From: Candidatus Gastranaerophilales bacterium | Lineage (GTDB): Bacteria; Cyanobacteriota; Vampirovibrionia; Gastranaerophilales; Gastranaerophilaceae | Assembly (NCBI GenBank): GCA_944323615.1 | Contig: CALUTG010000015.1 | Span: 1-33,810 of the forward strand | Direction of reading: 5' to 3' | DNA: 33,810 nt | Notes under the pieces: model-generated | Told to the model about the DNA's origin: nothing | The model's database searches: none | What the model saw: the letters and a program-made list of their open reading frames with translations, nothing else | Program-made: the position numbers and the translations under genes | Shown: positions 1-33,810 of the stretch, one piece after another | Position numbering within the stretch: position 1 is the first letter of the stretch | How the letters are laid out: every line of letters begins with the position of its first letter

Positions 1-63
1 CACAATTGCCACTATAAGCAGTACTATCATCATTTCCATTAATGAAAATCCAGATTTTTTCAT
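1..63 (-). CDS. Type IV pilin-like protein, N-terminus only (cut by window edge)
   Basis: Only the first 21 codons are present. They read MKKSGFSLMEMMIVLLIVAIV, shown here as KKSGFSLMEMMIVLLIVAI, a class III (type IV pilin/pseudopilin) leader: a short basic stretch, then Gly-Phe with cleavage expected between them, Glu at mature position 5, and the hydrophobic assembly helix. An AGAGAGGA Shine-Dalgarno lies just upstream. The family is cleaved and methylated by a prepilin peptidase and assembled into pili or a type II-like secretion pseudopilus in the inner membrane. The body of the protein is off the window, so major pilin and minor pseudopilin cannot be told apart. Confidence 0.8.
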   Translation of the reverse strand, partial: MKKSGFSLMEMMIVLLIVAIV

Positions 64-368
64 TTTTCCTCTCTTTCAAAATAAAAGCACAAACCGTAGA
101 GCAATATAATGCTCATACTAAGCTTTTTATCAATTATTGCAATTAAATTACTATTATGTTGTCTTTTTCATATAATATCATATAGAAATTGATTTGTACA
201 GTTATAAATAAATTCCAAAACATAATAATTATCGTCCCGAGGGCATACGGTAATTAGCTTAACAAATTTAAGACCACATTAGTTTACCAAACGTTACAAA
301 ATAGCAATTATTGACGGATTAATGTTTTTATATAACTAGTAGAATTCTATTTTAAGGCAAGTGTAGCA
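64..368. other. Gene-free divergent intergenic region
   Basis: This stretch separates the minus-strand pilin gene from the plus-strand HExxH protein and must hold both promoters. I see a small hairpin, GAGCA-ATATAA-TGCTC (99-114), AT-rich tracts, and a TTGACG hexamer at 311-316 followed at non-ideal spacing by TATAAC (331-336). No open frame or RNA gene stands out. Confidence 0.4.
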
Positions 369-1217
369 GTGACGATTTCCAATAACATGTACAATTATAA
401 CGGAAATATTTATGCACCCAGAAGCGAAGGAGATGCATGGGCAGGATTTCTTCTGGCATCAGCAGCTTCTTCCGCTATTATGGGCACAATGCCTTTATTC
501 TCTAAGCCGTTTACAAAACAGATGAAGCAAGAGCACATGAACAATAGCCTGTATAAAGACGCCTTATTCAAATCCCTTGATATTTCAGGGCTTAAAGAAA
601 AAGGGGTAAGAATTCATAACACACGATTTAGTGCTGCAGACCTCTTAGCAAAAGATCCTAAACAAATAGTAAACAAAGATATCAAAGCAGGTTTGAATGC
701 CTGCTACGTCCCGTCTCAAAAAATTGTTAAGCTTAACACTGATAAAGCTTGCATTTCAGGATTTCATGAACTCGGGCATGCTATGAATAATCTTAAGGGC
801 AAATTTACCAACATTCTTCAAAAATGCCGTTATCCGGGATACACAATAGCCGGTCTTATGGGAACTGTTGCCCTATTTTCCACTCCAAAACCAAAAGATG
901 CACCTAAAAGCTTTGAAGACCATATAAGAGATAACTGCGGTAAAATTGCCTTTATAGCGATGCTTCCGACTGTTGCGGAAGAAGCTCTTGCAAGCTATAG
1001 AGGAGTAAAACTTGCCAAAAAGAGCGGGCTTGATAAATCTTTAATAAAAAACCTGAAAAAATTCTACTCAAAAGCACTGCTTACTTATACAGGGAATGCC
1101 GCTATAACCGGACTTGCCGTTTTTGCTGCCGCAAAGATAACCGAACACTTTACTCGGCCGAAAAAGATTAACGTTCAATCTTCTTCAATACCGTATCAGT
1201 TTTATCGTGAAGCGTAA
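369..1217 (+). CDS. Membrane-associated HExxH putative metallopeptidase
   Basis: The 282-residue product carries HELGH at about residues 133-137, the zinc-binding HExxH motif of metallopeptidases. A later TVAEEALASY segment (about 201-210) could supply the third, glutamate, zinc ligand of a gluzincin. Hydrophobic stretches at about 26-44, 156-170, 192-203 and 238-257 suggest a membrane protein. I do not recognise a named family, so peptidase activity is inferred from the motif only. The start is taken as GTG at 369; an in-frame ATG at 387 is the alternative. An AAGG lies 13 nt before the GTG. The 3' end overlaps the convergent next gene by 50 nt. Confidence 0.6.
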   Translation: MTISNNMYNYNGNIYAPRSEGDAWAGFLLASAASSAIMGTMPLFSKPFTKQMKQEHMNNSLYKDALFKSLDISGLKEKGVRIHNTRFSAADLLAKDPKQIVNKDIKAGLNACYVPSQKIVKLNTDKACISGFHELGHAMNNLKGKFTNILQKCRYPGYTIAGLMGTVALFSTPKPKDAPKSFEDHIRDNCGKIAFIAMLPTVAEEALASYRGVKLAKKSGLDKSLIKNLKKFYSKALLTYTGNAAITGLAVFAAAKITEHFTRPKKINVQSSSIPYQFYREA

Positions 1218-2178
1218 TTGAAGTTCTTTCGCCGTTTTCATATTCTGCGGTCAAAATGTTTACCAGCTGGTAGTCTTTATTATAAACACTTTCTTTTGTC
1301 TTAAGCCCGTCTGTATATTCACTCATAATACTTATACTGTCATCCGGCGTATAGTACGTAAACCTTGTGATATCTGCTCCGTCAAAGTTTACGGTAATAC
1401 TCATTTTAACATTACCTTCTCTGTCATAGAAAATATGCTCTTTTCGGTAATTTGTATCTCCTTCAAGAGTCTCTTTAAGAATTGAAAGGACATTATTATC
1501 ACCGTCTTTCATCTCATATTTAATATTATCATCCGAAGAATAATTCCAGACCTCAGTAAATTTTACGTTTCCTTCTTCATCATATTTTATGTGTTTTACC
1601 GGTCTATAAGGCTCTGTTGATTTATCAAACTTCCATTCATCGGTTTTATTCTTACCTTTATTTTGAGCTGATACAGCATTTGCTATTTCGTTTTCTTCTC
1701 CCGCATATCCGCCAAAGGTATATAAAGTATTTCCATCAGGAGTGATTTCTACAAATTCCAAGTCATGCCTGCTGTATGTATTACCGCTATTTATCGGATT
1801 TTGGAGTATAATCAGGATTGTCCCCTCATTTGTTTTCAAAAGATAAAATCCCTGAGCATCTTCTAGGATTCTGTCAATTAACTTCTTCATATTATCAGAC
1901 AAGCTTGAAATTTCCATAATTGAATATAACGGCAAATCATAAGGAGTTGCTGAATATAAATCGTATGATTTTTTAACCGGTGGAATAAACTTAACCGGTT
2001 CAGGTTCAACCTGTTTTACGGGTGTTTGTTTTGCAGAAACGGCAGTTTTGTCCTTTTGCACAGCTGCAGGCTCTGTTTTTGCTGTATCAGGAGATTTTTT
2101 GTCATAGAAAAAATAAGCTCCGGCAAGAGCTGCAAGCACGATAATTAAAACTGTTAAAGCTATCCGTTTCTTACTCAT
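1168..2178 (-). CDS. Hypothetical membrane-anchored protein with YD/MORN-like repeats
   Basis: The product has 336 residues: a basic N-terminus, one hydrophobic helix (about residues 8-25, VLIIVLAALAGAYFFY) and a Lys/Pro/Ala-rich linker to about residue 70, so a single-pass anchor with a large domain probably outside the inner membrane. The C-terminal half repeats short strands of the kind YDEEGNVKFTEVWNY, YDREGNVKMSITVNF and YTPDDSISIMSEYTDG, reminiscent of MORN/YwqK-like beta-hairpins. No catalytic motif is visible. The ATG at 2178 sits 6 nt after a TATAAT box with no Shine-Dalgarno, so the mRNA may be leaderless. Function unknown. Confidence 0.6.
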   Translation of the reverse strand: MSKKRIALTVLIIVLAALAGAYFFYDKKSPDTAKTEPAAVQKDKTAVSAKQTPVKQVEPEPVKFIPPVKKSYDLYSATPYDLPLYSIMEISSLSDNMKKLIDRILEDAQGFYLLKTNEGTILIILQNPINSGNTYSRHDLEFVEITPDGNTLYTFGGYAGEENEIANAVSAQNKGKNKTDEWKFDKSTEPYRPVKHIKYDEEGNVKFTEVWNYSSDDNIKYEMKDGDNNVLSILKETLEGDTNYRKEHIFYDREGNVKMSITVNFDGADITRFTYYTPDDSISIMSEYTDGLKTKESVYNKDYQLVNILTAEYENGERTSITLHDKTDTVLKKIER

Positions 2179-2184
2179 AGTTAC

Positions 2185-2212
2185 ATTATAATACCTTTCA
2201 AATCTTAAGCAA
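2185..2212 (-). promoter_or_regulatory. Promoter of the minus-strand gene starting at 2178 (leaderless candidate)
   Basis: On the minus strand TTGCTT (2212-2207) and TATAAT (2190-2185) are separated by 16 nt. The six-base discriminator GTAACT then leads directly to the ATG, so the predicted transcription start coincides with the start codon. Confidence 0.5.
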
Positions 2213-2261
2213 TACTAATGTTTACAAAGGTTAATTATTCATGCTTAAAAGTTCTTTTTCA

Positions 2262-2270
2262 TGGTAAAAT
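2262..2270 (+). promoter_or_regulatory. Extended -10 promoter of the nanE operon (leaderless candidate)
   Basis: TGG-TAAAAT is an extended -10 (TGn-TAAAAT). Seven bases (TTGAAAC) separate it from the ATG of nanE, and no Shine-Dalgarno is present. No good -35 is seen, which is usual for extended -10 promoters. Confidence 0.5.
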
Positions 2271-2277
2271 TTGAAAC

Positions 2278-2961
2278 ATGGATATGGATATTTTAGAAAA
2301 AATCAGGGGAGAAATAGTTGTATCATCTCAGGCTGCGCCGGATGAACCGCTTTACAAAGAAGATTGCATGCTTGCAATGATGCAGTCTGTTGTAAACGGA
2401 GGTGCAGGCGCCCTTCGGGTTGCCGGAGCAAGAGATGTAAGAAACGCCAAAAAACATTTTTCCATACCTGTTATCGGACTTACAAAACCGGAAAAGCTTC
2501 CTGAAAACTGGAAAAGCATAGTTTATATAACCCCGTCTTTAAAAGAAATAAAAGAACTTATAGAAGCAGGAGCGGATATTATAGCTTTTGATGCCACATT
2601 AAGAGACAGGAAAAACTCTCTTGATGAGATGATATCAGAAATCCATAAGACAAACAAGCTCGCTATGGCAGATATCTCTACATTAGAAGAAGGTATAAAT
2701 GCGGCAAAGCTAGGAGCAGATATAATTTCCACAACTCTTGCGGGATACACGGAGGAATCAGGGGATCCGACTGATGGTCCTGACTTTGAACTCCTTAAAA
2801 AACTCGTAAGCTCAGTATCCAAACCGGTTATACTTGAAGGGCGTATATGGGAGCCTGAAGAGGTTAAAAAAGCATTTGAACTGGGTGCCCACTGTGTCGT
2901 AATAGGTTCAGCCATTACAAGACCGCAGCTTATTACAAAAAGATTCTGTGAAGGGAAATAA
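2278..2961 (+). CDS. nanE: N-acylglucosamine/N-acetylmannosamine-6-phosphate 2-epimerase
   Basis: NanE converts N-acetylmannosamine-6-phosphate to N-acetylglucosamine-6-phosphate in cytoplasmic sialic acid/ManNAc catabolism (EC 5.1.3.9). The 227 residues match the family's usual length and TIM-barrel layout: an N-terminal SVVNGGAGALRV segment, PVIGLTK (about 66-72), GADIIAFDATLR in the middle, ADISTLEEG, and a C-terminal VILEGRIWEPEEV followed by AHCVVIGSAITRP, the phosphate-binding end of the barrel. The next gene, 5 nt downstream, is a ROK kinase, the expected NanK partner. No nanA (sialic acid lyase) is in the window. Translation may start on a leaderless mRNA; an in-frame ATG two codons later is possible. 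Confidence 0.9.
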   Translation: MDMDILEKIRGEIVVSSQAAPDEPLYKEDCMLAMMQSVVNGGAGALRVAGARDVRNAKKHFSIPVIGLTKPEKLPENWKSIVYITPSLKEIKELIEAGADIIAFDATLRDRKNSLDEMISEIHKTNKLAMADISTLEEGINAAKLGADIISTTLAGYTEESGDPTDGPDFELLKKLVSSVSKPVILEGRIWEPEEVKKAFELGAHCVVIGSAITRPQLITKRFCEGK

Positions 2962-2966
2962 CAAAC

Positions 2967-3836
2967 ATGAAAAAAGCATTGGCATTTGATATTGGCGGAA
3001 CCAAAATATACAGCACTATAATTAACGAGGACGGAGAAATTATCTCGGAAATAGATAAGTTTTCTACCCCTAAAACCCTTGACGGAATTAAAGATGTCTT
3101 AAAAAAACAAATTTTAAAATACGAAGATAAAGTTGATTGTATTGCAATTGCAACAGCAGGAGCAGTTAATAATGAAAATACTGCCGTAATAGGTTCTACA
3201 GGGAACTTGGTCAAAGGCTATTTTACAATAGATTTCCAAAAATTAAGCAGCAAAAAAGTTTTTCTTGAAAATGACGCTAACGCAGCAGCCTGGGCTGAAT
3301 ACAAAATCGGCTCATCCAGAGGAAGCAAAGTTTCCGTTTTACTTACTCTCGGAACCGGAGTCGGCGGCGGAATTATTATCAATGACAAACTTCTCAAAGG
3401 AAAATCCGGAGCCGCCGGCGAAATGCACTTTAAAATGTATCCGGATAAGCGCAGAAAATGTACCTGCGGAAGCTACGACTGCTTTGAAATCTACGCATCA
3501 GGAACTGCTCTTAAACTAGATGCAGAAGAAACACTTAATGACAAAAGTGTAACCACCTACGACGTAATAGAAGGGCTTAAGAGCGGAGACAAAAAAATGA
3601 CAGAAATCTTTAACCGCTGGCAAAATGATATTACAGTCGGAATAAAGGGACTTGTAAATTTATTTGACCCTGATTGTGTTGTTCTTTCAGGCTCAATGGC
3701 CCAATTTGTAAATACAAAAAAAATCGAAGAGGGGGTAAATGAGGATTTAGTCGTACCTCCGACTTCAATAAGACTTGCTACCGCCGGCAATTATTCGGGT
3801 ATGATTGGCGCGGCTCTGCTTGCTATGCAAAAATAA
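2967..3836 (+). CDS. nanK: ROK family sugar kinase, probable N-acetylmannosamine kinase
   Basis: The product has 289 residues and the ROK/actin-fold signatures: phosphate-1 motif FDIGGTK (7-13), catalytic-base segment ENDANAAAWAEY (D103), TLGTGVGGGI (phosphate-2), and the ROK zinc cluster CTCGSYDC (C165, C167, C172). ROK kinases phosphorylate hexoses such as glucose, GlcNAc or ManNAc. The immediately upstream nanE makes ManNAc kinase the likeliest role; glucokinase remains possible. One oddity: the usual GExGH zinc histidine appears as GEMHF, one residue early. Same operon as nanE, the small gene at 3849 and glyA. Confidence 0.82.
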   Translation: MKKALAFDIGGTKIYSTIINEDGEIISEIDKFSTPKTLDGIKDVLKKQILKYEDKVDCIAIATAGAVNNENTAVIGSTGNLVKGYFTIDFQKLSSKKVFLENDANAAAWAEYKIGSSRGSKVSVLLTLGTGVGGGIIINDKLLKGKSGAAGEMHFKMYPDKRRKCTCGSYDCFEIYASGTALKLDAEETLNDKSVTTYDVIEGLKSGDKKMTEIFNRWQNDITVGIKGLVNLFDPDCVVLSGSMAQFVNTKKIEEGVNEDLVVPPTSIRLATAGNYSGMIGAALLAMQK

Positions 3837-3848
3837 AAGGGAAAAACT

Positions 3849-4064
3849 ATGGGGAAAGCAAAAAGAAGAAGCTTAAAACATATAGTTAATGATAAATTTC
3901 AGTATATGACACGGGAATCGGCACTTGATTCCGTTATTAAAAACATGGATAATAAAAACGATGTCATTGACACAATTACATTATTCGGATTTACCGCAGA
4001 AGAGATGCTTGAAGCGGGAGCTGCGTACGAGGATGTTATGGCATTCGGAGGTTTAGTGAGTTAA
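3849..4064 (+). CDS. Small conserved-looking hypothetical protein in the nan-glyA operon
   Basis: The 71-residue product begins with a strongly basic stretch ([11 protein letters not shown]) and continues with predicted helices ending in [19 protein letters not shown]. The C-terminal half is acidic. It has an AAGGGA Shine-Dalgarno, starts 12 nt after the ROK kinase and stops 19 nt before glyA, which supports translation as part of the operon. I do not recognise a family. The basic N-terminus could bind nucleic acid, but this is conjecture. Confidence 0.6.
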
Positions 4065-4083
4065 AAGAGGGGGATTTATAAAA

Positions 4084-5325
4084 ATGAATTTAGATAAAGT
4101 AAGAGAAGAAGATATAGAAGTTGCAGAATGCATTGAAGAAGAACTAAAACGCCAGCAAACCACAATAGAACTTATTGCAAGCGAAAACTTTACATCAGAA
4201 GCAGTTATGCAGGCTTGCGGAACAGTTTTAACAAACAAATACGCTGAAGGAAAGCCTCACAAACGTTACTACAACGGATGTGAAGTTGTAGACAAAATAG
4301 AAGAACTTGCTCAAAAAAGAGCCTGCAAACTCTTTAATATGGCTCATGCAAATGTTCAGCCGCACTCCGGTGCTCAAGCTAATATGGCAGTATTTATGGC
4401 ACTCCTTAAACCGGGTGACAGAGTCCTCGGGATGGATCTTTCAAACGGCGGACACTTAAGCCACGGTTCACCTGTTAACTTTTCAGGCATGTATTTTGAT
4501 GTAAAAAGCTACGGAATAGATTCAGAAGGAAGAATTGATTATGATGATGTCCGCAAAATGGCACTTGAACATAAACCAAAGCTGATTATTTGCGGTGCCA
4601 GCAACTATTCAAAAATAATTGATTTCAAAAGATTCCGTGAAATAGCAGACGAAGTCGGCGCTTATTTATTAGCCGATATAGCACATATTGCGGGACTTGT
4701 TGCAGGCGGTGTTCATCCGTCTCCTGCCGGTTACGCACAATTTGTAACTACAACAACCCACAAAACTCTTAGAGGTCCTCGAGGCGGTATTATTATGTGC
4801 GATGAAGAATACGCACAAATGATTGATAAAGCTGTTTTCCCTGGAACACAAGGAGGGCCTTTGGAGCACATTATCGCAGGAAAAGCCGTTGCTTTGAAAG
4901 AAGCTTTATCTGATGAGTTTAAAGAATATGCTGCACAAATTGTTAAAAACGCAAAAGCAATGAATCAGGGACTTTTAGACAACGGAATGGATGTTGTAGG
5001 CGGAATGACAGAAAATCACCTTATGACGCTTGATTTAAGAAAAACCGGCAAAACCGGAAAAGATATGGCAAACATACTTGAAAGAGTCGGTATTACAGCT
5101 AACAAAAACACTGTTCCGAACGATCCTCAAAGTCCGTTTGTTACAAGCGGTATAAGACTCGGTGCAGCCGCAGTTACCACAAGAGGATTCAAAGAAGAAG
5201 ATATGAAAGAAGTTGCAAGAATTATATCCGAAGCGATCAAGAATTCTGATAGCGAAAGTGTATTAGAAACATTGAGAGCTGATTCTTTAAAACTTTGCGA
5301 AAAACATCCGCTATATAGGGGGTAA
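4084..5325 (+). CDS. glyA: Serine hydroxymethyltransferase
   Basis: GlyA interconverts serine plus tetrahydrofolate with glycine plus 5,10-methylene-THF in the cytoplasm, using pyridoxal phosphate. The 413 residues are full length. Visible signatures are [13 protein letters not shown] (29-41), [16 protein letters not shown] (51-66), [10 protein letters not shown] (95-104), the [17 protein letters not shown] stretch, and the cofactor lysine in [14 protein letters not shown] (K227). A GAGGGGG Shine-Dalgarno precedes the ATG. It is last in the nanE-nanK-small gene run. Its stop codon TAA lies inside the first copy of a 14-bp tandem repeat. Confidence 0.97.
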
Positions 5326-5370
5326 AAGAAAAGGGGTAAAAGAAAAGGGGTAAAAGAAAAGGGGTAAAAG
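5319..5370 (+). repeat. 14-bp tandem repeat (GGGGTAAAAGAAAA) overlapping the glyA stop
   Basis: The unit GGGGTAAAAGAAAA occurs at 5319-5332, 5333-5346 and 5347-5360, with a partial fourth copy at 5361-5370. The first copy supplies the glyA stop codon. Because 14 is not a multiple of 3, successive TAAs fall in different frames and close all three. Similar G-run/TAAA motifs follow other stop codons in this window. Confidence 0.9.
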
Positions 5371-5380
5371 GGAAATAACC

Positions 5381-5407
5381 TGTCATCCCGAACTTGTTTC
5401 AGGATCT
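5381..5407. repeat. Palindromic interspersed-repeat-like element
   Basis: The segment beginning TGTCATCCCGAACTTG and ending TTTCAGGATCT forms an imperfect hairpin (CCCGAAC/GTTTCAGG around TT). It closely resembles short intergenic palindromes that I recall as dispersed in many copies in diverse bacterial genomes. No second copy lies in this window. Confidence 0.5.
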
Positions 5408-5453
5408 TACCAGAAAACAAAAGAAAACGAATAACATAGTCAGGGCAAGGAGT

Positions 5454-5496
5454 TGACACCTCACCCCAGCCCTTTCCGCAAAGAGAGGGAGAGTAA
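5454..5496. repeat. Second palindromic intergenic element
   Basis: CACCTCACCCCAGCC followed by CTTTCCGCAAAGAGAGGGAG can fold through CCCTTTC with GAGAGGG (one G-T pair). It is C-rich on one arm and G-rich on the other, unlike the AT-rich surroundings, and resembles dispersed repeats of the CTCACCCTAACCCTCTCCC type. It lies just before the Shine-Dalgarno of the next gene. Confidence 0.4.
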
Positions 5497-5519
5497 CAAA
5501 AAATCAGGAGGATAAAACC

Positions 5520-6563
5520 ATTATTATAAAACTAACACAGGCACATATAATAGGAGCATTCATCTCGTATCTTCTCGGGGTGTTCATTGTTCCGTTTGTT
5601 ATAGATTTTTCCCAAAAAGAAGGCTTGGTGGATCTTCCAAATGAAAGAAAAATCCATAAAGCCCCGATATCAAGACTGGGAGGAATTGCAATATGGTCAA
5701 GTACAATGCTGACCTTCTTATTTCTTGTTATCCTGAGTTATTATCCATACGGGAGCCTGTTATCCGGAATCCTTCTCGGCGGGTCGCTTATGTTCCTTCT
5801 GGGACTTGTGGATGATGTGTATAATCTGGATGCTAAGTTTAAACTTTTAATACAACTTTCTATCGCAACAATAGTCTACCTTTTAGGAGTAAAAATAGAT
5901 ACAATTTTCAACCCGTTTGGCGGAGCAATTGATTTAGGGCTGCTTTCTTATCCGATAACCCTCCTTTGGATAGTCGGAATATCAAATGCGGTCAACTTTA
6001 TAGACGGAGTGGACGGGCTGGCAGGTTCCGTAATTACTGTTAACTCCATAACTTTGGCATTAATTGCAGTTTCAACAACCCCGGCTCAGCCTATTACGGC
6101 TCTTATCGGGTTTATTCTTGCAGGTTCTATGCTCGCCTTTCTAACCTTTAATTTTAATCCCGCAAAGATATTTATGGGAGATTCAGGCGCTTTATTCTCC
6201 GGATTTTTGCTCGCAACGCTTTCCATAGCCGGAGTAATGAAAGGGGCAACTCTGGCAATATTACTGCCGTTCCTTGTTCTTGCCGTTCCTATTATGGATA
6301 TTACTTATTCAAGCTTAAGAAGAATTTCCAAAGGAAAATCGCCTTTTGTAGCGGATGCTGAACATATACACCACAAGCTTTTAAAAGCGGGCTTCTCTCA
6401 GAAAAAAACCGTTGCAATCCTTACCTCGGTCGCAATAGCAGGAGGGGCAGCCGCAACATATTTTGCGGGAACTTTAAAACATTATTTTATTTACATCGCA
6501 GTTTTAATATTGATTATGATTGTACTAAGTATAATAAGTGTATTAACAAAAAAAGAGGGCTAA
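5520..6563 (+). CDS. WecA/TagO-like undecaprenyl-phosphate glycosyl-1-phosphate transferase, probable ATT start
   Basis: A polytopic membrane enzyme of the MraY/WecA/TagO family, which moves a HexNAc-1-phosphate from a UDP-sugar to undecaprenyl phosphate to start surface polysaccharide synthesis. Signatures in order are GLVDDVYNLDAKFKL, NFIDGVDGLAGS, KIFMGDSGALFSGFLLA and the WecA-type EHIHHKLLKAGFSQKK. About ten hydrophobic helices are visible. The nearest conventional start, GTG at 5580, has no Shine-Dalgarno and would cut into the first helix. A perfect AGGAGG (5506-5511) sits 8 nt before ATT at 5520, giving 347 residues with an intact first helix (IIGAFISYLLGVFIV). No in-frame ATG, GTG or TTG is placed for this Shine-Dalgarno, so I call ATT. 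The stop codon forms the loop of the terminator. Confidence 0.85.
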   Translation: MIIKLTQAHIIGAFISYLLGVFIVPFVIDFSQKEGLVDLPNERKIHKAPISRLGGIAIWSSTMLTFLFLVILSYYPYGSLLSGILLGGSLMFLLGLVDDVYNLDAKFKLLIQLSIATIVYLLGVKIDTIFNPFGGAIDLGLLSYPITLLWIVGISNAVNFIDGVDGLAGSVITVNSITLALIAVSTTPAQPITALIGFILAGSMLAFLTFNFNPAKIFMGDSGALFSGFLLATLSIAGVMKGATLAILLPFLVLAVPIMDITYSSLRRISKGKSPFVADAEHIHHKLLKAGFSQKKTVAILTSVAIAGGAAATYFAGTLKHYFIYIAVLILIMIVLSIISVLTKKEG

Positions 6564-6575
6564 GCCCTCTTTTTT
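6549..6575. terminator. Bidirectional intrinsic terminator with the stop codon in its loop
   Basis: AAAAAAGAGGGC (6549-6560), TAA loop, GCCCTCTTTTTT (6564-6575) is a perfect 12-bp inverted repeat with A and T tracts on its outer sides. The TAA loop is the stop codon of the transferase. It can also end transcription of the convergent EF-hand gene. Confidence 0.9.
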
Positions 6576-6639
6576 ATATCTTCCTTTCACCCTTTTCCAC
6601 TTGAATTTTTCTCTTATTTACCCCTATTATTTCCCCCCC

Positions 6640-7191
6640 CTAGCTTTCTTCATCATCAAGGTATCTGTAATCTAACATACTTCCTTCATAGTCAGCACCT
6701 ACATCATAGAACATTGACATATTATTGACAATTCTGTTTCTATCTTCAACTTTTTGTTTTTCTAATTCGGAATCTACACCATAAGCCTGTATTTCCTGAT
6801 TAGTAACTTTTCCGTCATGGTTTTTGTCTATATCATCAAAATGAGCAAGAACAGTTTCCTGCAAAGAACCGCTAAGCCCGGATGCTCCGCCCAGAGTAAT
6901 GATTTGTTCTCTGGTAAGTCCCTGAGCCGCCATTTGTCCCATAAGATTCTGAATCTCATCAGCAGAAATTGTTCCGTCGGCATTTTTATCTACGGTTCCG
7001 AAATTGTTCATTAAATATGATGAAAAAGTTGCACCATATGCATTGTTCACTAAATTTGGACTGGTAAAAGCACTCGCCAAATTTTCCAAAGTTACCCCGT
7101 CTTCATACATTCCATTTAACAGGGTAAAAGAATTCATTAATCCTGAATTAATCCCCGTAAACATAGAGGTTCCGTCTAATCGTTTGCTCAT
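6640..7191 (-). CDS. EF-hand calcium-binding protein
   Basis: The 183-residue protein has two canonical 12-residue EF-hand loops: DKNADGTISADE (68-79) and DKNHDGKVTNQE (122-133). Both keep the acidic or Asn ligands at positions 1, 3 and 5, Gly at 6, an aliphatic residue at 8 and Glu at 12. The N-terminal 60 residues are Asn/Ser/Leu-rich with no signal peptide or membrane helix. The loops are 42 residues apart. Calcium binding is well supported; the physiological role is unknown. An AAGGAG Shine-Dalgarno supports the ATG at 7191. The stop is TAG, followed directly by a G-run. Confidence 0.85.
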   Translation of the reverse strand: MSKRLDGTSMFTGINSGLMNSFTLLNGMYEDGVTLENLASAFTSPNLVNNAYGATFSSYLMNNFGTVDKNADGTISADEIQNLMGQMAAQGLTREQIITLGGASGLSGSLQETVLAHFDDIDKNHDGKVTNQEIQAYGVDSELEKQKVEDRNRIVNNMSMFYDVGADYEGSMLDYRYLDDEES

Positions 7192-7316
7192 AATATATCT
7201 CCTTGTGGTTAGCTACATTTTCGCATGATTAGTTTAACGATATTTTTTCAAAAATCAAACCTTTATTTGGAGGAGATTTGAAAAAATTCACTCCACTACT
7301 AAACCCTCAAAAAATA

Positions 7317-7325
7317 TGCTATAAT
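7317..7325 (+). promoter_or_regulatory. Extended -10 promoter for the gene at 7349
   Basis: TGC-TATAAT is a perfect extended -10. The predicted start at about 7332 leaves a short leader with the Shine-Dalgarno AGAAGGA before the ATG at 7349. Confidence 0.6.
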
Positions 7326-7348
7326 TAAGAAGAAAGAAGGATACCTCA

Positions 7349-7948
7349 ATGATATTTAAACGTATATGTAAAATAACTTTTATTACCCATGGAGCAACGG
7401 TTCATTCTCTTGAAGGTATAATCTGCGATACGCTGAAATACCCAAAACTCAATGAGTTTGGAGAAGAAGAAATGGAAAAAGTATGCGAATATCTTGAAAA
7501 AAGAGGGGTTGCATATGATAGAATCTATTCAAGCCCTGCTGCCTGCTGCACCCAGTCCGCCCAAATTATTGCAAAAATGTTTAAAAGAAAAGTAGATATT
7601 ATCGATTTTCCGAACAGAAACCACGGTGAATGGAACGGACTATCTTATTCAGATTTATTTGATGAAAACGGTCCGTCGCTTATCATACAAAAACCCAATA
7701 ACGGAGAGTCTTTTGAAGATTTCAACAAAAGAGTTTCCGATAATATTGATAAACTTGTAAATGCAAACAAAGGTAATCGTATAATTCTGGTAACATCGCC
7801 TGAAATAGTTCAATCTGCCATAGCAAAAACTCTGGCTCTTTCACCCAAAAGCCAGTTCAGAAACCTCATAAAAACAGGCTCGCTAACCCAGATAAGCTAT
7901 TTTGAAGGCTGGTCAAGTATTATCTACTCTGATTATGTACCGCTATAG
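7349..7948 (+). CDS. Histidine-phosphatase (phosphoglycerate mutase-like) fold protein, probably inactive
   Basis: The 199-residue protein follows the histidine-phosphatase fold: N-terminal strand and ITFITHGAT (9-17), RIYSSPAACCTQSAQ (58-72), NHGEWNGLS (91-99), NGESFEDFNKRV (118-129) and IILVTSPEIVQ (145-155). Three expected catalytic residues are changed. RHG is THG (T13), the second Arg after SSP is Cys, and the C-terminal SHGG histidine is replaced in TSPE. The nucleophile His14 and the GxW region remain. I infer a pseudo-phosphatase with a binding or regulatory role. Its stop shares the palindrome CTATAG (7943-7948) with the stop of the convergent fliE. Confidence 0.75.
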   Translation: MIFKRICKITFITHGATVHSLEGIICDTLKYPKLNEFGEEEMEKVCEYLEKRGVAYDRIYSSPAACCTQSAQIIAKMFKRKVDIIDFPNRNHGEWNGLSYSDLFDENGPSLIIQKPNNGESFEDFNKRVSDNIDKLVNANKGNRIILVTSPEIVQSAIAKTLALSPKSQFRNLIKTGSLTQISYFEGWSSIIYSDYVPL

Positions 7949-8362
7949 AGCCATGCTATTGATTTCCGTATAAGCAGAAAGTATTCTGTTTCTAATCTGT
8001 ATTGCCATTTGCAAACTCAAATCAGCTTTTTCTGCGGCAATCATAGCTTCGTGGATACTGGTTGAACCGCCTGCCGCCAAATCTTCCTGAAGTCTTTCAG
8101 CCTCTAATTTAGCTTTGTTAACGGCATTAAGACTTCCGCCAAGGCTTGATTCCATCTGGCTCATAAAATTCCCCATACCGTAAGGATCATTCTTATCGTT
8201 GAGGGGAACAGACTTTGCAGCTGTATCAAGCGCCTTTTGAAATTCAGTTGTATCAGTTTCAAACTGAAAAGAGGCTTGCCCCTGAAGATAGCGGTTATAA
8301 TCCTTAACCGCATTCAAGTTAAATTCTGTATTAAATCCCTCTATATTTGTTGAAAAATCCAT
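7943..8362 (-). CDS. fliE: Flagellar hook-basal body protein FliE
   Basis: FliE links the MS ring to the proximal rod and is the first axial protein exported by the flagellar type III apparatus. The C-terminal half is typical: SIHEAMIAAEKADLSLQMAI (about 101-120), then QIRNRILSAYTEINSM. The N-terminal half of this 139-residue protein is longer and Asn/Gln-rich compared with the roughly 100-residue common form. It is last in the regulator-kinase-flgB-flgC-fliE operon, 20 nt after flgC, with an AAGGG Shine-Dalgarno. Confidence 0.92.
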   Translation of the reverse strand: MDFSTNIEGFNTEFNLNAVKDYNRYLQGQASFQFETDTTEFQKALDTAAKSVPLNDKNDPYGMGNFMSQMESSLGGSLNAVNKAKLEAERLQEDLAAGGSTSIHEAMIAAEKADLSLQMAIQIRNRILSAYTEINSMAL

Positions 8363-8382
8363 CTTTTACACCCTTAAAATTA

Positions 8383-8889
8383 TTAAATATTCATAGCAGT
8401 CTGCATCATTGTCCTGACGTTCTGCGCAACAGTTGCGTTAGCTTCATAAGCCCGAGAGGCTGAAATCATACCTACCATTTCTTCCACTATATTAATATTC
8501 GGCATATCAACATAGCCGTCTTCGTCCGCATCAGGATGCGAAGGATCATAGATTGTTTTTATGGCATCCTCAGCCTCATAAATCTCATCTACTTCAACCC
8601 CGCCGGTTACCATTCCGTTATTAAGCGCTATATTAGCATTAATGAGCATATTACCGGTTTTAGGATCAAACTGTGCATCAGGAGCGTTGCTTGAAAAATT
8701 TGAGTATCCTCTGTTTATATTGTCTTCATAAATTGTTCTAAAAGATACGTCTTTTTTTATATAAGCACCTTTTGCCCCGTTTGGCTGCCTTGTAGTATTA
8801 ACGTTTGCTATATTACTCGCAATAGTATCAAGTTTCACTCTCTGTGCGGTCATTCCTGAACCGGCTATATCAAATATATTAAAACTCAT
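8383..8889 (-). CDS. flgC: Flagellar basal-body rod protein FlgC
   Basis: FlgC is a proximal rod subunit exported by the flagellar apparatus. The 168-residue product has the family's N-terminal DIAGSGMTAQRVKLDTIASN (rod-hook helix) followed by IANVNTTRQPNGAKGAYIKK, and the C-terminal PNINIVEEMVGMISASRAYE and NVRTMMQTAM helices. The middle segment (FDPKTGNMLINANI, GVEVDEIYE) is the variable domain. An AGGAGG Shine-Dalgarno lies 8 nt before the ATG. It sits 12 nt downstream of flgB. Confidence 0.95.
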   Translation of the reverse strand: MSFNIFDIAGSGMTAQRVKLDTIASNIANVNTTRQPNGAKGAYIKKDVSFRTIYEDNINRGYSNFSSNAPDAQFDPKTGNMLINANIALNNGMVTGGVEVDEIYEAEDAIKTIYDPSHPDADEDGYVDMPNINIVEEMVGMISASRAYEANATVAQNVRTMMQTAMNI

Positions 8890-8901
8890 ATTTTATACCT
8901 C

Positions 8902-9384
8902 CTATTGACCGGAAATCACTCTTGATACGCTTTCAAAGGCTCTTTGTTCCAAATTTGAAAGTACAAGATATCTCATACCGGTTTTAGATAAATCCATCAT
9001 TTCGCGCTCTAATTCGACATTATTTCCGGTTGCATCACCCCCGCTATAGATATCAGTAACGTATTGGGGTTTAAAATCTTCATACGTATTACTCTTTAAA
9101 TAGGCCTTCTCTTGAAGTGTCGGAGTTCTGTATGTATGAACTTCTCCGGTAAATACATCCACCATTGGCGGTTTATATTCAATACTGTTCTGGGATTTAA
9201 TATAATCTTTCAAATCCTCTTTTTCCATTATTTCAGAAAGCTGGCTTTCAAAAGCAACTTCCTTTCTTTGATACCCCGGAGTCATAACGTTTGCAATATT
9301 GGATGAGATTGCATGCTGGCGGTCAAGAAGCCCGTCAAGCCCGAGTTTAGTTATTTCCATTGTTCTTGATGTAATCAGATCCAT
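8902..9384 (-). CDS. flgB: Flagellar basal-body rod protein FlgB
   Basis: FlgB forms the proximal rod with FlgC and FliE. The 160-residue product shows the family N-terminus (LDGLLDRQHAISSNIANV, MTPGYQRKEVAFESQL) and the C-terminal NNVELEREMMDLSKTGMRYL segment with its closing helix. GGGAGG precedes the ATG. It begins only 3 nt after the histidine kinase gene, so kinase and rod genes share a transcript. Confidence 0.95.
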   Translation of the reverse strand: MDLITSRTMEITKLGLDGLLDRQHAISSNIANVMTPGYQRKEVAFESQLSEIMEKEDLKDYIKSQNSIEYKPPMVDVFTGEVHTYRTPTLQEKAYLKSNTYEDFKPQYVTDIYSGGDATGNNVELEREMMDLSKTGMRYLVLSNLEQRAFESVSRVISGQ

Positions 9385-9387
9385 AGT

Positions 9388-10644
9388 TTAATCCTCCCTG
9401 TCCACCACGCCTAAACGGATTGTAAATTCCGTATAATCTTCACTGTGGCGGGAAAGTTCAAGCTCGCCCAATTGTTCTTCAATAGATTTTTTGCAAATCC
9501 AGAGCCCCAAGCCGCTTCCGGTTGATTTTGTAGTGAAACCCTCTTTAAATATGTCATCGGGATTTTCAATTCCGGGTGCATTGTTTGAGATTCGTATCAT
9601 TGCAAAATCATCTTCTTTTTCAGTCATAATTTTAATATACTTATCATTTTGGACATTTTCCGCAATTTCGTCAATTTCAAACGCTTCTGCCGCATTTTTA
9701 ACAAGATTAATTATTACCGCTGCAAGTTTTTCTTCGTCAGAGAGAACAAAAATATCCGGAGTGTTTTCAACTTCTATCTTAATATTCTTGCCTTCAGCAT
9801 AGACTTTTGAAAGCTCAACAGCATTTTCTACAATTTCCGCTAAATTATTTTTCTTAAGTTCCGGTGACTCAGAAGATTTCAACGTGATTAAAGAATTTCC
9901 TGCCATTTTTAATGCCTTTGTGATTGCATCGGCTGCATTTTTAATTCCTTCACGATCGACTTCTTCCTTATCAACGTATTTCCTGATAATTTCAGCGTAT
10001 AAATCGCATATTGAAAGCTGATTTTTTATTTCATGAGCAGTAATTCTGGTTTTCTTGATATTATAATCAACCGGCCGAATTGAGGCAGCACTTTTTTCCG
10101 CATACCCAAGAACCGCATCACTAGATGCCTCATCCAAATTATCCAGCAATCTCCGGATTGATGCATTCATAAGACTGTTATCACGTCTGTCCGGATTATA
10201 TTTTTCCATAAACGGAGAAATATCAATCTTTGAATTTCTCTTTATAATATCAAGTGCCTCTCTTTGGAGTTTAGAATTATACACAGAATAGTATCTGACC
10301 GTATTATCATCTCCGGTATGAGAATCCCAAAGAAGAATTGCAACATACCTGTGAGTCATAACACAGAGGAATTCGGTATTAGCCCAGACTTTTTCCACAA
10401 GGTTTTTGGAATTATCGGAATAGTCGTACGATTCGACTTCAGAGAATTCCAATCTCTTCAACAAACCCTGCAAACCATCTTTATTAATAATTCTGTATAA
10501 TACGACTCCGCTTTCAGGAGAATCCAAAAGCGGTTCAAGAGCAGAACGGACAAGGCATCTGAGTGCCTGCTTTGACAAGAACCTGTTTCCTTGTGAATCT
10601 ATGAGTTCTCTTAAGTAATTCTGCTGTCGTACTATTTTTTTCAT
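9388..10644 (-). CDS. Cytosolic sensor histidine kinase co-transcribed with flagellar rod genes
   Basis: The 418-residue kinase has no membrane helix. Residues 1-195 form an unassigned soluble sensor region. The phosphoacceptor helix contains AHEIKNQLS (H204). The ATPase domain carries the N-box VKNAAEAFEI, the G1-like IRISNNAPGIENPD and the G2 box STGSGLGLWICKKSI. The DxG of the G1 box is degenerate (NNAPG). The response regulator gene lies immediately upstream and flgB 3 nt downstream, so I infer a two-component system for flagellar or motility control. No strong Shine-Dalgarno precedes the ATG, consistent with coupling to the upstream gene. Confidence 0.85.
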   Translation of the reverse strand: MKKIVRQQNYLRELIDSQGNRFLSKQALRCLVRSALEPLLDSPESGVVLYRIINKDGLQGLLKRLEFSEVESYDYSDNSKNLVEKVWANTEFLCVMTHRYVAILLWDSHTGDDNTVRYYSVYNSKLQREALDIIKRNSKIDISPFMEKYNPDRRDNSLMNASIRRLLDNLDEASSDAVLGYAEKSAASIRPVDYNIKKTRITAHEIKNQLSICDLYAEIIRKYVDKEEVDREGIKNAADAITKALKMAGNSLITLKSSESPELKKNNLAEIVENAVELSKVYAEGKNIKIEVENTPDIFVLSDEEKLAAVIINLVKNAAEAFEIDEIAENVQNDKYIKIMTEKEDDFAMIRISNNAPGIENPDDIFKEGFTTKSTGSGLGLWICKKSIEEQLGELELSRHSEDYTEFTIRLGVVDRED

Positions 10645-10675
10645 GTTTTAGCTTTCAAGTTTGATTTTTCAAAAA

Positions 10676-11380
10676 TTATGCAGTTAATTTGATTTTTTTA
10701 GATAAAAAACCATTATTTATTGCGTACAAAACTGCCTGAGTTCTGTCATTAACCTGCAATTTTTGGAAAATGTTGTTAACGTGGGTTTTAACAGTTGTTT
10801 CAGAAATAAATAATTTGTTTGCAACCCCTTTGTAAGTTATACCCTGAGTCAAAAGTTCAAGCACTTCTTCTTCTCTCTGGGTGAGGTAAGAAAGAAGGTT
10901 TTCTTCTTCTGTTTCCTGTTTTGCGGTTTCTTCTCTGAAAGATTGTTGAAAATATTCAAAGAATCTGGAAGAAAGTGCAAGCGGAAGATAAATTTTTCCG
11001 TTAAGGACTTCTTCTATTGCATAAATTAACTGAGCTGATGCCATAGTTTTTAATACATAGCCTTTAGCACCTATTTTCATAGCTCTGAAGATTAAATCAG
11101 CATCATCATATCCTGAAAGAGCAAGAACTTTTGTATCCAAATCAAGTTTAGCAATTTCAAGTATACCCTGCAACCCGTCTTTTTCCGGCATATTCATATC
11201 CAATAAAACAATTTCCGGCTGATACTTTTTAATCAAATTTAAACCCACATTAATGTTAGTAGCGATACCTACAACATCAAAAGTACCTTCAAGGTTCAGT
11301 AATTCTCTGATACCTACTAAGTGTTCATAATTGTCATCAATTAAAAGCACTTTGGACTTTTTCTTAAATTCACGTCTCAT
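10676..11380 (-). CDS. NarL/FixJ-type response regulator
   Basis: A receiver domain occupies about residues 8-125, with the acidic pair DD (15-16), phosphoacceptor D61 in IVLLDMNMP, the switch Ser in LALSGYDD and Lys in YVLKTM. It is followed by a Glu-rich linker and a LuxR-type helix-turn-helix (about 166-227: LTQREEEVLELLTQG, SETTVKTHVNNIFQKL). It is a DNA-binding transcription factor, first gene of the operon with the kinase at 9388 and flgB-flgC-fliE. The inverted repeat at 11516-11533 lies upstream and could be an operator. Start ATG at 11380 has GGGGAGA upstream. Confidence 0.9.
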   Translation of the reverse strand: MRREFKKKSKVLLIDDNYEHLVGIRELLNLEGTFDVVGIATNINVGLNLIKKYQPEIVLLDMNMPEKDGLQGILEIAKLDLDTKVLALSGYDDADLIFRAMKIGAKGYVLKTMASAQLIYAIEEVLNGKIYLPLALSSRFFEYFQQSFREETAKQETEEENLLSYLTQREEEVLELLTQGITYKGVANKLFISETTVKTHVNNIFQKLQVNDRTQAVLYAINNGFLSKKIKLTA

Positions 11381-11515
11381 ACTCTCTTCTCTCCCCTAAT
11401 TTATAAAATCTCATAATTATATTCCATCTCTACACTATGTATATTACCTTCTTTTAGAGGAGGGTTTCATCAATACAGAGATTGATTTTAGCGCAAATTT
11501 TCTAGATTGAAAGAT

Positions 11516-11533
11516 ATAGACCACATGGTCTAT
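11516..11533. promoter_or_regulatory. Inverted repeat upstream of the flagellar-regulator operon
   Basis: ATAGACC-ACAT-GGTCTAT has two perfect 7-bp arms. It lies about 135 nt upstream of the response regulator start, in the 291-nt gene-free region 11381-11671. TAGATTGAA also occurs twice nearby, once on each side of this repeat. An operator is plausible but unproven. Nothing else clear is seen in this region. Confidence 0.35.
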
Positions 11534-11671
11534 GAAACGTTCAAAAACATGTAATAGATTGAATTTTTACATGCCAAAATCATTTTTCAAATCTACAATA
11601 AAAAGTGTAGGCAGAAAATACGAGCATCATCCGATTAGTTTAGTATAAATGCAGGGTTTTTATAATGTATG

Positions 11672-12889
11672 TTATATTCCGGTAAGACCGTCTTTGGATT
11701 CAGACGCATAATTTTTCAGAGCTTCTTCTCTCTGGCGTATTTTAAACAAAGTATCCATATTCATCTGATTAATTTTTCTTTCATACTCAAGACGTTTAAT
11801 TTCTTTTAACTGTTTTTCAGCTTCTTTTGCATCTTTCTGAATCTTGTCTTCTTTCTCTTTCGCCCGTTTTGCTTCAAATTCAACATCCGAAGAATCCAGC
11901 ACAGAATCTTCAGCAAGCCTGTAGCCTACGGTCGCAACCGGAACAAAATTACCGTCCAAATCCTCAAGTTTTGAATTTTCACCCTCCGCATCAATACTCC
12001 AGGTTCCCAAAAACTTAGGAAGATTCCCGGTATAAGCATATGCACAGACTATTATTCTGTCATCATTATTATAATCAAACCCCATCGGATAAATATCCCA
12101 CCTGTTTTCCGTTAGTTCAAAACCGCCTGAATACTTCCAGTACTCTTCAATAGCCTCCCTTATCTGCGGGAGTTTTTTCGCTTCTCTTTTTTCAAAATCA
12201 TAGACCCATAAATCTGTTTTCCAGATACCGTCATGACGGTGCCCGACTTTTTCTTTTATGGCAAGTCTTTTATTGTCAACTGAAAAATCAATCGGAGTAA
12301 GGGTTCTAAAGATATACTTTTCATCAAGAGATTTATCCGTCGAAAGAAGCGGGGTTTCTTCTTTTTGAATAATATTTGCCCTTTTTACTTTTTCCACATC
12401 GTTCAAAGACGGATCCAGTTTAATTAAAAACAAATCACAAGCTGTACAATCCGTCTGGGCATAATAGTAAACAGCCGGATAAACCAGCATTGTTTTATCC
12501 CCTGAGACAATTCCCTGGGCATTAATTTGTCTGTCAAAATTTAAGCGTCTCGGAAGATTTAACTCGGGACTTCCGACCGGATCATTATACTTAACCAGTT
12601 TAAAAGTTTTCTGGGGAACATATACCATATTAGAATCTTTTGGGATATCAGCCTCTTTAACCTCAATCTCTTCTTTTGATTTACCCCTTGATAAAGCCTC
12701 ATATTCTTCCACCGTCATGTAACCTGATTCAGGCATCCGGCTTTTTTCATATTTTTCTTTCTCTTCGGCTTTTTTGACCTTATTTTCATAAATATATTCA
12801 TTAACAACCTTATCCTCTTTTTTAAAAGGATTAATCTGGCTGAGATGAATTTTCATTGCCATATACATGCCGGCAAGAGCGTCAAACAT
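11672..12889 (-). CDS. Hypothetical protein translationally coupled to a response regulator
   Basis: The preferred start is the ATG at 12889, which overlaps the stop of the upstream regulator by one base (TAATG) and gives 405 residues; longer readings run into the regulator's coding sequence. The N-terminus (MFDALAGMYMAMKIHL) is amphipathic. An acidic/basic charged linker follows. The middle alternates strands such as IDFSVDNKRLAIKE and DLWVYDFEKREAKKL, resembling TolB/WD-type beta-propeller blades, and contains a QTDCTACDLFL Cys pair. The last 70 residues are a Lys/Glu-rich coiled coil. I do not recognise a family. Operon context links it to the two signalling genes upstream. Confidence 0.65.
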   Translation of the reverse strand: MFDALAGMYMAMKIHLSQINPFKKEDKVVNEYIYENKVKKAEEKEKYEKSRMPESGYMTVEEYEALSRGKSKEEIEVKEADIPKDSNMVYVPQKTFKLVKYNDPVGSPELNLPRRLNFDRQINAQGIVSGDKTMLVYPAVYYYAQTDCTACDLFLIKLDPSLNDVEKVKRANIIQKEETPLLSTDKSLDEKYIFRTLTPIDFSVDNKRLAIKEKVGHRHDGIWKTDLWVYDFEKREAKKLPQIREAIEEYWKYSGGFELTENRWDIYPMGFDYNNDDRIIVCAYAYTGNLPKFLGTWSIDAEGENSKLEDLDGNFVPVATVGYRLAEDSVLDSSDVEFEAKRAKEKEDKIQKDAKEAEKQLKEIKRLEYERKINQMNMDTLFKIRQREEALKNYASESKDGLTGI

Positions 12890-13563
12890 TAAACCAAACC
12901 TTCTTTCATAGCTGTAACAGTGGCCTGTGTACGTGTTACAGCACACAATTTTTGCAAAATACTGTGTACATGAGCTTTAGCCGTAGCCCTTGTAATAACG
13001 AGTCTGTCAGCAATCTGCGGATTTGAAAGCCCTTCTACCATAAGTGCCAATACATCAAGCTCTCTTTCAGTGAGCCCGTATGAATTTTTATCCCGTCTTT
13101 GGGCAGCTATATTAACCCCTACATCTGTATTTACCCCCTGAGATGGTCTTTGCAGGTTTGAAAAAACAACTTTCGCTATAGCGGGATCAATCCAGCCCAC
13201 ACCTTCATACACAGCTTTTATAGCAGAAACTGTCTGCTCAGGAGTTGCACCCTTCATAATATAACCATCAGCACCTGCCTTAAAGGATTCAAAAATATCC
13301 TGCTCGCTGTTTCTGGATGTAAAAATCAAGACTTTTACATACGGCAAAAACTCTTTAATTCGGCAAGTCGCTTCAATACCGTCAATATTAGGAAGTCCTA
13401 TATCCATTAAAATAACATCAGGTGAAAACTCCCGTGCTTTTTTAATACCCTCCGCTCCGTCTGCAGCTTCCGCAATAAGATTTAACCCTTCTGCTTTCTC
13501 AAGGAGCATCGATAAGCCCATTCTATATAATTGATGATCTTCTACAAGTAATACATTAATCAT
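12889..13563 (-). CDS. NarL/FixJ-type response regulator
   Basis: The 224-residue regulator has a receiver domain with VEDHQLYRMG at the N-terminus, phosphoacceptor D54 in VILMDIGLP, Thr-Ser in LIFTSRN and Lys in YIMKGATP. A LuxR-type helix-turn-helix follows at about residues 158-217 (LTERELDVLALMVEGLSN, RATAKAHVHSILQKL). Family members bind DNA as dimers after phosphorylation. The gene starts 2 nt after the REC-PAS-kinase gene ends, so the two are a cognate pair, and it overlaps the next gene by one base. No Shine-Dalgarno stands apart from the upstream coding end. Confidence 0.9.
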   Translation of the reverse strand: MINVLLVEDHQLYRMGLSMLLEKAEGLNLIAEAADGAEGIKKAREFSPDVILMDIGLPNIDGIEATCRIKEFLPYVKVLIFTSRNSEQDIFESFKAGADGYIMKGATPEQTVSAIKAVYEGVGWIDPAIAKVVFSNLQRPSQGVNTDVGVNIAAQRRDKNSYGLTERELDVLALMVEGLSNPQIADRLVITRATAKAHVHSILQKLCAVTRTQATVTAMKEGLV

Positions 13564-13565
13564 AA

Positions 13566-15116
13566 CTACACACCTGCCGGAACATTTACTACCGTATCTG
13601 TTAATATAAATGAGAACTCGCTTCCTTTATTCAATACGCTTTCAAGCCAAATTTTCCCGCCATGGGATTCAATAATCTGCCTTGAAAGATAGAGACCCAA
13701 GCCTGTCCCTGCCGAGCGTTTTTTGCTCGTGCCCTGAGAGAACCTCTGGAACATATTCGGGATATCCTCCTGCGGAATACCGCAGCCATTATCAGACACG
13801 GAGAAAATAAGATCCTTATCTTCATTTTTCACCGTAATAACGACCTTTCCGCCTTCTTGCGTATAGCTTATTGCGTTTCCGCAAAGATTGCAGATTACTC
13901 TTCTAATTTCGCTTCTGTCCGCAATAATATGCAAGTCTTTATTCGCACAGTCCATTGTAAAATCTATATTTTTAGAATCCGCAAGAGGTTTGAGTTCATC
14001 ATAAGTTTGTTTTGTAAGTTCATAAATATTAAATTCGGTTTTATTCAAAACCAATTTCTCCGCATCGTACTTATAAACTTCTAATAAAGCGTTAACTAAG
14101 CCCAGTAAATCTTCATTACTTTTCTGCATTGTAGAAAGCAGGAGCTTTTGTTTTTCATCCAACTCGCCCAAAGCTCCGTCAAGGAAAAACTTAAGAGTTT
14201 GAATAGCTGCAAGCAGGGGTGTTCTCAAGTCATGAGTCAGAGTTGCAATAAAGTCATCTCTTAATTTGTCTGCCTTTTTCTGTTCAGTCACATCTCTTAT
14301 CACACCTACAAAGCGTTTAAAATCATCATCAGGATTAATTCTTGCAAAACTGATATCAACTGGAACTATTGCGCCGCTAAGTGGATTTTTAATATGGAAA
14401 TCCCTTAAAAACAGTTCATTTCCTTCCGCTTTATGAAGCTCCTTTGAAATAAAAGTTTTTTCACTGAATAAGAAATCATCAATTGATGAATTAAGAATCT
14501 TTGCACCGACAAGCCCAATAAGACTTTCACATGCAGGATTAACTTGCTCTATTATTCCATCCTCATTAAGGATTACTATTCCGTCCGCACAATAAGTCAC
14601 AATCCCCTCAAGCTTTGCGTTAGACTGTTTTAAATCTGCAGTTCTTTCTTCAACAAGCTGCTCAAGGTTTTTGGAGTATTTTTCAAGTTCTTTTTTCGCA
14701 TCCTCAAGCTCTGCTATTTTTTGCCTTAGCTGGGAAAGGAGGTAACTTCTTTCAATACCGTTTTTGATATTTATTATTAAATCATCATTGCTCCAGGGTT
14801 TTTCAATATATCTATATAATCCGATTTCATTAATAGCACGGATTGCGTTTTCTTTATCCGCATAACCCGTGAGAAGAATTTTGCTGACTTCGGGATAAAG
14901 TTTTTTTACCTCAGATAAAAATTCCAAACCGTTCATTTCGGGCATCAAAAAGTCCGAAATTACTAAATCCGGAGTGTTATCTTTTAAAAACTCCAAAGCT
15001 TCTTTAGGGTTATTGAAAAAATGCGCATCAGAGAACCCTTCCACCTTTAATAGTGTTGAAAAGGCAGATGTAACTATTTTTTCATCGTCAACAACAACAA
15101 TCTTCCCCGTTTCCAT
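13566..15116 (-). CDS. REC-PAS sensor histidine kinase
   Basis: The 516-residue protein has, in order, a receiver domain (about 5-120, D55 in LVISDFLMPE, Lys in RYIEKPWSNDDL), a coiled-coil linker (about 125-170), a PAS domain (about 170-280, ending GVIRDVTEQKK), a HisKA helix (ATLTHDLRTPLL, H295) and an ATPase domain (N-box LCGNAISYT, G1 VSDNGCGIP, G2 GTGLGLYLSRQII). There is no membrane segment, so it senses a cytosolic signal and may take phosphate from another kinase through the REC domain. The NarL regulator 2 nt downstream is the likely output. A promoter lies 6 nt before the ATG with no Shine-Dalgarno. Confidence 0.92.
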   Translation of the reverse strand: METGKIVVVDDEKIVTSAFSTLLKVEGFSDAHFFNNPKEALEFLKDNTPDLVISDFLMPEMNGLEFLSEVKKLYPEVSKILLTGYADKENAIRAINEIGLYRYIEKPWSNDDLIINIKNGIERSYLLSQLRQKIAELEDAKKELEKYSKNLEQLVEERTADLKQSNAKLEGIVTYCADGIVILNEDGIIEQVNPACESLIGLVGAKILNSSIDDFLFSEKTFISKELHKAEGNELFLRDFHIKNPLSGAIVPVDISFARINPDDDFKRFVGVIRDVTEQKKADKLRDDFIATLTHDLRTPLLAAIQTLKFFLDGALGELDEKQKLLLSTMQKSNEDLLGLVNALLEVYKYDAEKLVLNKTEFNIYELTKQTYDELKPLADSKNIDFTMDCANKDLHIIADRSEIRRVICNLCGNAISYTQEGGKVVITVKNEDKDLIFSVSDNGCGIPQEDIPNMFQRFSQGTSKKRSAGTGLGLYLSRQIIESHGGKIWLESVLNKGSEFSFILTDTVVNVPAGV

Positions 15117-15122
15117 AATTTT

Positions 15123-15151
15123 ATCTTAACCCAAATAAATACAATAGACAA
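15123..15151 (-). promoter_or_regulatory. Promoter of the REC-PAS-kinase operon (leaderless candidate)
   Basis: Minus-strand TTGTCT (15151-15146) and TAAGAT (15128-15123) are exactly 17 nt apart. The six bases AAAATT then lead to the ATG at 15116. Confidence 0.45.
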
Positions 15152-15158
15152 ATTATTA

Positions 15159-15203
15159 ACATTTATGAATAATATGATATAATAACATTTAATGAATAAT
15201 ACG
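15159..15203 (+). promoter_or_regulatory. Extended -10 promoter flanked by direct repeats, upstream of the PC4-like gene
   Basis: An extended -10, TGA-TATAAT (15175-15183), lies between two near-identical copies of ACATTTATGAATAATATG (15159-15176) and ACATTTAATGAATAATACG (15185-15203), 26 bp apart. The first overlaps the promoter and the second covers the likely transcript start, an arrangement suited to a regulator binding site. Confidence 0.5.
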
Positions 15204-15260
15204 CATCCATTTTAAAACTACTAAAAAAGCGATGAAAATACAGTAAAAAGGAGACAACAA

Positions 15261-15491
15261 ATGGCAGAAGCTAAAATTTTAGCTACAATTCCGAGAACTG
15301 ACACTGAGCAGTTACAAATTTCTATTTCCGAATACAGAGGAAAGAGCTATTTTAATTTAAGAATATTCTATACTACTGATGACGGGGCAACTTGGCTACC
15401 GACAAAAAAGGGAGTAACTTTCGCCCCTGATCAGCTTGACATTCTATCAGAAGCTATCGAAGAAGCAAAAAAAGAATTTATGGAAGAATAG
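15261..15491 (+). CDS. PC4/p15-like single-stranded nucleic-acid-binding protein (YdbC type)
   Basis: The 76-residue protein matches the PC4 (Sub1/p15) fold: four strands then a C-terminal helix, with the signature stretch ISISEYRGKSYFNLRIFY (about 26-43), a WLPTKKGVTFAPDQL turn and a final amphipathic helix (SEAIEEAKKEF). Bacterial PC4-like proteins bind single-stranded DNA as dimers and are thought to act in transcription or repair. A strong AAAAGGAG Shine-Dalgarno precedes the ATG. The pseudopilin gene starts 13 nt downstream, so they may be co-transcribed, though a functional link is not evident. Confidence 0.85.
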   Translation: MAEAKILATIPRTDTEQLQISISEYRGKSYFNLRIFYTTDDGATWLPTKKGVTFAPDQLDILSEAIEEAKKEFMEE

Positions 15492-15504
15492 GGGAGGTTT
15501 TTAA

Positions 15505-16137
15505 ATGAAACAAAATAGAAAAAAAGCCTTTACATTATCAGAACTACTATTAACACTGGCTATTATCGGTGTAGTAGCAGCTATTACTATTCCCCAACTG
15601 GTTATAGGAATGCAAAAAAAGCAGGCCGGTTCACAATTAGGCAGGGTAGTTTCTCAAGTTGAACTCGGCTGTCAAAATTTAATTCAGTATGAAAACAGTA
15701 AAATTACAGACGGTTCATATATTAATAACCTCAGTGATGTTCCTGACTTAAGCATAAAAAAACTTGCACCATTTATTGGCGCTCAAGATACTGATGAAAC
15801 AGTTCAAACAAGTAATATAAAAAAATACAGCAGTGTACCAGGTACATTCTTAATGCAGGCAGCATATGCGGATCCGGCAAGCGGTGATACAATAAATATC
15901 ACTCCGACAGAAGATCCAAATGAGGTAGTTCTGCGCATGCTAATTGACGTTAACGGTTCAAATAACAAACCGAATGCATATGGAAAAGATATCTTTGAAT
16001 TTGGTTTGACAAACAGCTGTAAAATGGTCCCTTATGGATTAGCAACGTATGAAACAGATTGTGCTAACGGCAATATTTCAGATGGAAGAGCTTGTTCTGC
16101 AAGAGTTGTTGCAGACGGATGGAAAGTAAAGTATTAA
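15505..16137 (+). CDS. Pseudopilin/type II secretion-like prepilin protein
   Basis: The 210-residue product starts with a class III leader: basic MKQNRKKA, cleavage expected before FTLSELLLTLAIIGVVAA, and Glu at mature position 5. The residue before the cleavage site is Ala, not the usual Gly, which prepilin peptidases can accept. The rest is a soluble head with two Cys near the C-terminus (NSCKMVPYG, ETDCANG) and a third in GRACSARV, so at least one disulphide is possible. It would sit in the inner membrane and assemble in a pseudopilus. GGGGAGG lies 7 nt before the ATG. Confidence 0.85.
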   Translation: MKQNRKKAFTLSELLLTLAIIGVVAAITIPQLVIGMQKKQAGSQLGRVVSQVELGCQNLIQYENSKITDGSYINNLSDVPDLSIKKLAPFIGAQDTDETVQTSNIKKYSSVPGTFLMQAAYADPASGDTINITPTEDPNEVVLRMLIDVNGSNNKPNAYGKDIFEFGLTNSCKMVPYGLATYETDCANGNISDGRACSARVVADGWKVKY

Positions 16138-16155
16138 GAATTAAAGGAGAGTTTT

Positions 16156-16665
16156 ATGAAAAAAGAATCTGCAAAAAAACTAGTAATGTTTTTTACAGCT
16201 ATGGCCTTAACGGTACCTGCCTGGAATTATTTTACGCCTGTAGCAAATGCTGGCGGTCTAACTACTACTACAAATCCATCATACGATAGGGGCGGAGGAT
16301 CCGATATACATAAAGATGTCGTTACGGATGTGGATGACGGGAAGAAGGATTTTGAAGAATTTGAAGGCGGAGTCATACCTCCACCTGTTATCATGCCGCC
16401 ACCGCCTAAAGACGATAATCAAGGAGAGGAGGAGGAAGAAGGTGATGAGCCGGAAGTCATACCTCCACCTGTTATCATGCCGCCACCTCCTAAAGGAGAT
16501 AATACAGGAAATATTGAGAAGGAAGATGCTTCTAAAGCCATTAATACGGGCAGCGTCAAAGGGAAATCTCTTTCTGATACAATGAACGTGGAGCCTCTTT
16601 CCGGCAGCTTAAAAAAGCTGAAGCTTAATAAAGGATCTGCTGAAATCCTTGTACCGGGAAATTAA
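16156..16665 (+). CDS. Secreted proline-rich repeat protein
   Basis: The 169-residue product has a classical signal peptide (MKKESAKKLVMFFTAMAL onward, cleavage expected after VANA at about residue 32). The mature part contains two copies of VIPPPVIMPPPPK separated by an acidic Glu/Asp tract, encoded by an 84-bp period direct repeat (copies begin at 16371 and 16455). No enzyme motif is visible. Pro-rich, acidic segments suggest an extended periplasmic or surface spacer. It lies 18 nt after the pseudopilin and 17 nt before a sensorless kinase, with an AAAGGAG Shine-Dalgarno. Confidence 0.65.
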   Translation: MKKESAKKLVMFFTAMALTVPAWNYFTPVANAGGLTTTTNPSYDRGGGSDIHKDVVTDVDDGKKDFEEFEGGVIPPPVIMPPPPKDDNQGEEEEEGDEPEVIPPPVIMPPPPKGDNTGNIEKEDASKAINTGSVKGKSLSDTMNVEPLSGSLKKLKLNKGSAEILVPGN

Positions 16666-16682
16666 ACCTGAAAAGAACAAAA

Positions 16683-17402
16683 ATGGCAAATACAATTCAA
16701 GATGAATTTATAGCAACAGTATCACATGAGTTGAGAACCCCCCTTACAAGTATAAGGGGGTTTTCTCAAACTCTTCTTGCCTCTTGGGATAAACTAAAAG
16801 AAGAAGATAAAAAAAAGTTTATAAAAATTATAGAAGAACAATCTAACCGACTGATTAACCTTGTAGAAAATATTCTTGAAGTTTCAAAAATAAATACAGA
16901 TAAACCCGTATACCGAAAAGTCGACATTAATGCTTCTATAGAAAAAGTTATCCAACTGCTTTTGCAAAAATACAAAAATCGTAAGATTTTAACTAACTAT
17001 ATGCCTAACCTATCTCCTGCATTGCTTGATGAAGATAAATTTCAACAAATAATGATGAATCTGATTGACAATGCCTGTAAATATTCGGAAGAAACCTGTC
17101 CGGTAGAAATATCAACTCTGTATCTGGATTCCGATAATCTATTAATTGAAGTCAAAGATGAAGGTGTTGGAATTAAAGCAGAAGATAAAACAAAAGTTTT
17201 TGATAAATTTATCCGATTGGAAAATCATCTTACCAGCAAAACGCAAGGAAATGGATTAGGTCTTTATATAACAAAAAAACTGGTTGAAGAGATGAAAGGT
17301 AAAATAGATTTTGAGAGTGAACCGAACAAAGGAACCACTTTTAGAATATCTTTTCCGGTTTATAGTCAGGAGGAAGCTTTAGCATGCTCTCAACAGTCTT
17401 AA
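16683..17402 (+). CDS. Sensorless histidine kinase (HisKA-HATPase only)
   Basis: At 239 residues this kinase consists only of catalytic parts. The HisKA helix begins almost at the N-terminus (FIATVSHELRTPLTS, H15). The ATPase domain has the N-box NLIDNACKYSEE, G1 VKDEGVGIKAED, the F-box VFDKFIRL and G2 QGNGLGLYITKKL. No input domain, signal or membrane helix is present. Input presumably comes from a partner protein. It overlaps the next gene by 19 nt, indicating translational coupling with that receiver protein. A strong hairpin lies in the H-box-encoding region. The Shine-Dalgarno is weak (GAAAAGAA). Confidence 0.88.
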   Translation: MANTIQDEFIATVSHELRTPLTSIRGFSQTLLASWDKLKEEDKKKFIKIIEEQSNRLINLVENILEVSKINTDKPVYRKVDINASIEKVIQLLLQKYKNRKILTNYMPNLSPALLDEDKFQQIMMNLIDNACKYSEETCPVEISTLYLDSDNLLIEVKDEGVGIKAEDKTKVFDKFIRLENHLTSKTQGNGLGLYITKKLVEEMKGKIDFESEPNKGTTFRISFPVYSQEEALACSQQS

Positions 17403-18652
17403 TTATTGATAAAAGAAAAGAATTACCGGCAAAATATAAAAAATGTATTGAAACACCTCAAACAGAAGTAGTGATTTCAGGAACATTAAAAGATGGTATT
17501 GAAAAAATACAAAATCTCCAGCCTGATATGATAATAGTTTCTGATTCCATAGAAGAAATTTTGGGAGATTTTTGTGAAAGAATAAGGGCTCTTACATATG
17601 ATACAAGGCCCGTCATCGTTGCCCTTTCTAAGTCTGCAGACTCAAGTGACAGAATTGCTGTTCTCGAAAAAGGTGCAGATGATTTCTTAAGCGAACCGGT
17701 TAATATTGATGAGTTCAAAACAAGAATAAAAGCTCATCTGAGACGAGAACTTGAATCAAATCTTGATAATAAAACACTTCTTCCAAATCAAAAACTAGTA
17801 AAAAAAGCTTTTAAAAGAATTATTGCTTCAGAAACCTCTGCCGTTTTATTAATAAGTCTTGAAAATTTGGACAGCTACAAAACTGTTTATACAGAAGTAG
17901 CAGCAGATAAACTAATTCAAACATTTATAGTCATTTCTAAATCTGCACTTGATGAAAATGACTTTATAGGACAGCTCAATGATAATACATTCGTAATCAT
18001 AACAAACAGATACAGCGGCGAAAAACTTGCATCTTTTCTTGTTTTTGCATTTGATACAGTCGCACCGAAATTTTATTCAAAAACCGACTCTGAAAGAGGC
18101 TATATGCTTCTTCAAGGAGAGCGTTATGCCGGAATGAGGGCAAATTTTGTTTCTGTATGCATAGGAGGTATTACAGAAGGTTTTAATCTAATTCCAACTC
18201 CAGAAGCTTTAATAGAAAAGCTTTTTTCTGTTAAAAATCTGGCCAAAACTCCAAGCGGCTCAAACTATGCAATAGAGCGGGTAAAAATTTCAGGAAGCGG
18301 GTCTGTAGTTGAAAACACCCCTAACCGTAATATTTATATTAAAGAAAAAGATGAATCTCTCAACTACTTAATAAGAACTGCACTTGAACTGCAGGGTTAC
18401 GATATTATGCAGGATATAGATGAAACATCACAGCCTTCCGTTATTATTATGGACAGCGGGGATGATCTTTCTGAACTCAAATTTCTGCAAAAAATAAAAA
18501 CTATTCCCAATTTTAATAACACAAAAATTATTGTAACTTCAACTGTTCACAATAAATCGGCTATCCTTGATTCTGGAGCAGACTTATATCTGCCGAAACC
18601 TTATGAAATTTCGGATTTAATAAGATGGGTTGAATATTTCATCCGAAAATGA
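17384..18652 (+). CDS. REC-degenerate GGDEF-REC response regulator
   Basis: The 422-residue protein has an N-terminal receiver-like domain (about 1-125; IIVSDSIEEI where LLD is usual, switch and KxP-like SEPVN), a central domain with the layout of GGDEF (about 130-300) and a C-terminal receiver (about 320-420; VIIMDSGDD, VTSTVHN, LPKPYE). The GGDEF active-site loop reads NDNTF and the DxLTxLxN start reads DNKTLLPN, so diguanylate cyclase activity is unlikely. I infer a signalling scaffold, possibly binding but not making cyclic di-GMP. It is coupled to the sensorless kinase upstream (19-nt overlap). Confidence 0.8.
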   Translation: MLSTVLIIDKRKELPAKYKKCIETPQTEVVISGTLKDGIEKIQNLQPDMIIVSDSIEEILGDFCERIRALTYDTRPVIVALSKSADSSDRIAVLEKGADDFLSEPVNIDEFKTRIKAHLRRELESNLDNKTLLPNQKLVKKAFKRIIASETSAVLLISLENLDSYKTVYTEVAADKLIQTFIVISKSALDENDFIGQLNDNTFVIITNRYSGEKLASFLVFAFDTVAPKFYSKTDSERGYMLLQGERYAGMRANFVSVCIGGITEGFNLIPTPEALIEKLFSVKNLAKTPSGSNYAIERVKISGSGSVVENTPNRNIYIKEKDESLNYLIRTALELQGYDIMQDIDETSQPSVIIMDSGDDLSELKFLQKIKTIPNFNNTKIIVTSTVHNKSAILDSGADLYLPKPYEISDLIRWVEYFIRK

Positions 18653-18664
18653 TAAAAAAGAAAT

Positions 18665-19441
18665 ATGAAAGTATCGCCTACCAGTATCAATCCCAATTTC
18701 AGCGCTAAACCTATTTCAATGTGGCGCTGCTCATCTCGACTTGATAATAGTGTCCGAAATATTTCCATAATTGAATTGGAAAAAAGAGATTATGATTTTG
18801 CTGATAAATTTGTTAAATCTTTAGGCAATTATAAAGGAATAGATCCTATAAAAACAGAAATTCTTACAGATGCTGCCAGAACCTTAGAAAAAGTTCTGGA
18901 ATGTGGAAACAGATATCTGCAAAAAATAAAACTTTTTATGGCTGCATATAATAGCAGCCCTTGCGGGCTTTTAATAGCAAACATTCCGAAAGAAGATGAG
19001 TATGGCAAAATAGTTTATTCATCAAGACATAATTGCGCAAAGAATGAAACAGAGCTGGATTGGCTTGTTACCTGGTCTCCAGAGGATGCAGAACCAATAA
19101 AAGGTATCGGAAAGGCTATATTAGGAGAGTATTTTGGCACTGTGCACCGGGATAAATTCAGGGATGTGTATGTAAGATCAGAGCTTCCGGAAAATACTTA
19201 TGCCCAGTATTTTTATGAATCAATGGGATTTGAACCGATGGGTGATAAGCGGCATTTACTTGGTACAAAAACTACCAATAAATCTCTAATTAATGAACCT
19301 GAACCTGAAAACGACAGAATAATTCCAATGATAGTTACCAGAAAAAAAATACGAGAGGTTTATAATAATGTTTCGCAAGTTATGAGCCGGCAGGAGTTTA
19401 TAAAGAAATCTTATAATATAAGGAATCTTCTAAAAATTTAA
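18665..19441 (+). CDS. GNAT-like protein with N-terminal F-x-G-type tag
   Basis: The 258-residue product opens with MKVSPTSINPNFSAK, one of several such openings in this window. The middle has acetyltransferase-like features: a strand FMAAYNSSPCGLLIANI, WSPEDAEPIKGIGKAIL, and the typical late motif AQYFYESMGFEPMGDK (YxxxGF, acetyl-CoA site). The usual RxxGxG/A loop is weak, replaced by IKGIGKAIL, so I call it GNAT-like, not a proven enzyme. It follows the REC-GGDEF-REC gene by 12 nt and precedes tRNA-Arg. Confidence 0.6.
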   Translation: MKVSPTSINPNFSAKPISMWRCSSRLDNSVRNISIIELEKRDYDFADKFVKSLGNYKGIDPIKTEILTDAARTLEKVLECGNRYLQKIKLFMAAYNSSPCGLLIANIPKEDEYGKIVYSSRHNCAKNETELDWLVTWSPEDAEPIKGIGKAILGEYFGTVHRDKFRDVYVRSELPENTYAQYFYESMGFEPMGDKRHLLGTKTTNKSLINEPEPENDRIIPMIVTRKKIREVYNNVSQVMSRQEFIKKSYNIRNLLKI

Positions 19442-19445
19442 TCTC

Positions 19446-19473
19446 TTGCAAAAAAAGCTTTATGTGTTATCCT
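19446..19473 (+). promoter_or_regulatory. Promoter of tRNA-Arg
   Basis: TTGCAA (19446-19451) and TATCCT (19468-19473) are 16 nt apart, with a TG extended element (19465-19466). Transcription would start about 4 nt before the mature tRNA. Confidence 0.6.
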
Positions 19474-19483
19474 AGAAAAGTAA

Positions 19484-19557
<74 letters not shown>

Positions 19558-19560
19558 AAT

Positions 19561-19592
19561 AAAAAAAGATGAGATAATCTCATCTTTTTTTT
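19561..19592. terminator. Intrinsic terminator after tRNA-Arg
   Basis: AAAAAAAGATGAGA, loop TAA, TCTCATCTTTTTTTT is a perfect inverted repeat of about 14 bp ending in a long T-tract, 3 nt after the tRNA. Confidence 0.9.
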
Positions 19593-19598
19593 ATTTGC

Positions 19599-19749
19599 CT
19601 TGGGACAAGATGAGAACGCCTTCCGCGTTCGAGCGGATTTCCGTACGGACGACATGAGTGAAACGAGTTAGTCCGGATAGCGAGAATATTGAGCGAAGTT
19701 GAACCGCAGGTTCAATAGCGAAACTATTCGAGCGTGGAGGAAATCCAAG
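19599..19749. other. Multi-hairpin structured element, first unit downstream of tRNA-Arg
   Basis: The segment holds several perfect stems: GAACGC/GCGTTC (19614-19619 with 19625-19630); GGATTTCC/GGAAATCC (19635-19642 with 19739-19746) enclosing CGGAC/GTCCG (19646-19650 with 19671-19675), GAATA/TATTC (19684-19688 with 19725-19729) and TTGAACC/GGTTCAA (19699-19705 with 19709-19715). It is GC-richer than its surroundings. It could be a structured RNA, a palindromic mobile-element end or a decayed tRNA-linked repeat. No convincing protein is encoded. Confidence 0.5.
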
Positions 19750-19751
19750 AC

Positions 19752-19920
19752 AATCGCATCCAGGGTATTTTTTCAAAAAGACAGGCTTCCCTGTCTTTTT
19801 TATTCTCTTCGGAACAAGATTAAAAGGGCTCTTTTGTTCAAGCTGACTGTCTGATGGAGGGCACAAGTGAAACGGGTTAGGTTAAATAGTCGACAGGTTA
19901 GGCGCAATGTCCCTTTTTAG
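19752..19920. repeat. Second, diverged copy of the tRNA-3'-end/terminator/structured unit
   Basis: This unit begins with a 16-base exact copy of the tRNA 3' end (AATCGCATCCAGGGTA), then its own terminator, then blocks homologous to the first unit at the same offset: GGAACAAGAT, GTTCAAGC and AGTGAAACGGGTTAG (19866-19880; AGTGAAACGAGTTAG at 19657-19671 in unit one). Stems recur with different sequence: GAACAA/TTGTTC, AAAAGGG/CCCTTTT and CTGTC/GACAG. The period is about 210 bp. Confidence 0.6.
19775..19801. terminator. Intrinsic terminator of the second unit
   Basis: AAAAAGACAGG, loop CTTC, CCTGTCTTTTTT forms an 11-bp stem with a T-tract. It occupies the same place relative to the tRNA 3'-end copy as the first terminator but has a different stem sequence. 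Confidence 0.85.
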
Positions 19921-19970
19921 TATTTCCAGCACTCTCCTTATAAAGAACGATTTAAGTTTTAATATAAATA

Positions 19971-19979
19971 TGTTATAAT
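19971..19979 (+). promoter_or_regulatory. Extended -10 promoter of the Fic gene
   Basis: TGT-TATAAT is a consensus extended -10. It lies 39 nt before the Fic start codon, which has AAGGA about 9 nt upstream. Confidence 0.55.
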
Positions 19980-20018
19980 TAAGGGAAAGTGCTTAAACTT
20001 AATCAAGGATAATCTATA

Positions 20019-21143
20019 ATGAAGGAATATAAAGCAGGAACTTATATTTTGCATACAGGCTACAGGTCGTTTAATCCGTCATTTATCAATGATGATATTG
20101 ATTGGAAACTTGATGAACTTGCGCCATTATTACAAGATGCAAGTCTTTGGCTTGGCAAGCTTAATTCCTACGCTGATTTGATTCCTAATATAGAATTCTT
20201 TATTAAGATGTATGCAACTAAAGAAGCAACAATTTCTAATAGAATAGAAGGAACAAGAACAACTTTTGAGGACGCAATTACGCCGATTGAACAAATTAAA
20301 CCGGAATTCCGCGATGATTGGCATGAAGTTCAAAACTATATTCAAGCTATAAATTATTCGATTAATAGATTGAATGATTTACCCCTTTCTATGAGATTAA
20401 TAAAAGAAGCTCATAAAATCTTATTGCAAGGTGTTCGCGGCGAGCATAAAACACCCGGCGAGATTCGTAAAACACAAAACTGGATTGGCGGCTCATCACT
20501 TAAAGATGCTTTCTTTATTCCGCCTGAACCCAACATGCTGTCAGCTTTATTGAGTGATATTGAAAAGTTTTTACATAATGAAAACTTACACGTACCGGAA
20601 ATAATCAAGGCTGGAATTATACACTATCAATTTGAAACAATTCACCCGTTCTTAGATGGAAACGGAAGAACAGGACGTTTATTAATAATCCTTTATTTAA
20701 TTAGTTCAGGCTTGCTTAATAAACCTGTGCTCTATATTTCTGATTTCTTTGAACGCAACAGAATGTCATATTATGATTCGCTTGCAATGGTTAAACAAAC
20801 TGATAATATGACTCAATGGCTTAAATTTTTCTTGAATGGAATAATTGAAACATCAAAAAATAGCATTAAAACTTTTGATGAAATCATTAAACTCAAAAAA
20901 GAAGCCGAAGAAAAACTCGCTAAGATAGGTAAAAAAGCCACTAACGGACAAAGGCTGTTAGAATTATTATATTCTCAGCCAAAAGTTAATGCCCAAATTA
21001 TATCTAAAGAGCTTGGGCTTTCAATTGTTTCAGTAAACAGTTTAGTCAAAACTTTTATAGAGATTGGCATTTTAGAAGAAAAAACAGGTATGAGCCGTAA
21101 CCGTTATTATATGTTTGAAGATTATATTAACATATTTAGATAG
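20019..21143 (+). CDS. Fic/DOC family protein (adenylyltransferase) with N-terminal inhibitory helix and C-terminal winged helix
   Basis: Fic enzymes usually transfer AMP from ATP to a hydroxyl side chain of a target protein. The 374-residue protein has the full active-site motif HPFLDGNGRTGR (209-220) with catalytic H209. Residues 73-78, SNRIEG, match the (S/T)xxxE(G/N) inhibitory motif N-terminal to the Fic core, a class II arrangement in which the Glu blocks ATP binding until relieved. The C-terminus (about 305-374, NAQIISKELGLSIVSVNSLV) looks like a winged helix. No antitoxin gene is adjacent, consistent with built-in inhibition. The target cannot be predicted. It lies directly after the tRNA-linked repeats. 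Confidence 0.93.
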   Translation: MKEYKAGTYILHTGYRSFNPSFINDDIDWKLDELAPLLQDASLWLGKLNSYADLIPNIEFFIKMYATKEATISNRIEGTRTTFEDAITPIEQIKPEFRDDWHEVQNYIQAINYSINRLNDLPLSMRLIKEAHKILLQGVRGEHKTPGEIRKTQNWIGGSSLKDAFFIPPEPNMLSALLSDIEKFLHNENLHVPEIIKAGIIHYQFETIHPFLDGNGRTGRLLIILYLISSGLLNKPVLYISDFFERNRMSYYDSLAMVKQTDNMTQWLKFFLNGIIETSKNSIKTFDEIIKLKKEAEEKLAKIGKKATNGQRLLELLYSQPKVNAQIISKELGLSIVSVNSLVKTFIEIGILEEKTGMSRNRYYMFEDYINIFR

Positions 21144-21259
21144 AAAACAGCGTTTCGATAAGAAAAAAAGTTTGCTTAATAGTGCAACATCTAAACCTGA
21201 TGAACTTATGCCGTGTTCTCAATCAACCAAGTTCTGAACTCGTAAATTCTGTGGTAAAT

Positions 21260-21288
21260 AAAAAGAAGTAAAGTTTTTCACTCTTTTT
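21260..21288. terminator. Probable bidirectional terminator between convergent genes
   Basis: AAAAAG-A-AGT pairs with ACT-CTTTTT across a short loop, with one bulged A. It sits between the 3' ends of the Fic gene and the minus-strand gene ending at 21304. Nothing else is clear in the 160-nt gap. Confidence 0.45.
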
Positions 21289-21303
21289 AGCATATAAATT
21301 AAT

Positions 21304-21750
21304 TTATCTAACAATTTTTGATAAAATAGCCTGTTTTAATTTATCAACAGCTTTATAAGCTTCTTGTTCCTCTATCAAACGCTTTGGGTTGTATCTTTTA
21401 AAAAGTTGATCAAAGACATTTTTCTCGGCAGATTCATATTGAGTATAAACTTCACCATCTAACGGGTTAAAATAAGCTTCTGACACCGTCTCGCTAATAA
21501 TAGGCTTGCCGTTTTCCTGCATAATAGCCCGAACTCTATCTGCTCCATCGTTATCATAAGTTAATTCATAAGTATATAAATATTTTTTCCCATCATTAAC
21601 TCTTTCCATAAGAGTTTGATTTTTTAAAAATAATTTTAAATCTGTTTCATTTAATTTACTTATATAACATTTCAGAGCTACAGACTTTTGAAATTGACCG
21701 CGATAAGATATACTTGTTCCTTGATTATTGATAATTGGTCTTATGTACAT
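21304..21750 (-). CDS. Hypothetical protein with N-terminal F/Y-x-G-type tag
   Basis: The 148-residue product begins MYIRPIINNQGTSISYRGQ, the same style of opening as several proteins nearby (I-N-N, then an aromatic-x-Gly). The rest is charged and soluble, with YELTYDNDGADRVRAIM and ISETVSEAYFNPLDGEVYTQY suggesting beta strands, then C-terminal helices. There is no signal peptide and no membrane helix. An AAGGAG Shine-Dalgarno precedes the ATG, and a TATAAT box lies about 50 nt upstream on the minus strand. Family and function not recognised. Confidence 0.6.
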   Translation of the reverse strand: MYIRPIINNQGTSISYRGQFQKSVALKCYISKLNETDLKLFLKNQTLMERVNDGKKYLYTYELTYDNDGADRVRAIMQENGKPIISETVSEAYFNPLDGEVYTQYESAEKNVFDQLFKRYNPKRLIEEQEAYKAVDKLKQAILSKIVR

Positions 21751-21855
21751 ACTTACTCCTTATGACAATCTTTTAGACTGGCAATACACACTTATTATAA
21801 TATAAATATTATTTACATTTTTTTATATTAAGATATTGTAACATTTTTCGCAATA

Positions 21856-21888
21856 TTGACAAAAAAAATTATTCTTCGATTTTATAAA
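21856..21888 (+). promoter_or_regulatory. Possible promoter of the gene at 21924
   Basis: A consensus TTGACA (21856-21861) is followed by an AT-rich -10 region (TTTTATAAA, 21880-21888) at slightly long spacing. ATATTG (21833-21838) and CAATAT (21851-21856) form an inverted repeat that touches the -35, a possible operator. Confidence 0.35.
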
Positions 21889-21923
21889 CACCATACGGTA
21901 AAAATCAAAAAGGAAAATCTGTT

Positions 21924-23204
21924 ATGTATATTAATACTGTATCAAATTCTCAAAATATTAAAAACAAAACTACAAGTACATTACACAGCAACAAAAACCG
22001 CTTAGTTAATAATGTTTTTAAAGGCAGCATTAAGACCGAAATTTCACGAAATCAGCTTAAAATTCTACTCTCACAAGATATATGGGCTGAAAAACTAGCT
22101 GTAAAAAAACCTGAAACCCCTCTAGAAAAAGAAGTTCTTTTAGAAATTTTACAAAACAGAAAGTTTTTAGATAAATTTACAAAGTTAAATAACGAAAAAT
22201 ACAGATTAATTAATGAGATTTCAACTCTTAATTTTCTTATTGACAAAGATCCTTCAAATAGCGAAATTCCCAAATTAAAAGAAAAAATTACAAGCAGGGG
22301 AAATTTAGATTCAATATTAAGCACTCTCAATAAAAAAATCGAACTGGAGCTTAAGAAAAATAAACCGGCTTTTGACTATATTAAAAACATTGAAAAGATT
22401 GAAGAAGAGTACAGGAAACGTAAACTTATAAATGATTCCAAAATGAATAAATTCTGGCATCAAATAATGAAAAATAATATAAATGAAGAAAACAAGTATT
22501 CTACAAAAAATCTGATTAATATTATTGAGAATGATACTACTCCTGCAGGTTCCAAAAATATACAGGAGGTGGCGAAAGCGCACTCAAAAAAGTCTCTTTT
22601 AGAAAAGGTCTCGAATTTATACGAGCAATATTTACGAGAAAACATTGATGTTTACGAAGGTCGTATCTATCGTTATAAAAGTGAATTAAGTGAACATAAG
22701 GAAATTATGGACTTATATAATCAGGCTATAACCAAGTATCCCGAAATAAAAAAACAATTTTACAAAATTTCTGAAGCATTAGAAAACAAGTTCCGGTACA
22801 AAATACAACAATTAAACAAAATAGAAGTTTATCCTGTTGGGGAAATTTGGAAAGAGATGAAAATTGTTGAGTATGATGTAAAGCAACTAAATAATAGTAT
22901 AAATATTTTAACCAAACAATTAGAAAAAAATCCGGATAATAAAGAAATTTTAGAATCAATATTAAAAAACAAAGAATTAATAAAAGATTTACAAAAGAAA
23001 TGGCTATATGGATTAGAAGCCAGTATGAAACTTGAATCAGTAAACCGGCAGCAAATTGCAAAGGCCGGTAAACTTGCAGATTACAACTATTTAGTTGGAG
23101 AGAATAAAACCAGAAAAAGATACCAAGATGCATATAACCTTTTCCATGAAAACAATTACACAATTCCTGAAGACAAATGGTCAGAGATAATGGGATTAGA
23201 ATAA
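21924..23204 (+). CDS. Coiled-coil hypothetical protein with N-terminal F-x-G tag
   Basis: The 426-residue protein begins MYINTVSNSQNIKN, and an Asn-rich stretch ends in NNVFKGSI (about residues 29-36), a longer form of the tag. Nearly all the rest is Lys/Glu/Asn/Leu-rich helix with heptad-like spacing (for example LEILQNRKFLDKFTKLN, ILESILKNKELIKDLQKKW), so an elongated coiled coil is likely. There is no signal peptide, membrane helix or enzyme motif. AAAGGA precedes the ATG. Function unknown. Confidence 0.6.
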   Translation: MYINTVSNSQNIKNKTTSTLHSNKNRLVNNVFKGSIKTEISRNQLKILLSQDIWAEKLAVKKPETPLEKEVLLEILQNRKFLDKFTKLNNEKYRLINEISTLNFLIDKDPSNSEIPKLKEKITSRGNLDSILSTLNKKIELELKKNKPAFDYIKNIEKIEEEYRKRKLINDSKMNKFWHQIMKNNINEENKYSTKNLINIIENDTTPAGSKNIQEVAKAHSKKSLLEKVSNLYEQYLRENIDVYEGRIYRYKSELSEHKEIMDLYNQAITKYPEIKKQFYKISEALENKFRYKIQQLNKIEVYPVGEIWKEMKIVEYDVKQLNNSINILTKQLEKNPDNKEILESILKNKELIKDLQKKWLYGLEASMKLESVNRQQIAKAGKLADYNYLVGENKTRKRYQDAYNLFHENNYTIPEDKWSEIMGLE

Positions 23205-23230
23205 AAAATCTTTAAAATTATTTGCAGATC

Positions 23231-23581
23231 TCAGTTTTTACACTCTTTTTTAATCCATTCCATAATCAATTTAACTAAATATTCCTGCGCTTCCTTACTT
23301 AGTTCAACCCCCTTCTTAAAGCCATGCCATTTTTCCACACATCCGCGGCAGCAAGTTGCCGTTGCATGCTGCGCAATAAAAACGGGATGATTTCTCATGG
23401 GAGTTTGTTTACCGTCATTAGGAATAAATGCGGGTGCTACTCTTTTAGAAATAAATTCTCTTGCATGATCCTCTATTTTATCAAAACCTTTTGATAAAAC
23501 GTACTCTTTATCCTTTTTTGAAAGTTTAAATTTACTTCTAAACTTTGATTTTGCAAGGCACTGAAATATATCATTTTCCAT
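23231..23581 (-). CDS. DUF4186 family protein
   Basis: The 116-residue product matches the DUF4186 family as I know it: a central FIPNDGKQTPMRNHPVFIAQ, then HATATCCRGCVEKWHG, and a C-terminal LVKLIMEWIKKE helix. The conserved His and three Cys could bind a metal. No function is established for the family. The ATG at 23581 lacks a Shine-Dalgarno and is 6 nt from a TAAAAT box, so its mRNA may be leaderless. It is divergent from rarA. Confidence 0.88.
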   Translation of the reverse strand: MENDIFQCLAKSKFRSKFKLSKKDKEYVLSKGFDKIEDHAREFISKRVAPAFIPNDGKQTPMRNHPVFIAQHATATCCRGCVEKWHGFKKGVELSKEAQEYLVKLIMEWIKKECKN

Positions 23582-23587
23582 ACTTAT

Positions 23588-23617
23588 ATTTTAATACGAA
23601 ACAATACCTTTAAACAA
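23588..23617 (-). promoter_or_regulatory. Promoter of the DUF4186 gene (leaderless candidate)
   Basis: Minus-strand TAAAAT (23593-23588) is followed by ATAAGT and then the ATG. A weak TTGTTT lies 18 nt upstream of the -10. Confidence 0.4.
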
Positions 23618-23649
23618 AATCTTATCAAGATTCCAGATTGTATTATTCA

Positions 23650-23658
23650 TGCTAAAAT
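23650..23658 (+). promoter_or_regulatory. Extended -10 promoter of rarA
   Basis: TGC-TAAAAT is an extended -10. It overlaps an in-frame ATG at 23657, which therefore cannot be the translation start. The predicted transcript starts near 23665 and has a leader of only about 10 nt. Confidence 0.55.
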
Positions 23659-23674
23659 GTTTACGAGGGATATT

Positions 23675-24991
23675 ATGGAACAGAAATCACTTTTTGAAAA
23701 CGAAATCAACCAGCCTCTTGCATCCAGACTCAGACCGCAGAATCTGGACGAATTTGTCGGGCAAACTCATCTTATCGGAGAAGGCAAAATATTAAGAAGG
23801 CTGATTGAAGGTGATAATATTTCTTCCCTTATCTTCTGGGGACCTCCCGGTGTAGGGAAAACCACTCTTGCAAGTATTATTGCAAGCAAAACTCACTCAA
23901 CTTTTATCAACTTTTCTGCCGTAACAAGCGGTATAAAAGAGATAAAAGAAGTTATGACACAAGCTGAGCAGGCTCGCAAGATGGGTGAAAAAACAATTGT
24001 TTTTGTAGACGAAATCCACCGTTTTAATAAAGCACAGCAAGATGCATTTCTTCCTTTTGTGGAAAAAGGAAGTATTATCCTAATCGGCGCAACAACGGAA
24101 AATCCATCTTTCGAAGTTAACGGAGCTTTACTCTCAAGATGCAAAGTTTTTGTGCTTCAGGGACTAAAAACAGAAGACCTCGTTACACTCCTTAAACGCG
24201 CAATAACGGATAAAAGAGGGTTCGGGGAGCAGAAAGTAAATATAAGCGATGAACATCTGGAAATTATCGCCAAATTTGCTAACGGGGATGCAAGAAACGC
24301 CCTCTCAACTTTAGAAATGGTGGTTCTAAACGGAAACATCAGCGATGACGGGGAAATTACGGTTACGGATGAAACTCTGGAACAATGTATTTCTAAAAAA
24401 TCACTACTCTACGATAAAAGCGGTGAAGAACATTACAATATAATTTCAGCACTGCATAAATCAATGAGAAACTCTGATCCTGATGCAGCTGTATATTGGC
24501 TTGCAAGGATGCTGGAAGCGGGAGAAGACCCGTTATATGTAGCAAGAAGGGTCACACGATTTGCAAGTGAAGATATAGGACTTGCCGATCCGCATGCGCT
24601 TGAAATGGCTGTCGCAGCTTATCATGCCTGCCACTTTATCGGAATGCCGGAATGCTCCGTACATTTAACCCAGGCCGTTGTATATATGTCACTTGCACCA
24701 AAATCAAATGCTTTATATATGGCTTATGAAACGGCTAAAAGAGATGCTATAAAAGAATTAGCCGAACCTGTTCCGCTCGTTATCAGAAATGCTCCAACAA
24801 AGCTCATGAAAGAATTGAATTACGGAAAAGGTTACCAATATGCACATGATACGGAGGCAAAACTTACCAATATGCAATGTCTCCCTGATTCTTTAGCCGG
24901 AAAAGAATATTATCATCCGACAGAACAAGGCTTGGAAGCAAAATATAAAGCCAAACTCGAACAAATTAAAGAGTGGAAGAGAACTCATTAA
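23675..24991 (+). CDS. rarA: Replication-associated recombination protein A (RarA/MgsA)
   Basis: RarA is an AAA+ ATPase of the clamp-loader/RuvB group that acts at stalled replication forks. From the ATG at 23675, preceded by GAGGG, the protein has 438 residues: RPQNLDEFVGQ (20-30), Walker A GPPGVGKTT (56-64), Walker B IVFVDEIH (108-115), sensor 1 IGATTENPSF, arginine-finger segment LLSRCKVF, sensor 2 GDARNALSTLE, and the RarA C-terminal MRNSDPDAAVYWLARML and AEPVPLVIRNAPTKLMKEL tetramerisation region. The ATG 18 nt upstream lies in the -10 box and is rejected as start. Confidence 0.96.
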   Translation: MEQKSLFENEINQPLASRLRPQNLDEFVGQTHLIGEGKILRRLIEGDNISSLIFWGPPGVGKTTLASIIASKTHSTFINFSAVTSGIKEIKEVMTQAEQARKMGEKTIVFVDEIHRFNKAQQDAFLPFVEKGSIILIGATTENPSFEVNGALLSRCKVFVLQGLKTEDLVTLLKRAITDKRGFGEQKVNISDEHLEIIAKFANGDARNALSTLEMVVLNGNISDDGEITVTDETLEQCISKKSLLYDKSGEEHYNIISALHKSMRNSDPDAAVYWLARMLEAGEDPLYVARRVTRFASEDIGLADPHALEMAVAAYHACHFIGMPECSVHLTQAVVYMSLAPKSNALYMAYETAKRDAIKELAEPVPLVIRNAPTKLMKELNYGKGYQYAHDTEAKLTNMQCLPDSLAGKEYYHPTEQGLEAKYKAKLEQIKEWKRTH

Positions 24992-25155
24992 CTGAATTGA
25001 TAACAAATTGTCAATAATCTTTAATAAAATCATATATATGAATATTTGTTAAGATAATGTTTTCTTTTTTTTATTTATTGTAGAATTAATGTAATATAAG
25101 TTTATATCATGAGTTATATGCATCAATATATAAATATGGGAAATCAGGAGGCAAG

Positions 25156-26295
25156 GTGAAAATATTACCAATTAACACTAATTATACGAGTCGCACATTT
25201 AAAGGGTATATTGTAGAAGATGATATTAATGGTTTAACTCATAAAAGTGCAGCCATACAAACCGGAAAAAGAATAGAAAATACCATAGAAAAATTCCGGA
25301 CGAAGCCATCCGGGAAAATATACTATGCAGATCCGCTGGAAGTCGTAAGCGACAAGATTAGAGAAATTGTTGATTTTGTCGTTTATGATGATGAACCCAA
25401 ATTTCCTGATATAAATAATGATATTAGCAAGCTGTACTTTTATAATCCGAAACGCGATTACTATGATGAAATAGATAAGTTTCGTCAATATTTTTATAGG
25501 CTGGAAATGTCTGAAAGTAAAACCGTCGCAGATTATGGAAAACAATATTGGAGCAATAACAGATCAGAAGCAATGAGAGAAAAAATTGATTATCATAATG
25601 CACATGTTGCAGATGCCAAATATAACCAGGAAACAGCCGCAACATGTTTAAATATAATGGATGAAGCTAAAGAAACAATTCGATGCAGAAATTTATTAGG
25701 TATTGGATTAAGTGAATTGAAAAACAAGCTGCATTATAGAGAACTCGACTTGATCGAAGGACCCAAAGAACTGGAACGAAGACACAAATTAAATGATATT
25801 CTGACAAGTAAAATTAAACATCTGGAAACTATGAAGTCTGAATATACAAAATTAAGCGACTCTTTAAAAAATGAAATAAATAAATATACTAACAACATCG
25901 ACGATATAAATCAAAGCATTAAAATTAATAAAGATAATTATGGCAGTCAGGAAAAATTCCTTAATGAACCGGAAAACATTAAGTCATACCAGCAAACATT
26001 GATGTTACTATCAAACACAAAAGCAAAAGAAACTACAGAAATAAAGTATCTTTCAAAGAAAATATCAGAAATTAAAAATGAAATTTCAAAATATACTCTG
26101 GAGCAAGCAAGCAATACAGGTTATATTACAAAGCTTGAAACATATATGAAAAACTTGCCTGCTATCATAGATAACTTAAAAAATAGCATTACCTCAAAAT
26201 CTTTTGAGTTTGAACAGGCTAATAAAGCGCTTATCCCTCATTTTGATAAATTAAAGAATTATTTCTATTCCCGTGGTATAAAACACATTAAGTAA
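25156..26295 (+). CDS. Coiled-coil hypothetical protein with N-terminal F-x-G tag
   Basis: The start is GTG at 25156 with AGGAGG four bases upstream. The 379-residue product opens MKILPINTNYTSRTFKGYI, a clear tagged opening. Residues to about 160 are mixed charged and aromatic (KLYFYNPKRDYYDEIDKF). The remainder is predicted coiled coil (ETMKSEYTKLSDSLKNEI, ISEIKNEISKYTLEQ). There is no signal peptide or membrane helix. The next gene, 19 nt downstream, has the same opening and a similar plan, so the pair may be distant paralogues in one operon. Function unknown. Confidence 0.6.
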   Translation: MKILPINTNYTSRTFKGYIVEDDINGLTHKSAAIQTGKRIENTIEKFRTKPSGKIYYADPLEVVSDKIREIVDFVVYDDEPKFPDINNDISKLYFYNPKRDYYDEIDKFRQYFYRLEMSESKTVADYGKQYWSNNRSEAMREKIDYHNAHVADAKYNQETAATCLNIMDEAKETIRCRNLLGIGLSELKNKLHYRELDLIEGPKELERRHKLNDILTSKIKHLETMKSEYTKLSDSLKNEINKYTNNIDDINQSIKINKDNYGSQEKFLNEPENIKSYQQTLMLLSNTKAKETTEIKYLSKKISEIKNEISKYTLEQASNTGYITKLETYMKNLPAIIDNLKNSITSKSFEFEQANKALIPHFDKLKNYFYSRGIKHIK

Positions 26296-26314
26296 TTAAT
26301 AAGGAGTTAGATAG

Positions 26315-27202
26315 ATGAAAATCCAAAGTATAAATAATACAATTTTTCAGGGAATTTATATCGACAAAAGCAAAGATAATAACGGTAATTGGAGAATGGA
26401 GTATCATCCATATTGCTGGGAAAAATATAATACCTCTAAAATGACAGAGCCTGCCGAAATAGATATTTTTTCAAACTCATTGCCTGAAAATGAAAAAAAG
26501 ACTACTGTACATCATATTAATTACAATACTAACGAAGAATTTAGCGAAGATATTCTCAGAACACGGTTCTACTACATCCTAAAAGATGGACGGATGAGAA
26601 ACTTAATAACTCCTGCACCAGCAATGAACAGAGAAGAATCTTTAATTATACAAAACAAAAAATTGAAAAATTTTCTCAAACTTAAAGAAGACTATCTCAG
26701 TAACCTAAAAAACCAAATAACTGATATTCCGCAGATAATCCAAGGACATAAAGAAAACTATGACAAAAGATCTGCAGATATTAAGGAAAAATATTTTAAA
26801 CGAGCCTGGAGGTTAGATGCATCCTATAATGAAATGGATAAGAGCTTTAATGCTTTATTTGATGAAGCAGATCAACTGCTTAAAAGATTCAAGGATTATA
26901 TACGTTTGAAAGAATCTTGTGACTATGTACAAGAAAATATTAAGAAAAATGAAAATGAAGTATTAATATTACAAAAATCCAAAGCAGATAACACCCTTAT
27001 TGATATAAGCAGGCGTGATATATATGATCCAAACAAAGCTTTGTGGGATGCTCTGGGAAATATACAAGAAGCCGCAACCAAATTATTAGCTCTTCCTCAC
27101 AAAACTATCCAAATGAAAGAACTTTTGAAAATATCACCAAATACAAACTTAAGACAGACTATCATAAATCATGTTGATAATCTAATCTTAAAACATATAT
27201 GA
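26315..27202 (+). CDS. Coiled-coil hypothetical protein with N-terminal F-x-G tag
   Basis: The 295-residue product opens MKIQSINNTIFQGIYI, the most compact form of the tag. It continues with an aromatic-rich segment (NWRMEYHPYCWEKYN), a region RTRFYYILKDGRMRNLI that may correspond to KLYFYNPKRDYYDEI of the preceding protein, and Lys/Glu-rich coiled-coil helices. An AAGGAG Shine-Dalgarno is present. It ends 11 nt before the convergent acyltransferase. Function unknown. Confidence 0.6.
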   Translation: MKIQSINNTIFQGIYIDKSKDNNGNWRMEYHPYCWEKYNTSKMTEPAEIDIFSNSLPENEKKTTVHHINYNTNEEFSEDILRTRFYYILKDGRMRNLITPAPAMNREESLIIQNKKLKNFLKLKEDYLSNLKNQITDIPQIIQGHKENYDKRSADIKEKYFKRAWRLDASYNEMDKSFNALFDEADQLLKRFKDYIRLKESCDYVQENIKKNENEVLILQKSKADNTLIDISRRDIYDPNKALWDALGNIQEAATKLLALPHKTIQMKELLKISPNTNLRQTIINHVDNLILKHI

Positions 27203-27213
27203 TTTAGACATTA

Positions 27214-28260
27214 CTAAAATTTTCTTTTAACAACTTTAAGAAATTCTCCAAAGTAAGTTGTAACTATTATTCCTATAACAAAATAGAAATAAGTTGTTTT
27301 CATTGGACAATAGAACCAATAAATATCATGGCTGTTTCGAATATCAAACGGGATTCCTTTTAGAGCAAGAATTGTATAGGTAATAAAATTAAATACCAGA
27401 AGATGATTTGCCATAATATGGTATGTATTTTGCCCTATCTTGCCTAAAAACTTCCAGTCTTTTATGTAATTATATCCGGCTTCAACAAGAAATAGGCTCA
27501 TCCATATTCCCGTAAAACCGGTTAATATCGGAACTATCCAGTTATCAAAATCACCCCAGACAAGAATATAACTTAACCCGATTCCGTCAGTCGGAGTATA
27601 ATCAGCGTTTGTAAGCCACAAAAATGCCTGCAGAATCAAAACAAACGCCAAGGTTTTATAATTAAATATATTAAATTTCCCTTCAATTTTTTGGACATAA
27701 AAATAACCCAAATGCACAAAAAACAGGGAAAACATAGTTCTTGAAAGGTAAAGAATGTATAGATTATCAACAAAAGGCTCCATCTGTATCGCCGCAAAAG
27801 CAAGCAAAAGATATATTCCGCCGCGCAGCCAGATATTTAATTTTATATAATTTAAAATCTTATAAACAATAAGCGTGGTAAAAAGCTGCGGCACAAACCA
27901 TAGAGGAGAAATTAAATCCAGCTGATGTCCAGTCAAAAACGGAATCAAAAGTTCGTTTCTGAGACTAACCGGCATTCCCCAAAACTTTCCTACAACCGGA
28001 GTTATAGCATAAGTTATTCCAAGATATGCTAAGCAGTATAGAATGTACGGAATCATCAACGATTTAAAGCGGCGTTTAAAATATTCAATAAAATCGTATT
28101 TCTCATTAAAAAGCATTCCCGCAATAAAGAAAAATAATATTACCTGAAAAGAATATGGCGGGAACATTGGAATCAAAGAAAATTCCAAATGCCCTGATAC
28201 CACAATTAAAATTGCTAATGCTTTTAAAATATTAATTTTATTTGAAAAAACCTTATCCAT
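27214..28260 (-). CDS. Acyltransferase 3 family integral membrane protein
   Basis: The 348-residue protein has about ten hydrophobic helices and the family's N-terminal arrangement: NILKALAILIVVSGHLEF (first helix with the conserved His), VILFFFIAGMLF (second helix) and YFKRRFKSLMIPYIL (basic loop before the third). Relatives (OafA/WecH/NodX type) add acetyl or other acyl groups to surface polysaccharide or peptidoglycan sugars at the inner membrane. No attached SGNH domain is present. The substrate is unknown; the WecA-like enzyme elsewhere in the window is not close enough to imply a link. Confidence 0.88.
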   Translation of the reverse strand: MDKVFSNKINILKALAILIVVSGHLEFSLIPMFPPYSFQVILFFFIAGMLFNEKYDFIEYFKRRFKSLMIPYILYCLAYLGITYAITPVVGKFWGMPVSLRNELLIPFLTGHQLDLISPLWFVPQLFTTLIVYKILNYIKLNIWLRGGIYLLLAFAAIQMEPFVDNLYILYLSRTMFSLFFVHLGYFYVQKIEGKFNIFNYKTLAFVLILQAFLWLTNADYTPTDGIGLSYILVWGDFDNWIVPILTGFTGIWMSLFLVEAGYNYIKDWKFLGKIGQNTYHIMANHLLVFNFITYTILALKGIPFDIRNSHDIYWFYCPMKTTYFYFVIGIIVTTYFGEFLKVVKRKF

Positions 28261-28322
28261 AACAGGATTATTTTAACATAATTAAAAAAATTTTTATTTT
28301 ATTTACATATATTTAGAATAGA

Positions 28323-28351
28323 ATGACAGCCCGCCTTGTTTAGTGTATAAT
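28323..28351 (+). promoter_or_regulatory. Strong promoter of the radical SAM gene (leaderless candidate)
   Basis: ATGACA (28323-28328) and a perfect TATAAT (28346-28351) are exactly 17 nt apart. The discriminator AACCTT places transcription start at 28358, the A of the ATG. A GTG at 28343, in frame, would overlap the -10 box and is rejected as start. Confidence 0.7.
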
Positions 28352-28357
28352 AACCTT

Positions 28358-28981
28358 ATGTATACACTCGTTTATTCAATCGACAATAATAAAAATCCGG
28401 AAACAGTCTATGTAAATCTTACAAATGCTTGTTCTAATTCGTGCATTTTTTGCTTGAGGAATCAAAAAGATGATGTTTGCGGAGCCGAAATGTGGCACGA
28501 TGATAAGTACACACTGGATGATATAATTGAACAGTTTAAGAACTTTTCGTCTGCTAAAAACGTTGTCTTCTGCGGTTATGGAGAACCTTTCCTGAAAAAA
28601 GATATGATGAAAGCTTTCTGTAATTACCTGAGAGCAAACTATCCGGATATAAAAATCCGCGTTAATACAAACGGTCATGCAAACGCTATTTACAAAACAA
28701 ACGTTGTCGATGAATTTAAAGGCTTACTGGATGAAGTATCCGTAAGTCTCAACTCTGACACAGCGGAAGAATATAATGAAATCTGTAATCCTAAAATAGA
28801 AAATGCCTATGAAGAAGTCAAAAAATTTATAAAAGCATGCACCAATGCCGGAATTAAAACTACAGCAAGTGTTGTAACAGGTTTTGATAAACATAAAATA
28901 AATACAGAAGAATGCAAAAAAATAGCAGAATCTTTAGGCGCAAAATTCCGTAACAGAGAATTTATAACAAACGGTTATTAA
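28358..28981 (+). CDS. TatD-family-associated radical SAM protein
   Basis: The 207-residue protein has the radical SAM cluster CSNSCIFC (C25, C29, C32 binding a 4Fe-4S cluster), then VVFCGYGEPFLKKDMM (GGE-like SAM-binding turn), IKIRVNTNGHAN, LLDEVSVSLNSD and YNEICNPK. This set and the short length match the family that I know as the TatD-linked radical SAM proteins. The family reaction is not known. No tatD lies in the window. The start chosen is ATG 28358 because the upstream GTG lies in the promoter. There is no Shine-Dalgarno. The next gene follows after 18 nt. Confidence 0.85.
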   Translation: MYTLVYSIDNNKNPETVYVNLTNACSNSCIFCLRNQKDDVCGAEMWHDDKYTLDDIIEQFKNFSSAKNVVFCGYGEPFLKKDMMKAFCNYLRANYPDIKIRVNTNGHANAIYKTNVVDEFKGLLDEVSVSLNSDTAEEYNEICNPKIENAYEEVKKFIKACTNAGIKTTASVVTGFDKHKINTEECKKIAESLGAKFRNREFITNGY

Positions 28982-28999
28982 AAAGAAGGAATCTTCTAA

Positions 29000-29485
29000 A
29001 TGCAAATTCAAAAAATTAATAATACATCTTTTCAATCAAAAAAGCATGTTCTTAATAACAGCCAGTTATACAAAATGAAAATGCTGCTTACAAGAATGAA
29101 TAAAGAGACCAGTATGAAAAAAACAGACACTGACTTTGTTACAACAATGACATCCGCACTAAAAAGTAAAGATTCCCAATTTATTGACACAAGATTTCTT
29201 GTAGAAAGAGTTAAGGCAGAAAAACAGATGACCGGAAGAAGCATGCTGATTATGGATAAAACCACTGTAGTAATTGATAACTCGACAGGGGAAATTATCG
29301 ATTGGAAAAAACCAATAATGACAAGCTGGCATAGAATTATGAAAAATGTAGATAAGAATATTAATTTTTTCTATGAAAACTTTTATAATTCAAGAGTTGT
29401 AAAAAAGAAACGAATAACACTTGAAGGATTCACTCAGAAAGGGATTGAAATCTTAAGACAAGCAAAAGGAAAAATAAATGGTTAA
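29000..29485 (+). CDS. Small hypothetical protein with N-terminal F-x-G-type tag
   Basis: The 161-residue product opens MQIQKINNTSFQSKK, the same style as the proteins at 25156 and 26315. The body is basic and soluble, with strands (RSMLIMDKTTVVIDNST, GEIIDWKKPI) and a helical C-terminus. There is no signal peptide, membrane helix or recognised domain. AGAAGGAA lies upstream. The stop overlaps the start of maf by 8 nt, so the tagged gene is in an operon with the radical SAM gene and maf. Function unknown. Confidence 0.6.
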   Translation: MQIQKINNTSFQSKKHVLNNSQLYKMKMLLTRMNKETSMKKTDTDFVTTMTSALKSKDSQFIDTRFLVERVKAEKQMTGRSMLIMDKTTVVIDNSTGEIIDWKKPIMTSWHRIMKNVDKNINFFYENFYNSRVVKKKRITLEGFTQKGIEILRQAKGKING

Positions 29486-30053
29486 ACTCATCCTTGCTTC
29501 AAATTCTCCGAGAAGAAGGCAAATAATGGCAGATTTGAGTCTTGAGTTTGAAGTAATTCCTTCTAATTACGAAGAAAAAAGAGAGACCGATATTTTTTCC
29601 TATGAAATTATAGAAGACCTAGCAACCCAAAAAGCGCTGGATGTTGTCAGAAGAACCGGACAAGATGAAATTGTACTTGGAGCCGACACTGTAGTAGTCT
29701 TAGATAATAAGATTTTAGGCAAACCCAAAGACAAAGAAGCCGCTTTTGATATGCTCAAATCATTATCCGGAAGGACACATTCAGTTGTAACCTCTCTTTG
29801 CGGAATAAACACAAAGACAAATCGGGCTGCTCTTATTTCCACAACAAGCTACGTTAGATTTAAAGAACTTTCTAATGAGCTTATACATTATTATATAGAC
29901 AACTTTAACCCGCTGGATAAGGCAGGAAGTTACGGAATACAAGAACTTCCTCCAAACTTTTTAGATACGTATGAAGGAAGTTTTGAAAATATTGTAGGAT
30001 TAGACCCCGAAGCTGTTAAATCAGTTATTCAGCAGTTGGGGTATCATCTGTAG
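29478..30053 (+). CDS. maf: Maf-like nucleotide pyrophosphatase
   Basis: Maf proteins hydrolyse dTTP/UTP or modified nucleotides to monophosphates, and have been linked to septum control. The 191-residue product has the family's opening LILASNSPRRRQIM (4-17), LGADTVVVLDNKILGKPKD with the catalytic Asp, SGRTHSVVTSLCG, and the C-terminal DKAGSYGIQELPPNF then NIVGLDPEAVKSVIQQLG, pointing to the dTTP/UTPase subgroup (YhdE type). It starts 8 nt before the upstream stop, so it is translationally coupled, and its 3' end overlaps the convergent S1 gene by 29 nt. Confidence 0.93.
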   Translation: MVKLILASNSPRRRQIMADLSLEFEVIPSNYEEKRETDIFSYEIIEDLATQKALDVVRRTGQDEIVLGADTVVVLDNKILGKPKDKEAAFDMLKSLSGRTHSVVTSLCGINTKTNRAALISTTSYVRFKELSNELIHYYIDNFNPLDKAGSYGIQELPPNFLDTYEGSFENIVGLDPEAVKSVIQQLGYHL

Positions 30054-31095
30054 GTAAACCTAAAGAAATACGTTTATCTTTCGGGTTGAATTTAATAATC
30101 TTAGTATTAATTTTATCTCCGTTTTTCAAAATACAGTTATTTTGATTCTGGTATTCAGCAAGCGCTGACTGCGGAAGCAGTGCTTCTACACCCGGAAGTA
30201 CTTCCACAAAAGCCCCAAAAGCTTTGATTCTGGTAATTACACCTTCTTTAATATCACCTTCTTTCAACTCTTCTTCTGCTTTAATCCACGGATCAGGCTC
30301 GGTATTTTTAAGACTTAAGCTGATTCTCTGCTTATCATAGTCAACATCAATAATCTCAACGTTAATTTCTTGCCCGACTTTCAGCAAATCTGTAGGGTGT
30401 TCAACCCATTTCCAGGAAATCTGAGATAAAGGAAGCAGGCAGTCTACACCGCCGATATTAACAAAAGCACCAAAATCGGTAATTCTTACAACTTCACCCT
30501 TAACAATTTGACCGACTTCAATCTGGGCAAATACATTCTTACGTGTTTCAGCCATATTGGTTTCAAAAACTTTTCTGTTAGACAAAATCAGATTGTTTTG
30601 AGACTTATCCAGAGTAAGAATTTTAACATCCAATTTGTCGCCTACATTACATATAGTTTCTCTTGCACAAAGCTGACCTTGTGGAATAAAACCTTGTACA
30701 CCTGAAATATCAGCAATTAAACCGCCTTTAACAATTTGAGAAATTGTAACTGAAATTGTTTCATCAGCCTCTTTAACTTTAGCAAGCTCTTCCCAGGTAT
30801 GTGCAAGATGAACTTTCTTATAAGAAAGCGTAAACTTTCCGTTTTCATCACAATCCTGAGTAATCAAAAACTCATACTCTTTACCTTTTTCTAAGACGTC
30901 TTCAACTTTTGCCTTTCTATCCGCAGATACTTCGTAACTCGGAACAAAAGCTGTACACTTAGCGCCGATATCAACAATAGCCCCATCAGATTCATAAGTA
31001 CATACAACACCATTTACAATATCACCCCTTTTAAAGTTATAATCATACTTACCTAAAAGGGTCTCAAAATCAGAATCTGAACACTTCTCAACCAT
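30025..31095 (-). CDS. rpsA: Four-domain S1 RNA-binding protein (ribosomal protein S1 homologue)
   Basis: The 356-residue protein contains four S1 domains at about residues 20-92, 97-173, 190-265 and 275-348. Each has the G-x-V-x-x-x-x-x-(G/D)-(A/G)-hydrophobic-V core, best seen in GQIVKGEVVRITDFGAFVNI and GDIKEGVITRIKAFGAFVEV. S1 brings mRNA to the small ribosomal subunit and helps unfold it. E. coli S1 has six domains; shorter forms with three or four occur in cyanobacteria and Firmicutes. GGAGG precedes the ATG. In a genome with many apparent leaderless genes, S1 content may matter for initiation, which is my inference. Confidence 0.9.
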   Translation of the reverse strand: MVEKCSDSDFETLLGKYDYNFKRGDIVNGVVCTYESDGAIVDIGAKCTAFVPSYEVSADRKAKVEDVLEKGKEYEFLITQDCDENGKFTLSYKKVHLAHTWEELAKVKEADETISVTISQIVKGGLIADISGVQGFIPQGQLCARETICNVGDKLDVKILTLDKSQNNLILSNRKVFETNMAETRKNVFAQIEVGQIVKGEVVRITDFGAFVNIGGVDCLLPLSQISWKWVEHPTDLLKVGQEINVEIIDVDYDKQRISLSLKNTEPDPWIKAEEELKEGDIKEGVITRIKAFGAFVEVLPGVEALLPQSALAEYQNQNNCILKNGDKINTKIIKFNPKDKRISLGLPTDDTPTAE

Positions 31096-31181
31096 TATCC
31101 ATCCTCCATTGCAATAAACATGGGTTTATTATAGCATATTTACCTTAATTCATCAATAGGGATACATGTTTGAATAGTTTT

Positions 31182-32048
31182 TTAAATAAAAACCTTCGCT
31201 AATACTGGTTTATTATCCTGCATCTGCGATACTGCCGCCAATCTGCCTCTATATGTCAGTATTATAAACCCTCCTTCGGAGGAAGGGATTTCAACAGAAA
31301 TACCATGCGAGACTTTATCTTTTTCCTCTTCGTTTAATTCATAGTGAGGATAATTTAAATATTCAAGGGGGTAAATAAGATGCTTCTCTACATCTTCTCT
31401 CGTTTTTAAATCTTCAAGCCTGACAGAATCGTCAAGAGCAAAGTTTCCCGCCTTTACACGGACAAGCTTTATCAAATATCCCCCGCAGCCTAAAACATTT
31501 CCTAAATCATTTGCTATAGAGCGGATATAAGTTCCTTTTGAACAGTCTATATAAAGTTCCAGAGTCTGAGATTCTTCATCAAAACTTTTTATACTTAAAT
31601 CTTTTATAGTTACTTTTCTCAGCTTTATTTCGACCGCTTCACCTTTTCTTGCGTATTCATAGAGCTTTTTACCCTTAACCTTAATTGCGGAATATATCGG
31701 AGGGAACTGTTCTATTTCACCTCTAAAATTTTCCAGCGCTTTTTCAATATCAGCTAAGATTACTTTTTTATCAGAAATTTTAACAATCTCGCCTTCAATA
31801 TCATAAGTGGTTGTCGATTTCCCAAGCTGAACAGTCCCTATATAAGCCTTATCATCAGCCATATATTCAATAAGCCGGGTAGCTTTTCCAATACAAACCG
31901 GCAAAACACCCTCCGCAAAAGGATCAAGAGTTCCCGTATGTCCTATTTGTTTTTCGCCGGTCAGTCGTCTTAAAACAGAAACAACATCATGAGATGTCAT
32001 TCCTTTAGGTTTATATATATTTATACTCCCAAAAAGTTTATCCTCCAA
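31182..32048 (-). CDS. truB: tRNA pseudouridine(55) synthase TruB
   Basis: TruB makes pseudouridine 55 in the T-loop of tRNAs. Motifs are INIYKPKGMTSHDVVSVLRR, GHTGTLDPFAEGVLPVCIG with the catalytic Asp, KAYIGTVQLGKSTTTYDIEG, FPPIYSAIKVKGKKLYEYAR and SKGTYIRSIANDLG. I prefer the TTG start at 32048 (288 residues) because GGAGG lies 8 nt upstream. Another in-frame TTG at 32063 would give 293 residues but has no Shine-Dalgarno. The C-terminal 70 residues form a PUA-like domain. It follows rbfA after a G-rich repeat spacer; rbfA-truB is a classic translation-gene neighbourhood. Confidence 0.95.
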   Translation of the reverse strand: MEDKLFGSINIYKPKGMTSHDVVSVLRRLTGEKQIGHTGTLDPFAEGVLPVCIGKATRLIEYMADDKAYIGTVQLGKSTTTYDIEGEIVKISDKKVILADIEKALENFRGEIEQFPPIYSAIKVKGKKLYEYARKGEAVEIKLRKVTIKDLSIKSFDEESQTLELYIDCSKGTYIRSIANDLGNVLGCGGYLIKLVRVKAGNFALDDSVRLEDLKTREDVEKHLIYPLEYLNYPHYELNEEEKDKVSHGISVEIPSSEGGFIILTYRGRLAAVSQMQDNKPVLAKVFI

Positions 32049-32078
32049 AGATTCAACCTCCAAGTATTAGTACGGGAA

Positions 32079-32118
32079 TTTACCCTCAAAGTATTTACCC
32101 CCAAATATTTACCCCCCC
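32079..32118 (-). repeat. G-run/TAAA repeat between rbfA and truB
   Basis: On the minus strand three copies of a (GGG to GGGGGGG)TAAA motif follow the rbfA stop, with TTTACCC blocks on the plus strand at 32079, 32094 and 32108, spaced 15 and 14 bp. The first G-run overlaps the TAG stop. The motif and period resemble the glyA tandem repeat. Confidence 0.75.
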
Positions 32119-32465
32119 TATTTGATTTCACCTTTGGAGATTTTTTCTATGAGGTCAATGACTCTTGAACCCTGTTCCAAGCCGTCACTAAAGATAAACT
32201 TAATTTCCGGAGTAACTCTGAGTCTGATACGTTTTCCAACTTCATAACGGACTTTTCCGGTATTTTTTTCAATAATTTCTTTATCCTTCTCTACCTGCTC
32301 AGGAGAGCCGAGAACACTATAAAAAACTTTTGCAAAGGAGTTATCGTGAGAAACTTCCACATCCACAACGGAAACAACACCTTCAAGTCCTCGCACCTCG
32401 CGTCTTAAAATCTCTGAGATATCTCTCATAAGCTCTTTTCGTACACGTTCATTTCTTAAAGACAT
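32118..32465 (-). CDS. rbfA: 30S ribosome-binding factor RbfA
   Basis: RbfA is a small KH-fold protein that helps mature the 16S rRNA 5' helix in 30S subunits. The 115-residue product is of normal length and shows the conserved N-terminus (RNERVRKELMRDISEILRR), VVSVVDVEVSHDNSFAKVFY (central strands), VRYEVGKRIRLRVTPEIKF and a final helix region RVIDLIEKI. AGGAGA precedes the ATG. TruB is immediately downstream. The stop codon TAG is followed directly by a run of Gs. Confidence 0.95.
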   Translation of the reverse strand: MSLRNERVRKELMRDISEILRREVRGLEGVVSVVDVEVSHDNSFAKVFYSVLGSPEQVEKDKEIIEKNTGKVRYEVGKRIRLRVTPEIKFIFSDGLEQGSRVIDLIEKISKGEIK

Positions 32466-32532
32466 TGTTATTTCTCCTTAACCTAAATATATGTTAAAAA
32501 TATTATAACATAAAATTAAATAACCAAAGTGG

Positions 32533-32555
32533 GGGCTTGAGTAAAACTCAAGCCC
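32533..32555. terminator. Hairpin between clpC and rbfA, possible weak terminator
   Basis: GGGCTTGAG, loop TAAAA, CTCAAGCCC is a perfect 9-bp stem in the 120-nt gap. It lies downstream of clpC and upstream of rbfA, both on the minus strand. The T-tract after the stem is poor, so termination may be partial. Confidence 0.5.
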
Positions 32556-32585
32556 GCTCCTTACAAAATCTATAATCCTAACCCC

Positions 32586-33810
32586 TTACCCCTCGGAAGG
32601 AGTTTCTTCCTTCACCGGTTCTTCTTTAGTTTCTTCTTTGTTTTCACTGCCGGCTTTTCTTTCAAAGACAATCTTGTCATCAACCAGCTTGAGAAGAATT
32701 GTATCACCAGGCTGATAAGCATTTGTTAAAATTTCTTCAGCCAGCTGATCTTCTATCTTCTTCTGGATTAAACGGCGAAGAGGTCTTGCACCGTATGCTT
32801 CGCTGTATCCGTCTTTTGCAAGATAATCTTTAACTTCGTCCGTAACTTCGATTGACAAGTCTCTTTCTGAAAGACGTTTGAAGAGGTCTTTCATCATTAA
32901 GTCTACAATCTGACGGATTTCTTCCTTGCTCAGATGTGAGAATACAATAATATCATCAATACGGTTCAGGAACTCCGGTCTGAATGCTTTTTTAAGCTCT
33001 TCGTTAACCGTTTCTTTAAGTTTTTCGTATTTATCCTGCTTAGCTGTTTCAGCAGTTGAGAAACCTAACTTACCTTGAGTTGTAATCATACTTGCACCCA
33101 CGTTGGATGTCATAATAATTACCGTATTTTTAAAGTTAATATGTCTTCCTTTAGCATCTGTCAAACGTCCGTCATCAAGGATTTGAAGCATTATATTAAA
33201 TACGTCAGGGTGAGCTTTTTCAATTTCATCGAACAAGATAACTGAATAAGGTTTCTTTCTTACCAGTTCTGCAAGGTGCCCGCCGTCATCATATCCGACA
33301 TAGCCCGGAGGAGAACCGATAAGTTTTGCGGTTGAATGTTTTTCCATAAACTCGGACATATCAACCCTTATCATATTATCTTCACTTCCAAAGATAGCTT
33401 CTGCAAGAGCTTTAGCAAGTTCTGTTTTACCTACACCGGTAGGACCTGAGAAAATAAAGCTCCCTATTGGTCTATTTGGTGATTTTAAGCCGACTCTTGC
33501 ACGTCTGATGGCTTTAGAAATAGCTGTAACGGCATCTGATTGACCAATAACTCTATTATGAAGAGTTTCTTCAAGTTTAAGAAGTCTTTCGCTTTCACCT
33601 TCCGTAAGCTTAGTTACGGGAACACCTGTCATTGTAGCAACAACTTCCGCAACATCATCTTCTGTTACCGTCGGTTTGTTAGCATCATTCTGACGGCGCC
33701 ATTCTTCTGAGACTTCTCTGATTTTGTCCTTCATATTAGCTTCGTCATCTCTGAGAGAAGATGCTCTTTCAAATTCCTGATTCCTAATAGCTTCTTCTTT
33801 TTCTCTTCTT
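32586..33810 (-). CDS. clpC: ATP-dependent Clp protease ATP-binding subunit ClpC, C-terminal part (cut by window edge)
   Basis: The frame is open to the right edge, so the start is outside. Residues at the edge, [20 protein letters not shown], are a UVR-type linker motif that marks ClpC and not ClpB. The second AAA+ domain follows, with GVPVTKL, Walker [11 protein letters not shown], Walker [16 protein letters not shown], sensor 1 IIMTSNVGA, the arginine-finger segment [14 protein letters not shown] and sensor 2 GARPLRR. ClpC unfolds proteins for ClpP. The last 25 residues are a Glu/Lys/Pro-rich tail. No ClpP-docking loop can be confirmed by eye. The stop TAA is followed by GGGG and further stops. 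Confidence 0.95.

Follow-up and report, generated by a model that had tools for sequence, protein, structure and literature searches.

Putative leaderless genes beside Shine-Dalgarno-led genes in a gut bacterium of the order Gastranaerophilales

Introduction

In the genome of a Candidatus Gastranaerophilales bacterium, two divergent genes are separated by a gap in which each of them has a -10 box ending only 6 or 7 nt before its ATG, which raises the question whether transcription begins at the start codon itself and, if so, whether such leaderless starts are a regular feature of this lineage. The Gastranaerophilales are an uncultured gut group in the cyanobacterial phylum. The stretch of DNA analysed here (33,810 nt, hereafter the window) is contig C15 of genome G000, a draft assembly of 1.93 Mb in 90 contigs with a completeness of 96% and a G+C content of 36%. 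A sequence-only reading of the window had proposed five such starts without a Shine-Dalgarno (SD) sequence among mostly SD-led genes, and hence two coexisting modes of initiation. The distance from the end of the -10 hexamer to the transcription start is usually 6–7 nt; since the distance from box to ATG is the same at these starts, +1 would be placed on the A of the ATG.

Results

Five gene starts with an adjacent -10 box

Inspection of the sequence found all five -10 boxes where the sequence-only reading had put them, each ending 6 or 7 nt before an ATG, which is the start codon at 5 of 5 sites, and a usable SD site was found at none. The divergent gap indeed measures 99 nt. On the minus strand, TATAAT (2190..2185) is followed by a 6-nt spacer (2184..2179) and the ATG (2178..2176) of the gene at 1168–2178, with a predicted transcription start at 2178; on the plus strand, the extended -10 element TGG-TAAAAT (2262–2270) is followed by a 7-nt spacer (2271–2277) and the ATG (2278–2280) of the gene at 2278–2961. 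The latter encodes a protein of the N-acetylmannosamine-6-phosphate 2-epimerase (NanE) family (NF002231, 264.7 bits against a cut-off of 189; PF04131), and the next gene encodes a ROK-family kinase (2967–3836). Its divergent partner encodes a 336-aa protein with no match in NCBIfam or Pfam, which is present in 33 of the 57 genomes searched, all from one genus. A promoter scanner run on 2100–2350 reported neither of the two promoters.

The third site lies on the minus strand before a receiver-PAS-histidine kinase gene (13566–15116), where a -35-like TTGTCT (15151..15146) is separated by 17 nt from TAAGAT (15128..15123), with a 6-nt spacer before the ATG (15116..15114). The remaining two are TAAAAT-6 nt-ATG (23593..23579, minus strand) at the gene for a DUF4186 protein (23231–23581) and TATAAT-6 nt-ATG (28346..28360, plus strand) at the gene for a TatD-associated radical SAM protein (28358–28981).

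A sharp spacing peak at gene starts

The loose pattern TANNNT-N6-ATG occurs 25 times anywhere in the window and 29.1 times in shuffles, which is no excess, and the test was therefore replaced by counting at gene starts. The genome sample comprised 793 kb (760 kb of G000 and the window), in which 726 genes were called with a coding-potential gene caller that is blind to upstream sequence; the start calls are thus our own and imperfect. The distance from the end of the -10 box to the ATG was measured at spacings 0–100 for the 686 genes with an ATG start and 120 nt of upstream sequence, genes with GTG or TTG starts or a shorter upstream region being left out. The strict -10 set consisted of TAWAAT, TATDAT and TATAMT, and the loose set of TANNNT. 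TAAGAT at 15116 does not belong to the strict set, and its support comes from conservation instead (see below).

TATAAT ends 6 nt before the ATG in 20 of the 686 genes and 7 nt before it in 4, with none at 5 and none at 8 nt; the other spacings average 1.5 genes and reach 8 at most. For the strict set, there are 35 genes at 6 nt and 9 at 7 nt, 1 at 5 nt and 3 at 8 nt, the other spacings averaging 5.5 and never exceeding 14. Thus, the comparison with shifted spacings by which the sequence-only reading was to be judged, made on the 793-kb sample, gave a sharp peak at 6 nt. The peak persists when the window is excluded (652 genes: TATAAT in 18 at 6 nt and 4 at 7 nt, strict set in 32 and 8), and when any in-frame ATG near the start is allowed, the strict count at 6 nt is 42 (700 genes). 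A second, broad hump at about 22–36 nt from the ATG marks the box position of leadered genes. In the whole genome, TATAAT-N6-ATG occurs 104 times and the pattern read backwards 40 times; the sample contains 48 sites of the former kind, divided into 20 called gene starts, 17 alternative in-frame starts of called genes, 7 positions between genes and 4 within them. No peak at spacing 6 was seen for GTG (19 genes) or TTG starts (18 genes). From the peak minus the background, we estimate that about 5% of the genes would be leaderless, to which weaker boxes such as that at 15116 would add.

What sets the candidate genes apart

The 44 genes with a strict -10 box at spacing 6 or 7 differ from the others in several respects. 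An SD tetramer within 20 nt upstream of the ATG is present in 2 of these 44 candidates compared with 407 of the 642 others, so that 409 of the 686 ATG genes carry one and most of the other genes are SD-led, as the sequence-only reading had it. T precedes the ATG at -1 in 84% of the candidates and in 45% of the others, and TGn stands before the -10 box in 22 of the 44. A TTGACA-like -35 element (at most 2 mismatches) lies 17 nt upstream in 9 of the 44, the highest count among 16 spacings tried; spacing 19 gives 7. Moreover, 8 of 43 candidates versus 258 of 610 others lie less than 50 nt from a same-strand neighbour, and 24 of 43 versus 171 of 610 are divergently arranged; a divergent pair in which both genes are candidates occurs once in the 793-kb sample, at the 2178/2278 site. 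In many candidates, e.g. those for RuvC, chorismate synthase, MnmE, ribulose-phosphate epimerase and HigB, the Pfam domain begins within the first 14 residues, which leaves little space for a downstream start.

A common functional theme was rejected, as a Pfam search (1e-10) of 40 candidates outside the window returned a mixture of genes for housekeeping, transport, surface sugars and regulation. Among the candidates, with spacing 7, is a ribosomal RNA adenine dimethylase gene (L070:4905–5741). In the window, a RarA-family gene at 23657 (plus strand, 23653–23680), in which TATGC-TAAAAT overlaps the first ATG, was rejected as leaderless: it would be so only with that first ATG, and translation more probably begins at a later ATG preceded by GAGG, which would leave an SD-led mRNA with about 10 nt of leader. 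The anti-SD pattern GGNTCACCTCCTTT has 0 matches in the G000 genome, which we put down to a 16S gene lacking or broken in the draft genome and do not count as evidence about the ribosome.

Conservation in orthologs

No more than 30 loci were extracted and read for each gene, although more genomes had a match; those with a non-ATG start were excluded (the 2178 gene, 1 of 30; DUF4186, 4 of 30; radical SAM, 1 of 30). The arrangement is most strongly kept at two genes. Of the 30 NanE orthologs from the genus, 27 have TANNNT at a spacing of 6 or 7 nt, mostly as TATG-n-TAAAAT, and none of the 30 has an SD tetramer. For the receiver-histidine kinase, 29 of 30 orthologs in the genus have TANNNT at 6 nt, within a conserved upstream block that reads TTGTC...17 nt...TAATAT/TAAGAT-6-ATG. 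SD-like tetramers were flagged in 11 of these 29 leaderless kinase orthologs and in 5 of 5 leaderless orthologs of the 2178 gene, and those inspected sit at or upstream of the -10 box. At the DUF4186 gene the feature is patchy and the neighbourhood varies, with a strict -10 box at 6 nt in 6 of 26 ATG-start orthologs and TANNNT in 11 of 26.

The 2178 gene and the radical SAM gene behave alike. A strict -10 box at leaderless spacing is present in 5 of 29 ATG orthologs of the former, and 5 of 29 ATG-start orthologs of the latter are leaderless; it is the same five species in both cases, and these form one clade. In the remaining 24 orthologs of the 2178 gene, TATAAT lies 15–35 nt upstream and an SD tetramer is present in 23 of 24; among the non-clade radical SAM orthologs, TATAAT lies 16–33 nt upstream in 19 of 24 and an SD tetramer is again present in 23 of 24. 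The first codons of the radical SAM gene are ATG TAY ACN in 28 of 30 orthologs, the other two reading GTG TAC ACT and ATG GCT. The support for the five-species clade is 0.995 on NanE plus radical SAM, and for single genes 0.999 (NanE), 0.854 (radical SAM) and 0.988 (2178 protein); the trees with genome G004 hold 28 to 30 taxa, and the first tree was made without G004, whose kinase ortholog is not among the loci. The simplest reading is that the leader was lost on one branch in two genes, a direction of change that we infer.

Samples of whole gene sets were compared as well. Among 164 reciprocal-best pairs between G000 and genome G015 of the same genus, the feature is in both members of 10, in one only of 4 and 3, and in neither of 147. 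One of the shared pairs (L067:12423) looks like an ordinary SD-led gene, and other spacings are also correlated between the two genomes (2 pairs share 9/10 nt and 7 share 22/23 nt) because their DNA is similar, so that this count is supporting and not decisive. Between G000 and the more distant G033, 2 of 101 pairs share the feature and it is found in only one member of 4 and 4.

Distribution in the order and the phylum

The same profile of spacings at gene starts was drawn up for samples from four further genomes. TATAAT stands at 6 nt in 14 genes and at 8 nt in none in G015, in 8 and 1 in G033 (same genus), and in 6 and none in G044, which belongs to another family of the same order. In G201, of the same phylum and from outside the class, which we take to be probably a photosynthetic cyanobacterium, TATAAT at 6 nt was found in 0 of 298 genes sampled, and an SD tetramer in 47 of 287.

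In addition, TATAAT-N6-ATG was counted coarsely against the mean of spacings 8–12 in 52 genomes hand-chosen for spread from 292. The ratio is 1.82 in the window's family (19 genomes), 1.33 in family f6 of the same order (1 genome) and 1.3 in family f9 of the same class (5 genomes). In this count, 13 phylum members in eight families gave 847 versus 836, and 14 members in five other families gave 302 versus 126; an excess in the pattern counts is found in families f10, f12, f16, f19 and f20. Judging from these samples and counts, the feature is widespread in the window's group and, by pattern counts alone, perhaps present in further lineages of the phylum. In five genomes from outside the class (G069, G088, G094, G066 and G100, of families f16, f12 and f20), TATAAT-N6-ATG is 2.6 to 4.8 times as frequent as at neighbouring spacings, though TATAAT is rare in them; other members of f12 are lower (1.55 and 1.63).

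Discussion

Interpretation and alternatives

The 6-nt peak, the near absence of SD tetramers and the T at -1 among the candidates, the conserved spacing and the recurrence of the peak in another genome of the order bear out the proposal that leaderless and SD-led modes coexist. Both the 5' ends of the transcripts and the mode of translation are deduced here from sequence, and we regard it as very probable that sigma-70-type promoters with a start site on the A of the ATG yield leaderless mRNAs beside SD-led ones. Such a promoter, its -10 hexamer ending 6 or less often 7 nt before the ATG and assisted by an extended TGn and a weak -35 element, would set the transcription start at this A or at most about one nucleotide away. 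The mRNA would then begin with 5'-AUG, so that translation would proceed without an SD interaction, and the 5'-terminal AUG would presumably be recognised directly by the 70S ribosome or by a subunit loaded with initiator tRNA.

In a genome of 36% G+C, AT-rich hexamers may come to lie near start codons by chance, with which the equality of the loose window count and the shuffles agrees; however, chance would hardly account for a peak one nucleotide wide at 6 nt that is absent at 5 and 8, recurs in the samples from four genomes and is maintained across species, and we give this explanation almost no credence. It is somewhat less remote, yet still quite improbable, that the promoters are real and translation starts at an SD-led codon further downstream, the mRNAs having short leaders. 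The RarA-family gene resembles such a case. On the other hand, the peak is tied to the position of the ATG and does not appear for the 19 GTG and 18 TTG starts, Pfam domains begin few residues after the leaderless ATG, and the orthologs of NanE, the kinase and the radical SAM protein align from that ATG.

Slightly more weight, though in our opinion little, is due to the possibility that the main transcripts are leadered and start further upstream, the near box being either a promoter of little or no activity or an AU-rich stretch that assists S1-dependent initiation without SD. The genome has two S1 homologues, and S1 binding has been proposed for AT-rich signals (PMC5397173, in the part drawn on here). 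However, an AU-rich aid would not yield a hexamer placed with one-nucleotide sharpness together with TGn, T at -1 and a -35 element, and the conserved block before the kinase gene fits a -35/-10 spacing of 17. Leaderless transcription from ORF-adjacent promoters thus remains our preferred reading.

Comparison with known systems

Mycobacteria commonly have leaderless starts at GUG and small ORFs without a leader; unlike these, the present genes show no peak at GTG (19 GTG-start genes). They resemble mycobacterial genes in that leaderless genes stand beside leadered ones (PMC4633059, in the portion cited). According to the sections of Zheng et al. (2011, PMC3160421) cited here, 207 of 953 bacterial genomes contain leaderless genes, marked by a TA-like signal some 12 bp ahead of the start; the present genes are like those, with a TANNNT -10 box about 12 bp before the start alongside SD-led genes. 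In the same sections, the Cyanobacteria are not listed among the leaderless groups and the Gastranaerophilales are not named, and many cyanobacteria are given as having neither SD-led nor leaderless genes. A further likeness is to Deinococcus-Thermus (2025, PMC12340547), where, in the part of the paper cited, leaderless mRNAs arise from a -10 box located a few bp upstream of the ORF and an added -35 element strengthens such a promoter; that arrangement concerns about 30% of ORFs there versus about 5% here, where the box is a fuller TATAAT, often with TGn. No report of leaderless genes in Gastranaerophilales, Melainabacteria or Vampirovibrio was found in the literature covered, outside which most subscription papers and preprints lie. 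What we describe is therefore a known kind of gene, in a lineage for which that literature gave no report of it.

An uncultured gut lineage of the cyanobacterial phylum would thereby be added to the users of leaderless starts, beside a sampled relative in the phylum without the signal. Furthermore, orthologs that share an N-terminus and have or lack a leader would provide a natural series on the loss of leaders and SD sites, and gene callers that rely on SD sequences may misplace leaderless starts.

S1 homologues and a sixth site

A loss of ribosomal protein S1 as the cause of the leaderless starts was rejected, since 6 of 6 genomes searched have S1 homologues, none scoring above the cut-off for the family, as in 12 of 14 control genomes. 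Each of the 6 genomes searched has at least 2 S1-like matches; in G000, one homologue is encoded in the window (30025–31095, minus strand) and a second at C3:62242–63267 (plus strand).

Beyond the five starts, a sixth TATAAT-6-ATG (31133–31119, within 31093..31133, minus strand) stands at the start of an ORF of 8 codons; the stop codon TAA of this ORF (31097..31095) and the ATG of the S1 homologue (31095) overlap as TAATG. Among the matches listed in a search of 34 genus genomes, an exact TATAAT-N6-RTGTTTATT precedes the S1 homologue in 20 of 22 genomes, at a distance to the S1 ATG of 26–29 nt in 11 and of 54–71 nt in 9. The motif was not found upstream of the homologue in G006 and G032, the gene being split between contigs in G032, and the equivalent place in G033 and G001 reads TATAAT-N6-GTGTTTATT. 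The first codon after the spacer is mostly GTG across the genomes listed and ATG in the window.

The conservation of this 5' end may reflect a leaderless mini-ORF, or else a promoter whose initial nucleotides have a part in regulation. One could imagine that the S1 mRNA begins with the start codon of a leaderless mini-ORF which, being translated without S1 and reaching into the S1 start, couples S1 synthesis to S1 shortage; we think this unlikely, and if true, the mini-ORF would join both initiation modes of the lineage in one feedback circuit. Translation of the mini-ORF is argued against by the lack of a GTG leaderless peak elsewhere, together with the frame of the mini-ORF, which differs among the three species read.
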